A stretch of DNA of 54,852 bases, taken from a virus. The notes under the pieces are model-generated. The model had not been told where the DNA came from. It did no database searches and saw nothing but the letters and a program-made list of their open reading frames with translations. A program made the translations under genes and the position numbers. Of the stretch, positions 1-54,852 are shown piece after piece (the stretch's first letter is position 1; each line of letters starts with the position of its first letter). The stretch spans positions 1 through 54,852 of IMG/VR virus record IMGVR_UViG_3300017613_001415. One strand, written 5' to 3'.

Positions 1-63
1 GCCAAGCGTCAGAAGGACCGCACCAAGAACCACGAACCCGCCCGTAAGATTGTCAACGGGTAG
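1..63 (+). CDS. C-terminal end of a plus-strand gene cut by the window start
   Basis: Frame 1 is open from the first base to TAG at 61-63. It gives a 20-residue tail rich in Lys, Arg and Asn that begins AKRQKDRTKN. A basic, hydrophilic end like this is common in nucleic-acid-binding and ribosome-associated proteins, but the fragment is too short to name. A small hairpin follows the stop directly, which supports a real gene end. The start and function lie outside the window. Confidence 0.5.
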   Translation, partial: AKRQKDRTKNHEPARKIVNG

Positions 64-88
64 CTGATCCCCTGATCAGAGGGTTTTC
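64..88 (+). terminator. Weak terminator-like hairpin after the cut gene
   Basis: CTGATC (64-69) pairs with GATCAG (74-79) around a four-base loop, and GAGGGTTTTC follows. It sits directly after the TAG at 61-63. The stem is short and the T-run has only four bases, so efficiency is doubtful. Confidence 0.35.
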
Positions 89-106
89 GGTTCCGGCCGT
101 CCACTT

Positions 107-133
107 CATCAGCAAACCTTTGAAGCTGCCGTC
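107..133 (+). repeat. Left arm of a 27-bp inverted repeat
   Basis: This stretch is the reverse complement of 480-506 with a single mismatch (26 of 27). The two arms enclose one complete small gene (151-468). Arms of this length and spacing (about 346 bp between them) are seen at invertible segments, gene cassettes and miniature mobile elements; none of these is proven here. Confidence 0.8.
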
Positions 134-150
134 GCAGACGGGAGGCGTCT

Positions 151-468
151 ATGGATAATGTTTATCTCAAGATCCACAAGCACGAGGTTGACGGTGGGAT
201 ACCGATCGACCCACGAAGGCTGGTAAGCCTGACCACGCATGGATTCCGGGGCGAAGCGTTCGGTGAACTGCGCGCACTCGGTGATTCGATTAATGTCGTT
301 CGGAAGGTGAAGCCGCCGGAAACCGTAGGTGAGCTGCAAGCGGACCTGAAATTGACCGGTGAAATGCTGGAGAAGGTGGAGCTGATCGTGGATGATCTCA
401 AGATCCACTTTACCGCTTTGAATGTATTGCTCGAAGCGGTCACAGCACCGGAGGGTAAAAGAGACTAA
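151..468 (+). CDS. Small acidic hypothetical protein inside an inverted repeat
   Basis: The product has 105 residues and starts at ATG after a good GGGAGG ribosome binding site 5 bases upstream. The N-terminal half is mixed and basic (MDNVYLKIHKHEVDGG). Residues about 55-95 look helical and amphipathic (ELQADLKLTGEMLEKVELI), as in a short coiled coil or helical dimer. No known family is recognised. It is the last plus-strand gene before the convergent region. A run of nine T's follows the stop, and a 27-bp inverted repeat (107-133, 480-506) surrounds the unit, so it may be a moron-like cargo gene with its own expression signals. A minus-strand frame across 109-561 is rejected because it lacks a ribosome binding site and reads through the repeat. 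Confidence 0.65.
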   Translation: MDNVYLKIHKHEVDGGIPIDPRRLVSLTTHGFRGEAFGELRALGDSINVVRKVKPPETVGELQADLKLTGEMLEKVELIVDDLKIHFTALNVLLEAVTAPEGKRD

Positions 469-479
469 TTTTTTTTTCT

Positions 480-506
480 GACGGCAGCTTCCAAGGTTTG
501 CTGATG
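480..506 (-). repeat. Right arm of a 27-bp inverted repeat
   Basis: This is the partner of 107-133 with one mismatch. It begins directly after the T9 run that follows the small gene's stop codon. The arms point towards each other. Confidence 0.8.
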
Positions 507-538
507 TACATAGCCCTTCGGGGCGCCTCCGACGGTGG

Positions 539-568
539 CCGGCCTTTGGGCCGGCCGCCAAAGGCCGG
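539..568. other. Strong GC-rich hairpin in the convergent region
   Basis: CCGGCCTTTGG (539-549) and CCAAAGGCCGG (558-568) form a perfect 11-bp stem. The 8-base loop GCCGGCCG is itself palindromic. No T-run follows on either side, so it is not a standard intrinsic terminator. From here to about 880 no convincing gene is seen: the open frames are short, overlap each other and lack good ribosome binding sites. Confidence 0.6.
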
Positions 569-902
569 AGTCCGGAAGGATGAGTCTGGGCGCAGGATGC
601 AGGAGTCTGGCATCCTGTAAAAGGATAAGCATGGGCAACAGCTTAGTGGTATAAGCTGTTTCGGCGGCCTTACGGAGAAGTATGCGCTCATTTTCGCGGT
701 TTCCGGTCCGAAGGTGATCCAGGGATCGGAGGAAGGACGCCGGACGCCGGACTCCTGTAATTTTTAGGCCCGGGTAAGGCAACCTGCGTCCGGCGCGCGG
801 CACGCTGCGTCCCGGGTGTAGATCGGAAGGGCGAGGGTAAGATCGCTCGATAATGGGATCATAAGATCGATTTTACGAGGGTAACATATAAGGACGCCGG
901 AT

Positions 903-1030
903 GCATGACGCTTATAATAATAAGGGCGCTTGTTAATATTATAAGGACATAGTATAGGGATATATTATAAGAATATAGTATAAGGCCGCATGACGCTTGT
1001 TAATATTATAAGATCGCGTGACGCATGGCG
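903..1030. repeat. AT-rich direct repeats with GCATGACGC motifs
   Basis: The 19-mer CGCTTGTTAATATTATAAG occurs exactly at 927-945 and 994-1012. GCATGACGCTT occurs at 903-913 and 988-998. Related ATTATAAG and AGTATA blocks fill the space between. The GCATGACGC core recurs twice in the gap at 1867-1920. There is no coding potential here. The arrangement fits an origin or a regulatory spacer. Confidence 0.7.
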
Positions 1031-1056
1031 TCATACGTCCGATCTACAGATCGCGC

Positions 1057-1150
1057 AAGGCGTCAATCGATGCAAGGCGTCAATCGATGCAAGGCGTCAA
1101 TTGACCCGAGCTTAATTTGGTGTAAGGCGTCAATCGATGCAAGGCGTCAA
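1057..1150 (+). repeat. Iteron-like array, 17-bp unit, five copies
   Basis: The unit AAGGCGTCAATCGATGC is perfect at 1057-1073, 1074-1090 and 1124-1140. Two further copies at 1091 and 1141 keep only AAGGCGTCAA. Adjacent copies start 17 bp apart and the one gap is 33 bp, close to two units. Direct repeats with near two-turn phasing beside AT-rich DNA (about 1240-1280) are the hallmark of iteron replication origins in plasmids and some phages. Whether a Rep protein uses them is inference. A short open frame across the array is a repeat artefact. Confidence 0.75.
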
Positions 1151-1182
1151 GGTCTTATTTCCGCCCTTGTTTCCGACCGGGA

Positions 1183-1203
1183 TGATCTTGGAATGTGGCC
1201 CAC
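1183..1203 (+). repeat. TGATCTTGG motif, copy 1
   Basis: The sequence TGATCTTGGAATGTGGCCCAC is one of five copies of a roughly 21-bp element. Four lie between 1183 and 1496 and one lies at 22862. All have the same orientation. Confidence 0.75.
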
Positions 1204-1238
1204 AATTATGATGTCTATCATAGCTTGAAAAGCATAGG

Positions 1239-1296
1239 GTATTTTATCTTCTACTAATAATATTTTTATTTTACTCAAAAAGGTAAAGGTAGATAG
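1239..1296 (+). repeat. AT-rich block shared with the divergent control region
   Basis: From about 1239 the strand reads GTATTTTATCTTCTACTAAT, continues through an AT-rich stretch and ends in GGTAGATAG. The reverse complement of 23092-23149 has the same order and very similar sequence. The two gene-poor regions therefore carry inverted copies of a block of about 58 bp. It is a candidate DNA-unwinding element. Confidence 0.6.
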
Positions 1297-1346
1297 ATGC
1301 GTTAAAGTGTTCCCTATAAACGTAGTAATATCAGGCAGTTACAGAG

Positions 1347-1366
1347 TGATCTTGGTATATGGCCCA
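1347..1366 (+). repeat. TGATCTTGG motif, copy 2
   Basis: This copy reads TGATCTTGGTATATGGCCCA. It lies upstream of the strong terminator and 35 bp before copy 3. Confidence 0.75.
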
Positions 1367-1381
1367 AATAAATGAGTTTTA

Positions 1382-1400
1382 TGATCTTGGTATATGGACA
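1382..1400 (+). repeat. TGATCTTGG motif, copy 3 (degenerate end)
   Basis: This copy reads TGATCTTGGTATATGGACA. Its first 16 bases match copy 2, but the GGCCCA end is altered. It directly adjoins the terminator stem. Confidence 0.65.
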
Positions 1401-1401
1401 A

Positions 1402-1455
1402 CAAAAAAGGTGCCGGCCGCATTAGAGCGCCCACTAAAATCAAGCACCTTTTTTG
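1402..1455. terminator. Bidirectional intrinsic terminator at the end of the early minus operon
   Basis: CAAAAAAGGTGC (1402-1413) and GCACCTTTTTTG (1444-1455) form a perfect 12-bp inverted repeat with a 30-base loop. Read on the minus strand it gives a GC-core stem followed by a U-run, just downstream of the last minus-strand gene (stop at 1496). Read on the plus strand it would also stop transcription arriving from the left. The loop is unusually long. Confidence 0.75.
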
Positions 1456-1475
1456 CTGTTCAGTTCAGGGTAGCA

Positions 1476-1496
1476 TGATCTTGGAATCTGGCCCAC
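1476..1496 (+). repeat. TGATCTTGG motif, copy 4
   Basis: The sequence TGATCTTGGAATCTGGCCCAC ends on the stop codon of the minus-strand gene at 1496-1867. With copies 1-3 it frames the terminator. Confidence 0.75.
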
Positions 1497-1867
1497 TAAA
1501 GTGAGTCCACGATTTCCGTTAAACCTGCGGTTAGTCCCTCAGAGGCGATCTCGGGATCATAATCTACCAAAATCCCCAGAGACCGGTCGTACTCCTCTTC
1601 CTTCTCCAGAAGCGCAGTCAATCTCTCACTCGGATTCTCACCCAAGAGGCGCATTAGGTCGGGCGCCGCGTACAGGAAACGCGCCCGTCCAATGCCGGCC
1701 TCCAGCTCCCGAAGCCGCACACCCTTCAAGCCGCCGTCAGGTATCGGCAGCTGCCGCTCGCCGAGATCCACCCACCACCGTCGCCCCATCTGGTAGGCTA
1801 CTCCGGTCTCCCGAACCCCATTGATCACAACATCGATACCTGCTCCTTCAGTCAGTTTTTCCTTCAT
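1496..1867 (-). CDS. Hypothetical protein, last gene of the early minus operon
   Basis: The product has 123 residues, starting at ATG after a GGAGGGAGT site. Residues 1-45 (with GRRWWVDLGERQLPIPDGGL) look like a small beta-rich domain. The remainder is acidic and probably helical. No catalytic motif or known family is recognised. It lies downstream of the RecB-type nuclease after a 52-bp gap that carries two GCATGACGC motifs. The terminator at 1402-1455 follows it. GC content is somewhat higher than in the next genes. Confidence 0.6.
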   Translation of the reverse strand: MKEKLTEGAGIDVVINGVRETGVAYQMGRRWWVDLGERQLPIPDGGLKGVRLRELEAGIGRARFLYAAPDLMRLLGENPSERLTALLEKEEEYDRSLGILVDYDPEIASEGLTAGLTEIVDSL

Positions 1868-1919
1868 ACTCCCTCCTCATCTCGCGCATGACGCATGACG
1901 CAGTTAACTTAAAACGGAA

Positions 1920-2912
1920 TCATTCGCGCACCATCTCATTAAACCAGTCTTCGTGACCAGCATAGTCAGTATAGATATCCCTCAGCTCATCCAGGTCCCA
2001 CGTCCAGTTCCAGAGTTCACTAAACCCTGCTTGAACAGTCTCACTAAACCCAGGACTAATACGTCCGCGGTGCGCAGCGAACCGTAGGCCGCGATCTCCT
2101 CCGCCACATACCTGCTCGATACCTGCCAAGAGGATCTCATGATCACCGCCCAAAATCATATCATAGACAGCAATCTGCGTCGCCCAATCAACTGCGATAT
2201 CCTCAAAATAAGTACTCATGTCATAACCGAAGCCATCCAGAACCGCGGGCATGCATGCCTTATGAGTAATATACCCAACCTCGGGCTTCTCCGAGTCCCA
2301 AAGCCTCAGATAATTCTTCTTCGGAGAGATGCGTCGCTTCGCATAGACACCGTTGACTTTCCAATCGTCAATCACCCGCACGCGCCCCGAGCTAAAGTGA
2401 AGGTCAGGCTTGCCCATCACCGGAACCTCTCCGACAAAGCCATGAACAGTCGTCTCCATGTAGATGTCGGAATCAGCCCGCTCAACCTCGAACATGAGAT
2501 TAGCAAGCGCGCCGGACGCTTGATACTGCGCAAAGACGTCGGCACTCTTTTCCTCAACCAGGTCCCTGTTCTCTTCATCCACAGCCGCCTCAAACAGAGA
2601 GATAAAGTCGTAGCCCGGAGCATGATAACCTTCCGGTGATCCGTAGATCCTCTCGACCAGATAGCTTTTGACCCGGCAGTCGAACGCACCGCCCAAGGCC
2701 ATCGGCTCCGTCTGCTTGAGCTTCGGCACCAAGGCACCTCCGTCGTCCTTCTTCAGGAGATACTTCAGCGCCCACTCTCGCTTATCCTTGCAGAAAAGCA
2801 TCCAAGAGCTTGGCGACAAGAACTTCGGATGATAAAGAGGCATCCCAAGATCCATATTCAGTTCACCCGGAACCAGCTCCAACAGACTCTTCTTATTGCC
2901 TATTCTTATCAT
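1920..2912 (-). CDS. PD-(D/E)XK nuclease, RecB/Cas4-like
   Basis: This 330-residue protein carries the nuclease core of the RecB family: an LSPSSWMLF start-of-domain motif near residue 33, GKPD at 167-170 with Asp170, then VIDDWK with Asp183 and Lys185 in the D-x-K position, and WATQIAVYDMI near 243-253 that matches the RecB QxxxY motif. Such phage nucleases process DNA ends in recombination or degrade host DNA. The C-terminal 80 residues have no clear domain. It overlaps the upstream gene by 20 bp and is followed by 1496-1867. The fold assignment is fairly sure; substrate and polarity are unknown. Confidence 0.75.
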   Translation of the reverse strand: MIRIGNKKSLLELVPGELNMDLGMPLYHPKFLSPSSWMLFCKDKREWALKYLLKKDDGGALVPKLKQTEPMALGGAFDCRVKSYLVERIYGSPEGYHAPGYDFISLFEAAVDEENRDLVEEKSADVFAQYQASGALANLMFEVERADSDIYMETTVHGFVGEVPVMGKPDLHFSSGRVRVIDDWKVNGVYAKRRISPKKNYLRLWDSEKPEVGYITHKACMPAVLDGFGYDMSTYFEDIAVDWATQIAVYDMILGGDHEILLAGIEQVCGGGDRGLRFAAHRGRISPGFSETVQAGFSELWNWTWDLDELRDIYTDYAGHEDWFNEMVRE

Positions 2913-3366
2913 GCCATTCCTCCATAAGTTTGAAGTACATGCACAGACCCCACGTCAGCCGCTCTGTTATGACCTCCTTTCCAATCAACTCCCCCTGCCT
3001 GACCCCACTCTCCGCGAGCCGCGAAAGAATTATCGGCCGATCAATTCCAAGTAGTATCCCATCGATCCCGCCATCAATTCCCATGCTCAGCATACCCATC
3101 TTTACCTTTGCCTTAATCATGAGAATCTCGTCAATGCCTTTCGGTTCAAAGCATGTCAAACCTGTTAGCTCTCCCTTTGGAATCAAAACCCTCCAGATTT
3201 GATCCTCTCTTTTCATGACAATGCCGCCGGGACCAGCGAATAGCTTTTTGATACTTGGGAGCTTGAACTCTTGACCTTCCAAAGTATCAGTTAATTCCTG
3301 GTTAACCGTGACTTCATTGTATCCTTTCCCCCGAATATGAACCATGAACTCCTCGATTGCACTCAT
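2893..3366 (-). CDS. Hypothetical protein between ligase and nuclease
   Basis: The product has 157 residues. Its ATG overlaps the ligase stop in an ATGA junction, so the two are translationally coupled. The N-terminal 75 residues contain a probable beta-rich segment with KKLFAGPGGIVMKREDQIWR. The middle is Gly/Ile/Met-rich (MGMLSMGIDGGIDG) and the end is helical. No domain is recognised. Its position between a DNA ligase and a RecB-type nuclease suggests a DNA-metabolism role, but that is context only. Confidence 0.65.
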   Translation of the reverse strand: MSAIEEFMVHIRGKGYNEVTVNQELTDTLEGQEFKLPSIKKLFAGPGGIVMKREDQIWRVLIPKGELTGLTCFEPKGIDEILMIKAKVKMGMLSMGIDGGIDGILLGIDRPIILSRLAESGVRQGELIGKEVITERLTWGLCMYFKLMEEWHDKNRQ

Positions 3367-4370
3367 CGCTTCCTCCAGTAGCGAGCTTCAATAGGCACTC
3401 CATCACGACTAAGCCGCCGATATTTAAAGCTGATCACCTGATCCATTTCAAAATGTACCACGTCATCAACTCTAATAACTGATCCAGGGTCAGGATTCAG
3501 CCCAGGGTATAAGGCGCGCTCGCGATCTGTAAAACCAGACAGTTCCAGTTTCTTTCCCTTATAGTCCAGGACCAGCGCGCCCATCAGACCAGCCAGCTTC
3601 CCCTTGCCAGCGACCGCACCTACCACCCGACCTTCGGCGTCTGATGCCGGCTTCATTTTTAATGTTAAGTCCGTCCGGGCTGGAACCAACAGGCCATACT
3701 GATTCTGAATCATTAACCCTTCAGCTTCAATATCCATCAAAGCATTAAACCGCCGATCCAAAACCTTCAATGCCTCGATGTTACTATCAGGAAGCTTCTC
3801 ATAGTCAGGCACCTTAATCCTGCCTCCAAACTTCAATCTCCCCAACCGAGAATTAAAGGTCGCTCCCTTCCGAAATACCTCCTTTACCCCCATTGCTTGT
3901 AGCCAAGGCCAGATACCGGAGAACTTTATCTTTAGGTGGGGAGTGTCAATTACTCCATCCTCAAAGAATAGCTCATAGGAAACTGGATTGTAAACCCAGA
4001 GGTTTATCCCTGACCAAGAGCCTACGGTCACTCGTGATCTCACAATCGAGGATACAGCCTGATAGCCACCATCCCTTCGATCCTCAGCCCACAGCTCACC
4101 TATCACCGGCATCCTTGGCATCTGATCGAGCCATGCTCGCGGCGCATGAAGCACGTTAGCATTACTGGACCAGAGTCCAGTACAAAGATCAATCCTGCCT
4201 CCTTTCCTATCCTTATTCGCCCACGGTACCTGCGTATGAGGCATGCCGCGGGTGATCCCGCCATCCCAGAATGCAGAGACACCATCCATCTTCTCAGACA
4301 GCCAATGCCCTGCGATCTGATGCTTCTTCAGATCGAGCACCTTAGCTTTCGGGAGAAAGTAGCGTTTCAT
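3363..4370 (-). CDS. ATP-dependent DNA ligase
   Basis: This 335-residue protein has the nucleotidyltransferase signature. Motif I is SEKMDG with the adenylated lysine at residue 27. Motif III-like GELWAE has Glu92. Motif IV-like EGLMIQ lies near 218 and motif V-like TLKMKP near 237. The C-terminal 90 residues fit an OB fold (VVGAVAGKGKLAGLMGALVL). The length fits small phage and bacterial LigB/LigC-type enzymes. It would seal nicks during replication and recombination. It overlaps both neighbours by 4 bp. Confidence 0.88.
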   Translation of the reverse strand: MKRYFLPKAKVLDLKKHQIAGHWLSEKMDGVSAFWDGGITRGMPHTQVPWANKDRKGGRIDLCTGLWSSNANVLHAPRAWLDQMPRMPVIGELWAEDRRDGGYQAVSSIVRSRVTVGSWSGINLWVYNPVSYELFFEDGVIDTPHLKIKFSGIWPWLQAMGVKEVFRKGATFNSRLGRLKFGGRIKVPDYEKLPDSNIEALKVLDRRFNALMDIEAEGLMIQNQYGLLVPARTDLTLKMKPASDAEGRVVGAVAGKGKLAGLMGALVLDYKGKKLELSGFTDRERALYPGLNPDPGSVIRVDDVVHFEMDQVISFKYRRLSRDGVPIEARYWRKR

Positions 4371-4636
4371 ATGTCCAGCTCCTTTCTCATAGCTGTCAGA
4401 CGCCTGATACCGGCTAAGGCCGCCGTCTTCAGATCATCGGCAACCGTAACCAAAGCCCGAAGTTCCTCAGCACTCTGATCAAACCAGTCCATTAGATGCT
4501 CAGCGTCAGGCGGCGAAATCCCATTGTAATGGCTCTTGGAGGCCGTCTTAATATCCGCGTTAATCTGGATTTGTAACGTCTCCAGAATCAGATTATCTTC
4601 AACATCGATAATCTCATTTTGAATTTTGATTTTCAT
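4367..4636 (-). CDS. Hypothetical protein, module copy B, cytoplasmic partner
   Basis: The product has 89 residues, begins MKIKIQNE, and is mostly helical and acidic. It looks distantly related to the 98-residue product of 5246-5542: both start MKI, have a helical segment with conserved Asp/Leu spacing and precede a small membrane protein gene. It overlaps the ligase start by 4 bp and the gene upstream (4633-5034) by 4 bp. The function is unknown. Confidence 0.6.
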   Translation of the reverse strand: MKIKIQNEIIDVEDNLILETLQIQINADIKTASKSHYNGISPPDAEHLMDWFDQSAEELRALVTVADDLKTAALAGIRRLTAMRKELDI

Positions 4637-5034
4637 TTCAACCTCGATCCTGGCATCCGGACGCAGGCATCAGCCCCATATGCCATAATTTGCTTGGTTA
4701 CAGTATTCAAAGTATATGCGTAGCCATTGATGCGGACATCACATACGCCCCGAGAAAAGTCGACACCGATACTCTCGATGTCCTCAGTAAACAGGTAAGA
4801 TAAAACCAGTGCGCAACCTTGCTCATTTAGAGCCAGCTTGAGCTTATCCTCTCGATCTATGAGTTCGACCTCCTTTTCTGTTACTTGGATCAGTTTAGAG
4901 TGAAAAGCAGCCTGCGCAATTTTAGCATTACGCAATGTGACGCGCGCATGATACGTGTAATAAGAGAATACACTGCCGGTAACTATCAACCCTACCCAGG
5001 CGATTGTCCATACTATGATTTTAAGTGTTTTCAT
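4633..5034 (-). CDS. Small N-terminally anchored membrane protein, module copy B
   Basis: The product has 133 residues. After MKTLK comes one hydrophobic segment (residues about 6-26) that could be an uncleaved anchor. A helical stretch with KEVELIDREDKLKLAL follows, then a small beta domain with two cysteines (EDIESIGVDFSRGVCDVRI). The product of 5539-5934 has the same order and matching spacing (IDDIKIDVALDQCNIEI), so the two are probable paralogs. The soluble part should lie in the periplasm if the anchor is type II. The function is unknown. Confidence 0.6.
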   Translation of the reverse strand: MKTLKIIVWTIAWVGLIVTGSVFSYYTYHARVTLRNAKIAQAAFHSKLIQVTEKEVELIDREDKLKLALNEQGCALVLSYLFTEDIESIGVDFSRGVCDVRINGYAYTLNTVTKQIMAYGADACVRMPGSRLK

Positions 5035-5043
5035 TCTTCCTCC

Positions 5044-5253
5044 TTAAGAACTACTCTCCCTTTCTGCCAAGATAACGATACGATTCATGGCATCCGTCCA
5101 CCCTCTTCGATACTCGTTACCATTCAAGAGCTTAATGATCCGATCTCGCAATCCGCTATCGCCGAACACAACAATCTGACCGCCATGATCGGGAGCATCA
5201 ATCTCATACGACCAGTAATCTCCATCTCGATAATCTAAACCTTTCTTATACAT
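5044..5253 (-). CDS. Small hypothetical protein
   Basis: The product has 69 residues (MYKKGLDYRDGDYWSYEID...), mixed in charge, with no transmembrane segment. It sits between the two copies of the two-gene module and overlaps the upstream gene by 8 bp. It carries a VVFGDSGLRDRIIKLLN stretch that looks like a strand-helix unit. No family is recognised. Confidence 0.55.
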   Translation of the reverse strand: MYKKGLDYRDGDYWSYEIDAPDHGGQIVVFGDSGLRDRIIKLLNGNEYRRGWTDAMNRIVILAERESSS

Positions 5254-5542
5254 CCTCCCTCCTCACTAACTCCTGCAGCAGACGAATGACGCGCTGATGC
5301 TCACGCAGATTGTCTATACTGACCTCCAGCATCCTGATCTTGTCATCAAGAAAAAGATAAGTGCGACCCAGCAGTTCATCTACATCATCTTTCGCCTCGA
5401 AATCTGACGCCAGGAGACCGGACGTCATCGCCGCGATCTCTTTAAGATCGTGGTTTATTTCTCTCGCCAAACAAGTACAAATGATATGAGCCTCCAGATC
5501 CGTTTCCCAATGCTGATCGTCAAAACTAATAAAGATTTTCAT
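5246..5542 (-). CDS. Hypothetical protein, module copy A, cytoplasmic partner
   Basis: The product has 98 residues. The ATG at 5542 is chosen over a non-ATG start 3 codons upstream because it follows a GGTGGGAAGA site and gives the MKIFISF opening shared with phage neighbours. It is helical and acidic with paired cysteines near residue 25. It appears related to the 89-residue product of 4367-4636. It overlaps the following membrane protein gene by 4 bp, as in the other module. Confidence 0.58.
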   Translation of the reverse strand: MKIFISFDDQHWETDLEAHIICTCLAREINHDLKEIAAMTSGLLASDFEAKDDVDELLGRTYLFLDDKIRMLEVSIDNLREHQRVIRLLQELVRREDV

Positions 5543-5934
5543 TCTTCCCACCCCGGCAGAGATCGTGGCAACAAATGAATTGCAGCCCGACTCCAGCCTG
5601 TTAAGTCATACGTTTCCAGATCTAATGTATATCGATGTTTTTTATTGATTTCAATATTGCACTGGTCAAGGGCGACATCGATCTTGATATCATCGATAAC
5701 ACCGGTATAGAGAACTGTCATGATATAGCGGCAGCAACCCATCTGTATAGCGCCGCGCTCAACCTGTAGCTTGGTAAACTCCTGTTTCCACAGGTCTTCC
5801 ATAAAAGCGACATTCTCCTTCTGTGTTTCCAGAATACTCAGGCTCGTACGATAAACTGCCCCCTGATACATCATGTAGCTTGCAGAGCACAAAGCAGCAA
5901 GGAAACACAGAAAAAGTATAATGAAGACTTTCAT
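5539..5934 (-). CDS. Small N-terminally anchored membrane protein, module copy A
   Basis: The product has 131 residues. Residues 2-24 are hydrophobic (IILFLCFLAALCSASYMMY) and could be an anchor or signal peptide. A helical region and a small beta domain with Cys-Cys and one further Cys follow. The likely paralog is 4633-5034. The gene is coupled by ATGA to its upstream neighbour. No lysis or exclusion family is recognisable, but duplicated small membrane proteins in a phage early operon are candidates for host-takeover or superinfection functions. Confidence 0.58.
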   Translation of the reverse strand: MKVFIILFLCFLAALCSASYMMYQGAVYRTSLSILETQKENVAFMEDLWKQEFTKLQVERGAIQMGCCRYIMTVLYTGVIDDIKIDVALDQCNIEINKKHRYTLDLETYDLTGWSRAAIHLLPRSLPGWEE

Positions 5935-6344
5935 CGTGCCTCCAGGAAAAGATGAAGAATTAGTGCGATCCGCCGATCACAATTAGCAGTTGCCCACCAA
6001 TCATGTTCTTCAGAGGCGGACGCCACGCGCTTGATGCGTCTGTATGTTACGTGATCGGTCACGATGCCGGCATTCTTAGTTAATCCCCACAGGCTCCCCT
6101 GAAGATCACCGAGAACGATGAAGTAGCCGCCATCATAAAGTTTCAGCAGCGCGCCTACCGTAGGGTAACATGTCACAACGCATGTCTCATGAAACAGCGC
6201 TTTGATATGAGACGCTTTGATCTCTGATACATTTTTTAAGGCGCTCTCCAATCTTTCGACAGAGTCTGTACCCCGTCTTGCGCGAACCGTTTGCCGGAAA
6301 CTATACTCCTTAAACCGGTCTACTTGCTTGGAAAAGAAGTCCAT
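5931..6344 (-). CDS. Hypothetical protein
   Basis: The product has 137 residues. A basic helical N-terminus (KQVDRFKEYSFRQTVRARRG) is followed by a probable alpha/beta domain with GGYFIVLGDLQGSLWGL and a C-terminal helix. No known catalytic motif is present. It overlaps its neighbours by 4 and 25 bp. Confidence 0.55.
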   Translation of the reverse strand: MDFFSKQVDRFKEYSFRQTVRARRGTDSVERLESALKNVSEIKASHIKALFHETCVVTCYPTVGALLKLYDGGYFIVLGDLQGSLWGLTKNAGIVTDHVTYRRIKRVASASEEHDWWATANCDRRIALILHLFLEAR

Positions 6345-6787
6345 CTCCCCTCCCTTATCTTAATGAGCATATTCGGCTCATCCTGTTTGGTGTATTCTTG
6401 GATTAGATACAGAGCATCTTCCAACTTAGTGAGCAGTCGAATGCTCCAGTTGAACCATGCGCCAGCCCATACGATCCAGTTTGCTTCGGAGAAAGAGTCC
6501 AGCTCCTCCAAGCATTCGGCCGTGATCACAGCATCGAGGCCATCGTCACGCCTTCCGCAAACACGAAACTTAGCCGTGCCAGTTGGATCAGGATAATTGT
6601 AATACTGGATTCTTGATCCAAAGATCGTATAGAAGTAGTCGCCACGATTAAGAATTGATTCTGGTGCGGTGTGATTGGGAGACATAACCGTAACAAAGAT
6701 GTCACGAATCTCCTTCCAGTCCGTGTAATAGTAAGAGACATTAGTTGTAATGCCTCCGAAACCTTGTGTGCCTGTCTGTTCGATCAT
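6320..6787 (-). CDS. Hypothetical protein
   Basis: The product has 155 residues, rich in aromatic residues (several Tyr and Trp). Residues 15-80 look beta-rich and the C-terminal half helical (WFNWSIRLLTKLEDALYLI). No transmembrane segment or known domain is seen. Its start overlaps the stop of the zinc-ribbon gene in an ATGA junction. Confidence 0.55.
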   Translation of the reverse strand: MIEQTGTQGFGGITTNVSYYYTDWKEIRDIFVTVMSPNHTAPESILNRGDYFYTIFGSRIQYYNYPDPTGTAKFRVCGRRDDGLDAVITAECLEELDSFSEANWIVWAGAWFNWSIRLLTKLEDALYLIQEYTKQDEPNMLIKIREGRWTSFPSK

Positions 6788-6981
6788 CTTACCCTCCCAT
6801 GATCCTCTATCAGCGCCTCAAACTCCTCACGTGAGACGCCTGGATTAAGATCAACAACTACAACCAATGACTTCATTACTTGTGAATACTCCTTTCCGCA
6901 TTCTTGACATTGCCACCAATGTTCCCGGACGCCGTCTTCCGTTAACCTTTTTAATGGTTTACCACAACACTTACTCTTCAT
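6784..6981 (-). CDS. Small zinc-ribbon protein, paralog of 7764-7970
   Basis: The product has 65 residues, with ATG at 6981 chosen because the frame then opens MKSKCCGKPLKRLTEDGV. Two Cys-containing knuckles (SKCCGKP and CQECGKEY) could bind one zinc. The first 32 residues align closely with the product of 7764-7970 (CCG-P-RLT-GVR-H-W-C-CG). The C-terminal half differs and is acidic. It may bind nucleic acid or protein; the partner is unknown. Confidence 0.6.
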   Translation of the reverse strand: MKSKCCGKPLKRLTEDGVREHWWQCQECGKEYSQVMKSLVVVVDLNPGVSREEFEALIEDHGRVR

Positions 6982-7147
6982 CGAGCTTCTCCACCGCGCA
7001 ACCGAGATCCTTTGTCCCGAGCGCATTAAAATGTTTAGCGCATAGGTATCTCCAGTTTACGTTATTAGAAACCGGACCCAGATAAACTGCATCTAAGTCA
7101 CAAAGCTCACACTTAGGAGTTTCGTACAGTTTCAAGGTAATCAACAC
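6971..7147 (-). CDS. Small Cys-rich protein starting at GTG or TTG
   Basis: The product has about 58 residues, taking GTG at 7147, which lies 5 bases after GGAGG; TTG one codon later is also possible. Its start lies inside the 3' end of the proteasome-like gene, in another frame. Cysteines at CELCDLDAVY and YLCAKHF suggest a Cys3His zinc site. The stop region overlaps the start of 6784-6981. Confidence 0.5.
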   Translation of the reverse strand: MLITLKLYETPKCELCDLDAVYLGPVSNNVNWRYLCAKHFNALGTKDLGCAVEKLDEE

Positions 7148-7580
7148 CGCCGCCTCCAAATGACATTGCGTCAACACCGCCACCACAATAGACATCATAG
7201 ATAGCGGCCAGCTTGACGGCCTCAATGGCACTCTTACCAAGATGCATCGCCATCAAAGCAAGATGATCACCAGATCCTACTGCCCAAAATTTATTTTCAA
7301 TTCGAATAGGGACTGGTGAGTATTCATACAGACGAATGATTCTTGGATGTTTAATGGTTATAAGAACGGTATCCTTATCCCGTGCCTCCTTTGGAAACTC
7401 TTTCGGGTTAGCACCACTCTTAAACCATTCGATCAATGCACGGCCGGTCGCAGCCATTCCTGCACAGCCATACATATGCCCACGCTTGTAACCGATCTTT
7501 GTAGTTTGACCAATAGTCGATCCAAAGATCGTTTGTTTGTCAGCAGCCAGATGCCGTCCGTCCCACGCTATAACCGTCAT
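7113..7580 (-). CDS. Proteasome/HslV-like Ntn hydrolase
   Basis: The 155-residue product begins M-T, so removal of Met would expose the N-terminal threonine nucleophile of this family. The Asp of the AADKQ motif (residue 14) and the Lys of TTKI (residue 28) match the catalytic Asp17 and Lys33 of HslV. GCAGMAATGRALIEWF matches the family's AGFAGGTADAFTLFELF helix. The length is close to HslV (about 175). HslV normally needs the HslU ATPase, which is not in this window. A phage protein of this type might act as a self-compartment protease, a prohead protease or a host-modifying enzyme; which is unknown. Confidence 0.75.
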   Translation of the reverse strand: MTVIAWDGRHLAADKQTIFGSTIGQTTKIGYKRGHMYGCAGMAATGRALIEWFKSGANPKEFPKEARDKDTVLITIKHPRIIRLYEYSPVPIRIENKFWAVGSGDHLALMAMHLGKSAIEAVKLAAIYDVYCGGGVDAMSFGGGGVDYLETVRNS

Positions 7581-7780
7581 ACTTCCTCCATTGCTCTTAG
7601 AAAATCTTTCCAGGATTCTTTAAGCGAACGACGAGCATACTGAGCGCCGAAATCAATTATCATTTTGATTGTTCTGATATCGGCATCAGATGGTTCTCGT
7701 TGAAACCATAAAGGCTGACCGTTAACAAGAATGCTTTTCTCCTTCTTAACAATCCGAATTCCTTTATAATATTCTACCAT
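7577..7780 (-). CDS. Small basic hypothetical protein
   Basis: The product has 67 residues. The N-terminal 30 look like a beta hairpin (YYKGIRIVKKEKSILVNGQP) and the rest like two helices with basic residues. It is coupled by ATGA to the proteasome-like gene. No family is recognised. Confidence 0.55.
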   Translation of the reverse strand: MVEYYKGIRIVKKEKSILVNGQPLWFQREPSDADIRTIKMIIDFGAQYARRSLKESWKDFLRAMEEV

Positions 7781-7970
7781 AGCCCTTTAACCTTTTCCGT
7801 AGTTGAGTAATACTGGTCGCCGGATACATGAGAACGCGAACAGTTCGAGATGCTGCACTGCGAGCAGCCTGTCTATAGCGCTGCCCGCAGATTCTGCATC
7901 GCCATATATGCACCCGGACACCTTCCCCTGTTAACCGAGTTAACGGATGCCCGCAGCACGATGCTTTCAT
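7764..7970 (-). CDS. Small zinc-ribbon protein, paralog of 6784-6981
   Basis: The product has 68 residues. KASCCGHPLTRLTGEGV and WRCRICGQRYRQ supply four cysteines and one histidine for a zinc knuckle. It matches the product of 6784-6981 over the first 32 residues, with a strongly basic C-terminus instead of an acidic one. The opposite charge suggests the two copies contact different partners. ATGA overlap joins it to the upstream gene. Confidence 0.6.
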   Translation of the reverse strand: MKASCCGHPLTRLTGEGVRVHIWRCRICGQRYRQAARSAASRTVRVLMYPATSITQLRKRLKGYGRIL

Positions 7971-8308
7971 TCGGTCCCCATCTCCTCGATTAGTTCGTTA
8001 AAGGGAATCTGTCGAATAAAGATGTCAACCTTCCACGAGATGCATTGAAGATGATGAGTCATACAATGGCGCACTCTTGCCAAGACTCTGACATCATTAT
8101 CAAAGGTAACAAGCCAAATATTGCTGGCTACCTTTTCCACCCACAGCCCCAGCGGCAGACCGCCGGGATCTTGAACCGTAAGAGGCGCCGGTCCTTGAAC
8201 CTCTGTAAAACGCGGTTGATCGAACGGAGCACCCCAGCCTGTAACAGGTAACCCTTCCAATGCCATGATCGCTTCCCGATACATGTTATTTTCAAAGTCG
8301 TTTAGCAT
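7967..8308 (-). CDS. Hypothetical protein
   Basis: The product has 113 residues, taking ATG at 8308 after a GGAGAG site. It contains PLTVQDPGGLPLGLWVEKV followed by a strand-rich stretch NIWLVTFDNDVRVLARV, typical of a small beta domain. No motif is recognised. Confidence 0.55.
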   Translation of the reverse strand: MLNDFENNMYREAIMALEGLPVTGWGAPFDQPRFTEVQGPAPLTVQDPGGLPLGLWVEKVASNIWLVTFDNDVRVLARVRHCMTHHLQCISWKVDIFIRQIPFNELIEEMGTE

Positions 8309-8864
8309 CAACTCTCCTCCTTATTACCTTCTCAATTTCTTTAAGAGGGAATGAGTAGGCTGTATTCCACCATTGAGGCCAAAGTATCGCCTGTCCGCCT
8401 GCTACACCCCATCTGCTACAGTTTACGTCTGAGTCATCAATAAGCAGATTACCCTCAGCCAGGAGGTATTTCTCTGGGGCTGGAACAATAAGCAGCCGTC
8501 GGTAAAGATTAGGAAGATAGCGTCGAATCCAGATCATCTTACCGGAGGCAGACGCCGGACTCAGCGAGGGGGATGTAAGGATGTAGGGATCAGGCAGTCT
8601 GTTAATCATTTTGATGCCATCCCTCATTAACGGCAGAGTTTCCCAGAAGAATGTATAGTCTGCCGGTTTCCAGAATCGAGATCCGGGCATATTGAGAACA
8701 CGATCCAGGCGATACTCGCCCTGTGGCCATTTTAATCGAGCGCCGCTCTTATGCCTGATAAACCAGACATCCTTACCTTTCGCCTCGATCCAGCAATCAT
8801 GTGCTGTGAGCATCCCATCGACAAAATCAGACAAGACGCCGTCCATGTCAACAAAGATTTTCAT
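8292..8864 (-). CDS. 5'(3')-deoxyribonucleotidase-like HAD phosphatase
   Basis: This 190-residue protein has HAD motif I DMDGVLSDF at residues 6-14, with the nucleophile Asp6 and acid Asp8. Motif II-like TSPS lies near 97 and motif IV-like LLIDDSDVN near 147. The order and size fit the NT5C family that dephosphorylates dNMPs. In a phage carrying a thymidylate synthase and a dATP/dGTP diphosphohydrolase-like gene it would help shape the nucleotide pool. It overlaps the genes on both sides. Confidence 0.75.
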   Translation of the reverse strand: MKIFVDMDGVLSDFVDGMLTAHDCWIEAKGKDVWFIRHKSGARLKWPQGEYRLDRVLNMPGSRFWKPADYTFFWETLPLMRDGIKMINRLPDPYILTSPSLSPASASGKMIWIRRYLPNLYRRLLIVPAPEKYLLAEGNLLIDDSDVNCSRWGVAGGQAILWPQWWNTAYSFPLKEIEKVIRRRVDAKRL

Positions 8865-9205
8865 TCTGTTCTCCCGGTTGCCTCAAGATACATAGCATTA
8901 AGATCAACTCGATAGACTTGAACAGTTAGCAATTGCCCAAGACCGTTATCATACAGTAGTCTATTTGTATGAGCGACTACCCACATGTGGCCGTCTGCAA
9001 CACATAGCCAACAATCCTCCCCAAGACAGGTCGCATGAAAAGAAAATTGAACAATGTCGTCGTCATCATAAAGTCTGAATCCGTACCAGGAAGCCTTAAG
9101 AGTCAGACTCGATAGAAGCATATCTTGACAATTAAAATTTTGAATATTAAGGCCGACAGCCGCAGCAAAATATTCAAGGATCCTTTGATCGGTTTCCATT
9201 TCCAT
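8861..9205 (-). CDS. Hypothetical protein
   Basis: The product has 114 residues, with ATG at 9205 after AAAGGATT. A helical acidic start (METDQRILEYFAAAVGL) precedes a beta-rich part with SFHATCLGEDCWLCVADG. Cysteines are clustered but not in a zinc-ribbon pattern. No family is recognised. Confidence 0.55.
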   Translation of the reverse strand: MEMETDQRILEYFAAAVGLNIQNFNCQDMLLSSLTLKASWYGFRLYDDDDIVQFSFHATCLGEDCWLCVADGHMWVVAHTNRLLYDNGLGQLLTVQVYRVDLNAMYLEATGRTE

Positions 9206-9206
9206 C

Positions 9207-9563
9207 TTAGAATCCTTTCATCGCAAGTTCGCGGTCATTAGGACGCGTGGCGCTCGGAACAAACCGCCGCAGTTGACGGGCTTCCTGCTCTACCCATCGG
9301 CGATCGATACCAGCGATCCATAACGCAACTTTAAGTCGTCTTTGAGCGGTAAAACTGATTTCGGCAGCCGGATTAACAGCGAGATCTTTCTCATTCAGAA
9401 TGATTTCATGATCAGCTGCTCTTTGATCCTCGACAATCTCCTTTCGAGCTTCCTTTCTTACTTCAGGAGGAAACGAGTCATCGGACGCAGCGACCGGACG
9501 CGTGAGAAAGAAGACTTGCTTAACTGGATACATTTTAAACCTGCGTGTGATAATCTCTTCCAT
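9207..9563 (-). CDS. Hypothetical charged protein
   Basis: The product has 118 residues, with ATG after AAGGAGAAG. It is strongly charged and mostly helical (EVRKEARKEIVEDQRAADHE) with a basic C-terminal half (ALWIAGIDRRWVEQEARQL). No domain is recognised. Confidence 0.55.
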   Translation of the reverse strand: MEEIITRRFKMYPVKQVFFLTRPVAASDDSFPPEVRKEARKEIVEDQRAADHEIILNEKDLAVNPAAEISFTAQRRLKVALWIAGIDRRWVEQEARQLRRFVPSATRPNDRELAMKGF

Positions 9564-9565
9564 GA

Positions 9566-9757
9566 TTACTTCTCCTTATGAATTAGTATGTCACCCAACG
9601 TCGGGCGGCCTTTAGATCTTACATACGAATTAAACGCATCGACGATCTTTGCCGTTTCCTTACGTGATAACTGCGTCTTTTGACAAGTGGAACACAGCTT
9701 AGACCCTCGCCCGATCTCCGTATCACAAATTAGACAGAATCCGTCAAGAATGCTCAT
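9566..9757 (-). CDS. Small four-cysteine zinc-finger protein
   Basis: The product has 63 residues, taking ATG at 9757, which overlaps the upstream TAA (TAATG) and follows AGGAGG. CLICDTEIGRGSKLCSTC carries two C-x2-C pairs ten residues apart, a typical zinc knuckle. A short basic helical tail follows. It is probably a nucleic-acid or protein adaptor; the role is unknown. Confidence 0.6.
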   Translation of the reverse strand: MSILDGFCLICDTEIGRGSKLCSTCQKTQLSRKETAKIVDAFNSYVRSKGRPTLGDILIHKEK

Positions 9758-10161
9758 TAGAAAAGACCTCCTGGAACCTGAACCCTGATGCCGCAGCCAG
9801 CGCAATTGAAAATAGAGCCGTCAGCATCAGGCTCCATGCGTCTGATCTCATTGCATTTTGGGCATTCGATTTCACGGACTCCGTCCATCATAACCGTTTC
9901 CCAATACTCTGGAGTCCCTGCTTCCTCACCAAGGACAATCTTCTCCTTTGGCTCAGCAATGCCCCCTACGAGTTGGGTACCGACTGCAGGACAGTCTTCC
10001 TTTTGATTCCAGGCAGCATGCGTCCGCGCGCAGTCTTCGCACATGTAGCCCCAGGTCGTGCTGCCCTTGATCTGCGCATCATACTTCGCTTTGTTTCGTG
10101 GTCCAGGAAACTGTGAACAAATGTCGCAGAGTGGCAGCTTCTTTAATCGAACTTTCTGCAT
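9757..10161 (-). CDS. Zinc-ribbon protein, first gene after the internal promoter
   Basis: The product has 134 residues. ATG at 10161 follows AAAGGAG. CDICSQF, then MCEDCART further on, and a C-terminal CPKCNE with FNCAGCG give two zinc-binding modules. Longer in-frame starts upstream would place coding sequence over the promoter and are rejected. It is the first gene downstream of the consensus promoter at 10244-10272, so it should be well expressed early. Confidence 0.65.
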   Translation of the reverse strand: MQKVRLKKLPLCDICSQFPGPRNKAKYDAQIKGSTTWGYMCEDCARTHAAWNQKEDCPAVGTQLVGGIAEPKEKIVLGEEAGTPEYWETVMMDGVREIECPKCNEIRRMEPDADGSIFNCAGCGIRVQVPGGLF

Positions 10162-10205
10162 CTCTCTTTCTCCTTTCGTTGATCCCAGATCATGATTCAG
10201 AATTT

Positions 10206-10223
10206 TGATCCTGATCTCAACCT
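10206..10223 (-). promoter_or_regulatory. 18-bp operator, promoter-proximal copy
   Basis: On the plus strand this reads TGATCCTGATCTCAACCT, identical to 10298-10315. It lies about 15-30 bases downstream of the expected transcription start, a typical repressor position. It holds two GATC sequences 7 bp apart. Confidence 0.75.
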
Positions 10224-10243
10224 GAGACGTTTTGGGTTTCCTT

Positions 10244-10272
10244 ATTATAAGCATTAAAAACGGCAATGTCAA
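10244..10272 (-). promoter_or_regulatory. Consensus sigma-70 promoter
   Basis: On the minus strand TTGACA (10272-10267) and TATAAT (10249-10244) are separated by exactly 17 bases. Both hexamers match the consensus perfectly. Transcription should start near 10237 and run into 9757-10161 and the genes below. Identical operators lie on both sides. Confidence 0.9.
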
Positions 10273-10297
10273 GGAAAAAGTTGACGATTCTCAAAAA

Positions 10298-10315
10298 TGA
10301 TCCTGATCTCAACCT
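10298..10315 (-). promoter_or_regulatory. 18-bp operator, upstream copy
   Basis: This is the second exact copy of TGATCCTGATCTCAACCT, about 26 bp upstream of the -35 box and overlapping the stop of the NYN-domain gene. The copies are 92 bp apart, close to nine helical turns, which would allow looping around the promoter. Confidence 0.75.
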
Positions 10316-10755
10316 CGCAACCATGATACTGGAATCTCAATGGCTGTCGCCACCTTCTTCAACTCGACGCTGATATCGACGCCAAGAATATAAACTTTAA
10401 TTCCTTGTGCCTGAAGTTTTTCAACAACAGGGGTGAAGTCACTATCAGCTGAAACCAGAATGACGGTGTCAAGTTTATGTGCATTGGAGAGAATATCTAT
10501 GACGATCTCAATATCACAGTTTGCTTTCTCCCCCTCAGGCGTCTGTTTAACATCCTTGTAAAACGTCTTAAATCCAAGGCTATGGAGAATTCGCCGAAAG
10601 CCTGCTGCTTCTCCATTTTTAGCTGCGCCATGTGCATGCATCATGGAAACCTGAAACGACTGTCGTATCCAGCGTGCCAGCTTGCCATACTCCAAACGCT
10701 TTGGCGCTGCGCGATGATAGATGTTGCTCACGTCTATGAATACGCCGGTTCTCAT
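10309..10755 (-). CDS. NYN-domain (LabA/DUF88-like) ribonuclease
   Basis: This 148-residue protein spans almost the whole NYN domain. FIDVSN gives Asp8 and Asn11, CDIEIVIDIL gives Asp81 and Asp87, and VSADSDF gives Asp104 and Asp106, the acidic cluster of the PIN-like fold. The domain is single with no accessory part. NYN enzymes cut RNA; in a phage it could process or degrade host or phage transcripts. It overlaps the upstream gene by 4 bp and ends at the operator before the internal promoter. Confidence 0.8.
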   Translation of the reverse strand: MRTGVFIDVSNIYHRAAPKRLEYGKLARWIRQSFQVSMMHAHGAAKNGEAAGFRRILHSLGFKTFYKDVKQTPEGEKANCDIEIVIDILSNAHKLDTVILVSADSDFTPVVEKLQAQGIKVYILGVDISVELKKVATAIEIPVSWLRG

Positions 10756-11315
10756 TCCATCTCTCCTAATCGCTCGCTTAGATATTTTATATCATCCTCC
10801 CGAGCACATAGTTCGCCATCGACTATGTTCCAGCCTTGGTTGAAGCCGGCGATATGATGGCGGTAGGTTGTTTGCACGATGTAGAACTCACGCATAAGCA
10901 TCGGCAGCTCAGTAGGTAAAAAACGATCCGGGTTCCTGAGTCTGGGATCATGCAGCATGAATGTATTTCCATCATACACACATGCGTGGGTACTTGTAAT
11001 AATGATCGAAAGTCGATCAAGTAGGTACATTAGAACTCGCATGTTCTCAGACGGCGTCGAATACACATGACGTGCGAGGCTATTTTTAGGATGCCGGAGG
11101 CCAGGAGCAATCTCAATACGCGTAAGAGCATACCCGCGGGAGAGACCGAGTTCAACAACAGTCTGCATATGAACGCCGATGATCTCACCATCATCCCATT
11201 CAATTCTCGAGCCGTCATGCCCGCAGTACTCAACGACATCTTCCAGAGACATCCGGAATACCATTGCTGCGCACGCCAGTAGACACGTTCGTCCGTCTTG
11301 TTTTACGTGATCCAT
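10752..11315 (-). CDS. C39/papain-like cysteine peptidase-like protein
   Basis: The product has 187 residues, with ATG at 11315 after GTAGGAGGG. The start KQDGRTCLLACAAMVF has the Q-x-DG-x-TC-x2-AC-x-AM pattern of C39-like peptidases, with the candidate catalytic Cys near residue 10. THACVYDGNTFMLHDP near 110 supplies the matching His and Asp. There is no signal peptide, so it acts in the cytoplasm. The fold is likely; active proteolysis is inference. Confidence 0.6.
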   Translation of the reverse strand: MDHVKQDGRTCLLACAAMVFRMSLEDVVEYCGHDGSRIEWDDGEIIGVHMQTVVELGLSRGYALTRIEIAPGLRHPKNSLARHVYSTPSENMRVLMYLLDRLSIIITSTHACVYDGNTFMLHDPRLRNPDRFLPTELPMLMREFYIVQTTYRHHIAGFNQGWNIVDGELCAREDDIKYLSERLGEME

Positions 11316-11323
11316 GATCCCTC

Positions 11324-11647
11324 CTACCAACTGAAATGTATTTCAAGTTCTTTCAATGCACAAATGAATAAGAATGCGCGAGCACTTTCAACAGCCCAAC
11401 ATTCACCTGTCGCCTTTGACCAATCAGCGATCTGATGCAAGAAGAGAACACGTTGAGCGGGCCAATTTTCTCCCCATGGGCTGACGCCTGTCGCCTGCTC
11501 CAGCGCATGGGCGCAAGCAGAACAATCAAGCCAACCTTCCCCAAGACCGCCGTCGACACCGCCACATTTCCTTCGAACATTGGTCGATATATTTTCGAAC
11601 GCCGGTAGATGAAGATGCTTATGTTGTGCGAATGCGTCCCAGCCCAT
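11324..11647 (-). CDS. Hypothetical protein
   Basis: The product has 107 residues and starts in a TAATG overlap with the gene above. Cysteines are present (RRKCGG, DCSACAH) but the second pair lacks partners for a zinc site. It is rich in Trp and Ala and mostly helical. No family is recognised. Confidence 0.55.
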   Translation of the reverse strand: MGWDAFAQHKHLHLPAFENISTNVRRKCGGVDGGLGEGWLDCSACAHALEQATGVSPWGENWPAQRVLFLHQIADWSKATGECWAVESARAFLFICALKELEIHFSW

Positions 11648-11874
11648 TATTTTTTCTCCTTATAGACTGCAGCAATCTCCTCAAGAAATTCTTTAAGAAG
11701 GATGTCACCGATCTCAACGATCTGATAGAATGGAAAGTTACGTTGAAAATGATACAAGTTCTCAGGCCAATAGATAGTAATTGAGAGTTCCTCCCTTCTA
11801 AATCTGAGCCGGATCTCTACATCAGGTGATGTCCGCTCCGCAAGAGCCTTTATGAAATCGTAGATTGTTTTCAT
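11647..11874 (-). CDS. Small hypothetical protein
   Basis: The product has 75 residues, begins MKTIYDFIKALAERT, then has a probable beta hairpin (EIRLRFRREELSITIYW) and a C-terminal helix. It is coupled by ATGA to the upstream gene. No family is recognised. Confidence 0.55.
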   Translation of the reverse strand: MKTIYDFIKALAERTSPDVEIRLRFRREELSITIYWPENLYHFQRNFPFYQIVEIGDILLKEFLEEIAAVYKEKK

Positions 11875-12266
11875 TCGGCCTCCGGCATCTTTAAGAGATT
11901 ATGCCACCGCTCGCCAGGGTCAGGCAGATTATTAACTTTGCAGAAAAGCTTGACCATCTTTACTGCTGGGCCGGCCTCATGCTTGCTACCGAGCTTCAGA
12001 GTGCCGCCGTAAGATGTGAGATAACCAGCAAACCCATAGACGGCTTCAGACGGAGACAGGAAACCATCTGCTTCTACCATACCAGTCTGCATGTTAATCC
12101 GAATCCAATTTGGATCTTCAGATCCTTTCGGAAGAATGTTAATCTCAAAGGTATCATCTCGCATGCAGATCGCGATCTGGTTTCCTTCGGCAGTCTCCAT
12201 TAGGAAGCCTTGATAAACTTCCTTGACTACGAAGCTCCGATTCTCTCGGTCCAGTTCGATTTTCAT
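11871..12266 (-). CDS. Hypothetical protein
   Basis: The product has 131 residues with ATG after a strong AGGAGG site. The first 75 residues look all-beta (FEINILPKGSEDPNWIRINM) and the rest helical. No motif is recognised. The 137-bp gap upstream is unusually GC-rich and holds no convincing gene; a 20-codon frame at 12345-12407 starts in an ATGA overlap but is too short to call. Confidence 0.55.
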   Translation of the reverse strand: MKIELDRENRSFVVKEVYQGFLMETAEGNQIAICMRDDTFEINILPKGSEDPNWIRINMQTGMVEADGFLSPSEAVYGFAGYLTSYGGTLKLGSKHEAGPAVKMVKLFCKVNNLPDPGERWHNLLKMPEAE

Positions 12267-12403
12267 CTTTCCTCCTGTATAGAGCGAGCCGGCCTTGGTG
12301 CGTGTGCGCAGTCGCGCCTGTTTTTGGCCGACTCACTCCCGATCTCAAAAGTAGTTGTCTATGTGCAGACGCCGGCCCCCGCGGCGCGCACAATCATACG
12401 TTC

Positions 12404-12685
12404 TCATGCCAGAAACTCCTTTATCGGAATTCGGCGGACGGCTGCTTTAACCTTGGATATCTGCTTCCAATGCGCCTCTATCCGACAGCCATGATGACCT
12501 TTGAAATAGTAAGTCGTTTCTCCAGTCTTTCGTTTAAGAATGATAGTCAGATCACCCTCATGAAAATAGAGAGAGTCAAGATGGTAAAGGAAATCTTGCT
12601 TCGTCCTAACTTCTTGTTTCATAGCATCGGTTCGATACAAACGGTCGACGGTTGCCTGCATCTCTCTTAGTACTTTCCTATTCAT
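12404..12685 (-). CDS. Small hypothetical protein
   Basis: The product has 93 residues, taking ATG at 12685, which overlaps the stop of the thymidylate synthase gene. A basic helical N-terminus (NRKVLREMQATVDRLYR) is followed by a beta-rich segment (DLTIILKRKTGETTYYFKG) and a basic end. A longer frame upstream is rejected because it only shadows the synthase gene. Confidence 0.55.
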   Translation of the reverse strand: MNRKVLREMQATVDRLYRTDAMKQEVRTKQDFLYHLDSLYFHEGDLTIILKRKTGETTYYFKGHHGCRIEAHWKQISKVKAAVRRIPIKEFLA

Positions 12686-13469
12686 AGATCCCCGTCCTGA
12701 TCCTGGCAAGTTCCTCCGCATACCCGTAGATATGCAGACCCTTGCTGGCTGCGACCATATCACCGGGCCTGACACCCAGCTCGTTGGCCATGTACTCTTG
12801 CAGAATAGCAATAGCCGCCAAGTTTGCCGGAAACCCGCCCCAGAGATCCCATGATCGGAAGTAAGGAAAGAACTGAAGTTCGCCGTCTTGAATCCGAGTA
12901 TCAATATGCCGGAGACAGGGCGGGTCTTTCAGAAGCATGTCCTCCGGCCGAGCAACCTGGAGAATCATCTGATTGTTTCGATGGCCGTATTTCCAGTATG
13001 TTGCAATGGCCAAAGCTACCTGATCCAGGAAATAGGTCGTAGTTTCCTCTGCCAAACTGGAATCCAACAACTCAGTCTCGATCATGTGATCGATTTTTAG
13101 CTCCAACCCCATGCGCTTGGCAGCCATATGCGAAACCAAGTTAACATCAATCGGATGCTGGCGAATTCGTGATCCATAGGTATACTGCTCGCCAGGAGCT
13201 ATGCCGCCGGCCATAATATACGGAAGATAGCTAATGACATATTCCATTGTTACGGGCGCAGGAATAGTGCAACCTTCCGGCATCTCAGGTATCCGCGGAT
13301 TAACGGTAGGCTGTGTAACATGGATCGTAATATAATCAAACTCGATCCGATCTTGGCCAGCATATGATCCGCGATCAATCATGAAGCGCCGGCCGACAGT
13401 TAGTAGTTGATAAAGAGCTTGGAACCAAGCGTCCGCCAATGTTACCGCTTTAATTTCGACAGGCTGCAT
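12678..13469 (-). CDS. thyA: Thymidylate synthase, ThyA-type
   Basis: The 263-residue product makes dTMP from dUMP and methylene-tetrahydrofolate. DPPCL places the catalytic Cys at 185. YFRSWDLWGGFPANL gives Arg205, Asp208 and Asn216; the retained Asn points to dUMP rather than dCMP as substrate. GLHIYGY gives His246 and Tyr248. The compact form resembles archaeal and phage ThyA relatives more than E. coli ThyA. ATG follows AAGGACT. It works with the neighbouring nucleotidase and polymerase genes to feed DNA synthesis. Confidence 0.8.
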   Translation of the reverse strand: MQPVEIKAVTLADAWFQALYQLLTVGRRFMIDRGSYAGQDRIEFDYITIHVTQPTVNPRIPEMPEGCTIPAPVTMEYVISYLPYIMAGGIAPGEQYTYGSRIRQHPIDVNLVSHMAAKRMGLELKIDHMIETELLDSSLAEETTTYFLDQVALAIATYWKYGHRNNQMILQVARPEDMLLKDPPCLRHIDTRIQDGELQFFPYFRSWDLWGGFPANLAAIAILQEYMANELGVRPGDMVAASKGLHIYGYAEELARIRTGIYE

Positions 13470-13693
13470 TTTTGAGTCCTTATTATGAATTGTTGAGGTT
13501 GTAATGGTTGATTAAAAGTTAAAACCTTCTGCCACAAGATGCCTGATAACAGGATCATGATTCTTTCTTTCCATGTTAGCTGCCAACAGATAGTAAGCTC
13601 ACCTTCTGGCGTACGAAAACACGGTAAATTAAGATATTCATCCTGATTCTCAGCATAGACAACATTTGATTCTACAAAGGGAAGCGGTATCAT
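13442..13693 (-). CDS. Small hypothetical protein
   Basis: The product has 83 residues, taking ATG at 13693 in an ATGA overlap with the VRR-NUC gene. It is aromatic and hydrophobic in the middle (LTICWQLTWKERIMILLSGI), which may be a buried helix rather than a membrane span. Its 3' end overlaps the start of thyA by 28 bp. Confidence 0.5.
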   Translation of the reverse strand: MIPLPFVESNVVYAENQDEYLNLPCFRTPEGELTICWQLTWKERIMILLSGILWQKVLTFNQPLQPQQFIIRTQKCSLSKLKR

Positions 13694-14040
13694 AGTAAAA
13701 AGCTCCACCAGTTTGCTTGACCCTGGATAATAAGATTGTAGTTACGATCATCAGCAGCGACGGCTACAATAACCGGGCAGCCATGCTTACAAAGTTTGGG
13801 AAAGACGCGCCGCTGTGCGGGTGTAAACGGATCACCAGTCCTCTTTGGGTCTTTAACCTCCACCATCCGGACGCCGAAGATATGATGAGTGATAAAAAGA
13901 TCAGGCATCCCGTCTTGGAATTTATTACCGTGAAGTTTGATCGTGAACCATTCACGGGCGTGTAGCATACGCCTGATGGCGTTCTCGATCTTCTTCTCCG
14001 GACCTTGAGACTTTTTCTTGGTGAAATCTTTACGGCGCAT
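13690..14040 (-). CDS. VRR-NUC domain nuclease
   Basis: This 116-residue single-domain protein has the VRR-NUC arrangement of the PD-(D/E)XK fold: Glu19 in the first helix, GMPDLF with Asp47, VEVKDP with Glu61 and Lys63, and a downstream TPAQRRVF with Gln76. Such stand-alone phage proteins often pair with SNF2-type helicases and are proposed to cut branched DNA. A helicase of that type lies in the same operon at 18501-20408. Confidence 0.78.
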   Translation of the reverse strand: MRRKDFTKKKSQGPEKKIENAIRRMLHAREWFTIKLHGNKFQDGMPDLFITHHIFGVRMVEVKDPKRTGDPFTPAQRRVFPKLCKHGCPVIVAVAADDRNYNLIIQGQANWWSFLL

Positions 14041-14290
14041 CTTGATCCTCGATCACAAGTGCCAGGAGCATGCAACGCATCGCGTTCCGGAGATGGACGG
14101 CAGCGTCATCTGAGGTCACCGCTTGGTTTGCCATATGGGAGAACTCGATGCCGCGCATAACATAATACTGGATATTGCCGACATCCGCGATAATTTTCAT
14201 GGGTCCCGGTTCTCGGGGATCGAACATAGTTTTAGTCAGCTGCTTGCGGAGTGCTTTCAGGCTGATCGGCCGTTTTTTGGGCGTTGTCAT
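14030..14290 (-). CDS. Small hypothetical protein
   Basis: The product has 86 residues, with ATG at 14290 after AAAGGAGAG. A basic N-terminus (TTPKKRPISLKALRKQL) is followed by two probable helices. It lies inside the 3' end of the gene above in another frame (59-bp overlap). No family is recognised. Confidence 0.5.
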   Translation of the reverse strand: MTTPKKRPISLKALRKQLTKTMFDPREPGPMKIIADVGNIQYYVMRGIEFSHMANQAVTSDDAAVHLRNAMRCMLLALVIEDQDAP

Positions 14291-14612
14291 AGTCAATCTC
14301 TCCTTTCTTGATCGTGTATTCCAGATCACGTTTACGAAGAAGTTCTTCCAATTCAGTCAGACTGATTTGTATGTATGGTCCACGGCCTCTGAACTCCATA
14401 TCATTATATTCATCCAGCTTAACGATGATACTATATTGGTATGGGGTTTTAGTGTTTAATGGTTCAGACGATGGAGCCGTGACATCTACCCATGCATACT
14501 TGCCGATAGCTTCGGCATCTTGCTGCTGCCCCCCATAGAGTTGACTGAAAAAGAAGTATAAGGCGCCAACCAACATAAGGAGGCCGATAACCAGTATTCC
14601 TTTGTTTGTCAT
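14232..14612 (-). CDS. Small anchored membrane protein
   Basis: The product has 126 residues. Residues 5-24 are a clear transmembrane segment (ILVIGLLMLVGALYFFFSQL). The rest is polar, with a strand-rich middle (YQYSIIVKLDEYNDMEF) and an acidic, disordered tail. The Lys before the segment suggests N-in topology. It may be a membrane tether for replication, but no family is recognised. Confidence 0.55.
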   Translation of the reverse strand: MTNKGILVIGLLMLVGALYFFFSQLYGGQQQDAEAIGKYAWVDVTAPSSEPLNTKTPYQYSIIVKLDEYNDMEFRGRGPYIQISLTELEELLRKRDLEYTIKKGEIDYDNAQKTADQPESTPQAAD

Positions 14613-15310
14613 TTTTTATATCTCCTCATCTTTAGCCTGCTGAAAAGAAAGGGGCGCGATTTTCGCACGGCTTCTTTAAGAATAACGAGTCGAGCTTTAA
14701 GTTCGACACTCTCTTGATGCTCATCCATGAGACCCCAATTCGCATACTGACGCCAAGTGGCCTCAGGTAAAAGCTTTTTGATAGCCATTACCTTTGTGTA
14801 TTCATTCGCATATAAATCACGAAGCCAGATATAGCCTTCGGTAACAGTTTCTTGAGGGATGATCGTTAGATCATCGGGACATGAAAGATATGTCTCGCGG
14901 ATGCCGGCTTCCATAATTATTGGTAGCATCGTGTGAAAGAATGCCGGAACACGTGTAACCATGTCTGCCATCTCAGGCATCATGCCAGATGAAACCAGAT
15001 CATCTTTCTCAAGACGTCGAATGAGTTCTTGTTTAGTCAGCCTGCTATAGTTAGGGATAACATGCTGCTTGCATAGCCCTCGTAATTCAGTTAATGATTT
15101 CTCGTGATATGGCACAGCCGGATGGCTGCTCATCCAGTTGAGCAGCCCATCGAGGTCTTGAGCCTCAATAAACTGTAATGCGCGAGCCTGCAGCTCAATG
15201 CCTGATATCGCAAAGAGACTTTCAAATTTCTCTTTACGAATGAGACGCTCAATGGCCCGCAACCTGAGGACATTTTCATGCAGCTTGACTCTTGTCTCTG
15301 TTAGTTCCAT
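14609..15310 (-). CDS. SAP-like DNA-binding domain protein
   Basis: The product has 233 residues, taking ATG at 15310 just after the polymerase stop with GGAG upstream. Residues about 68-100 (LTELRGLCKQHVIPNYSRL, then TKQELIRRLEKDD) fit the helix-extended-helix SAP motif that binds DNA. The flanking regions are helical with no known domain. Position directly after the DNA polymerase suggests a polymerase accessory or recombination role. Confidence 0.6.
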   Translation of the reverse strand: MELTETRVKLHENVLRLRAIERLIRKEKFESLFAISGIELQARALQFIEAQDLDGLLNWMSSHPAVPYHEKSLTELRGLCKQHVIPNYSRLTKQELIRRLEKDDLVSSGMMPEMADMVTRVPAFFHTMLPIIMEAGIRETYLSCPDDLTIIPQETVTEGYIWLRDLYANEYTKVMAIKKLLPEATWRQYANWGLMDEHQESVELKARLVILKEAVRKSRPFLFSRLKMRRYKK

Positions 15311-15311
15311 A

Positions 15312-17642
15312 TTATTTCTCCGCCCATGAATCGAGATGGTCTTCCCAATCAATTTTAAGTAGCGGGACCAACTCCCGATACTCAACAACAAAATCTTCTA
15401 CAACAGTACGAACATGCGGAATCACCCAGGGTTGAGCCGGACACATGACTTCATCGTGTACGTTCATTGGCTGGACGATCCAAACATCAATACCTGATGG
15501 TTGCAAGTCCCAGATTTTTCGTTGAAGCATTTTAGTTAGTTCGGCTCCTGTTGCCTGTATCTCGTGGTTAGCTGCAGCTCGCATGTTCTGTGCTTGAATT
15601 TGAAATGCAGCAGCATACAGCGCGCTGCGTACGGCTCCATGCGCCGTCTGTTCTCTATCCCTCCTTGTTACTTTAAAATTTAAAGCAGTCCATTCTCGCG
15701 GCGGCTTTTGCGCTAAATCAAATAGCGCTCTGCATACTCGATTCTCTAACGTGAAATAACGATGGAAACCAAGCAGAGACTCAGCATAATCATGAGGCTC
15801 GTGCCATTCGACAACTGATCCGATTCCACCCGGCTGTCGCATCGAGCAGAATTTGTTGAATATTTTCGCACGCGCTTTCGCCCATACAATATATTTTCGA
15901 TTCCATCGGTCTTCTGCAGCCTGTGCTTGTTCCTCTGGTACCATGAGGCGCGTGGACAGGGTGTATGCCGTGCCCCCATACATGATCGCGAACCCGCCTT
16001 TCTTTCCTCTGTCATAGAGATCTTCAAATCCGGCCCTCCCTTTTGTCTCCAAAACTTCTTCATACGTTTTCTGAAAGACTTCAGCCCCAAAGAGAGCATG
16101 GAACTTTTTACCGCTTTGCAGTTCCTTTCGGAGCAATGGGTCCTTGTAGACGGCGTCTGCAATGGTAACCTCAAACCCTGAGAAGTCACCACCGCAGAGA
16201 TCTAATCCCCCATCAGCCAGCGTAAAAGCCGATCGGACGGTTTTGGTTCGATTGATTCCTTGAGGATTAAGGCGATCAGCGCCGGCCATACGGGATGACT
16301 TGGTTCCAAGAACCACAAAAGAAGCGTGAAATCGTCCAGCGAAGAGGAGTTTTTCATAGATTTCTACCTCCTTTTTAGCTCGCCGACCTTTTAAGACAAG
16401 CTGCGCCCTTTCAGCTGCTTGATGAAAACCTGATCCTTCGATCAATCCTTCGCCTTTGCAGAGCGGGCATTCTTCATTGAATCCTGCGCACTCGCAGACT
16501 TCGCTGTTTTTCCAGGTTGCGATGTCTTCGAGAATGGTGGCTTTAGTCGATCCGTCCATTGCGGCCTTTTCGACATCTGACATCGGCTCCTGCACGTATT
16601 CAAGAACTTTTGCAGGCGCTGTAAACAAAACAGACCGCTTTGCAGCGTCAACTTTGTGCTCAGCTTGAGATAGGAGGCCAAGTAGTTTAGTGCGGTCTGT
16701 AGCAAAACCACGCCAACGGACGGCACCAACCATGCAAGCCAAAGTGCTATCATCATCATCCATATCAGGATCATCGAAAAAATGGTAAAGGTTTCGAGTA
16801 TCGTGCACATCATCTTCAGCATATTTCCTCGCTAACGAGTTATACTCCCAGTGATTTGCATGTATTGCAATATGTTCGGGCCACTTACCATACCAGCGAC
16901 CGGGTCGAGGGTTCCTTAATCGTTGTGTTTTCGTGCGGAACGGAGCCAGCGCGAAGGGTGCCCATCCCTGTTCGACGGGTCTGGTTGGCGGAGCGACGTC
17001 ACCGAACAGGAGCCGGCGATCGTCGATTAAGCCAGCATCCCGAGCTAAGGCCTTTAAAGCTGTTGATGCTGCAAACTTAAGTACAACATTTTTAAAATCC
17101 GGGCGGATATCTCCTTCGATCTCAATATCTTCAACAGTCCAACGTTCTTCTTTAGCTCGCTTCTTCTTACTGAATAGTATGTCACGGAATTTGATTCGAC
17201 GATCAAGCTCAGTTGCTAATCTATAAGCTAAGACCGTTGGTACCTTTCGAATGACAATATTCTTACGAGCCATCGTTTCCTGATATGGACCTTTACGTGC
17301 ATGAAGCATGAGATCGAGAGCATGAGCAGGTTTAAGGCAGGGACCTAATCGCGCTTTTTCCTCGCGCACGGCATAGAGATCAATCTCATCTATTGGCAGC
17401 GCGTGCCTATCCATGAGACTGAGTGTGGTGTACGTCTGACAGAGATGGAATTGGTCGAAGGCCAAATTGAACCCGACCGTTCCCACCTCCATGAGCCATT
17501 CAATAAGCTCCAAAGTCTCATGAGCTTCTGAATGCCAGACATTATGCAGGGAGACCGCGTCGTCCCCCTGCGCATACTGAATCAAAACCGTTGGCCCATG
17601 CAGGCCGCAGGTTTCTGTATCATAGAATACAGGATTAAGCAA
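15312..17642 (-). CDS. Family A DNA polymerase with 3'-5' exonuclease domain
   Basis: The product has 776 residues. TTG at 17642 is chosen: it lies after AGAAGGA and gives the compact start LLNPVFYDTET. Exonuclease motifs: Asp8/Glu10 (YDTET), NLAFDQ at 59-64, and Tyr274-Asp278 (YAEDD). Polymerase motif A is GGDFSGFE with Asp486, motif B has Lys547, Phe551 and Tyr555 (KKGGFAIMYGG), and motif C is VHDE at 728-731. A CxC-x6-CxxC cluster at 383-395 is a small zinc-knuckle insertion not found in Pol I. The Phe in motif B is the wild-type Pol I state that disfavours dideoxynucleotides. It is the phage replicase. Confidence 0.9.
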   Translation of the reverse strand: MLNPVFYDTETCGLHGPTVLIQYAQGDDAVSLHNVWHSEAHETLELIEWLMEVGTVGFNLAFDQFHLCQTYTTLSLMDRHALPIDEIDLYAVREEKARLGPCLKPAHALDLMLHARKGPYQETMARKNIVIRKVPTVLAYRLATELDRRIKFRDILFSKKKRAKEERWTVEDIEIEGDIRPDFKNVVLKFAASTALKALARDAGLIDDRRLLFGDVAPPTRPVEQGWAPFALAPFRTKTQRLRNPRPGRWYGKWPEHIAIHANHWEYNSLARKYAEDDVHDTRNLYHFFDDPDMDDDDSTLACMVGAVRWRGFATDRTKLLGLLSQAEHKVDAAKRSVLFTAPAKVLEYVQEPMSDVEKAAMDGSTKATILEDIATWKNSEVCECAGFNEECPLCKGEGLIEGSGFHQAAERAQLVLKGRRAKKEVEIYEKLLFAGRFHASFVVLGTKSSRMAGADRLNPQGINRTKTVRSAFTLADGGLDLCGGDFSGFEVTIADAVYKDPLLRKELQSGKKFHALFGAEVFQKTYEEVLETKGRAGFEDLYDRGKKGGFAIMYGGTAYTLSTRLMVPEEQAQAAEDRWNRKYIVWAKARAKIFNKFCSMRQPGGIGSVVEWHEPHDYAESLLGFHRYFTLENRVCRALFDLAQKPPREWTALNFKVTRRDREQTAHGAVRSALYAAAFQIQAQNMRAAANHEIQATGAELTKMLQRKIWDLQPSGIDVWIVQPMNVHDEVMCPAQPWVIPHVRTVVEDFVVEYRELVPLLKIDWEDHLDSWAEK

Positions 17643-18501
17643 TTTTATCCTTCTGCGGCGGAATATAAACACGCCCACGGTTTTCGGTTTCCTCTCTCAG
17701 GTCAAGCAGAAACTCGCCGCTATCAATCTCACCGGCAGCCCAGGCCAAAGCCCGAGTAGTGAGATCGTTACCGATACAGTTTTGGATATGCTCCATCATA
17801 TTAAAAATGGTGTTGCGCGTCTGTGGCTTTTTGATCGATGGATCACCTTGACGCCGACCTTTGTTGGCCTTGAGCGTAAACTTCCTGAGTGAGGCCTCTT
17901 TCATCTGACGCGTGGCTTCGAACACATCCTCACCCCGACGTAGCATGGTATACAACTGCCGGATGTTATTCTGCGTAATGAAGCCTGCGCTTGCGTCCTG
18001 CTGAATCTCGTTGGGCATCTGAAGCAGCATACCTCGAATCTGTACCCATCCGCGACTCTTGCCGATTTTCTTTGCGACCTCAAACTCACCCAGGCCCAAG
18101 AGCAAAAGCTGACTGACGGCTTTTGCCTCTTGAAGGATGTTAAGATCCTTTCGTTTGATGTTCTCATTCAGATTGATAATGAGAGCTTGCTGCCGTGGAA
18201 TTACTTCCGGTTTCAGATTGCAAGGGATCGTCGTCCAGCCAAGAATCTTCACAGCCGCCAGACGCCTGAATCCTGCGATCAGCATATATGGCCGTCCGAA
18301 ACGCCCCTTGGTCACGTCGTCTGCGTGCGCGGCTACAACAGGCTGCAGCAGGCCACGCACTCGAATGTCCTCGGTTAAGTCATGGACGTCAATCGGTGAA
18401 ATCTTTCCCCGGCAATTGAATTCCGGATCATCGATCAGCATATCAATCTCTACATCCACGACGTTCATTTCTTTACTCTGAGTTGGTGTAATGTCTTCCA
18501 T
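17635..18501 (-). CDS. ParB-like protein (copy 1) between polymerase and helicase
   Basis: The 288-residue protein has a ParB/Sulfiredoxin N-terminal domain: LIAGFRRLAAV at 74-84 matches the G-x-RR box, with a QQALIINLNENIKRKDL segment like ParB's second conserved stretch. A helix-turn-helix follows (EVAKKIGKSRGWVQIRGML). The C-terminal half is basic then acidic. ParB domains bind CTP and DNA; phage versions can also act as nucleases or regulators. It starts in a TAATG overlap with the helicase and ends over the polymerase start. No ParA is seen in the window. Confidence 0.75.
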   Translation of the reverse strand: MEDITPTQSKEMNVVDVEIDMLIDDPEFNCRGKISPIDVHDLTEDIRVRGLLQPVVAAHADDVTKGRFGRPYMLIAGFRRLAAVKILGWTTIPCNLKPEVIPRQQALIINLNENIKRKDLNILQEAKAVSQLLLLGLGEFEVAKKIGKSRGWVQIRGMLLQMPNEIQQDASAGFITQNNIRQLYTMLRRGEDVFEATRQMKEASLRKFTLKANKGRRQGDPSIKKPQTRNTIFNMMEHIQNCIGNDLTTRALAWAAGEIDSGEFLLDLREETENRGRVYIPPQKDKIA

Positions 18502-20408
18502 TAGTCCTCCAGTAGAATGATGTCCGGATCATCTTCCCAATCCGCATCAAGAATTGACTGGAGCTGACCCATTGACATCCGCTCCAGAGATCGTTTTTGT
18601 TTTAGGTTATCGATTGTTCGCTGGTCACTTGGAAAAAGCGCACAATCAACTATCTCACATCCGCGTGTACTGATGCGATGAAGGCGATCCTCAGACTGGG
18701 TTCGCGCTTCACCGGAAAAAGAGTTACTGTAGTAGAACTCCAACATCGCCCCAGTCAGCGTGAGCGCCATGCCGCCTGATGCCGGATTCGCGACTACACA
18801 GACACGTGGGTACTTACGTCGCAACAGATTGAATGCTTCGTGACCAGCGTCCATTGCATTAAGAAGCTCATCTACAGTCGTGTCTTCTGCGTGCTGTGGG
18901 CTGTGTGCTGAATACCCGCGACCATCAATCTGAAGAACGAACCATCCCGCCTTTTGTACAAGCGTAGTGATCCTGGTGATGGACGCTCGAAAGGCCGCCC
19001 ATACTACCATACGGCCATCTTCGTGCGTCTTATCCAGCAGTTCATCCAGCAACTTGTCTTTGGGCGTCCCGATCTCTTTTGCTATTTGAATTTTATCGGG
19101 GACAACTTTCTTCCCTTTGCATTGAAAGCAGGAGATCAATTCATCGGAGTCGGTTTCTTCAACCATCTTACGAGGAACTACTCCTTCACCCGCACATGAT
19201 GGGCAGACTTTCTCGCCGCGTTCTTCTTCCTGATACAGGAATCCGTCGCTCAGCTCTCGAAGTTTCTCCAGAGTCTTTAGCTGACTGAAGCCTGATTTCT
19301 TTATCAGACTCGCTGCTCGAAGGATCTCAGGATCGGGCTTCACACGATACATCGTGTAAACTTTTTTCGGGAGATCGAGGCAATCGTCCTTGAATTGCAC
19401 AAGAACCAAGCCGCTCAGGCGTTTGGCAAGCCGATGCACTTCGTTAATTGAAGGATGAAATTCATGATCCATCCCCTCCATAGCCATTTGCGGATCGTGC
19501 TCTCCCGAATACCTCCCGCACATCGCGCATTTTTCTTCATCATCCCACCATGTTACAATGTGAGGGTATTTTGCCCCTGTGATGTTTGATTCCCGTTCTT
19601 CGATCATGCACATTCTACTGCGTAGCTTATGCACGTTCCCTTCCACCAGGAAACCGGGACAGGCTACCTCAGCCTGATGCCACCAGTCAGTCGGAACGCG
19701 TGGCGCTGGTGTCCCTGACATAAGGATGATATAGGAATCATCATAGTTTTCATCGCGAATTGATTCAGACAGGTAGAATGCTGCCTTGGAACGCTGCGCG
19801 CTGTGGTTTTTAACTTTCGAGCTTTCATCGAAGATGACAACCTTCGGCGCTGGCTGACCGTCTTGCCAGTCTTTGATCCTACGGACCAATTTTTCATAGG
19901 TCATCATGTCAGGCCAAATCGGGCAGCGCCATTTGAAAAGTTCACGTGTAAAGGCTTTGACGCCTGACTTCGGACCTACATACCAGCAATCACGCCCTTT
20001 AATGCCGGCATACTCTGCTACTTCGATAGCCGCTAAGGACTTTCCGGTTCCCATCTCTGCGGCTAAGATCGCATGTTTTCGCGTAATAACATGGCGAACC
20101 ATTATGATCTGGTGATCGTAAAGCGGGCGCGCTGAGGAGAAAGGCAAAAGATCAGCGTCATAGCGGGCATAGACATTCTTCCCGCTTAGGAAACTGATCT
20201 GAAACATATTCCTGCGACAGTCTTCGACTGACCAATGCTTGCCTCTGGGCGCCTTTGCGTCCGCAAACCCATGCCAGTATGCGCCCGCCATGCTTTTGAC
20301 TTCTTTAAGCAGGGCTTTATTGTAGCCGAACTTAAGAAATATGCGGCCGTCTGATTTCCAGAGGTTTACCTGCTGTAGATAATCTCCGGCTTTAAGTTTG
20401 ATGTCCAT
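18501..20408 (-). CDS. SNF2/SF2-type DNA helicase with zinc fingers
   Basis: The product has 635 residues, taking ATG at 20408 after GAGGTG. Walker A AEMGTGKS lies at 117-124, motif II FDES near 193, motif III-like LMSGTPAP, and a C-terminal motif VI-like QSEDRLHRI with the arginine finger. Two zinc knuckles interrupt the core (CAMCGRY near 300, and CPSCAGEG with CFQCKG near 420). SNF2-type phage helicases remodel or unwind DNA during replication and recombination. It sits directly upstream of the ParB-like and polymerase genes. Confidence 0.83.
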   Translation of the reverse strand: MDIKLKAGDYLQQVNLWKSDGRIFLKFGYNKALLKEVKSMAGAYWHGFADAKAPRGKHWSVEDCRRNMFQISFLSGKNVYARYDADLLPFSSARPLYDHQIIMVRHVITRKHAILAAEMGTGKSLAAIEVAEYAGIKGRDCWYVGPKSGVKAFTRELFKWRCPIWPDMMTYEKLVRRIKDWQDGQPAPKVVIFDESSKVKNHSAQRSKAAFYLSESIRDENYDDSYIILMSGTPAPRVPTDWWHQAEVACPGFLVEGNVHKLRSRMCMIEERESNITGAKYPHIVTWWDDEEKCAMCGRYSGEHDPQMAMEGMDHEFHPSINEVHRLAKRLSGLVLVQFKDDCLDLPKKVYTMYRVKPDPEILRAASLIKKSGFSQLKTLEKLRELSDGFLYQEEERGEKVCPSCAGEGVVPRKMVEETDSDELISCFQCKGKKVVPDKIQIAKEIGTPKDKLLDELLDKTHEDGRMVVWAAFRASITRITTLVQKAGWFVLQIDGRGYSAHSPQHAEDTTVDELLNAMDAGHEAFNLLRRKYPRVCVVANPASGGMALTLTGAMLEFYYSNSFSGEARTQSEDRLHRISTRGCEIVDCALFPSDQRTIDNLKQKRSLERMSMGQLQSILDADWEDDPDIILLED

Positions 20409-20415
20409 GTTCACC

Positions 20416-20907
20416 TCATTTAAAAATTGTCGTTCCGTCGGATTGATCCTCTCGATCATACTTATCGAAAACAGAATGGAATCCGAGATCACGTAGATAG
20501 AAGAAGGTCAAGCTAAAACAGGTACGCAGCAACGGATGAATCTCCGGTTTGCAATACGTCAGAACCTCTTGCTTCCAGACAGCAAGCGTTGCTGATGCAA
20601 TGATCAGGAATTGTTGCGGCCCGTAATCAACATCAAGACGCTGTGAATGGATGGCGAGATCCGTCTGGCTTAGCTTGACCATCAACTGTGTGTTGCCCGC
20701 TATTGCGAACGAACAATGGAAGTGTTTCAGAACGGAAGGGTTATTACGCAGGGCGTTAAGCGGCGCGTCATTCAAATCCAGAGAAGAAATGAATGCTGAA
20801 TGATTAGCTGGATCTATGGATCTCGGCTGCTCGATTTTTAGATCATCGAGAACCGACATCCAAGTTTTCCAGTCGACGCGTGTAATAGCTAACAACGTAA
20901 TACGCAT
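20416..20907 (-). CDS. Hypothetical protein, possibly a degenerate ThyX-like fold
   Basis: The product has 163 residues. LKHFHCSFAIAGNTQLMVKL followed by AIHSQRLDV resembles the ThyX stretch LxHxxFTFxIxG-x-R-x-QL-(RHR)-x-SQRYV, but the RHR signature is replaced by TDLA and the FAD-binding residues are not evident. It could be a divergent member that has lost thymidylate synthase activity, or the similarity may be chance; a ThyA is already present. It lies between the helicase and a hypothetical gene with a strong hairpin upstream. Confidence 0.5.
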   Translation of the reverse strand: MRITLLAITRVDWKTWMSVLDDLKIEQPRSIDPANHSAFISSLDLNDAPLNALRNNPSVLKHFHCSFAIAGNTQLMVKLSQTDLAIHSQRLDVDYGPQQFLIIASATLAVWKQEVLTYCKPEIHPLLRTCFSLTFFYLRDLGFHSVFDKYDREDQSDGTTIFK

Positions 20908-20922
20908 AATAATCCCAGGTTT

Positions 20923-20944
20923 GCGGCCGGGTCGCCCCGGCCGC
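20923..20944 (-). other. Intercistronic hairpin with GNRA-type loop
   Basis: GCGGCCGGG (20923-20931) and CCCGGCCGC (20936-20944) form a perfect 9-bp stem. On the transcribed minus strand the loop is GCGA, a GNRA tetraloop. No T-run follows. It lies between the stop of 20953-21618 and the start of the next gene, so it could stabilise or process mRNA or reduce read-through. Confidence 0.7.
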
Positions 20945-20952
20945 AGTCTGAA

Positions 20953-21618
20953 CTACCGTTCCCGTCCTGAGGTCTCCGGTGCCTTTTCATGAACGATTGG
21001 CTCCGGATTATTAAAAGTTTCAAGAGCCTCCTCAAGCGGCTCGGGATCAGGCGGCGTCAAGGGTGCTGTGCAGGGCTTGACGATTGTGGTCGTCCACTTG
21101 AAGCGGGCGGTCTCAATCAGCTTGCTCTGGAGCAACGCGCCTTTACCCAGGCGTTTCCGCATGTTTGGAGCTTCACGCCTCATGCTCTTGGAGTTGAAAA
21201 AGAGAGTGGCAAACTTTTCCACACTCGGGATGTAGACCAGAAACTCTGGGCCAAACATGCAGCCGGAGTCCTGCAGCGTAGACTCGGCCTGAATCTTCGC
21301 GAACTCCAAATGTTTGACCTCGAACACGATGATCATGGGATCGCCAATACGCATTGCCTTGGCCCGCAGGCCGCAGACGATCACTTCCAGCGTTTTGCCC
21401 AGGTCGTCCTCGACCGAGTTACCCACTCCGACCAATGCAAAGTGATTCATCGGGAATTCACCCGTGGTAACGAGATCGCTTTTGTTGGTCATGAGTTGAA
21501 CCCGAGAGAAGACGCCCTTGCCGGCTACCATAGCATCCCACTCATCGTCGGCGACGGCTGGTGTCCCACCGTTAGGAATGTTAATGAGATCTGTGTCAGT
21601 ACTTGTTTTCTTTGCCAT
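20953..21618 (-). CDS. Hypothetical protein, possibly single-strand DNA or replication accessory
   Basis: The product has 221 residues with ATG after a strong AGGAGGAAC site. A central domain has strong beta strands (PMIIVFEVKHLEF, FLVYIPSVEKFATLFFNSKS) followed by a basic stretch (MRREAPNMRKRLGKGALL). The C-terminal 45 residues are acidic and Pro-rich (PPDPEPLEEALETFNNPEP), like the acidic tails of ssDNA-binding proteins. The order beta core, basic patch, acidic tail is only suggestive. The strong start and flanking hairpins imply high expression. Confidence 0.6.
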   Translation of the reverse strand: MAKKTSTDTDLINIPNGGTPAVADDEWDAMVAGKGVFSRVQLMTNKSDLVTTGEFPMNHFALVGVGNSVEDDLGKTLEVIVCGLRAKAMRIGDPMIIVFEVKHLEFAKIQAESTLQDSGCMFGPEFLVYIPSVEKFATLFFNSKSMRREAPNMRKRLGKGALLQSKLIETARFKWTTTIVKPCTAPLTPPDPEPLEEALETFNNPEPIVHEKAPETSGRER

Positions 21619-21647
21619 GTGAATGTTCCTCCTAAGTGTTTAAGGTT

Positions 21648-21700
21648 GCCGGATGCCGTGAACCGGGTGCGACCGGTTCGCTCCGATCCCGGCATCCGGC
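21648..21700 (-). other. Long nested intercistronic hairpin
   Basis: GCCGGATGCCG (21648-21658) pairs perfectly with CGGCATCCGGC (21690-21700), and inside AACCGG (21661-21666) pairs with CCGGTT (21673-21678). A second short stem, CCAGAGG with CCTCTGG, follows at 21701-21737. The 152-bp gap between the ParB gene and 20953-21618 is otherwise empty. No T-run is seen; it is a structured leader or processing element. Confidence 0.65.
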
Positions 21701-21769
21701 CCAGAGGCGCTTGAATATTTGCTGACCCTCTGGCTCATTGCAACTCTCGCGCAAAGAGCAGTCGAGTTG

Positions 21770-22822
21770 CTACGCAGCCGCTTTTTTAGCTTTCTCGGCG
21801 GCTTCCTTCTGCAGCTTTTCGGCCGCTTCCCGTTTTTCTTGCTCGGTGATGCCGATGTCGGCAGCGGTCTTGGCCGCTTCCTTCTGGGCCTTTTCCGCGG
21901 CGGCGAGCTTGCGGGCGGCGCGATCCTTCTTGCGCTGTTCGGAGGCCGCCTTGCGCTCTTTCTGCTGCGCTTCGTACTTGGCCTTCTGCTGCTCGACGGA
22001 GATCGGGTCCATGTTCAAGACCCAGGAAATCGCGAGGCCCAGGCTCTCCTCGACGGTCTTGATCTTGAGATCCTTGGCCAAGGCGAGCAGAGGTTTGACG
22101 TCGTCCATGACCTCTTTGATTTCGGCCAGTTTGCGCATATGCGCGGTGGGTGTGAAGACGGCGGCCTGCGGGTCGCGCCCGGTGCGCTTGGCCGCGCGGA
22201 TTTCCTTGACGCGCTGATTGACCATCGGTACAAACTCTTCCGACGGCAGCGTCATGGCCCGGTCCAAATACTCGGGCTGCTCTTCGACGGGCAGCTTGGA
22301 CAGGGCGAAAGCATTGGCCAGGGTGACTTTGCCTTCGTCGATCAGGCCCCGGATGTCGTCGCTCTCGATTTTGTTGAGGTGAAGAATCTTGTCGATCCAG
22401 GAAGTGGATTTGCCGATGTTGGCCCCGACCTCGGCCTTGGACAGGGTGGGATTGGCGCTGAACAGGCGCACGAGCTGGCGGCCGTACTCCGCGGGCCGCG
22501 TCTCCACCTTGTGCAAGTTGGCCATGATCTGGGACTCCAACGCCTCCACGTCGGAATACGTGCCGATGTCCACATTGATCTCGGTGACCCCGGCGTCCAT
22601 TGCGGCGGTGAAACGATGCAGGCCGTCGATCAGTTCGTAGAACTTTTCGCCGGACTCGGCATCCTTCTTCTCCCTGACGGTGATGGCTCCCTTGAAGCCT
22701 TGCCGCTTGATCGACTCCACAAGGCCCAGGTAAGCCTCGCTTTCCCGGTTGACCGCGCGGAGCGCGACGGCGTTGGGTCGAATCATGCTTACGGGAACGG
22801 TTCTCAGACTTGATTTCGGCAT
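21770..22822 (-). CDS. ParB-like protein (copy 2), GC-rich
   Basis: The product has 350 residues. Tandem ATGs at 22825 and 22822 follow AGAAGGAGG; the second has better spacing. The ParB N-domain has LIDGLHRFTAA at 64-74 in place of G-E-RR. A helix-turn-helix near 126-150 (LSKAEVGANIGKSTSWIDKI) matches the ParB DNA-binding domain. The C-terminal 60 residues are a Lys/Ala/Glu-rich coiled helix instead of the usual dimer domain. The gene is clearly more GC-rich than its neighbours, with third positions dominated by G and C, which suggests recent acquisition. It is the first gene of the minus operon, next to several palindromes that could be its sites. Confidence 0.78.
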   Translation of the reverse strand: MPKSSLRTVPVSMIRPNAVALRAVNRESEAYLGLVESIKRQGFKGAITVREKKDAESGEKFYELIDGLHRFTAAMDAGVTEINVDIGTYSDVEALESQIMANLHKVETRPAEYGRQLVRLFSANPTLSKAEVGANIGKSTSWIDKILHLNKIESDDIRGLIDEGKVTLANAFALSKLPVEEQPEYLDRAMTLPSEEFVPMVNQRVKEIRAAKRTGRDPQAAVFTPTAHMRKLAEIKEVMDDVKPLLALAKDLKIKTVEESLGLAISWVLNMDPISVEQQKAKYEAQQKERKAASEQRKKDRAARKLAAAEKAQKEAAKTAADIGITEQEKREAAEKLQKEAAEKAKKAAA

Positions 22823-22861
22823 CATGCCTCCTTCTGCCTTTCGGCGGGTTTTGGGATCGGA

Positions 22862-22882
22862 TGATCTTGGTATCTGGCCCAC
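22862..22882 (+). repeat. TGATCTTGG motif, copy 5
   Basis: TGATCTTGGTATCTGGCCCAC lies 40 bp upstream of the GC-rich ParB gene start. It matches copies 1 and 4, more than 21 kb away, in the same orientation. Confidence 0.75.
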
Positions 22883-22893
22883 GAAAATTGTTC

Positions 22894-22912
22894 TTGACAA
22901 CCCGGTTGTCAA
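22894..22912. promoter_or_regulatory. 19-bp perfect palindrome, candidate operator or partition site
   Basis: TTGACAACCCGGTTGTCAA has 9-bp arms around one central base. Each arm also holds a TTGACA -35-like hexamer, so the site would cover promoters in either direction. It lies about 70 bp upstream of the ParB-like gene. A helix-turn-helix dimer is the natural ligand; the ParB-like protein itself is a candidate. Confidence 0.7.
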
Positions 22913-22973
22913 ATGCGATACTTGAACATGGTTGACGCTCGCTCAATAATTTTCGCCCATTTTCCAAGACCCG

Positions 22974-22987
22974 TTGATCCCGGATCA
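22974..22987. promoter_or_regulatory. TTGATCC...GGATCA half-palindrome
   Basis: TTGATCCCGGATCA is the reverse-complement relative of 23256-23270. Both contain two GATC sites. They flank the main control region. Confidence 0.5.
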
Positions 22988-22992
22988 GGTTC

Positions 22993-23028
22993 CTGAGATC
23001 AGGATCATGATTCTGATCCTGATCTCAG
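22993..23028. promoter_or_regulatory. Double operator as a perfect inverted repeat
   Basis: CTGAGATCAGGATCA (22993-23007) and TGATCCTGATCTCAG (23014-23028) are exact reverse complements separated by 6 bp. Each arm is the operator core seen at 10206 and 10298. Four GATC sites lie within 36 bp. This is the strongest palindrome in the window. Confidence 0.85.
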
Positions 23029-23053
23029 CATTGCCTATGGTGGCAATATATAA

Positions 23054-23082
23054 GGAATAGCAGACCTGTAAAGGCTTGTCAA
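23054..23082 (-). promoter_or_regulatory. Possible promoter for the ParB-like operon
   Basis: On the minus strand TTGACA (23082-23077) is a perfect -35. Seventeen bases on, TATTCC (23059-23054) is a weak -10; an AT-rich stretch follows. It would be repressed by binding at 22993-23028 downstream. Confidence 0.45.
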
Positions 23083-23091
23083 TACTTTTTT

Positions 23092-23149
23092 CTATCTACC
23101 GTTTTCTTACTGACTAAAAATTAAAAATTATTAGTAGAAAATAAAAGAC
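23092..23149 (-). repeat. Inverted copy of the AT-rich block at 1239-1296
   Basis: Read on the minus strand, this contains GTCTTTTATTTTCTACTAAT, then an AT-rich stretch, then GGTAGATAG, matching the order at 1239-1296. It is the most AT-rich part of the divergent region and a candidate unwinding element. Confidence 0.6.
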
Positions 23150-23167
23150 AAGCCAATATGAAAAGGC

Positions 23168-23199
23168 TTGACAAATAATTCATACACCGTCTATCTAAT
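23168..23199 (+). promoter_or_regulatory. Possible promoter for the plus-strand operon
   Basis: TTGACA at 23168-23173 is a perfect -35 box. No good -10 lies at 17 bases; TCTAAT at 23194-23199 is 20 bases away. Transcription from here would enter the primase-helicase gene across the operator at 23235. Confidence 0.4.
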
Positions 23200-23234
23200 A
23201 AGGTATAGAGGCAATCAAACCCGATTGCCAGAAC

Positions 23235-23270
23235 TGATCCTGATCTCGGGATAAGTTGATCCGGGATCAA
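23235..23270 (+). promoter_or_regulatory. Operator pair in the plus-strand leader
   Basis: TGATCCTGATCTC (23235-23247) is the shared operator core. TTGATCCGGGATCAA (23256-23270) is a 15-bp palindrome just before the ribosome binding site. A protein bound here would block transcription or translation of the primase-helicase gene. Confidence 0.65.
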
Positions 23271-23286
23271 AGAAAAGGCGGTGATT

Positions 23287-26070
23287 ATGAAAAGAGCTGA
23301 AGCGGTAAAGCTGTTCCTTGACAGCATGGCCGTCCCTGATCTCGCATCATTATACACGCGAGACATGGAATGCCAGGTATTAGTCAAGGACCATCCAGAT
23401 TGGCTGGAGGGCGACGGACGCGGTAAGCTGTTTCGTGATCCTGAATCAGGGATTGCATTCTACGGCTTTAGAATCCAGGACGAAGAAGGAGCTGACAAAG
23501 AAGTCAAGTTCCCATTGGAGCATTACGTCCGTAATGTAGGCCTGACCGGATGGGACTTTAAGAAGAAAGAGTCAATCTGGGTTGGAATTGATTTTGACAT
23601 TGCAGAAGAACATACCTCCCTACGCAACGCGCCCACGCAAGACCAACTTGATCTCGTCATCAATCAAGCCAAAGAGATTCCCTGGTTAGAGATCCGTAGA
23701 TCAACTCACGGTAACGGGTATCATATGTATGTCTATCTGCCCGAGGGGACGGCTACGGAGACGCGCGCCGAACACATTGCGCTTACGCGCTACGTCATGC
23801 AGGCGATAGAGAGCAGGCTGGGCGTTCCTTTTCAACAGGCTGTCGACTCTTGGGGAAAAGTTCTCTGGGTCTGGTCGCTGACGCAGCACGCCGAACGTGG
23901 GTTTCAATTAGTCAAAAAAGCGGATACAAACTTCGATAGCCTCCCGTATAACTGGCGCTCGCACGTAGAGATCCAGAGATCAAGAAAAGGTGATCGAGCT
24001 ATCATCAAGACAAAGGACAGCAAGCAAGTCGATGAAATCTCTAAATGCATGCTCCAGGTCGACTTAGATGATGATCATAAGAGATTGATTGCTTGGCTTC
24101 AAAAGCAACAGGGTATCTACACATTTGACCAAGATCGTAATCTCGTGAATACACATACGAGCCTCTTGAAGGATGCGCACCGCGCGCTTGGACTTCTGGG
24201 AGCGTTTGATACTGCATCAAGAGGAACGAACCTGGCTGAACAAAATTGTTTCATGTTCCCGTTACGCGATGGTGCGTGGGTCGTCAGGCGTCATGGTGGC
24301 TCAAACATCAGCGGGGAAAATGCGCTATGGGAGCGCGAGCCGGGCGGGTATCTCAAATGCTATTATAATACGCCGCTCACGCTTAAGACGTACATACGCG
24401 TATATGGCGGGTACGAACACGTCAAGAAAAAAGGAACATACGGAATTACCTTAGACTCGTATACGGCGTCAGGCTTGAGCGCGCTCGGGGTAACTACTGG
24501 AAAATTACCTTTTGGAATTGATCCTAATTCAGCACGCGCGAAGCGACACGAGGCCCTACAGGCTATGTTCTGGGGCAGAGAGCTGGTGCTTCAGATGCAT
24601 CCTACCGACGGGCGCCTGGTGCTTACGCTGCCGCACAGGGAGGGAGACCCAGAGGAAAGTATGCGAGAGGCAGGATGGCATGTAGAAGGATCACGTCCAA
24701 AGACATGGGCAAAGATTGAAGATCTCTATGTCAGAGAAAGCCCGACGCTGGTCTTCGAACCTATGAGACGATTCGAAGATCGCTTTCGGTACATTGTTCG
24801 TGGCGGCGAGTTCTGGGCTTGGTTCTCAATGAATGATGACAGCGAATGGGTCAAAGGTGAAGAAAAGAATGTGAAGCATATCTTGGAATTGGAGCGAGTA
24901 CCCAAAGCCCAGGTCAAAGATGTCATTCGCGCGGGATCAGCCTTCCCGTGGTATATAGTACATAGACCATTTGAAGAAGAATATCTCTCTGGTAGACGAT
25001 GGAATAAGAATGCTCCCTCTTTTATAGTTGACCCATCGGGTAAGGCCTACAAGGACTTAAACTACCCGACTTGGAAGATGATCTTAGATCATGTGGGCCA
25101 TGACCTGGATTTTTATATCGATTCAGAGAAAGGTTGGTTTAAAAAAGCAGGAATCAAGAAAGGCGGCGACTACCTTTTTCTATGGTATGCAAGCATTTTT
25201 CAGAACCCTTATCGTCCGTTGCCGATGATCTTTTTGCATGGGCCGCAGGGCTGTGGAAAGTCTACTTTCTACTTGATGATGTGGCATCTGATCGATTCTG
25301 GGATCAAGGACGCCAGCACCGCTTTAAGCTCCCAAGGCAACTTCAACGGTCAATTGGAGGGTGCCGTCGTGTGTGTGATGGAAGAAGAAGGTGTGAAGAA
25401 TCGCGCTATCGCATACGACAAATTGAAGAAATGGATCTCTGATCCAAAGGTAGAAATCCATATCAAAGGGCTGACGCCGTATACAGCGGATAATACATGG
25501 CATTGGATTCAATGTGCTAATAAAAAACTTTATTCACCAATTTTCTCTGGTGATACCCGTGTGGTTGCTATTGAGATGCAGCCCTTTGATAAATTTATTA
25601 CTGGAGAAAAACTAAACCCACTGCTTAAGCAGGAGGCTCCTGACTTTCTACAAGCGCTTATCAGTAGAAAGATTCCACCTTTCGAAGATCGCCTCGGGCT
25701 GCCTGTTATCGAGACCGATAGCAAGACAGAGATCATGCACTCGAACGAGGATGCGCCTGTTGCCTTCGTACGCGAGATGATGGAGCCATGCGCAGGAAAC
25801 CTGATACCATATACAGTTTTCAAGAAACGGTTCTTTTCATCCGGACACGATATGAATACGTGGACAAAGCAGATGTTGTCCAGCGTCCTAACGAATGCTG
25901 ATCCAAAGATCGTCAAAGGTAAGCTAACGGGAAATGACGTATTCATTGCAAACCTACGATGGAAAAACCAATGGGCCGATGGATACGATCAAAATCCAAC
26001 ACCTGAACCTTGCAACTTTGTGTACGTTCGAGAAGGATATACTCTCGAAGAAAGGAGATTCGATGACTAA
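23287..26070 (+). CDS. Primase-helicase (AEP-type primase plus SF3 helicase)
   Basis: The product has 927 residues, taking ATG at 23287 after GGCGGTG; GTG at 23281 is the alternative. The N-terminal third looks like an archaeo-eukaryotic primase: GIDFDI at 100-105 gives the metal-binding Asp102 and Asp104, and RRSTHGNGYHMYV gives Ser139, His141 and His146. The C-terminal half has a D5/SF3-like ATPase with Walker A HGPQGCGKST at 651-660, a Walker B-like CVMEEEG stretch and an Asn-containing sensor region (IQCANKK). It would prime and unwind at the origin. It is the first gene of the plus operon, under the GATC operators. Confidence 0.83.
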   Translation: MKRAEAVKLFLDSMAVPDLASLYTRDMECQVLVKDHPDWLEGDGRGKLFRDPESGIAFYGFRIQDEEGADKEVKFPLEHYVRNVGLTGWDFKKKESIWVGIDFDIAEEHTSLRNAPTQDQLDLVINQAKEIPWLEIRRSTHGNGYHMYVYLPEGTATETRAEHIALTRYVMQAIESRLGVPFQQAVDSWGKVLWVWSLTQHAERGFQLVKKADTNFDSLPYNWRSHVEIQRSRKGDRAIIKTKDSKQVDEISKCMLQVDLDDDHKRLIAWLQKQQGIYTFDQDRNLVNTHTSLLKDAHRALGLLGAFDTASRGTNLAEQNCFMFPLRDGAWVVRRHGGSNISGENALWEREPGGYLKCYYNTPLTLKTYIRVYGGYEHVKKKGTYGITLDSYTASGLSALGVTTGKLPFGIDPNSARAKRHEALQAMFWGRELVLQMHPTDGRLVLTLPHREGDPEESMREAGWHVEGSRPKTWAKIEDLYVRESPTLVFEPMRRFEDRFRYIVRGGEFWAWFSMNDDSEWVKGEEKNVKHILELERVPKAQVKDVIRAGSAFPWYIVHRPFEEEYLSGRRWNKNAPSFIVDPSGKAYKDLNYPTWKMILDHVGHDLDFYIDSEKGWFKKAGIKKGGDYLFLWYASIFQNPYRPLPMIFLHGPQGCGKSTFYLMMWHLIDSGIKDASTALSSQGNFNGQLEGAVVCVMEEEGVKNRAIAYDKLKKWISDPKVEIHIKGLTPYTADNTWHWIQCANKKLYSPIFSGDTRVVAIEMQPFDKFITGEKLNPLLKQEAPDFLQALISRKIPPFEDRLGLPVIETDSKTEIMHSNEDAPVAFVREMMEPCAGNLIPYTVFKKRFFSSGHDMNTWTKQMLSSVLTNADPKIVKGKLTGNDVFIANLRWKNQWADGYDQNPTPEPCNFVYVREGYTLEERRFDD

Positions 26071-26467
26071 CCAAAAAGAAATGGTCCAGATCAAAAAAGA
26101 CCCGAACAGGGAAAAGATTGGCTATGAGACTGGAGCCACACGTGAGGCAAAGGATGGGAAAGGTAACTTCTATTTGATTTCTCCACGCGTTCTCAGGCGT
26201 CTGGCTTTGCACATGGAAGCCGGAGCCAAGAACCATGCACCGCGAAATTGGGAGGGCGGAATCCCATACTCCAGCTTCTATGATTCCATGATCAGACATC
26301 TGCTTGCTTGGCTGCAGAATAAAGTAGAAGGGACAAAGGGCGAAGAAGATCATCTGGCAGCCGCCCTTTGGAATCTACATGGTCTGGTTCATACGGAAGA
26401 AATGGTTAGAGATTGCCGGGTTCCAGTATCCTTAGATGATATCAAAATCGGGAGGGAAGATGTTTAA
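26063..26467 (+). CDS. dATP/dGTP diphosphohydrolase-like protein (DUF5664-type)
   Basis: The product has 134 residues, with ATG at 26063 after AAAGGAG, overlapping the primase stop. YETGATREAKDGKGNF, then SPRVLRRLALHMEAGAKNHA, RNWEGG, SMIRHLLAW and DHLAAALWNLHGL follow the order of the phage family annotated as dATP/dGTP diphosphohydrolase N-terminal domain. The E-x-GA-x-K...RNWE-G pattern is characteristic. It may alter purine deoxynucleotide pools. Such genes can accompany modified-base genomes, but no PurZ-like gene is seen here. Confidence 0.7.
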   Translation: MTNQKEMVQIKKDPNREKIGYETGATREAKDGKGNFYLISPRVLRRLALHMEAGAKNHAPRNWEGGIPYSSFYDSMIRHLLAWLQNKVEGTKGEEDHLAAALWNLHGLVHTEEMVRDCRVPVSLDDIKIGREDV

Positions 26468-26777
26468 AGACCTCTTTTTAGATTCAGGATATACTCGTGG
26501 GCCATTTCATTCTCAGCTATGGTATAAAATTCTATCGGAGACAGATGAGTATGTTAAGATTATTGCCTTCGATATTCCCTATGCCAAACCACGAAAAATT
26601 TCTTGGCGCGAATTTGACACGCTGCACATTAGAGGCGGACTGTGGAAGCGGACCGGTTTATATCAATTTGACCGCGCAGATGATCCTGCCATCAAAGACA
26701 TAATTTTTTGTTCAAGATACCCGCAGGCCGCAGGCCGTGAACTCTATAAATTACGGAGGAAAGATGTCTCTACTTGA
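26460..26777 (+). CDS. Hypothetical protein
   Basis: The product has 105 residues, with ATG at 26460 after GGGAGGG. The middle is strand-rich with aromatic residues (EYVKIIAFDIPYAKPRKISW). The C-terminus is basic (GRELYKLRRKDVST). It overlaps both neighbours by 8-14 bp. No family is recognised. Confidence 0.55.
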   Translation: MFKDLFLDSGYTRGPFHSQLWYKILSETDEYVKIIAFDIPYAKPRKISWREFDTLHIRGGLWKRTGLYQFDRADDPAIKDIIFCSRYPQAAGRELYKLRRKDVST

Positions 26778-27639
26778 CCAGTTCGATAACTTAGAGCGTT
26801 GGGCTTCGCGACCCGGAGACCCGAATCAGATTCTTCGAGCGCCATTTGGTTGGCCGGGTGGAAAGTCTAAATCGGTAATGGATATCGTACCTCATCTTCC
26901 TAACACACGAACATATATTGAGCCGTTTGGAGGCGCAGGTAGCGTACTACTTGCACGCGGGCCGTCACAGTTTGAAGTATTTAACGATAGATACTCCGGT
27001 GTCACAGCTTTTTATAAAGTTCTTCAGACCCCTGAACTTTATATGAAGCTAATCGAAAGATTGGATCTCACGATCCATTCGAAAGAGTATTGGCATTGGT
27101 GTAAAGACTCATGGAAGAACCCAGATGACCCGGTCGAGCGCGCAGCCCGCTGGTATATCATGGTACTCTATTCCTTCGGAGCAATGGGTCGGAACTGGGC
27201 ACGATTACGTAAGGTGTCCGTGCCGCTTGGAAATAAGATGCATAAACATCTGGAAATGTTTCCAATTATCCATGAGCGGATAAAGCGTGTTCAGATCGAC
27301 AATGAGGATGCTTTTAAATTGCTCAGGCTTCATGACTCTAAGGAAACAGTCTTTTATCTTGATCCTCCTTACGTTGGTGCATACGAAGGCGCTTACACAT
27401 ATATGATGTCGACTGACCGACATATGGAGCTTCTGGATATTGTTTTCGATCTGGAAGGTTTTGTTGCTGTATCAGGCTATGATAATCGCTGGTATGGAGA
27501 ACGTGATTGGGATAATAAGATCGAGTTTATGAAGACTGTCTGCCTGACGCCTGGAGGCGAAACCGAGAATGCCAGTAGGAATTTAACGCAGAAGCGTATA
27601 AAGGCAAAAGAATGCCTTTGGATTAAGGAGGCCGGATGA
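26764..27639 (+). CDS. D12-class N6-adenine DNA methyltransferase (Dam-like)
   Basis: The product has 291 residues, with ATG at 26764 after CGGAGGAAAG. FGWPGGK at 28-34 and YIEPFGGAGS at 51-60 form the AdoMet site; LDPPY at 199-203 is the catalytic DPPY motif. Order and size match the Dam/D12 class, many of which methylate GATC. The window appears rich in GATC, and the operators contain several, so the enzyme may protect phage DNA and influence operator binding. Target specificity is not proven. Confidence 0.87.
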   Translation: MSLLDQFDNLERWASRPGDPNQILRAPFGWPGGKSKSVMDIVPHLPNTRTYIEPFGGAGSVLLARGPSQFEVFNDRYSGVTAFYKVLQTPELYMKLIERLDLTIHSKEYWHWCKDSWKNPDDPVERAARWYIMVLYSFGAMGRNWARLRKVSVPLGNKMHKHLEMFPIIHERIKRVQIDNEDAFKLLRLHDSKETVFYLDPPYVGAYEGAYTYMMSTDRHMELLDIVFDLEGFVAVSGYDNRWYGERDWDNKIEFMKTVCLTPGGETENASRNLTQKRIKAKECLWIKEAG

Positions 27640-28280
27640 GTTACGCAAATCTCAGAGACTCGACTCAGGTCTTAGTTGAGAATCAAGTTGTTGTTCTTGA
27701 TACTGAGACTACAGGCTTAGACTGTCAAGTGCACGAAATGATTCAGATCGCGGCTATCGCTTTAGACTACAGGCTCAAGCCTCGCCAGGATATTGTTCCG
27801 TTCTATATTACAATTCGTCCTGAGCGTTTTGATCTTATTCAGCCCGAAGCGATGGCCGTGAATAAACTCAGACTTCGAGACCTAATTAGGACTGGCGTAC
27901 CTGCTGAGCTGGCAGCTGAACTCTTTATCGAATGGTTTGATAAGCTCGGACTTAGTTATACAATGGGTGGCTTCCGGAAGCGCGTGATCCCATTGGGCTG
28001 TAACTATAAGTTCGATGAGGGTTTCATTCGAGCATGGTTGGGTGATGACCAGTACAATGAACTCTTTCATTATATGGTTCGTGATGTCCAGATCACTGGT
28101 CTCTATCTTAATGACCGTGCAGAGTATCATGGAAACCCGGTTCCGTTTCAACGCGTCAATCTTGGGAACCTGGCCGGCCGCTATAATATTTTGTACAAAC
28201 GGATGCATGACGCCTTAGAAGATGCCAGGGTAACGGCCGAAGTCTACAGGCACATGATCGAGGAGGGCATCTTCGCATAA
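27636..28280 (+). CDS. DnaQ-like DEDDh 3'-5' exonuclease
   Basis: The product has 214 residues. VLDTETTGLD gives Asp22 and Glu24 (Exo I), GCNYKFDEGF gives Asp127 (Exo II), and RMHDALEDARVTAEVY gives His191 and Asp196 (Exo III, DEDDh type). The fold matches DNA polymerase III epsilon relatives. The family A polymerase already has its own exonuclease domain, so this enzyme probably trims ends or degrades DNA or RNA. It starts in an ATGA overlap with the methyltransferase. Confidence 0.85.
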   Translation: MSYANLRDSTQVLVENQVVVLDTETTGLDCQVHEMIQIAAIALDYRLKPRQDIVPFYITIRPERFDLIQPEAMAVNKLRLRDLIRTGVPAELAAELFIEWFDKLGLSYTMGGFRKRVIPLGCNYKFDEGFIRAWLGDDQYNELFHYMVRDVQITGLYLNDRAEYHGNPVPFQRVNLGNLAGRYNILYKRMHDALEDARVTAEVYRHMIEEGIFA

Positions 28281-28291
28281 AGGAGGGCGAG

Positions 28292-28486
28292 ATGAGTTAC
28301 GCTTTTGTAGTCGGAACATGCGGTAACTGTGGACGACTGTTTTCTTTTAACCCTAACTATGTTCCGAGTTATAAGAACATACCATTTTGCAAAGAGTGTA
28401 TGGAAAGGACAAATAAGATTCGGGAAACATTAGGAAACGATCCTTTTTTCATTCACCCTGAAGCATATACCCTGGAGGAAGTATGA
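28292..28486 (+). CDS. Small zinc-binding protein
   Basis: The product has 64 residues after AAGGAGGGCGAG. CGNCGRLF and PFCKECME give two C-x2-C pairs about 20 residues apart, a zinc ribbon. The rest is polar. Its first residues, MSYA, repeat those of the exonuclease. The function is unknown. Confidence 0.6.
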   Translation: MSYAFVVGTCGNCGRLFSFNPNYVPSYKNIPFCKECMERTNKIRETLGNDPFFIHPEAYTLEEV

Positions 28487-28659
28487 AAGAAAAAATGATC
28501 GAGTTGATGGGGACTATCGCAGATGATATGGGAAAGGATGCAGCAAGATTCGAAGGGCAGCCTTTTAACGGTAGAACTGTTGCTGAGTACTTTGGGTGCC
28601 AAGGAGCCGCAATCGCCGCATTGGCCAAAGCCCTAAAACAAATACTGGAGGAAGAATGA
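28483..28659 (+). CDS. Small hypothetical protein
   Basis: The product has 58 residues and starts in an ATGA overlap with the gene above after TGGAGGAA. It is helical (MKEKMIELMGTIADDMGKDA) with a Gly/Ala-rich second half (FGCQGAAIAALAKALKQIL). It also ends in an ATGA overlap with the next gene. The tight fit between two overlaps supports it despite its size. Confidence 0.65.
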   Translation: MKEKMIELMGTIADDMGKDAARFEGQPFNGRTVAEYFGCQGAAIAALAKALKQILEEE

Positions 28660-29129
28660 AAGAAGGAACAGTCTCCTACCTATTTGGCTGTCATCAGTTT
28701 ATCTTTCACCCTTTCTTTGTTCTGGTGGCCTGGATAAAGGAGTATCATAAGTTTCCAAGATTATGGGAATTGATTTGTATTTTTCTTCATGATATTGGAA
28801 TCATCGGACTTCAGGTCTATACTAACCCAAAACAGAAGGAGAACCATTGGCAACTTGGTGCTAAGATAGCACAAAAACTTTTTGGGTTAAAAGGTTTTTA
28901 TATGATCGCTGGTCATACTTTAAAATCAGGTTACTCAAAATCTAAACTCTTTAAAGCGGACAAACTGAGTTGGGCAATTTGTCCATTTTGGTTCTTACGT
29001 TTAAACAAACTTATTGAGCCTCAGATATTGGACCCTAAAGACTTTCAGCAGTTTGCTAAAATAAATTCTAATGCCGTTAACCCGAAGGATAATCATGATT
29101 TCTGGATCGAAAGGAGAGAAAATGAATGA
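28656..29129 (+). CDS. HD-like phosphohydrolase
   Basis: The product has 157 residues, taking ATG at 28656 in ATGA overlap after GGAGGAAG. ICIFLHDIGIIG holds an HD dyad; an upstream His (GCHQFIFHP) and downstream GAKIAQKLF, MIAGHTL and KADKLSW complete a pattern like metal-dependent HD enzymes. The exact substrate (nucleotide or cyclic nucleotide) cannot be told. It is hydrophobic around residues 15-50 but probably soluble. Confidence 0.55.
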   Translation: MKEGTVSYLFGCHQFIFHPFFVLVAWIKEYHKFPRLWELICIFLHDIGIIGLQVYTNPKQKENHWQLGAKIAQKLFGLKGFYMIAGHTLKSGYSKSKLFKADKLSWAICPFWFLRLNKLIEPQILDPKDFQQFAKINSNAVNPKDNHDFWIERRENE

Positions 29130-29526
29130 TGGTTGGATCAAACCGAGCTACAAAGAAAAGCGGATAAATGGAATTGACTATTATGCCATGCATAGGTTTT
29201 GGCAAATCTTACTTCTTAAGATTGTTAAAGATATCCAGCTGATTCTCTGGTGTCTTGGGATCGCTGTTCATGATCCTATTTTCGGAGAATGTACCCCTGA
29301 TTTTAATTGCTGTGAGAACGTTGGACGAAAAGCAGGAATTAAAATAAGTAAGCAGCTTATCAGAAGCTGGAGTCATAAACTGTTTCAATGCCCAACCTTC
29401 TGGCGTCTGAAGCCGGCTTTCAAATGCCCGATCTGCGGCAAACAATATCGCTGCTATTGGGATGGCCATGATGAGGCAGGATATATTAACCTTTGCACAT
29501 CATGCTTTGAGAGGATGAGAAAATGA
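29122..29526 (+). CDS. Hypothetical zinc-binding protein, possible relative of the HD-like neighbour
   Basis: The product has 134 residues, with ATG at 29122 after AAGGAGAG. The N-terminal half has LWCLGIAVHDPIFG and CCENVGRKAGIKISKQLI, which resembles the HD region of the preceding protein in spacing. The C-terminus has CPICGKQY and CTSCFERM, a zinc ribbon. The relation between the two genes is weak and needs profile comparison. Confidence 0.5.
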   Translation: MNDGWIKPSYKEKRINGIDYYAMHRFWQILLLKIVKDIQLILWCLGIAVHDPIFGECTPDFNCCENVGRKAGIKISKQLIRSWSHKLFQCPTFWRLKPAFKCPICGKQYRCYWDGHDEAGYINLCTSCFERMRK

Positions 29527-29852
29527 AAGCAATATTCATAATAGTCCTTATATCAACAATGATAGCAATCGTTTTTCTGGTGTACACTATGCTTCTTCAA
29601 CAAGAGAGACACGAAAAAGATATCGGCGATCTCAAAATCAGATTAGCTACGGAGCCAGAGAAAATCTTCCTTGACTCTGTTTCGCTTTATGCTGTTGATG
29701 AGAACGGAGATCGAACAGGGCCTGATCTCCTTGAAGGTTTAACAGTTGAATCATGGACTCAATGGGATGGGTACTATGAAGTTTATAAATGGGGTCTACT
29801 TGGTCTGAGACCTTTTATGGCTGTCGAACGTTATAAAGGAGAAAAGGAATGA
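29523..29852 (+). CDS. Small membrane-anchored protein
   Basis: The product has 109 residues. Residues 3-25 are a transmembrane segment (AIFIIVLISTMIAIVFLVY). An acidic soluble part with aromatic residues follows (SWTQWDGYYEVYKWG). It starts in ATGA overlap. No family is recognised; it could anchor replication proteins or act in exclusion. Confidence 0.55.
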   Translation: MKAIFIIVLISTMIAIVFLVYTMLLQQERHEKDIGDLKIRLATEPEKIFLDSVSLYAVDENGDRTGPDLLEGLTVESWTQWDGYYEVYKWGLLGLRPFMAVERYKGEKE

Positions 29853-30049
29853 AAAACGAAGTCTATATCCTGTCGCAGATAGCCTGCGCACTTATTGAGG
29901 CAATGGGGTTAATTGCTGAAAATCAACATTGTCAAATACGGTCAATACCGTATGTTCCATATGGAGAGGGCGCCTTCAACCAGATTATTGAGAAGTATGG
30001 GATTCATCATAATCAAGTGTTGTCGGTTCTTCACAAGTCAGACATTTAA
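29849..30049 (+). CDS. Small hypothetical protein, last gene of the plus operon
   Basis: The product has 66 residues, in ATGA overlap with its neighbour after AAAGGAG. It is helical at both ends with a Pro/Tyr/Gly middle (SIPYVPYGEGAFNQI). Its 3' end overlaps a possible antisense gene (29985-30272). Confidence 0.55.
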   Translation: MKNEVYILSQIACALIEAMGLIAENQHCQIRSIPYVPYGEGAFNQIIEKYGIHHNQVLSVLHKSDI

Positions 30050-30272
30050 CTGAACATCTCTCCTGATGCAGCTTGCAGTATGGAGCTACCCGGCTACAGC
30101 CGCGAGCTACATTAGATAGTACCCAGGATCGGCAGTCGGGCCGCAAGAACCTCTGCCGATCCTGGGTCCACCCCGTGGGAGCCGGAGGCACGCCAGCGCC
30201 GCGGTAGTGGATGATGTAGAGTCTGCCGTCAGGCAGAGGTCTAAACTTGGTTCGATCAAAAGCACTTCGCAT
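29985..30272 (-). CDS. Possible Cys-rich protein at the end of the late operon
   Basis: The frame has 95 codons and starts inside the stop region of the NlpC-like gene (17-bp overlap). Cysteines at ARGCSRVAPYC and ERCSVKCLTCEE resemble a small zinc protein. Against it: no good ribosome binding site, the terminator hairpin at 30121-30167 falls inside it, and its end is antisense to the last plus-strand gene. It may be an artefact. Confidence 0.3.
   Translation of the reverse strand: MRSAFDRTKFRPLPDGRLYIIHYRGAGVPPAPTGWTQDRQRFLRPDCRSWVLSNVARGCSRVAPYCKLHQERCSVKCLTCEEPTTLDYDESHTSQ
30121..30167. terminator. Perfect 15-bp hairpin between the convergent operons
   Basis: ACCCAGGATCGGCAG (30121-30135) and CTGCCGATCCTGGGT (30153-30167) are exact reverse complements with a 17-base loop. 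It lies just past the last plus-strand gene and the last sure minus-strand gene, so it probably stops both. There is no T-run, so a factor or the stem itself must pause polymerase. Confidence 0.65.
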
Positions 30273-30786
30273 ATCGACTATCCCATACTACTTTCCAGCC
30301 CGCCCCCATACAAACCAGCATATGTAATTCATGCGGATTCATCCCGTTATAGACTGGGCAAAGTTCAACTTCATATAGAGCGCGAGCAACCAGCTCGCTG
30401 CATACCAGCCACTTATCCGCAAGTTTAGAAACAGGCGGGAGTAGATGGTAAACAAGACGGTAAAAAGGATACCGTGTCCCTTCGTAATCTTTAATTGACG
30501 CCCAGGACTTTTCGAAGGTTGCTGGATTCATGCAGTCGTGTCTGGCAATAATCAACGGCATCTGTTGAGATAGCGCGTAGACGTTTCGCCGTTTAACAGT
30601 CCAGAGCGCCTCAAGAGTTGAGCCATCACTATCAATGACATAGGCGGCATGACTCGTACTGGCATCAACAGTCAACGGACTCCAGAAACTCTGAGCCTTG
30701 TTAATTGCTGATCCCAAGATCCCAGGAAGATTCGTCAGGACGACATCGCCTGGATTAACAGCGACAGACATCATTGGGTATTCCAT
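30256..30786 (-). CDS. Permuted NlpC/P60 (YiiX-like) hydrolase
   Basis: The product has 176 residues, taking ATG at 30786 in a TGATG overlap. The fold signs are PGDVVLT near 12, TSHAAYV with His46, and WLVCSELVARAL with Cys129, where the His comes before the Cys as in the circularly permuted papain-like group. Such enzymes cut amide bonds in peptidoglycan or lipids. It follows a small membrane protein gene and could be a virion-associated or second lysis enzyme. Confidence 0.68.
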   Translation of the reverse strand: MEYPMMSVAVNPGDVVLTNLPGILGSAINKAQSFWSPLTVDASTSHAAYVIDSDGSTLEALWTVKRRNVYALSQQMPLIIARHDCMNPATFEKSWASIKDYEGTRYPFYRLVYHLLPPVSKLADKWLVCSELVARALYEVELCPVYNGMNPHELHMLVCMGAGWKVVWDSRYAKCF

Positions 30787-30968
30787 CACTTACCTTTCAC
30801 ATACATGGCTGCGGCCCCAGCAAACGCGGACGCCAAATTATTTCCCATTTCAGTATGCCCGAAGCCCCAGGCAATAACTGAAAGCGTAGCGACCGACATT
30901 AAAATAAGAAGGTCGTCGATGTTTTCTGCGAGTTTATCCTGCCACCCGCTACCGTCTGATAGTTTCAT
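30786..30968 (-). CDS. Small membrane protein, holin-like
   Basis: The product has 60 residues. Residues 20-37 (LLILMSVATLSVIAWGFG) form one hydrophobic segment and 45-56 (LASAFAGAAAMYV) a second, weaker one. It overlaps the tail tip gene by 4 bp and the NlpC-like gene by 1 bp. Size and pairing with a hydrolase fit a holin, but no family motif is visible. Confidence 0.5.
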   Translation of the reverse strand: MKLSDGSGWQDKLAENIDDLLILMSVATLSVIAWGFGHTEMGNNLASAFAGAAAMYVKGK

Positions 30969-33900
30969 GACAAGTCTCCTAAAAGAATGAAATAGGTCCG
31001 ACCGTGCATTGCCGAAGTGAAAGCAGAAGGGATCGCTTCTGTTACTGCTGTTCCATCCCCAGGGCCGCCCGGCTCAAGATCAGAAAAAGATAGCTCATAG
31101 AATTTAGAGTCACCAGTATAGTATGCATAAAACTTTGTTTGATCAGCTTTTAAAACCGTATGGCAGTTATCATGAACAAATCCCGGATATGTTAATGTGT
31201 CTGTGATCGCTTTAAAAAAATTCCCTGCTGATGGAAAGCCAAATCCAAACATATTGTAGCTGGATGAACCATTTTCTTTAAAAAGAGATTGAGCATTATT
31301 CATATGCCTACTTGTAAACCCAATCGGATGCCAATAAATAGGTTGAATACTTCGACTTGTTAAACTGGAATGTCGAGTGATATGGGTATCCCATATCCAA
31401 TATGTTGAATCTTCTGGATCATCTCTTAATTTATAAATGGGGCTGGTTGTTAAGATGTTAGCATCAAACCCATAGATACCGTTAACTGGTGGCCCAAACG
31501 GATACATACACATCTTTGGTTTAGTATGATTATATTTGTGGCCAGATGACTCATTCGCCCCATTCCAACAATATAGATAGTTGTTTGTATTGTATCCGCT
31601 ATGACAGTAAATAAGACCATAATCCGGAATCCAGACGCCTGTTGACCAAAGTTCAAGATCGGTGATTACGTCATCATGATAAAAAGAAGCAATCTTTTGC
31701 CACCCGCCAAAACCATTAAGACGGTATACATTCATTTCATCTTGGACTAAGGTTGAAAAGCCAATGACGTAATCACCTTGAGGAACATCGTTCTTGGCGA
31801 CTGTCTGCTGTACGTGGGCAATATGCTCAATAGAATCGGCTGCTGGTTGTGGGATCTCTTTCCATTCTTCCGTGTTAAAATACCCGTAGGTTTTTTTATT
31901 CACGGGATCCTGGGCCACAATCAGCAGCCGACTACTAAAAGGGCGGGCACGAATCTCCCCGCTCACTTTTCCCTGAGCGACAAAGCCTCTCGTTGTCGTC
32001 GAAAGTGAATATGAATCAGTAACTGTTCCTACTTCATCACCTGCAGACGGCGACGATGAGCTTGTATTATTTGCCGTCCGATCAAAGGCCTCGGTCGCGT
32101 AGCCCTCCTCGGCTACGCCTATTGGATGGAGTGCAAAACAAACTATTGCAGGTGGTAAGCTATCAGCTGTTGGACGTGTTACATCCTTACAGCCATTTGT
32201 TTCCGTTCCTTTAAATTCAAGTGCGCCACCCTTCGGAATATCGGACGGTCCATCATTATAAACCCTGACCGCACTATCTATTTTTTTAGGTTTAACGAGA
32301 ATTAAATCATCAGTTCCCCACGGATTATCTATGGCATCCATCTGACCGAGAACTTCAAAACCAAATTGTTCAGGATGAAGATAGGCATATGTTCCACTTG
32401 CTACTTCTGGATTTCCTACTTCATCACCACGTTCAACATCTCCTAATCCAGCCTCAGTATAACGACACCAGACGCCTGCTTCCCCACAAAAGCGTCCTGG
32501 ACCTTCTTGACTGTATAAAAGTGGTTCGGTAATAAAAATAAGATTGGCTGCATCTAAACTATTTTGATCACAATGTCGGCAAAGATAAACTGTTCGTTCG
32601 GGTAAATCGTTAATTTCGTCGGCCTCTCGAACAACTTGATTGTAAACTTCAAGAACACTAAAGGCAACGTATGTAGCTTGTTCTTCCTGCTCACAAATAA
32701 CAGTTCTACCGGCTTTATCAACTTCTTCTCTAAGTTTCCGCATGAAACTTTTAGACGGCCCTTCATCGTCATCTTCATGCTCTTGTTTCTCCATACAAGA
32801 ATCATAAGACGGTTCAGGGTCTGCGGCGGCCGGCGTACCGAGAGCAGGAACAACACCGTTTCCAGTCCAGAACCCATCATCCTCAGTAGGATCGTCGCCG
32901 CCATCGACATCGCCCGCCTTACTGGCAAGCGTAGCCTTAAGCATGATTTGCTTTTTTCTGGAGTCATAAAGTGTTTTCTCGATCCTGCCATCAATCACGT
33001 TTGAAGATAGACGCTCCCAATCATACTGTGCCGAGTCCAAAACCTCAACAGGCAGTTTGGGCATATAATGATGTGTTTGAATTGTTCGCCAAATATTTGA
33101 CCAGTAATAGCCCCAGAAAGCAAGAGCGGCTTCAACAAGCTCAACTTGATTATAGATAAAGAAATCTTGCTCACGTTCTAAAACACCAAACAAATCAATA
33201 TTATTTTTATAGTAAGATATTTTGTTTTCAGATATACCATCTGGTTTCCAGGTACCTTTAATTGAGGTATAAACATCTTGAGCTGGCGTAAAACCAAGAA
33301 CAGTCGATTTTAAAACCATATCCGTAGTATTGATCGTGACATCAAAAGAAGATGGTTTCTCAGCCAGGAACTTTATATAAACGACTCCGCTCTTAACATA
33401 GAGGGAACAGCATGCCTGAAAAGCAATTTGTTTAGCGAACTCTAAAGTTGATGTAGTAGAACTATAAAAGTAATTAGCTGGCCAGCCAGAGAGTTTCGCT
33501 TTGACGGCAGCAAAAGATGTTGCATCAACTGTGAGATCTGAAAAATTCTCAATGATGTACTCTATATGATCAACTGGATTCGAACCAACAGTTGAAGCAG
33601 CTGTAACATAGATTTCTGAATCCCAATTCTCTCCAAGCTCATCCAGCGGTGTATCAAAATGTAATGTTGCAATCGTCTTTCCAGAAACAAGATCAGTTCG
33701 TTGGCTTACAGAATATAATGACGAATCAACTTTAAGCAGCGTCTTAGTTCCGTAACAGTCTCGATATGCATAGACACCGGTTGGTGATGCAGATGGATTA
33801 TAACTATAAACATAATCACCGTCAAAGATTTCAAGTGTCGGCGAATAGATTGGTGTTCCAAAAAGAAAAGGCCATCCTTGACTTAGCGCATCATCAAGAA

Positions 33901-34387
33901 TATCTTCAAGTTCCTCTCCTGTGTAGTCATCAGGATCAGTAACCATGAAACCAAATTCACCTTTACCGCGCGCAGAACTCAGCGTGAAAGAAAGTTGTCG
34001 CTGTCGATCTGTCCATACGACATCACCGGAGATAAAGCCATTCACAAGGAGGCCGCCGGACGATTGATTCAAACCTTCGTAAAATTGCCAGATTGAACAT
34101 TCCGTCTGCTCAATGATCTCTGTATCAAAGAGACCTTTGAATTCTTCATCAGTATCATCAAGCACGATATTTACGGAGGATACTTCACCGAGAGCATCTA
34201 CACGAAATGCGCTATCCAGCAGAACACCTGAAAGAAGATCATCGTCTGTTTCTTCATAAAGAAAGGCGGTAGTTTTATCTGTATAATATTTAGTGCCGCC
34301 TGACCAATCAATCTGAAGAACGACAAAGGGTTCAGTTCCTTGTTTCGTACTTAACAAAGTCAGTAATGATGCTGCGAAGGATCTCAT
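30965..34387 (-). CDS. Large tail tip / hub protein
   Basis: The product has 1140 residues, with ATG at 34387 overlapping the stop of the gene above (ATGA). The N-terminal 350 residues (FVVLQIDWSGGTKYYTD, then many strands and GKTIATLHFD) resemble phage tail tip attachment domains. The middle carries an acidic low-complexity stretch with CMEKQEHEDDDEGPSKS near 570, and the C-terminus has repeated aromatic strands that may be a kelch- or propeller-like receptor domain. It is placed downstream of the tape measure and small tip genes, where hub or host-contact proteins usually lie. Confidence 0.65.
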   Translation of the reverse strand: MRSFAASLLTLLSTKQGTEPFVVLQIDWSGGTKYYTDKTTAFLYEETDDDLLSGVLLDSAFRVDALGEVSSVNIVLDDTDEEFKGLFDTEIIEQTECSIWQFYEGLNQSSGGLLVNGFISGDVVWTDRQRQLSFTLSSARGKGEFGFMVTDPDDYTGEELEDILDDALSQGWPFLFGTPIYSPTLEIFDGDYVYSYNPSASPTGVYAYRDCYGTKTLLKVDSSLYSVSQRTDLVSGKTIATLHFDTPLDELGENWDSEIYVTAASTVGSNPVDHIEYIIENFSDLTVDATSFAAVKAKLSGWPANYFYSSTTSTLEFAKQIAFQACCSLYVKSGVVYIKFLAEKPSSFDVTINTTDMVLKSTVLGFTPAQDVYTSIKGTWKPDGISENKISYYKNNIDLFGVLEREQDFFIYNQVELVEAALAFWGYYWSNIWRTIQTHHYMPKLPVEVLDSAQYDWERLSSNVIDGRIEKTLYDSRKKQIMLKATLASKAGDVDGGDDPTEDDGFWTGNGVVPALGTPAAADPEPSYDSCMEKQEHEDDDEGPSKSFMRKLREEVDKAGRTVICEQEEQATYVAFSVLEVYNQVVREADEINDLPERTVYLCRHCDQNSLDAANLIFITEPLLYSQEGPGRFCGEAGVWCRYTEAGLGDVERGDEVGNPEVASGTYAYLHPEQFGFEVLGQMDAIDNPWGTDDLILVKPKKIDSAVRVYNDGPSDIPKGGALEFKGTETNGCKDVTRPTADSLPPAIVCFALHPIGVAEEGYATEAFDRTANNTSSSSPSAGDEVGTVTDSYSLSTTTRGFVAQGKVSGEIRARPFSSRLLIVAQDPVNKKTYGYFNTEEWKEIPQPAADSIEHIAHVQQTVAKNDVPQGDYVIGFSTLVQDEMNVYRLNGFGGWQKIASFYHDDVITDLELWSTGVWIPDYGLIYCHSGYNTNNYLYCWNGANESSGHKYNHTKPKMCMYPFGPPVNGIYGFDANILTTSPIYKLRDDPEDSTYWIWDTHITRHSSLTSRSIQPIYWHPIGFTSRHMNNAQSLFKENGSSSYNMFGFGFPSAGNFFKAITDTLTYPGFVHDNCHTVLKADQTKFYAYYTGDSKFYELSFSDLEPGGPGDGTAVTEAIPSAFTSAMHGRTYFILLGDLS

Positions 34388-35868
34388 GTGCCCGCCCAAA
34401 ATTCAATTTTAGATACGTCAATGTTTTTTCCGCTTCCACCGTTTTCAGCTGTAAAATAAAGCTCCTCTATTTCACCGCGGCCCAGCCAATCGAGTTCTTC
34501 TTCGTCTAATGATTCGTAATCCTCAAACGTAAAAGTATACCCGGTGGTTGTTTTGATACAAAGAGTAATACTCGTTAAGTCAACGTGTGCCGTAAATGTT
34601 AATCTAACTTTGTCCGGTATCTTTGTTAGGAGACCGGTGTCCGGCTCCAGATGAGGCGATGCAGATCCTGCATTCGCAAATGTACAAATATTATTTGCGT
34701 CAATATTTTGCACAGGGACTATGTCATCAATCTTTTCAGTCCCGCCAAAATCAACTGATGTTAATTCGATCTGAGCATCAGCTACTGGACAAAAAATACG
34801 AAAACCAGTCGTTGTTGTGCTCATCCCATATTTAAATTCCATGCCGGGCATTATTTGTGGTTGTTCCCAAATCCAACTGGTACCATATTGTAAAACATTA
34901 AAACGGTTATCTTCGTCACAATCTTCTAAGTCCCAATCAAGTGTTGGTTTTGCATACGCAGCACCCGGAGGGTCGAGTGTAAATTCTATAAAGAAGTCAT
35001 TATCAGCAGCCGCTGTCGGTTCAAGTGTAAGATATGAAACACCTACCGTCATATTTTGAACAGCTGTAAAATATGTGCTTATACCAATATTAAGCCACGC
35101 AGGATAAGAAGAAGAATCTCGATCATGAAAACCACAATTAACAGCAAATGATCCTGCTGCTGAAAGCGTAACAGTTATACCTGTTGAATTGTAAAAAGTT
35201 TGAGGTACCCATATCCGTTGCCCTGAAAGAATATACCCTGAATATGAATATAAGACGGTTGAGACTGTATATTCTACCTCATAAAATAAACGATCTTGAC
35301 CTGTAAATTCAAATTCAAAATTCAAAAGTTGATATGTTGTTCCAACACCGCCCATTTGAAAAACAGGACTGGTAAAATCAAATTCAACTTCATTCCCAAC
35401 AGAGTCCCATTTCTCGCTTACAGCATTCCATGTTCCAATAGTTGCGTCCCAATAACCTGTTTCTTTTTGACGTTCAATCACCGGTGAATTATCGTGCAAT
35501 GAATTTGTTGAAAAATACATCCCAACATATACTTCTTTAGTAGCAGTTGCTCCTTCATGCTCAACTGATATAAATTCAACGCGATCAATATCGTAGCCTT
35601 GAAATGTAAATGGATATGTCCAACCATCATTGATTGAGTTACCACTACTTGATGCTACAACATTTCCTTGAGTATCGAGGATGCGAAAAACTGGAGGCGT
35701 TGCGTGTAAGTTAATTGCTGCAAAATCAAACTTTACAAAAAGAGGGCGGTAGTCTTCAAAGAAAACATTATCCGCATCCATAATACATAAGCTACCATCT
35801 ACTGTTATCGGAAACCGCCAAACTGATCCAGTCCAAGATGCTCCATCTTCTGCAGTCCAATTTCCCAT
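34384..35868 (-). CDS. Minor tail protein, beta-sandwich rich
   Basis: The product has 494 residues, taking ATG at 35868 in a TAATG overlap after GGGAGGAT. Long beta-rich segments alternate (FEFEFTGQDRLFYEVEYTV, SAAGSFAVNCGF), as in carbohydrate-binding modules. No enzymatic motif is seen. It lies between the two small tip paralogs and the hub protein. It is probably a structural or receptor-contact part of the tail tip. Confidence 0.6.
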   Translation of the reverse strand: MGNWTAEDGASWTGSVWRFPITVDGSLCIMDADNVFFEDYRPLFVKFDFAAINLHATPPVFRILDTQGNVVASSSGNSINDGWTYPFTFQGYDIDRVEFISVEHEGATATKEVYVGMYFSTNSLHDNSPVIERQKETGYWDATIGTWNAVSEKWDSVGNEVEFDFTSPVFQMGGVGTTYQLLNFEFEFTGQDRLFYEVEYTVSTVLYSYSGYILSGQRIWVPQTFYNSTGITVTLSAAGSFAVNCGFHDRDSSSYPAWLNIGISTYFTAVQNMTVGVSYLTLEPTAAADNDFFIEFTLDPPGAAYAKPTLDWDLEDCDEDNRFNVLQYGTSWIWEQPQIMPGMEFKYGMSTTTTGFRIFCPVADAQIELTSVDFGGTEKIDDIVPVQNIDANNICTFANAGSASPHLEPDTGLLTKIPDKVRLTFTAHVDLTSITLCIKTTTGYTFTFEDYESLDEEELDWLGRGEIEELYFTAENGGSGKNIDVSKIEFWAGT

Positions 35869-36266
35869 TACGTCACATCCTCCCAATCCCACTCAGGGAC
35901 TGATACGACTGGAACCGCATCAAACTCAAGTTTAATGTTAATAAGTTCCTTGCCGATTTTAAAAGTAAAAGGATTTGATAAGCAGATTACTCGATAGACT
36001 TCTCCTCGGTAATCAGTTAGCTTGTATGAACCTGGATAATTTACCAGGAGAGAATATAAGTTTGCGCCGTCAGTCGCTGTTAAGGCATCAAAAATATATT
36101 CAATACGCTCATTAACAGGTGTCTTAATATACGTGTAAAGATTCCCTGCTTCATCAATCCCAGAAACGATCCCAAGATCGTAGACATGAGCATCCTTTAG
36201 TTCTGGATTCGGAAGTACAACAGTCTGCGTTGGAGAGGTATAGGGATATTGGAGCGTTACACTCAT
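35868..36266 (-). CDS. Small tail tip protein, paralog of 36263-36622
   Basis: The product has 132 residues. LLVNYPGSYKLTDYRGEVYR mirrors the neighbouring protein's FLLAAAGQIVSLTDYNGSTI, in the same place in the chain. The second half has strands typical of a tail tip beta domain (FTFKIGKELINIKLEF). It resembles distal tail/minor tail M-like proteins of siphophages by size and position. Confidence 0.6.
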   Translation of the reverse strand: MSVTLQYPYTSPTQTVVLPNPELKDAHVYDLGIVSGIDEAGNLYTYIKTPVNERIEYIFDALTATDGANLYSLLVNYPGSYKLTDYRGEVYRVICLSNPFTFKIGKELINIKLEFDAVPVVSVPEWDWEDVT

Positions 36267-36622
36267 GTGATCTCCTTCATAAAGCGAACAGAGAAAGCGT
36301 AATCGTATTCATCCCTATTGATTATTTCTCGGAGAACAGGATCAATAGCGCAAACTGAAATAGTTGACCCGTTATAATCTGTAAGCGAAACAATTTGGCC
36401 GGCCGCAGCGAGCAGGAATTCAACAAGATCATCACGCTCAGGCTCACAGAGTGCTGTCCACGTAAACGTGTAAAAAGTAAGCACCGGCCAGTCATCGTCG
36501 CGAAACACCTTAGGAGCTGCTCCAGGCGTCCGTCTGACAATTGCCTGAGTATCAATAGTTTGTAAGTTCCCTAACTCAGGGTCGGCGATCGTGATATCAT
36601 ATATACTCCATACGAGTCTCAT
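36263..36622 (-). CDS. Small tail tip protein, paralog of 35868-36266
   Basis: The product has 119 residues in ATGA overlap on both sides. It has an alpha-beta order: a helix around REDLV-like residues (EPERDDLVEFLLAAAGQ), then SLTDYNGSTISVCAIDPV and a final strand. It follows the tape measure gene, the usual place for lambda M-like minor tail proteins. Confidence 0.62.
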   Translation of the reverse strand: MRLVWSIYDITIADPELGNLQTIDTQAIVRRTPGAAPKVFRDDDWPVLTFYTFTWTALCEPERDDLVEFLLAAAGQIVSLTDYNGSTISVCAIDPVLREIINRDEYDYAFSVRFMKEIT

Positions 36623-39237
36623 CCTCTGACTCCAGCAACAGCAATTGGGGCAGCAACTCTTGATTCCTGTGTTAGTCTGTTTATCATTCTGCCGGCTCTT
36701 TCAAGAAAACCTACATCTGATGTTTCGCCCTCAGCTTCATTATAGTTTAACGTGTAGTTATCGCCAGCTGGTGCAGCAGCGGCGGCAGCGGGTGCGGCAG
36801 CTGCTCCAGCTGCAGGAGCAGAAGCGGAAGGCGCGATGCCGCTGGCTTCCTGCGTCGCTCTCAGGAGACGTTCCGCTGCGTCAGCCTGTGCAACTTTTTC
36901 GTCTGTCACTTGTTTCTCAACAGTTATAATTTCAGCCAGTAGCTCAGAGTGTGTATCCATACTCTTAACCATTCCGGCTGCAGATATCATCGCATTCATT
37001 TTAGAGGCTGCGACATTTTCTTCATCTTCGGCAATCTTAAGTAATGCTTTTGCATTCTTTATTGTATATTCATATTGCTTCTCTTCATATTCAATTTCAA
37101 GTTTCTTTTGTGTAATCCTTTTATCCTCAATCGTCAACATGTTTTGTGCATTTTGATAAGCAGCCTGATAAGCTGCATCAAGTTGTGCTTGATACTGATC
37201 AATAAGAGGGCCTTGCAATTGATTCAGAATTGATTGACCAGCATCTTCATTTAATTGTTCAAGAGACGAGCCGATTGAAACTATTTGCTGTTCAACATCC
37301 GCAATCGCTTTGAAGTCACCAGCTTTAATAAACTCTGGAATTTTTTGAATCTGTGCTTGTAATCGTTGCTCATAAATTGCTTGTTTCTCATAATATGTTT
37401 TAGCATTTGCTAAATCTCGCTTAAACCGATTTTCAGATCGGGTATCTTTAACACCTTGTAGAAAATCATTATAAGATTTTTCAAGGGAAATCATCTTCTT
37501 GAGAGCAGCCATCTCTTTATCAAGACGATCCATTGCTACTTCATGACGAGTTTCCTCAGCTTTGACACCAGCTTCTAAGAGTTCAACTTTTTCTTTTTGT
37601 AGTACTCTGAACGCTGCAACCTCTTCTTTATATGATGCAGCCCGCTGATTAAAATAGGCTTCTGCTCCAGCTTGCGCTTTCTTAAAATCTAACTTAGCGA
37701 CATCACCAAGAGGGTTTTCCTCTGCTCCACCTTTCCCTAATCCACGAATGTATTTAATGCCTTCTGCAATCTGATGTAGAGATCTTCCTAAAGTCTCATA
37801 CATTCCAATTAGAGGCGCTGCACCTTTAAGCATAGCTCCGAGAGCGTTACCTAATGCATCTTGCTCACCAGTAAGATAATGAGCACCGTCGGCGGCTGCC
37901 CGATAAATATATCCGAGGTCTTGGAACGCTTGAGATAAAGGGTAGATCTTTTGCAGAACATCATCAGTCAGAATAATGAACGGCTGTAAGAAATCACGCA
38001 GAATTGTATTCTTCATCTGCGTAACAAATCTTTCCCAACGGAAACCAATACTTGTTAATGTAAGTTGAACAGCTTTAGCATATGCTTCTTGAGCTGTCTC
38101 AAGTTCAGCTAAAACTGATGCATATTCTTCAACATCACGTGTCAAAATCATTGCGCCTGAAAGACCACGGACGCGGTTAATCAGTTTCGCGAGTTCTGAA
38201 TTCTGTCCTTTAGTTGTTTCGCGCAGGATACGGAGAAAGCCTTCAAAGCCATTAAGTCTGATTGCTGCTTCACCTGTTGAGTATCCGAGTTTTTCAAGTT
38301 CAGCAGACATTGCTTTTGTAGGTTTCAACAACTTAATAAAAATACCACGAATCTGAGTCATAGCTTTCGATGGTTTAACACCTTGAATGGTAATCTTTGC
38401 GAGGGAGGCATTTAGTTCATCAAAGGAAACACCTAACTGATCAGCATAGACTGAAACATCGCCATAACTGTTTGCAATTTCTGATGCTCGGATCCGACCA
38501 AGTTCGATTGTTTTAAAGAAACCGGCAGCGACTCTATCAACATCTGTAATATCCATCCGAAAAGAGTTCAATGCGGAAGACAGCAGATTAACAGAGTCTG
38601 CCATTGAACTCTTTGTTACGCGGGCAAAAACAGATGCGGTCTGTAAGAATTTTTCGGTTTCCTCTTTAGTCTGTACAACCTGATTTGATAATCCTTGATA
38701 TGCTGCTTCCGCAGCATCTAACATATCAAGACCAAAAGAATCTGATACACGACGAAGGGCATCTGCCCATTCATTTGTTGAAGCCGCATTTGCTTGAGAG
38801 ATAGTTTGAATTTCAGCAATGTTTTTTGTAACATCAATGAGCTTCCCAAATTGCTCGACGATTGATTCAAGAACCGCAAGAAAAGGCATCAGGACGCGGC
38901 TGGCCAGAAAGATTCTTAGAGCAGAGCGCGCAGTCTGACCGAGGAATTGCATACTCTTCCCGGCCTTCTTTGTCTCGTCGCTCATCCTCCTGATTGTAGT
39001 TGTTGATTTTGTTGTCTGACCATTTAGTCTTGTAACTGATCTCTCGATCCTATGATTAGCGTCCGCCCATCCAGAGGCTTTTGTTGTAACCGCCCCTGTT
39101 GCATGATCGAGTTTGATACTTGAATCGACAGCTTTCAGTTGTGAAAGCTCCAAACCTTTAGTTGCTTGTGTCGCTTTTATTAAAGAGGCGACATAGCCTG
39201 TAGCATCTCCAATTATCTTGATATATTCATCAGCCAT
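36619..39237 (-). CDS. Tail tape measure protein
   Basis: The 872-residue product sets tail length; at about 0.15 nm per residue the tail would be near 130 nm. The TP901-type core at about 150-380 has QANAASTNEWADALRRVSDS, ADSVNLLSSALNSFRMDITD and GVKPSKAMTQIRGIF. Hydrophobic helices near 105-130 (ALRIFLASRVLMPFLAVLES) may insert into membrane at DNA entry. Residues 530-760 are charged coiled coil, and an Ala/Pro-rich linker near 810 precedes the end. It starts in a TAATG overlap. Confidence 0.85.
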   Translation of the reverse strand: MADEYIKIIGDATGYVASLIKATQATKGLELSQLKAVDSSIKLDHATGAVTTKASGWADANHRIERSVTRLNGQTTKSTTTIRRMSDETKKAGKSMQFLGQTARSALRIFLASRVLMPFLAVLESIVEQFGKLIDVTKNIAEIQTISQANAASTNEWADALRRVSDSFGLDMLDAAEAAYQGLSNQVVQTKEETEKFLQTASVFARVTKSSMADSVNLLSSALNSFRMDITDVDRVAAGFFKTIELGRIRASEIANSYGDVSVYADQLGVSFDELNASLAKITIQGVKPSKAMTQIRGIFIKLLKPTKAMSAELEKLGYSTGEAAIRLNGFEGFLRILRETTKGQNSELAKLINRVRGLSGAMILTRDVEEYASVLAELETAQEAYAKAVQLTLTSIGFRWERFVTQMKNTILRDFLQPFIILTDDVLQKIYPLSQAFQDLGYIYRAAADGAHYLTGEQDALGNALGAMLKGAAPLIGMYETLGRSLHQIAEGIKYIRGLGKGGAEENPLGDVAKLDFKKAQAGAEAYFNQRAASYKEEVAAFRVLQKEKVELLEAGVKAEETRHEVAMDRLDKEMAALKKMISLEKSYNDFLQGVKDTRSENRFKRDLANAKTYYEKQAIYEQRLQAQIQKIPEFIKAGDFKAIADVEQQIVSIGSSLEQLNEDAGQSILNQLQGPLIDQYQAQLDAAYQAAYQNAQNMLTIEDKRITQKKLEIEYEEKQYEYTIKNAKALLKIAEDEENVAASKMNAMISAAGMVKSMDTHSELLAEIITVEKQVTDEKVAQADAAERLLRATQEASGIAPSASAPAAGAAAAPAAAAAAPAGDNYTLNYNEAEGETSDVGFLERAGRMINRLTQESRVAAPIAVAGVRG

Positions 39238-39803
39238 TATGACACCTTTAGTCTTGATGCTCTGCGAGATACTTCAGAAAACCGGCCAATAAAACATTCT
39301 TTAATGTGCTCTTTTAAATATTGTTCAGCGACTACAAATCCCTGTTCAAGAGCTGCCCACTTTTTATCCCAAAGAGACCACTGATAAACTTTGATATAGA
39401 AATCAAACGAAACTAACAGTCGGGCAGATGTTGCGTACTGAATTGAATATGCCTTATTTCCTGCTTCTCGCCCTTCTCGAATCTCACGATACCTATCTGC
39501 AATATAGCGACCTTCAAGAGTTGTGAGTCCGGGTCGCGGCCCGTGCCGCGTAGAAAGCTGAGCAGAATGTCCGACCTTTTGAGCAAGAGGATCAAGAGAC
39601 GCCGTCGTCATACCCGTTGATTTTGACCCTGCAACTAAGCTACGGATAATTGCGGCTGTTGTTTCATCTACAAAGACAACGGCGGTCTCTTTAATCTTCT
39701 TATTCATACAGACGGCACTTGGACGGGCAACAAGAGGACGTACTAAGGATCTTATAATCCTATTGCTGAAGCGTTTGATTTTAGTTCTAATTCCTCGTGC
39801 CAT
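39237..39803 (-). CDS. Hypothetical tail protein between chaperone and tape measure
   Basis: The product has 188 residues with a very basic N-terminus (MARGIRTKIKRFSNRIIRSL). The middle is helical with many charged residues, and the end is aromatic (FDFYIKVYQWSLWDKKW). The gene position, between tail chaperone and tape measure, is not standard. Its first 52 bp overlap the frameshifted tail of the chaperone. The function is unknown. Confidence 0.6.
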   Translation of the reverse strand: MARGIRTKIKRFSNRIIRSLVRPLVARPSAVCMNKKIKETAVVFVDETTAAIIRSLVAGSKSTGMTTASLDPLAQKVGHSAQLSTRHGPRPGLTTLEGRYIADRYREIREGREAGNKAYSIQYATSARLLVSFDFYIKVYQWSLWDKKWAALEQGFVVAEQYLKEHIKECFIGRFSEVSRRASRLKVS

Positions 39804-40416
39804 CGTATTCTATCGTAGGCTAAGAGTTTTGCTTGTGTTTCGATATCCGTATCAATCCATGTTATTTCGACTCCAGGTGGCCGGACACCGAAACGTTCAC
39901 ATGCTAACCAGATCGAATAGATTCCCGTTCGATATCGCGGGAGAGTCAGCTTTCTTGCTGGCTTCCCAGTCCGGCTAAAAAAGAGGCCGTCGCATCTTCA
40001 ATGGCCTCGTCATTCAGCATGTTGGCTTCCATTACTAAATTGAGAATTCGAGTGCATCCATTTTCAGGGAGGCCGGCCGTAATAAAATCCGATTTCCAAT
40101 TTGACCACGTTTCAACATTCTGAAAGTCGACCGTATCCCATTCAATCTCTGAGGCCTGAGTAATGGATTTGATGACTGTCCACGCGACCCTTTTCTGCGT
40201 CCAGTCGTCGAGTGCTTCTTGATAGGCTTTATCTTTCAGGTCTGGAACATAGACACCACCGGGCTTTAACATTTTCTTTGGCTCCGGCCGCGGGTTCAAG
40301 GTGTCGCACTCATCGTAATCTAAAACGGGCCGAGCTTTGATCACCAGATCACCGTCCCCGAGCGGCAATACCAGTGTCTTTTGAATCTTTCCAAGTTGTT
40401 CGCCTGCGATTTTCAT
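39752..40416 (-). CDS. Frameshifted tail assembly chaperone (gpGT-like fusion)
   Basis: Reading starts at ATG 40416 and slips back one base at T TTT TTA (39982-39976). The -1 frame then stays open for 74 codons to TAA at 39754-39752, giving about 221 residues. The extension contains LACERFGVRPPGVEITW and YDRIRWHEELELK, the sort of ending known for the T part of gpGT proteins. In lambda and many siphophages this ratio-controlled fusion recruits the tape measure and tube proteins. The slip site is canonical; actual efficiency is untested. Confidence 0.8.
39946..40416 (-). CDS. Tail assembly chaperone (gpG-like, unshifted)
   Basis: The product has 156 residues, with ATG at 40416 after AGGAGG; an in-frame extension upstream only shadows the tail tube gene. 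KIQKTLVLPLGDGDLVIKAR starts a small beta-alpha fold. The end ATASFLAGLG covers the slippery site. It lies right after the tail tube gene, the typical chaperone position. The stop TGA is at 39948-39946. Confidence 0.75.
   Translation of the reverse strand: MKIAGEQLGKIQKTLVLPLGDGDLVIKARPVLDYDECDTLNPRPEPKKMLKPGGVYVPDLKDKAYQEALDDWTQKRVAWTVIKSITQASEIEWDTVDFQNVETWSNWKSDFITAGLPENGCTRILNLVMEANMLNDEAIEDATASFLAGLGSQQES
39976..39982 (-). promoter_or_regulatory. Slippery heptamer for -1 frameshift
   Basis: On the minus strand the zero frame reads TCT TTT TTA, which contains the canonical X-XXY-YYZ heptamer T TTT TTA. A small stem CTGG-GAAG-CCAG follows about 7 bases later. Shifted reading continues for 74 codons. 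Confidence 0.8.
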
Positions 40417-40431
40417 GTGTGCCTCCTGAGG

Positions 40432-40455
40432 GAGGCCCGGCCGAAGCCGGGCCTC
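40432..40455 (-). other. Intercistronic hairpin with UUCG loop
   Basis: GAGGCCCGGC (40432-40441) pairs perfectly with GCCGGGCCTC (40446-40455). On the mRNA the loop is UUCG, the very stable tetraloop. It lies between the tail tube stop and the chaperone ribosome binding site with no T-run. It may protect the tube mRNA from 3' decay and lower chaperone expression. Confidence 0.72.
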
Positions 40456-40459
40456 AGGT

Positions 40460-41194
40460 TTACTGCGCGGAACGGACGACAGTCGCTTCGGTGATCTTGC
40501 AAGTACCTGACGCAGCGACCGCGCCTTCCGATGCATCATGGGAGAGTTCCTCCCACCGGAAGTCAGACAAAGTAATGACCTCCTGATCCCCGCATGCGGC
40601 GGGCGTGGGAGCATTGGTGATCTCAATATCAACTGCATACGGAGCACAGGCATCAGCCTGATCCGAAGACAGCCATGCGGCAGCCTGCCCAACGCCTTTG
40701 ATTGCATCCTCCGGCGTCGGGGTTCCGTAGAATGTCACCGCATCATCTTCGACAACGGCGACAACCAAGCCAGGAGAAATATTGAGACTTTCGTTAGTTG
40801 AGCCGGCAGCCACAGTATAGAGAGTTGTGTCGGCTGCACCGGCGCCAAAAAGCACTTTGCTTCCGACAACCGGTGTTCCGGTAGCGTCGTCAATCGGAAC
40901 AACTGTCGCAGCAATAGCGGCTCCAGCCGTATCAACGGTAACGGTACCGGTTGGGGTGGCCGGGACGGCACCCGTGATGTAATCCCAGATGAAATCAAAA
41001 CTGACTTCCACCGGATTTTCATCGCCTTCACGGACGGCGGCAGTCGCCACCGCACCACGATCGAGCGTATACTCGATGTTGCGGCGTTCCGTGTAGTTCA
41101 AGGTGCCCTCTCCGAGCTGAATGGTGATCTCCGCTGCGGTATCATGACCATCTTTGATCTTGATAGTCGCATTTTTCAGGTCGAGTTGGGCCAT
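40460..41194 (-). CDS. Major tail tube protein with inserted beta domain
   Basis: The product has 244 residues, with ATG after a strong AGGAGGT site, fitting a highly made protein. The N-terminal (MAQLDLKNATIKIKDG, TIQLGEGTLNYTERRNIEY) and C-terminal parts resemble the tail tube fold. Residues about 90-157 form an insertion (DDATGTPVVGSKV, then ISPGLVVAVVEDDAVTFYG) that resembles residues about 240-311 of the coat protein. The tube would polymerise around the tape measure. Confidence 0.75.
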   Translation of the reverse strand: MAQLDLKNATIKIKDGHDTAAEITIQLGEGTLNYTERRNIEYTLDRGAVATAAVREGDENPVEVSFDFIWDYITGAVPATPTGTVTVDTAGAAIAATVVPIDDATGTPVVGSKVLFGAGAADTTLYTVAAGSTNESLNISPGLVVAVVEDDAVTFYGTPTPEDAIKGVGQAAAWLSSDQADACAPYAVDIEITNAPTPAACGDQEVITLSDFRWEELSHDASEGAVAASGTCKITEATVVRSAQ

Positions 41195-41203
41195 GGTTAC
41201 CTC

Positions 41204-41692
41204 CTATAAGGTTAAATAGGCTTCGTAATGTCCTTCAACGCTGGCTTGTACGATGTTATTATCAGGGTCTATGCGTCCAAAGTGACTAATAGCTAACCAC
41301 CCCCGAGTAGATGCAGTTGGAATCTGAATCAAAGTGAAGCAGCCAATGAGGCTGTCATCGTCATCGTCTCCAGCTCCATATTTATAAACTTGGACGGGTG
41401 TAAATGCGTTGGCTACATAACCGACTGACTGGTGGATACGGTGAAAATCTTCGTAGTCCTGAGTAGAATGTACCAGAATATTGACCTCAATCTTTGATAT
41501 CCACATTAGAGGGCTTAGCTGCCTGAAATAGGGGCCGTCCATTCGGACCTCAAAATAGTCTTTGAACTCTGATCCTTCAAAGCCTTTACGAGGCTGGCCC
41601 TCTACAAAGACACTCCCTTGCCCACTTAACTGAGTATCGAAGTGAGTCGTCACTGATGCAAATACCCATCTCGGCAGATTTTCATCCATCAT
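41204..41692 (-). CDS. Tail terminator / tail completion-like protein
   Basis: The product has 162 residues. It has an alpha-beta pattern with an acidic loop (YGAGDDDDDSLIG) and strands at SKIEVNILVHS. Position between the head-closure gene and the tail tube gene matches the tail terminator of siphophages. There is no direct family motif. Confidence 0.55.
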   Translation of the reverse strand: MMDENLPRWVFASVTTHFDTQLSGQGSVFVEGQPRKGFEGSEFKDYFEVRMDGPYFRQLSPLMWISKIEVNILVHSTQDYEDFHRIHQSVGYVANAFTPVQVYKYGAGDDDDDSLIGCFTLIQIPTASTRGWLAISHFGRIDPDNNIVQASVEGHYEAYLTL

Positions 41693-42110
41693 CTTGCATC
41701 CCAGTTACACGTTTTAATGAGACAACGTAGCTATAGTCTGTCTGCGCAATAGCTCCCTTACTAACGGCATAATACTTACCATCGATGATGAACTGATGCT
41801 GATGGGTTAAGACGAAGGAGACAGGAAGGTCACGTGATTCAAGGATCACCGTTAAGTCTCCCTGCTCAAATAAGCCGCCATACGTAAAATTCTTATTTGC
41901 CGCAATGAAGGAGAGATCATACACAAAGTTCAGTTTGCGGGTAACAGGCAAAACAATTGCACGATTAACTGTAATCGTTTCCAGAGTCGGAGTAATGACA
42001 CCTGTTCGCGTATTACGACCAATCGTAGTCTGCAACTGAATGTATACCCGCTTCGAGTACGTTCGCTTCAAGCGGTATAAGATCTTACGTATGGCGCGCT
42101 CATTATACAT
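41682..42110 (-). CDS. Head closure / head-tail joining-like protein
   Basis: The product has 142 residues with a very basic start (RAIRKILYRLKRTYSKRVYI). The second half has strands and FEQGDLTVILESRDLPVSF, then HQFIIDGKYYAVSKG, a small beta-barrel pattern like the head-tail joining protein. Overlaps link it to the tail terminator-like gene. Confidence rests on order and fold outline. Confidence 0.58.
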   Translation of the reverse strand: MYNERAIRKILYRLKRTYSKRVYIQLQTTIGRNTRTGVITPTLETITVNRAIVLPVTRKLNFVYDLSFIAANKNFTYGGLFEQGDLTVILESRDLPVSFVLTHQHQFIIDGKYYAVSKGAIAQTDYSYVVSLKRVTGMQDDG

Positions 42111-42120
42111 CTATCGTCCT

Positions 42121-43497
42121 TTACGCGTAGAAGGGGAATCCCATGTTGGCGTTCAGCACCTTCGTCCCAAACAGCATGTCGATGGTAACCAAGTGTCCCT
42201 GAGACGTTCCCAGGTAGGTGATGGTGACTCGAACGGCAATGCCGTTGTTGTCTACCACCGCAGCGAGCGCCAACGGGCTGCGCGGCAGAACCAGAGGCCG
42301 CGAAACCATGGCAAGCGCATGTTTGCAGAACACGAAGTTGTACGTACCGTCCGGGAGTTTGGCCAGTACGACATCATTTGCCAATGCCGCATCAAGCGGA
42401 CGATCCGGCAGAAATTCGGCGGCCTCCGGATTATTCACACCATAAATGGCTCCGGCGGCAGACGAGATACCCTGTCCGGCCACAACAGCATCCGAAAAGG
42501 TATCGTACTCGATTTCCTTGACATAGCCGCTTGCATAGCCAGCGATCAGATCGACGGCACCCAGGTCATACTGCGTGATGACGGCATTGTTCAAAACCGC
42601 CGACTGCAGACCCGGGCTGATGGTGATCGAGGTTCCGGTATCCGCGGTGATGCGCTGCGGAGTATCATCGCCGGCAATCGTGATCCAAGCACCGACTGTC
42701 GCTGATGCGGAGTCAACGGTCAGAACCGTGGTCCCGGCAGGATAGCCGGTCGCATTGTCGACGAGACGGGTAATGACCACGGTCGCCCCGGCTGCCGCTG
42801 TATTCGGGGTATTTTGACTCATGAACCAATCAATACCCATGACCTCACCGAGGCTGGCTTTCTGCAGCTTGATTCCACCATCACCGAACTTACTGGCGTG
42901 GGTGAAGTCGTCGATCCCCAGGATGTGGCCCTTGGTGACCGGCGCGACGATTCCGTAGCGGCCCTCGACGGGCATCTTCAAATCGTCACACTTGACCGAC
43001 GCGTTGATGATGTCGGTTTTGTCCGGAGCGGTTTGAATGGTCCCGATGGCATTGTTCCCGATGAACTGGTAAACTTGCTGCATCAGGATAGCATCGATAC
43101 CTTCGTAGAAATTCCGCATGGCCGGAGCGAGGTAGTACTGGACCAGGTCCTTGAAGGCCAGCGTTTCTTCGCCGTCGTAAATCATGAACGAAGTATGCAG
43201 GTGCTGATTCATCACCACATCCACTTCCGTGGTCGTGGCGTCCTGCACGACGACGCTGTCGGAGCCAGTCTTCCGTTTCAAGAGGAAGGAAGCCGGGATG
43301 TGTGCGTGGACAGTTTGGCCGTATTTGGCAACCTCATCCTCGAAGTCGCGATGCACGAGATGCGGCATCATGCAGTTCGCTTCTACGAGGTACAGAGCCT
43401 CCTGTGCCCACAGTTCCGGAATCAGGGCGTCATTGTCGTTGGCGAAGACTGGACGCCAGGGAGTGTTCATGAACAGGTTCAAATTAAAAGGATGCAT
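42121..43497 (-). CDS. Major capsid protein, P22-coat type
   Basis: The product has 458 residues after CGGAGGAAT. The start (NLNLFMNTPWRPVFANDNDA) and the EVAKYGQTVHAHIPASFLL segment resemble the P22 gp5 coat family. Residues about 130-220 form the spine-helix region (YEGIDAILMQQVYQFIG). Residues about 240-311 are an all-beta insertion (DNATGYPAGTTVL, ISPGLQSAVLNNAVITQY), in the same place as the P22 insertion domain. It assembles on the scaffold encoded just upstream. Confidence 0.82.
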   Translation of the reverse strand: MHPFNLNLFMNTPWRPVFANDNDALIPELWAQEALYLVEANCMMPHLVHRDFEDEVAKYGQTVHAHIPASFLLKRKTGSDSVVVQDATTTEVDVVMNQHLHTSFMIYDGEETLAFKDLVQYYLAPAMRNFYEGIDAILMQQVYQFIGNNAIGTIQTAPDKTDIINASVKCDDLKMPVEGRYGIVAPVTKGHILGIDDFTHASKFGDGGIKLQKASLGEVMGIDWFMSQNTPNTAAAGATVVITRLVDNATGYPAGTTVLTVDSASATVGAWITIAGDDTPQRITADTGTSITISPGLQSAVLNNAVITQYDLGAVDLIAGYASGYVKEIEYDTFSDAVVAGQGISSAAGAIYGVNNPEAAEFLPDRPLDAALANDVVLAKLPDGTYNFVFCKHALAMVSRPLVLPRSPLALAAVVDNNGIAVRVTITYLGTSQGHLVTIDMLFGTKVLNANMGFPFYA

Positions 43498-43514
43498 GGG
43501 ATTCCTCCGTGGCC

Positions 43515-44297
43515 TTATCCCTCCAGGCCCATTTCTTTCCGATGCGCCCGATAGGCTTCAGTATCTTTGGCAAGCTCCCGGAGATCTTTTTCCCCGCCCG
43601 GTCCGGTATTTCTGTCGCCTGCACCACCGGTACCTTTGCCTTCGAATAAGTTTGCATTCGCGGGTTGCTCGGACATTCGTTTAATAGCTTCCGTCGGTTC
43701 AAGTTGGAGAGTTTTGGTTTCTCCCTCCTCACTGGTTTCAGTAAAATCTACAATGATCTTGAAATCGCCGGTTTGTTCCCCATCGTCTCCCACCACGGGA
43801 ACGAGGTTAGTAGTACCCCGGGTCAGCGCAACGACCTGCGACGGCTGAAACGCCTTCTGGGCCACGGCTGCATCGGTAAGAGCACGTCTGATCTCGGCAT
43901 CAGCAAATTTCTTTTTCCAGGTGTCGCCACGGGTTTTTAACTGTGTGACTTCTTCCTCATGTGCCGAACGTGCTTTTTTTCGTTCTTCTCGGGCCAATTC
44001 TTCCTTGGTAAAGACTTCCTTCTTCAGGCCCTCAATTCGTCCTTCCAGCGTGGTTCGTTCTTCGTCAGACAACTTGGTGCTTTTCTGAGCTTTTTCAAGC
44101 TGAGTAAGAAGCTCCGTGTTCTTTTTTTTCAGGGCGCGTTTATCAGTTGCCAACAGACGATTCACGGCCTCCTGATCAAAGAGCTTTCCTTCCTTGAAGG
44201 CCGTTAGAGCTGCACGCTCTTCATCCGTCAAAACAACCTTGTCTTCATCTTCGCCTTCGAAAACCGGTATCCACGCTGGACTAATGTATCTATACAT
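43515..44297 (-). CDS. Capsid scaffold protein
   Basis: The product has 260 residues with ATG after AAGGAGG. It is highly charged, with a long coiled coil at about 40-120 (LKKKNTELLTQLEKAQKS) and a Gly-rich linker near 220 (GKGTGGAGDRNTGPGGEKD). It lies between the neck/portal genes and the coat gene, where scaffolds are found. A short helical C-terminus would bind the coat. No protease domain is visible. Confidence 0.75.
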   Translation of the reverse strand: MYRYISPAWIPVFEGEDEDKVVLTDEERAALTAFKEGKLFDQEAVNRLLATDKRALKKKNTELLTQLEKAQKSTKLSDEERTTLEGRIEGLKKEVFTKEELAREERKKARSAHEEEVTQLKTRGDTWKKKFADAEIRRALTDAAVAQKAFQPSQVVALTRGTTNLVPVVGDDGEQTGDFKIIVDFTETSEEGETKTLQLEPTEAIKRMSEQPANANLFEGKGTGGAGDRNTGPGGEKDLRELAKDTEAYRAHRKEMGLEG

Positions 44298-44307
44298 TTG
44301 TGCCTCC

Positions 44308-45045
44308 TTATGACACCCTACTCATCCGAATCACGCTACGCGAAACCAGATACGGCAGCAACTTTCGCCATGCTGTAATACTGGCAATTCCGGCAACAAC
44401 ATGAATCGGGGGAAATTTCCGGTCGTAGGTAGACCGTACGTTAGCATAGCCCTGAGAAATTTGATACATATTCTCGTACTCCATTTCTGGATCGACGCCA
44501 TCCAAGAGGGCTATGACGATATCACAGCACGCGTCTTTTACTTCCTGAGGAACAGCCGATTGTCCAGTACGTGGGAACTGCGACGTTTGGGTATCGACGA
44601 GCTTCTCCCCGACGATATTTAACTGGTCGATGGAGGCCGAGGCTTGAATACTTGCGGCTTCGATCTCACGATCAGTAGCGGCATCAACTACATTGCCGGT
44701 AACACGGTTGTAAATATACGTCTGAAATTCGGCCACGGTAATGTAACTACTCCCAAGTTCCTCAGTAGCCACTATCGGGCCAAGAACCTGACCCGAATCG
44801 ACGAACGTAACTCCTCCTTTCGTAACCTGCACGACAAAGTCGTATGTTAAATTGAATGCGGGATCATCAAACGTATGGATATACACGCCTGTTGATTCCC
44901 ACGTCATCGCCGTATCGTGAACAACGATCACAGCATCAGTATCGTTGCGTTTGATCCCATAAGCGTCGGCGCCATCGTTTAGGATCACGGTGTCCATGTC
45001 AGTTAGAACTCCACCAATCCGATATGTTCTACGAAGCGTCGTCAT
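44308..45045 (-). CDS. Head-tail adaptor with Ig-like N-domain
   Basis: The product has 245 residues. The first 100 residues are a beta-sandwich (TRAYR-like start, VYIHTFDDPAFNLTYDFVV). From about 110 comes an alpha-helical domain (TVAEFQTYIYNRVTG, ASIQASASIDQL, EVKDACCDIVIALL) in the pattern of small head-tail connector proteins. It lies directly downstream of the portal gene, with 17 bp overlap. Confidence 0.65.
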   Translation of the reverse strand: MTTLRRTYRIGGVLTDMDTVILNDGADAYGIKRNDTDAVIVVHDTAMTWESTGVYIHTFDDPAFNLTYDFVVQVTKGGVTFVDSGQVLGPIVATEELGSSYITVAEFQTYIYNRVTGNVVDAATDREIEAASIQASASIDQLNIVGEKLVDTQTSQFPRTGQSAVPQEVKDACCDIVIALLDGVDPEMEYENMYQISQGYANVRSTYDRKFPPIHVVAGIASITAWRKLLPYLVSRSVIRMSRVS

Positions 45046-46699
45046 CGGTCTTCACCTTATCAAGTTTATTTTCCTCAGGACTTCTTGTGTCCGGCACCCC
45101 ACGGTCTGTTCCCTTAGCCTGAGCAGCGGCTATTCGAGCAAGTCGCTCAGCGTGATCTTTTGTTGCTTGTTCAACTTCATTCGAATCGTAGCCACGTAAC
45201 TGAGATGCGGTTGCCGTACTCACGAAGCCGGCTTCGTGGTCTGTTGCAATACTCTCGGCATCCACTTTCGCTACCTGCGACGCATCGATCTCAGCATCAA
45301 CAGTATCCTGGTCCTCTTTACTTAATTCAGGCGTCAGGACTCGAATAATATGCTTTATCTGCGCATGGCGAAATGTTTTTGACGGTATTTCATCAACAAA
45401 CTTATACATCCGTTCGGCTCGATCCAAACGATCATCAGTACTTTCTACATCAAATCGATCAGGGTAAACAATTTTTGCTGCTTGCTCACTTGTATATAAA
45501 CCCCATAAATAACTGATTTCAAATTCTGATTGTTGTAATATTTCTGAGATGTGAACAAGTCCACTTTCAATAGTTTCCTCAAAATGACCGGTCCGTTTTC
45601 CTAACTCTCGCAGCTTATAATTTAACAGTTCTCGAATTTCTTGTTTTAAAATATCTTGCTTCTTCATTGAAGCAAGTAACGGTTCAGGAGACGGATGAAT
45701 AAACTTTGGACGATCTAAACCAGAGAGATACGTGCGACCGTGTACGCCACCCGTCTGTACTTCTTCCATCATCTTACTTTTGACTCGGAGTTCTTCTTCT
45801 GCAGTAAGAGCAGGATCTTCAGGTACTGCTGCAGTTTGCTCTTGAGTATTATATTGAAATAATTGTCTGGCATCCTTCTGCTCAGTATAAAACGGGTAGT
45901 TAGCTTTTAGTGCATAATATAAATCTGCGCTCGCCAGATTCGTATGTGAAATTTGATAGTCTGCAACATCAGTAAGAAGAGGAGTTGCCAGCGTGGCAAT
46001 TGATATTGGGATCTGAGGAATATTAAGAACGAGTTCTTCTCCGACTTTCTTGCTGGATTTATCATATGCCTGAATATGCACGCGTCCGTCCAGTAGACGG
46101 ATAAGGCGGAAAGAACTCTCTGTCTCCATAATGAGTCCGGTGTCCTCATCAATTTTATCTGTTCCATGTCGAAGAAGAATAGCAGTTAAGACTCCGCGAG
46201 TATATTGCCAAGAAAGAATATCCTCAGCCGGATAGATGTAAATATACGGAATATTTTTATTTTCGTCTGCTTTCGTTAAGATTTCAGGTAGCGGTTCACG
46301 ATCAACATAGATCCCAACTTTAGAAAGGAAAAGCAACTCAGGCAGTATAATGCTCGACATATAGTTTGTCATCGTCGAGCCGAAAGTATCAATTCCACCG
46401 GTCTCACCAGCGACTGCTTGGTGATAAGTTTTCGGCCCATCATGTCTGATGACCTCAGGAAGATGACGTGAGATAAGATCTCGGACATCATAGACTGCAG
46501 CCTTCGCATGGGCGGCACAGTATGAGACTTCCTTTCTGATATCGAAATCAGGGTCAGATTCTCGAAACGTAAGTTTCTTTACGTATTTTTCAATGAAAGC
46601 TGACCCGCCGTTCATCACATATCGCCACTTACTCCAAGTCGATAATGTGTTTGTATGAAGTGGATGGCGAATGTCGATGACTCTTTTTTTCTTTTTCAT
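45029..46699 (-). CDS. Portal protein, DUF4055-like
   Basis: The product has 556 residues. YIYIYPAEDILSWQYTRG, DYQISHTNLASADLYYALK and the tunnel-helix region around YNTQEQTAAVPED match the DUF4055 portal group often found beside GpA-type terminases. The C-terminal 70 residues are polar and acidic. Twelve copies would form the DNA gate at one capsid vertex. It starts in an ATGA overlap with the terminase. Confidence 0.8.
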   Translation of the reverse strand: MKKKKRVIDIRHPLHTNTLSTWSKWRYVMNGGSAFIEKYVKKLTFRESDPDFDIRKEVSYCAAHAKAAVYDVRDLISRHLPEVIRHDGPKTYHQAVAGETGGIDTFGSTMTNYMSSIILPELLFLSKVGIYVDREPLPEILTKADENKNIPYIYIYPAEDILSWQYTRGVLTAILLRHGTDKIDEDTGLIMETESSFRLIRLLDGRVHIQAYDKSSKKVGEELVLNIPQIPISIATLATPLLTDVADYQISHTNLASADLYYALKANYPFYTEQKDARQLFQYNTQEQTAAVPEDPALTAEEELRVKSKMMEEVQTGGVHGRTYLSGLDRPKFIHPSPEPLLASMKKQDILKQEIRELLNYKLRELGKRTGHFEETIESGLVHISEILQQSEFEISYLWGLYTSEQAAKIVYPDRFDVESTDDRLDRAERMYKFVDEIPSKTFRHAQIKHIIRVLTPELSKEDQDTVDAEIDASQVAKVDAESIATDHEAGFVSTATASQLRGYDSNEVEQATKDHAERLARIAAAQAKGTDRGVPDTRSPEENKLDKVKTDDDAS

Positions 46700-48360
46700 A
46701 TCAAGGCCTCGATATCAAAATTCGAAAAGAGACTCGCAGCTAACGGCAGCGCAAGTTCTGCGTAGCATCGAGCATGTGCATAGTGGTCGTCCTCATTGCC
46801 CACCACATAATTACCTACCGGATTTCCTTGCGCATCTTTCTTATAGATACGAACAGGAGCTTTTATCTGTTGGCGATATTCAAACGGCATATCAACAGGC
46901 AGCGATATTCGTTTATTTTTGAATCGACCGAGCGCAACATCTAACCACGCTGTTCGATCAACTGTCATTGTATGTTCACTTTGATCATGCAAGCTAATTG
47001 CTTTTGATCCTTTAAGATTATTTCCATAAAAACACATTCGAACAATACCATGAAAGTATTCAGCAAACTCAAATGCTTTCCGTCGTTCAGGATTTGCATC
47101 AATAACACACGCATTTATCATAAAGCGTCGCATCAAATCAATTAGTTCCGAAAAGTTTTGATATTTATCGATATGGATTGCGCGAGGTCTCGTGACACTA
47201 TGAATGTCAGACGGAGTCGGAGTACTGTAGAAGAACCACTCATCGATCTCCACATGGAGAAACTTCCCCACGTCCACGCCCATCGTCGTAATAACATTTC
47301 GTGTACACCCTTGAGAGATTTTAAATTCGCCCTCGCACTCTTTTATGTTGGTATCAGTAACACGCGCGCCTTTTACTTCATGCGGCAGCCCGAGTTTAGA
47401 ATTATAAAACTCTTGTTCATCGGTCTCATTCGATAGCGACTTAAGATGGAGGGCAGCCAATTCCCAAGGTGGCACGGTCATTGAGTACATCTGATTGATA
47501 TGATGCCCGATCTTAAATCTATTTTCAACTGTTGGAACCCAAAAACCATCTTTTAAAAAGAAACGCTTTGCTTCGTGATCGAGTGTCCCTTTACACTCTT
47601 TACAAATTATGTACGACTCCCTGATCTTTGGATCGTCGGGGCTGTCAGCAGTTATAACTAAGCAGTCCGGGAATACTAACTCAGTCGACCGCCCGCACCG
47701 AGGACACCGAAACATAAAGTGGCGCTGGTCTGTTCCGGCATACATCTCATTGATTCCGATTTTTTCGATAGTTGGAGTGCTGAGCGCGAACACCCACTTA
47801 TCGACTTGACCAGACATACGTTCGAAAACCAATGAGAGATTCGCTTGAACCATCTCATCGACCTCATCAAGTATCACGCCAGATACTGGGATCGATTTAA
47901 GATGGCTTCTCGATCGAGAACCCCGCACGTAAAGGGAGGCCGTACCTGCTCGCTTGTGCCCAACATTCTTGACGTCAGTAAAAAGATCGTTCAAGTGCGG
48001 GCTTAACTCAAGCGCCGTATCGAACCGTGCGGTACTAAAGTCTGTGGCGTCCGGGACCTTAGTAGGGAGTACGTACAAAACTGAAACCCAATCGATATCA
48101 AGCCATTTAAACGCTTTATTGAGAGCGACTTCAGTATAACCCATCTGAGCCGCTTTCTGTCCTACTTGTAATTCATTTGTTATATCACAAAGTTCCTTCA
48201 ACCACGGGTGATGATCGAACGTCCATTTTCCGGGGAACGGCGGTCCCATGATACGATACTCTTCTGCGTACCGTGAGACCGTACGGATCGCTTTACGCGT
48301 GAGTCCGCTTATAATCCGCTCCACGAACTGATTCCGTAATTGTTGGCGTTGGGCGCTCAT
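46696..48360 (-). CDS. Terminase large subunit, GpA-type
   Basis: The product has 554 residues. A deviant Walker A KAAQMGYTEV at 69-78 matches the lambda gpA-type P-loop; Walker B VILDEVDE lies at 162-169. A zinc site is formed by CPRCG near 219 and CKECKG near 253, a feature of this family. A nuclease domain follows with TTMGVDVG near 350 as the first acidic motif. It packages DNA into proheads and cuts concatemers. No small terminase is recognised next to it. Confidence 0.88.
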   Translation of the reverse strand: MSAQRQQLRNQFVERIISGLTRKAIRTVSRYAEEYRIMGPPFPGKWTFDHHPWLKELCDITNELQVGQKAAQMGYTEVALNKAFKWLDIDWVSVLYVLPTKVPDATDFSTARFDTALELSPHLNDLFTDVKNVGHKRAGTASLYVRGSRSRSHLKSIPVSGVILDEVDEMVQANLSLVFERMSGQVDKWVFALSTPTIEKIGINEMYAGTDQRHFMFRCPRCGRSTELVFPDCLVITADSPDDPKIRESYIICKECKGTLDHEAKRFFLKDGFWVPTVENRFKIGHHINQMYSMTVPPWELAALHLKSLSNETDEQEFYNSKLGLPHEVKGARVTDTNIKECEGEFKISQGCTRNVITTMGVDVGKFLHVEIDEWFFYSTPTPSDIHSVTRPRAIHIDKYQNFSELIDLMRRFMINACVIDANPERRKAFEFAEYFHGIVRMCFYGNNLKGSKAISLHDQSEHTMTVDRTAWLDVALGRFKNKRISLPVDMPFEYRQQIKAPVRIYKKDAQGNPVGNYVVGNEDDHYAHARCYAELALPLAASLFSNFDIEALI

Positions 48361-48884
48361 TCGTATCGTTGTCCAGGGTTAGGGATACTGAAACATTTTC
48401 CTTCGTATTCGACTTTGATATTTTGAGGATATTGACTGGAGGCTTGCTTCCCATAATAAATATCTCGACTATGGGCAGCCGTCGAATCCCGACTATAAAC
48501 CATTGCCTCCAAAATATCAGCGTATTTAATCTTGATCCCCTGATCACCCTTAATCTGACCGGGCGGATAAATAAAGGCAGGGTTCCCACCGTGGTCACCG
48601 GCTTCCGTTGCAGGCTTCCAGATGTAGCCACCTGTCGGTGTCGGGCAGGCTACAGGTTCGGGAACCTCAGGCGTCTCGGGTGTCTCAGGGCATTCAGGAC
48701 AAGTAGGGCACTTCGGACACTCTGGACAATCCTTACATCCGCAGTAGATTGTCTCAATGCTCTTTGTCAGCCACGAGCCATCGAGAATGACTGTTTCCCA
48801 ATATTTATTTTCAGAGACCTGAACTCGGGTAGTACACCCAATTAGCAAAAGAAAAACTACGAATAATGCGGCCCATTTTTTCAT
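48357..48884 (-). CDS. Exported Cys-Pro repeat lipoprotein
   Basis: The product has 175 residues, taking ATG at 48884 after GGAGG, in ATGA overlap. A signal peptide (KKWAALFVVFLLLIG) ends in the lipobox LLIGC at 15-19. Then comes CGCKDCPECPKCPTCPECP, a tandem C-P-x-C unit, and a Pro/Glu/Thr linker. The C-terminal half is globular. A lipoprotein next to an M23 peptidase could act as an outer-membrane spanin partner or superinfection blocker. The order is odd, directly before the terminase. Confidence 0.65.
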   Translation of the reverse strand: MKKWAALFVVFLLLIGCTTRVQVSENKYWETVILDGSWLTKSIETIYCGCKDCPECPKCPTCPECPETPETPEVPEPVACPTPTGGYIWKPATEAGDHGGNPAFIYPPGQIKGDQGIKIKYADILEAMVYSRDSTAAHSRDIYYGKQASSQYPQNIKVEYEGKCFSIPNPGQRYE

Positions 48885-49279
48885 GACTTCCTCCAAAGTA
48901 CTAAAGGATCACAATGTCTAACTTGTATATGAATATGCGGCCGCATGCCTTGGTCAGGGTATTCTTTCGTAATATCTTGCGCGACCGCAATAGGTTGAGA
49001 TTGTTTTACTGGCCCCTGATTCACGATTAAGTTTACATAAAACATATCAAGACACATTATTGATCCTTGTATCCTGACGCCTTTCCACTCCGTAGTATGA
49101 TTATAGACTTGGATAACCTTAATGATCTCACCATCAATAGGCGCTGGAACAATAGCGTTCGGCGTCCATAGTAAGTCGACACCTTTATGCAGGCTGTCTC
49201 CGCGAGAGGCCAGATACTGTCCATCGCCTGCTGGGTCAGATCGAATTAGAGGAGTCAAGTCTATTAGATCAGTATTCAT
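48881..49279 (-). CDS. M23-family peptidoglycan endopeptidase
   Basis: The product has 132 residues. SLHKGVDLLW gives zinc ligands His31 and Asp35, and PHIHIQV gives the H-x-H pair His115 and His117, the LytM/M23 signature. The domain fills the whole protein and no signal peptide is seen, so it needs a holin or the virion to reach peptidoglycan. It is the likely endolysin. It starts in ATGA overlap with the coiled-coil gene. Confidence 0.82.
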   Translation of the reverse strand: MNTDLIDLTPLIRSDPAGDGQYLASRGDSLHKGVDLLWTPNAIVPAPIDGEIIKVIQVYNHTTEWKGVRIQGSIMCLDMFYVNLIVNQGPVKQSQPIAVAQDITKEYPDQGMRPHIHIQVRHCDPLVLWRKS

Positions 49280-49764
49280 TTTGAAAGTGGTCCGTGTTGT
49301 CGAGGTTTAGGTTTATAAAACTCCATATGTATTGTAACTCTCTCCTCGATTCTGGCTACCTGCTTAGCGATTTGCGTTTGTTGGATAAAAAGACCGCCAA
49401 ATCCAGAAGCAATAAGAACAACAAATGTTCCGATTATCGCAAGAAACGTTGCCATTTTTAATCGTTTATCTAAACTATCTCTGGTATAGTGATGAGCACT
49501 TCTTACCCATTTTAACCCCTCAACTAATTCATTATCAACTTCTGCAATTTTCCCACCTAATCGATCAATATCGGCTGAGTTTTTAGCAATAGTTTCTTTT
49601 ATTTTTGTATGATCTGCATGCCCCCATTCCCGAGCTTGATCAAGAGTCGTATACATTGTTTGAATATCTTCTTTAAGACGGGCTATCGCATCGCCATGTG
49701 GACAATCTTCCTTTCTATTTTCAGCGTTCACGTTTCGGTCTCCAACCCATTTTTCGTTTGCCAC
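49276..49764 (-). CDS. Coiled-coil membrane protein, hemolysin/holin-accessory-like
   Basis: The product has 162 residues. Residues 25-100 are helical with heptads (IARLKEDIQTMYTTLDQ, ADIDRLGGKIAEVDNEL). One transmembrane segment follows at about 105-125 (ATFLAIIGTFVVLIASGFGG), then a short basic tail. The layout is like XhlA-type phage lysis accessories. It overlaps the small upstream gene by 44 bp. Confidence 0.62.
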   Translation of the reverse strand: MANEKWVGDRNVNAENRKEDCPHGDAIARLKEDIQTMYTTLDQAREWGHADHTKIKETIAKNSADIDRLGGKIAEVDNELVEGLKWVRSAHHYTRDSLDKRLKMATFLAIIGTFVVLIASGFGGLFIQQTQIAKQVARIEERVTIHMEFYKPKPRQHGPLSK

Positions 49765-49870
49765 CGTAGACGTATGCTGCCCATGCTGGTGTCCCCGGTT
49801 TTAAACCCAACTTACGCGCTTGCTTCTCCAGGGCTTTTTGAATTTTCAACCAATCGGATTCAGTCTTCAT
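49721..49870 (-). CDS. Very small basic protein in the lysis cluster
   Basis: The product has 49 residues, starting in ATGA overlap with the gene above. It reads as KIQKALEKQARKLGLKPG, then WAAYVYGGKRKMGWRPKR. It is extremely basic. Coding is supported by the overlap chain on both sides and by its clean amino-acid pattern, but the ribosome binding site is weak. The function is unknown. Confidence 0.65.
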   Translation of the reverse strand: MKTESDWLKIQKALEKQARKLGLKPGTPAWAAYVYGGKRKMGWRPKRER

Positions 49871-50127
49871 CTGTGTCTCAAAGTACGGTTGATAGTTCTA
49901 ATCTTCTCATCAAGTCGCGCGATCTCACTATCAATTTTTTGACATGTAGCAGCTTGAATGCGATCCATCCGTTTAACATCTGTAATGATGTCACGATCAG
50001 CTTGTTGAAGAACAACAAGGTCATCACCGCTGGCTGTCAGAAGATAACTAATGACCCCAAGAAAAAGCGCACAGACAGCGGTAATGACTGTAATGAATGT
50101 CGTCATGCCGACGGGTCTATTACTCAT
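49867..50127 (-). CDS. Small membrane protein with coiled coil
   Basis: The product has 86 residues, taking ATG at 50127; two earlier in-frame starts are possible. TTFITVITAVCALFLGVISYLL (about residues 9-30) is a transmembrane segment; the rest is a helix with DIITDVKRMDRIQAATCQK heptads. Size and context fit a holin or an inner-membrane spanin-like protein. Its stop overlaps the next small gene's start. Confidence 0.6.
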   Translation of the reverse strand: MSNRPVGMTTFITVITAVCALFLGVISYLLTASGDDLVVLQQADRDIITDVKRMDRIQAATCQKIDSEIARLDEKIRTINRTLRHR

Positions 50128-50278
50128 CGCGCCACTCATCGCCAGGACGATCAACCCACTCGTCGCCGGGGCGGTCGACCCATCCATCAGGCGTGATCGG
50201 AGTCGGCATCAGGCTTCCGGTGCCTATCCATTGCATGTTACCGATGAAAGCCATATTGAGCGTTCGGTCGAAATCCAT
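50120..50278 (-). CDS. Small protein with tandem WVDRPGDE repeats
   Basis: The product has 52 residues and starts in a TAATG overlap with the exported protein gene. After DFDRTLNMAFIGNMQW and a short Pro-rich piece it ends in GWVDRPGDEWVDRPGDEWRD, two copies of an 8-residue unit. The repeat is encoded by a 24-bp tandem. No family is recognised. Confidence 0.62.
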   Translation of the reverse strand: MDFDRTLNMAFIGNMQWIGTGSLMPTPITPDGWVDRPGDEWVDRPGDEWRDE

Positions 50279-50574
50279 TATTCTTTTTCCTTTAACGTGA
50301 CTTTGTCCGCCTCTTTTTGCATGGCTGCGATCTTGGCATCAAAGATCGCTTTGCGGGCGTTACAGCGAGCCATCATTTCATCCCGTTCCTCTTCCAGATC
50401 ACGCACGCTGTTCACTTCTTCATGAACCACAGTCGAGGTTACGGTTTCCTTCACCCTGACATCTTTGGAGTCTACGTACTTTCCTTCTTGATCTGCGACC
50501 GCTTCGTATTCAGCAGCCATAACCGGGCTTACAAGAAGCATGATAGCCAGTATGACGATTATCTTTCTAAACAT
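50278..50574 (-). CDS. Exported coiled-coil protein
   Basis: The product has 98 residues after GGAGGCGC. A signal peptide (FRKIIVILAIMLLVSPVMA) has a signal peptidase I site after VMA. The mature part is charged and helical (EVNSVRDLEEERDEMMARC, then KIAAMQKEADKVTLKE). It would act in the periplasm. A role as a spanin-like linker or inhibitor is possible. It is the first complete gene after the large tail protein. Confidence 0.65.
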   Translation of the reverse strand: MFRKIIVILAIMLLVSPVMAAEYEAVADQEGKYVDSKDVRVKETVTSTVVHEEVNSVRDLEEERDEMMARCNARKAIFDAKIAAMQKEADKVTLKEKE

Positions 50575-50585
50575 TGCGCCTCCTT

Positions 50586-53500
50586 CTAATTTGGTATTTG
50601 AGTTTTTGATAACGGGGTATTATAAAACCGGATATTTTTGAAGCACCAGGAGCCAAAACCAGCAGAAAAAATCTCAAAGTCATTTGCTACCTCGTATGCC
50701 CCACCATATGTTTGCAAACCGCCAGAATAGGCACCGTCAACAGCAATCTCCATCCCAACTGTAGAAAACTTAACAGCACCTTGAAATGTAGTTCCGGCAA
50801 TAAATGTGTGTTCAACAATTTTAGCGTTCGCACCATCATAACTTACCAACGACCCACTGCCAGTAGTGCTAAAGTATAGGACGTTGCTTATATCACCCTC
50901 TTGTACTGAAAGCAGACCTGTATTTCCGGCAGCATCCTGTGCCGCCTGGCTCAACATCGGAGTCAATTCCACAACTGCCGTTCCCTGGCCCCCAGCCTGA
51001 AATAGTGCTTTAAACGCAGCCGTCATCGTCCAGGCAATGGGATCATCGGCAGCCCGACCGATCGGAATATCAGATGTTACAATAGGAGGACCGATCCAGT
51101 CTTGTCCACGCCGGATGTCTACTTGATCGAAAATTAGTGTATTTTCAAGAGAAGCATCATAGTTTGCTGGATCACCATCAGCAGAGTATGAGGGATAAAA
51201 ACCTACTGCCATTGTAGACTCATTATTATTTGTTCGCCAGAAATAAACATACCAAAAATCACCATAATCAAGAACAATACTTCCGTCTGGTGGGACTATT
51301 GAATGATTAAAAACCGCACCGGTATTAGTATTAAAACCTATTGATGCCCTACTGGATGTTCCTGTACCAAATAGCATAACGGGATGCACTGTTGCACCGA
51401 TAGTTTTTTCAACAAAAACCCCAACGCCGATGTCCTCAGTATCTGCTGTGATAGGAACATCTCCATATTTAACCCACTCGCAAGCTGAACTATCATCATT
51501 TAGTGTAACAGCAGAATTTGTAACACCATCAAACCCGACTGCATCCCGAACCGCAGTCATGTTGTTCTGTAACGACCACATTCCGTTTTCATCGGCACCA
51601 AAGTCCCGACTATATAAAGCCCAATTCGTCTCACTCTGCCCCAACCAAGCGCCGACATTCACGCCGCCGATGTGATGGAAAGCGCCCGGCACTACTATGT
51701 CCACGGCACTCCCGGCAGTTGCGGTATAGGGGGATGGAGTCAGGGGACCGGGGGAAGTGGCATCGTAGAGGGTAACGGCGTCGATGGAGAGTTCAGCAGC
51801 AGCATTACAAATAAAACGAATCCTTGATGTACCACTTCCCCCAATCACTACATCTTGATAAGTCCCGGATGAATCATATAGGGCAGAATTGTCTCCATCT
51901 TTAACATCCCAAGACGCATTACCGTCATCAACATCGGAAAAAGTTACTTGGCCGTAATAGGCCTTGCCCTCAGTAATGGAAGCAATATTTTGTGTTAAAA
52001 TACCACCACCATCAGCATTGAAAAATTTGGCCTTTGTGCTGTTGACGGGGTAGACATGACAGGAATAGATTGTCGCTTCAGCATTACCGTAATTGTAAAT
52101 GTATATTCCGTGATAACTCGCTATATACGTCAGGCTGACCCACCCGTCATTTGCAGACGTAACCGCAATATGAGTCGCTCCTGTGCCAAAATATATTGTC
52201 CCGCTCGTCACCTCTATATATGTTTCTACAAGGTAGGGTTCTTGTCCTGTAAGTATGCTGTCTACATTAATTCCACGGGCTGCTCCGGCTGTTGCTTTGA
52301 TAGTGATACTGTCATCATCAGGGTTATACTGACAATAATCGTCTGCATCATTTGTGTTATATGCCTCCCATCCCGTAGGAGGGTTGACTTCTTTTACCGA
52401 AATGTTACTTACAACGGCATCACAAGTGGCATCCCCCCGGATATTTATAGTACTATCAGCCGTGCATACAGCATACTCAATGTACGTTCCTGCACCATCA
52501 CCAGAGTCCCATTCAGTATAGTCTGTACCAGCAAATGCACCACCATTGGCAAGGTAGATAGCTCCATTCGCAATTGAATCAACTACAAACTCAACTTTAT
52601 ACGTTTTACCTATCGTCAAAGGGGAATCAACTGAAGAAAAGGTTCCGGCACCCAAGCCATCCCAAGTAACAGTACCAGCACCATCATCATGAGTTATATT
52701 GCCATCAGAACTATCCCATTCAGCAGCATCCTCCAAAGTGGGATCGTCCAATTCTTCACTTCCATAAGTCCAAGCATCGAAGTCTCCCCCGGTAGTTGAT
52801 TCCTCTGTATTTGCTGGCCAGATGTAAACGGAGTCAATGGTTAATTCTGTGTTTCCACTACTAAGAACGATTACAGTTGTTGCTCCAGCAATAAAAGTAC
52901 CGGTATGCCATCCAGTGGAATTAAGACCGGTCACCTCCCATCCATCAGTATAAATTCCTATTTCTCCGCTGGTATAAGAAGAAATGTAAATAGCATAATA
53001 ATATAAATCACCCGATGTAAGAACAGTTTGTTTTAGTCCTCTATTACTATCAGCAACATTCAAATCAATATTGTTATTTACAGGATCATAACCAACATAA
53101 TGGGTTGCATCAAAACTACCATGTGCCGTCCATCCCGTGGGAACATTGATTTCTTCAATAACAATATTGTCAACGGAACCACTAAAATCATCACTGCACC
53201 CAATATAGAAATTTTCATTAGTTATACATACACCATACCTTACAATGTCAGTATCAGTAGCCGAAACAACCGCACCAGATGCTGTGCCATTAGTTGCTGA
53301 TACCCAAACTGTACCGGCAGCAACAGTAGCATCAAAAGTCATTTTGTAAGTTTTGCCATACGTTAAAAGGTCTGTCATATATAAATATTTAATTCCACCC
53401 TGGCTCCCATCAATATCGTACCAGTCGTTTACAGCATCATAGACCCAATCCCCCGTATCCCCATTCATAAAGTCAGTTGCACAATCTCCATCCCCACCTA

Positions 53501-54852
53501 ATAAATCACTCCCATAAGTCCATGCATCCAATTCGGGTGTAGTAATGATCTGACCATCTTCCGCATTGTAGGCAGTTTCTAAATCTTCCGGCATCCAGTA
53601 ATCGCCGGTCCATTCGGTGAAGGAAAGTTCTTTCATGCTTAACGAATCTATATAACAAATATCCCCCTCTGTTGCAGATGAATAAAAGTACACTCGCACA
53701 GATGTAATACCAACAGGAATAATAAATGGGAATCCAAAACGTACCCATTGATCGTCAGCCAAACCGTCTATTTCGGCGGCGTGGGAAAGAGTCCAAGTTG
53801 ATCCATCAGGATAATTTCTAACACCTACAGCAACATCAGCATCATCCCCCGCATTTACTCTCGCATAGCCTGATATATAGTAGCCCTTCCCCGCAGTAAC
53901 ATTGACCACCTGATAAAAAGTTGCTTCGGAAGCCCCCGCAGGACTTGTAAGTTTTATAGAACTGCTGCCGGAATGAACTATCGTTGTTTCTTGGTCTGCC
54001 CCAGAGCAAGTCCAATTAGTTAAATTATTAGCATCGGTCCAGGTTTCAAGTGAACCATCTGTAAATAACTCCGTACTCCCCAGCCCGTACTCAGAAAACG
54101 TGCCGTCCGTTATGAGGTCGACGGAAGTGCCAAGGGCCGGGCCTTCGACTTTTTCGAGTTGGAAACCAGCGAAAAGAAAGCCACTTGTACCGTCACCGGC
54201 AAATGTAACGTTTTCAGTATTATTACCCGAATATACTATCGGAGAAGTGAGTTCTGGCGTTGCCCCAGTACATTGCGCATATATAGAGCAGCGGTACCAT
54301 CCGTTTCCAACTGCTTCTATGTTTGCGCCGGAAGCCCCAGCACCAAGAGTGCCAACTGCACCTGTCGTCAAATTAAAGAACGCCGCAGAACTGGAGGGAA
54401 ACACATCATTCTGAAGTGTGAGATAAACATAACTATACCCCGCAGCCTTTCCATAAAAGGACGCGATGTAAGTATCATAGTTTCCAGCATTAGTAGCCGA
54501 AGATTCATAGAAATAGTGACCTGCGTTTTCGTTATTTGCGACCACTTTGTACGAACTACTTATACCGGACACTCCCGAAGGAAAATCCGTCGATGTTGTG
54601 ATTGTTAGCTTTGAATCATTCCATTGATCTTTGTCCTCTGAATACGCTACTATATTCTGCCTCGCCCCACGCGAGTTTTGCCAAACGCCGGATGAGTCGC
54701 AGTACATCGAGCCGGATTCACGACTGGTAGTGCCGGTGCCAAGAGAATATGGCCCGGTTGATTCGAGATCGTCCTGCATCAAGAAGGATGTGACAGGCTT
54801 GAGGAGAGTGCTGATATAAAGCGGAGACGATCCGAGGATCGCCAGGGAGAGC
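50586..54852 (-). CDS. Giant modular tail protein, receptor-binding type, cut at the 5' end
   Basis: The frame stays open to the window edge, giving at least 1421 residues; an internal TTG/ATG at 54782/54779 is probably not the start because the frame continues upstream as LLKPVTSFLMQDDLESTGPY. Two long repeats begin DAWTYGSDLLGG and DAWTYGSEELDD and each contain a beta domain with LT-x-GKTYK, then PTGW. Similar sandwich domains flank them, and the C-terminus ends with NIRFYNTPLSKTQIPN. These are carbohydrate-binding-module-like units typical of tail fibres or spikes. No catalytic site is seen. It opens the visible late operon. Confidence 0.7.
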   Translation of the reverse strand, partial: LSLAILGSSPLYISTLLKPVTSFLMQDDLESTGPYSLGTGTTSRESGSMYCDSSGVWQNSRGARQNIVAYSEDKDQWNDSKLTITTSTDFPSGVSGISSSYKVVANNENAGHYFYESSATNAGNYDTYIASFYGKAAGYSYVYLTLQNDVFPSSSAAFFNLTTGAVGTLGAGASGANIEAVGNGWYRCSIYAQCTGATPELTSPIVYSGNNTENVTFAGDGTSGFLFAGFQLEKVEGPALGTSVDLITDGTFSEYGLGSTELFTDGSLETWTDANNLTNWTCSGADQETTIVHSGSSSIKLTSPAGASEATFYQVVNVTAGKGYYISGYARVNAGDDADVAVGVRNYPDGSTWTLSHAAEIDGLADDQWVRFGFPFIIPVGITSVRVYFYSSATEGDICYIDSLSMKELSFTEWTGDYWMPEDLETAYNAEDGQIITTPELDAWTYGSDLLGGDGDCATDFMNGDTGDWVYDAVNDWYDIDGSQGGIKYLYMTDLLTYGKTYKMTFDATVAAGTVWVSATNGTASGAVVSATDTDIVRYGVCITNENFYIGCSDDFSGSVDNIVIEEINVPTGWTAHGSFDATHYVGYDPVNNNIDLNVADSNRGLKQTVLTSGDLYYYAIYISSYTSGEIGIYTDGWEVTGLNSTGWHTGTFIAGATTVIVLSSGNTELTIDSVYIWPANTEESTTGGDFDAWTYGSEELDDPTLEDAAEWDSSDGNITHDDGAGTVTWDGLGAGTFSSVDSPLTIGKTYKVEFVVDSIANGAIYLANGGAFAGTDYTEWDSGDGAGTYIEYAVCTADSTINIRGDATCDAVVSNISVKEVNPPTGWEAYNTNDADDYCQYNPDDDSITIKATAGAARGINVDSILTGQEPYLVETYIEVTSGTIYFGTGATHIAVTSANDGWVSLTYIASYHGIYIYNYGNAEATIYSCHVYPVNSTKAKFFNADGGGILTQNIASITEGKAYYGQVTFSDVDDGNASWDVKDGDNSALYDSSGTYQDVVIGGSGTSRIRFICNAAAELSIDAVTLYDATSPGPLTPSPYTATAGSAVDIVVPGAFHHIGGVNVGAWLGQSETNWALYSRDFGADENGMWSLQNNMTAVRDAVGFDGVTNSAVTLNDDSSACEWVKYGDVPITADTEDIGVGVFVEKTIGATVHPVMLFGTGTSSRASIGFNTNTGAVFNHSIVPPDGSIVLDYGDFWYVYFWRTNNNESTMAVGFYPSYSADGDPANYDASLENTLIFDQVDIRRGQDWIGPPIVTSDIPIGRAADDPIAWTMTAAFKALFQAGGQGTAVVELTPMLSQAAQDAAGNTGLLSVQEGDISNVLYFSTTGSGSLVSYDGANAKIVEHTFIAGTTFQGAVKFSTVGMEIAVDGAYSGGLQTYGGAYEVANDFEIFSAGFGSWCFKNIRFYNTPLSKTQIPN

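Follow-up and report, generated by a model that had tools for sequence, protein, structure and literature searches.

Sequence comparison indicates that the two divergent early operons of this phage carry one shared set of operator sites and that, among uncultured relatives, the arrangement of the sites is conserved while their letters drift; both arms of a phage have the same type of site, which differs from lineage to lineage. One trans-acting factor that reads both arms is well supported, because the two arms of a phage share words far above the cross-genome rate. The best candidate for this regulator appears to be ParB1, the ParB-fold product of the first left-arm gene, on the strength of a modest, post hoc association between its recognition helix and the operator type. 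The window here means the whole 54,852-base record that we analyzed.

The core TGATCCTGATCTC had been predicted as a perfect 15-bp inverted pair at 22993–23028, at 23235 and twice within 10206–10315, and all of these are exact matches. A search of the whole record found five exact copies (10206+, 10298+, 22995−, 23014+ and 23235+), and none of them lies outside three early promoters in the 54.9 kb (Table 1). The arms of the inverted pair (22993–23007 and 23014–23028) are 100% complementary over 15 bp, with a 6-nt spacer. When up to two mismatches were allowed, 12 matches were found against 1.9 expected, with a maximum of 6 across 100 shuffles, and the reversed TGATCCTGATCTC control pattern had no match in the window. 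The core is not equally common at random coding positions, since the exact copies are all intergenic (10298–10310 touches the stop codon of the gene ending at 10309), and this is clearer still in the relatives. Each core consists of tandem TGATCY hexamers at a 6-base step (TGATCC TGATCT), with degenerate copies between cores, such as TGATTC at 23008, and the neighboring palindromes are the same hexamer inverted around three bases. Both TTGATCC-GGATCAA palindromes in the original prediction are present, but only the copy at 23256 is perfect; the one at 22974 ends in GGATCAG, and a third element of this type at 10179 had been missed.

Shared control of the two arms, which had been proposed from the window, is supported by the position of the sites, by their promoter context and, above all, by an arrangement conserved in many relatives. 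The left and right predicted promoters of the divergent region face away from each other, and at all three promoters the start point is followed by a tandem core, a palindrome and finally the ribosome-binding site. At the 10.2-kb promoter, one core lies ~25 bases upstream of the −35 box and the other ~25 bases downstream of the −10 box. The parB1 start is ~150 nt beyond the left sites, which lie about 150–200 nt from it, farther than in most relatives. These promoters are matches to the sigma70 consensus, which says nothing of promoter use, and the right-arm promoter escaped the consensus scan because its −10 box does not end in T. We infer that the placement of cores and palindromes is more easily reconciled with repression or a roadblock than with activation.

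Table 1. Sites, promoters and genes of the two early arms (window positions)
Feature	Position	Strand	Remark
Inverted pair of tandem cores, GAGATCAGGATCA-TGATTC-TGATCCTGATCTC	22993–23028		Just downstream of predicted left-arm promoter
Palindrome TTGATCC-C-GGATCAG, left-arm copy	22974–22988		
Tandem core TGATCCTGATCTC, right arm	23235–23247	+	
Palindrome TTGATCC-G-GGATCAA	23256–23270		Perfect (7-1-7); adjoins primase ribosome-binding site
Tandem core downstream of internal left-arm promoter	10206–10218	+	
Tandem core upstream of internal left-arm promoter	10298–10310	+	
Third palindrome-type element TTGATCC-C-AGATCAT (TTGATCCCAGATCAT)	10179–10193		Beside the 10206 core
Predicted left-arm sigma70-type promoter TTTACA-16-TATATT	23045–23072	−	Promoter scan
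Alternative predicted left-arm promoter TTGACA-17-TATTCC	23082–23054	−	Read from sequence
Predicted right-arm promoter TTGACA-18-TATCTA	23168–23197	+	Read from sequence
Perfect match to sigma70 promoter, TTGACA-17-TATAAT (12 of 12)	10244–10272	−	Promoter scan; between two cores
ParB-like protein 1 (ParB1), first left-arm gene	21770–22825	−	ParB_N fold plus helix-turn-helix; recognition helix about residues 141–152
ParB-like protein 2 (ParB2), left arm	17635–18501	−	ParB_N plus HTH_ParB, KorB-like
Primase/helicase-like protein (DUF5906), first right-arm gene	23287–26070	+	
Dam-like D12 adenine methyltransferase, right arm	26737–27639	+	

The divergent region also contains a perfect 9-1-9 palindrome, TTGACAACC-C-GGTTGTCAA, at 22894–22912, which shares bases with the −35 box of a rightward promoter prediction (TTGACA-17-GATACT). 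Because neither half recurs in the window, it may be the operator of another regulator.

Relatives were found through the terminase TerL and then through a primase alignment (profile search); a megablast of the window against INPHARED returned no match, nothing close to it was present in that collection, and primase patterns built from a single sequence matched nothing in the viral contigs. The TerL search yielded 29 viral contigs, 8 of which hold both primase and ParB1, and the homologous divergent region is present in 7 of these 8, the other (G023) being rearranged. From the primase profile search, in which 80 of 286 loci were examined, came 80 more loci, ~60 with ParB1 divergent from primase. 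The gene order parB2, parB1, divergent region, primase is kept in about 60 uncultured relatives, with the placement of parB2 further down the ParB1 arm judged where the contig was long enough.

Many relatives have an analogous site beside both parB1 and primase, usually GATTTGATT. In most of those found by TerL, the sites before the two genes read TGATTTGATT or AATCAAATCA rather than the window's TGATCCTGATC, and G022 has GATTACGAGATTATGCGTAATC on both sides of its divergent region. In G003 the word is confined to the divergent region and to the surroundings of one promoter ~11 kb into the left arm (TTGACT-17-TATACT), a second flanked promoter that parallels the window's 10.2-kb site. In G006, the word is also found directly before parB2 and around a third promoter; such extra flanked promoters lie at 2.8 kb in G003 and at 49 and 62 kb in G006. 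As the operator word precedes parB2 both in G006 (L185, 9110–9220) and in L285 (1485–1581), parB2 probably belongs to the regulon in some phages.

Counts across the relatives set the site apart from chance. A AATCAAAT-type word lies within 130 nt of both genes in 20 of 53 non-redundant regions, compared with 0.2% of shuffles. In 24 genomes (411 kb) there are 79 copies of GATTTGATT, 74 of them within 11.4 kb of divergent region; 2 of the remaining 5 are upstream of parB2 and 3 are in coding DNA, whereas the reversed control word has 2 copies in the same 411 kb, both in coding DNA. Of same-strand TGATT pairs, 54 have a spacing of exactly 5 bp, and each of the other spacings accounts for 6 pairs at most. 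Regions without GATTTGATT use other words (AGAAGCGAAGTTA in L214, GGTCTGGTC in L257, GATATTGATATT in L228 and CATCACATC in L227), and in these changed-word regions a phage's own left and right flanks reach a score of at least 11 in 12 of 23 cases versus 3% of cross-genome pairs (P = 9e-9), a test made on short outer flanks that exclude the duplicated promoters' own sequence. The site is thus of the multi-promoter operator type: present at several promoters and rare elsewhere, in a conserved arrangement whose letters co-vary in both arms.

Several searches and loci fall outside this pattern or at its edges. Structured patterns for TGATCC variants retrieved no ParB1-bearing contig and no second phage with a TGATCC variant, and a scan of the collection with TGAGATCAGGATCA gave scattered single matches, its sole two-match locus (L027) looking like signal-peptide coding sequence. 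Two viral contigs (L343 and L347) have tandem TGATCCTGATC-type units whose step is 45 bases or a different multiple of 15, and the stretch examined in them holds no ParB1 homologue. In L283 and L221, dense arrays (17 copies of AACTTAAGT and 22 copies of CCCCGGTCCC, respectively) replace the usual sites of the divergent region. The ParB1–primase module also occurs in L288, L292, L294 and L298, contigs that were placed in bins of Planctomycetota (one contig being 444 kb long), Thioalkalivibrio and Patescibacteria, although these hosts are uncertain because the assignments are MAG bins.

The original prediction of no standard repressor gene in the window holds within a Pfam scan of 60 window proteins, which found no helix-turn-helix regulator besides the ParB-like proteins. 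The same scan found no ParA-type ATPase, next to parB as in a ParABS partition locus or elsewhere, although genes without a Pfam match remain. The left arm also encodes an A-family DNA polymerase, a VRR nuclease and a thymidylate-synthase relative. ParB1 matches Pfam ParB_N (1.4e-8) and has a ParB_N domain followed by a helix-turn-helix, as in ParB/KorB-type proteins, and its predicted AlphaFold structure (pLDDT 81) matches those of ParB, Noc and KorB. Across 8 relatives, ParB1 has DGLHR and ANLHK in place of the canonical GERR and ENxQR of the CTP pocket, with the Asn kept; because parts of that pocket are missing, clamp behavior should not be assumed for ParB1.

Evidence on which protein reads the site comes from the recognition helices. 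When all relatives were included, phylogeny overwhelmed a mutual-information scan, and the association test was therefore limited to the 28 genomes nearest the window by ParB1. There, 304 ParB1 columns were ranked by how well they track whether AATCAAATC is present, and helix residues 142, 146 and 145 came 4th, 5th and 17th, in a test that was chosen post hoc, ignores phylogeny and depends on 5–6 genomes with a changed operator. Residue 146 lines up with N178 of Caulobacter ParB, which is reported to contact parS (PMC7383237), and the alignment to a solved ParB structure (1vz0) has no gap across the helix. The window is unique among the 28 both in lacking a helix arginine at 147 and in using TGATCC. 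In the ParB2 helix, for which there were fewer sequences, a single residue (157) reaches P = 0.045 and the others do not follow operator type. Of the ParB-like proteins suggested earlier as the regulator, the product of 21770–22825 is on this evidence the best-supported candidate and the first protein to test.

We propose that ParB1 would bind the tandem TGATCY half-sites and the neighboring TGATC-N3-GATCA palindromes, which follow closely on the start points of three promoters: its own on the left, that of the primase arm on the right and the internal one of the left arm. As it accumulates, ParB1 would reduce the transcription of the two arms jointly by stopping RNA polymerase on the promoter or immediately beyond it, and pairing of the sites that flank each promoter might help repression; the result would be an autoregulatory early switch. 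Each lineage would use one operator sequence for both arms, changing together with the ParB1 recognition helix. We lean slightly toward this model as a whole, and within it we infer that ParB1 is the protein that binds, that it represses instead of activating, and that it acts as a roadblock or by looping. Against the model stand the form of the core, a tandem repeat spaced 5 or 6 bp rather than the palindrome usual for ParB-family proteins, the unusually large distance between the window's left sites and parB1, and the failure of the pattern searches to turn up another phage with the TGATCC variant.

A bolder version strikes us as doubtful: a phage-wide ParB-family regulator with an impaired CTP pocket would serve as a dedicated early repressor that reads tandem 5–6-bp repeats, and the operator–helix pair would have been repeatedly re-coded, by which the window's half-sites would have become GATC-bearing and Dam-tunable. 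If this is true, re-coding between lineages perhaps avoids cross-repression in co-infection and, with GATC in nearly every half-site of the window, the phage's Dam-like enzyme could tune the regulator.

The strongest competitor, which we nevertheless judge unlikely, is that the binder is ParB2, a KorB-like CTPase clamp that would load at the sites and silence both arms at a distance, in the manner of KorB on plasmid RK2. ParB2 matches KorB by sequence and keeps the CTP motifs (GFRR and ENIKRKDLN), the operator is present at the promoter of its own gene in G006 and L285, and TGATCC-S-GGATCA is similar to the short palindromes that ParB-family proteins recognize. However, its recognition helix (SRGWVQIR) is nearly constant while the operator changes, and its gene lies ~4 kb from the divergent region.

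The AT-rich center of the divergent region, adjoining a primase gene and a ParB gene, would also suit a replication origin or a ParB-bound centromere, with the repeats acting as iterons or loading sites. A change in the sign of GC skew near 22 kb agrees with such a role but is also explained by divergent transcription alone, and the 2–3 DnaA boxes (TTATNCACA, mostly TTATCCACA) per divergent region in L227, L232, L249 and L250 are confined to one subclade, with none in the window's region. The consensus boxes suggest that the divergent region may double as a replication origin in that subclade. As the main function of the region it is improbable, given that the same sites flank promoters without an adjoining replication gene (at 10.2 kb in the window, 2.8 kb in G003, and 49 and 62 kb in G006) and that no ParA-type ATPase was found by Pfam among 60 window proteins.

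A host transcription factor that binds the sites and sets early timing, as the original prediction also allowed, has a smaller chance again: such a factor too would vary between lineages, but the operator type varies with a pattern of residues in a phage protein whose gene lies at the site, and in phage genomes the site is nearly confined to the divergent region.

Least probable is a Dam-methylation switch or P1-type packaging site in which the phage's Dam-like methyltransferase would act on the GATC pairs: the window's divergent region has 12 GATC in 462 bp and a D12 enzyme is encoded in the right arm, yet 42 of 63 related regions (redundant included) have the same methyltransferase in the locus with a mean of 0.8 GATC per region, and many of those relatives' sites read TGATT. 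The pac site of P1 consists of methylated TGATCA/G hexamers; a packaging site is not supported here because the sites flank promoters at several places, one of them inside the left arm. Because methyltransferase-bearing relatives average 0.8 GATC against the window's 12, GATC is not the functional core in this lineage, and Dam control as a lineage feature was rejected, although GATC could still matter in the window. Most relatives conserve the Dam-like methyltransferase itself in their right arm. Five relatives are depleted in GATC, which is slightly over-represented in the window phage (425 versus 384 expected).

The proposed ParB1 switch has partial counterparts in known systems. KorB, a ParB-family CTPase clamp and global repressor on plasmid RK2 (PMC11790492), offers a ParB-fold regulator with short dyad sites and several operators (O_B) that coordinate separate operons, and both ParB1 and ParB2 resemble KorB structures in sequence or in fold; it differs in that the phage core is tandem at 5–6 bp with letters that drift between lineages, no KorA partner is seen here and the CTP pocket of ParB1 is degenerate. 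ParB/parS and Noc/NBS share the fold of ParB1, and their specificity changes map to the recognition helix and the next residues (PMC7383237), but the phage sites lie at promoters, no ParA was found and specificity varies between related phages. VirB of Shigella is likewise a ParB-family transcription regulator acting from sites (virS) near promoters (PMC10770331), although as an anti-silencer with a CTP clamp, and ArdK of plasmid R388 is a repressor that reads direct repeats in several promoters (PMC9723621) but belongs to the KorA family rather than the ParB family. Among phages, Casjensviridae (BcepNazgul, L301, and Aeromonas phage 13AC503A, L302) have divergent early genes with a related primase, and BcepNazgul encodes DNA polymerase and helicase in the arm opposite primase. 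They differ in having a small protein before primase (annotated as helix-turn-helix in 13AC503A) and no annotated ParB1, which suggests that the type of regulator has been exchanged.

A divergent early switch with ParB-family regulators would be of a known kind, here with a conserved arrangement and a code that drifts. Within one protein family, the lineage offers a naturally occurring series of operators, each paired with a recognition helix, a data set that can show how ParB-type DNA-binding specificity gets re-coded. It also gives a testable role to phage ParB-like proteins that are usually labeled only as partition proteins and provides a simple rule for locating the region of early control in a lineage of uncultured phages.
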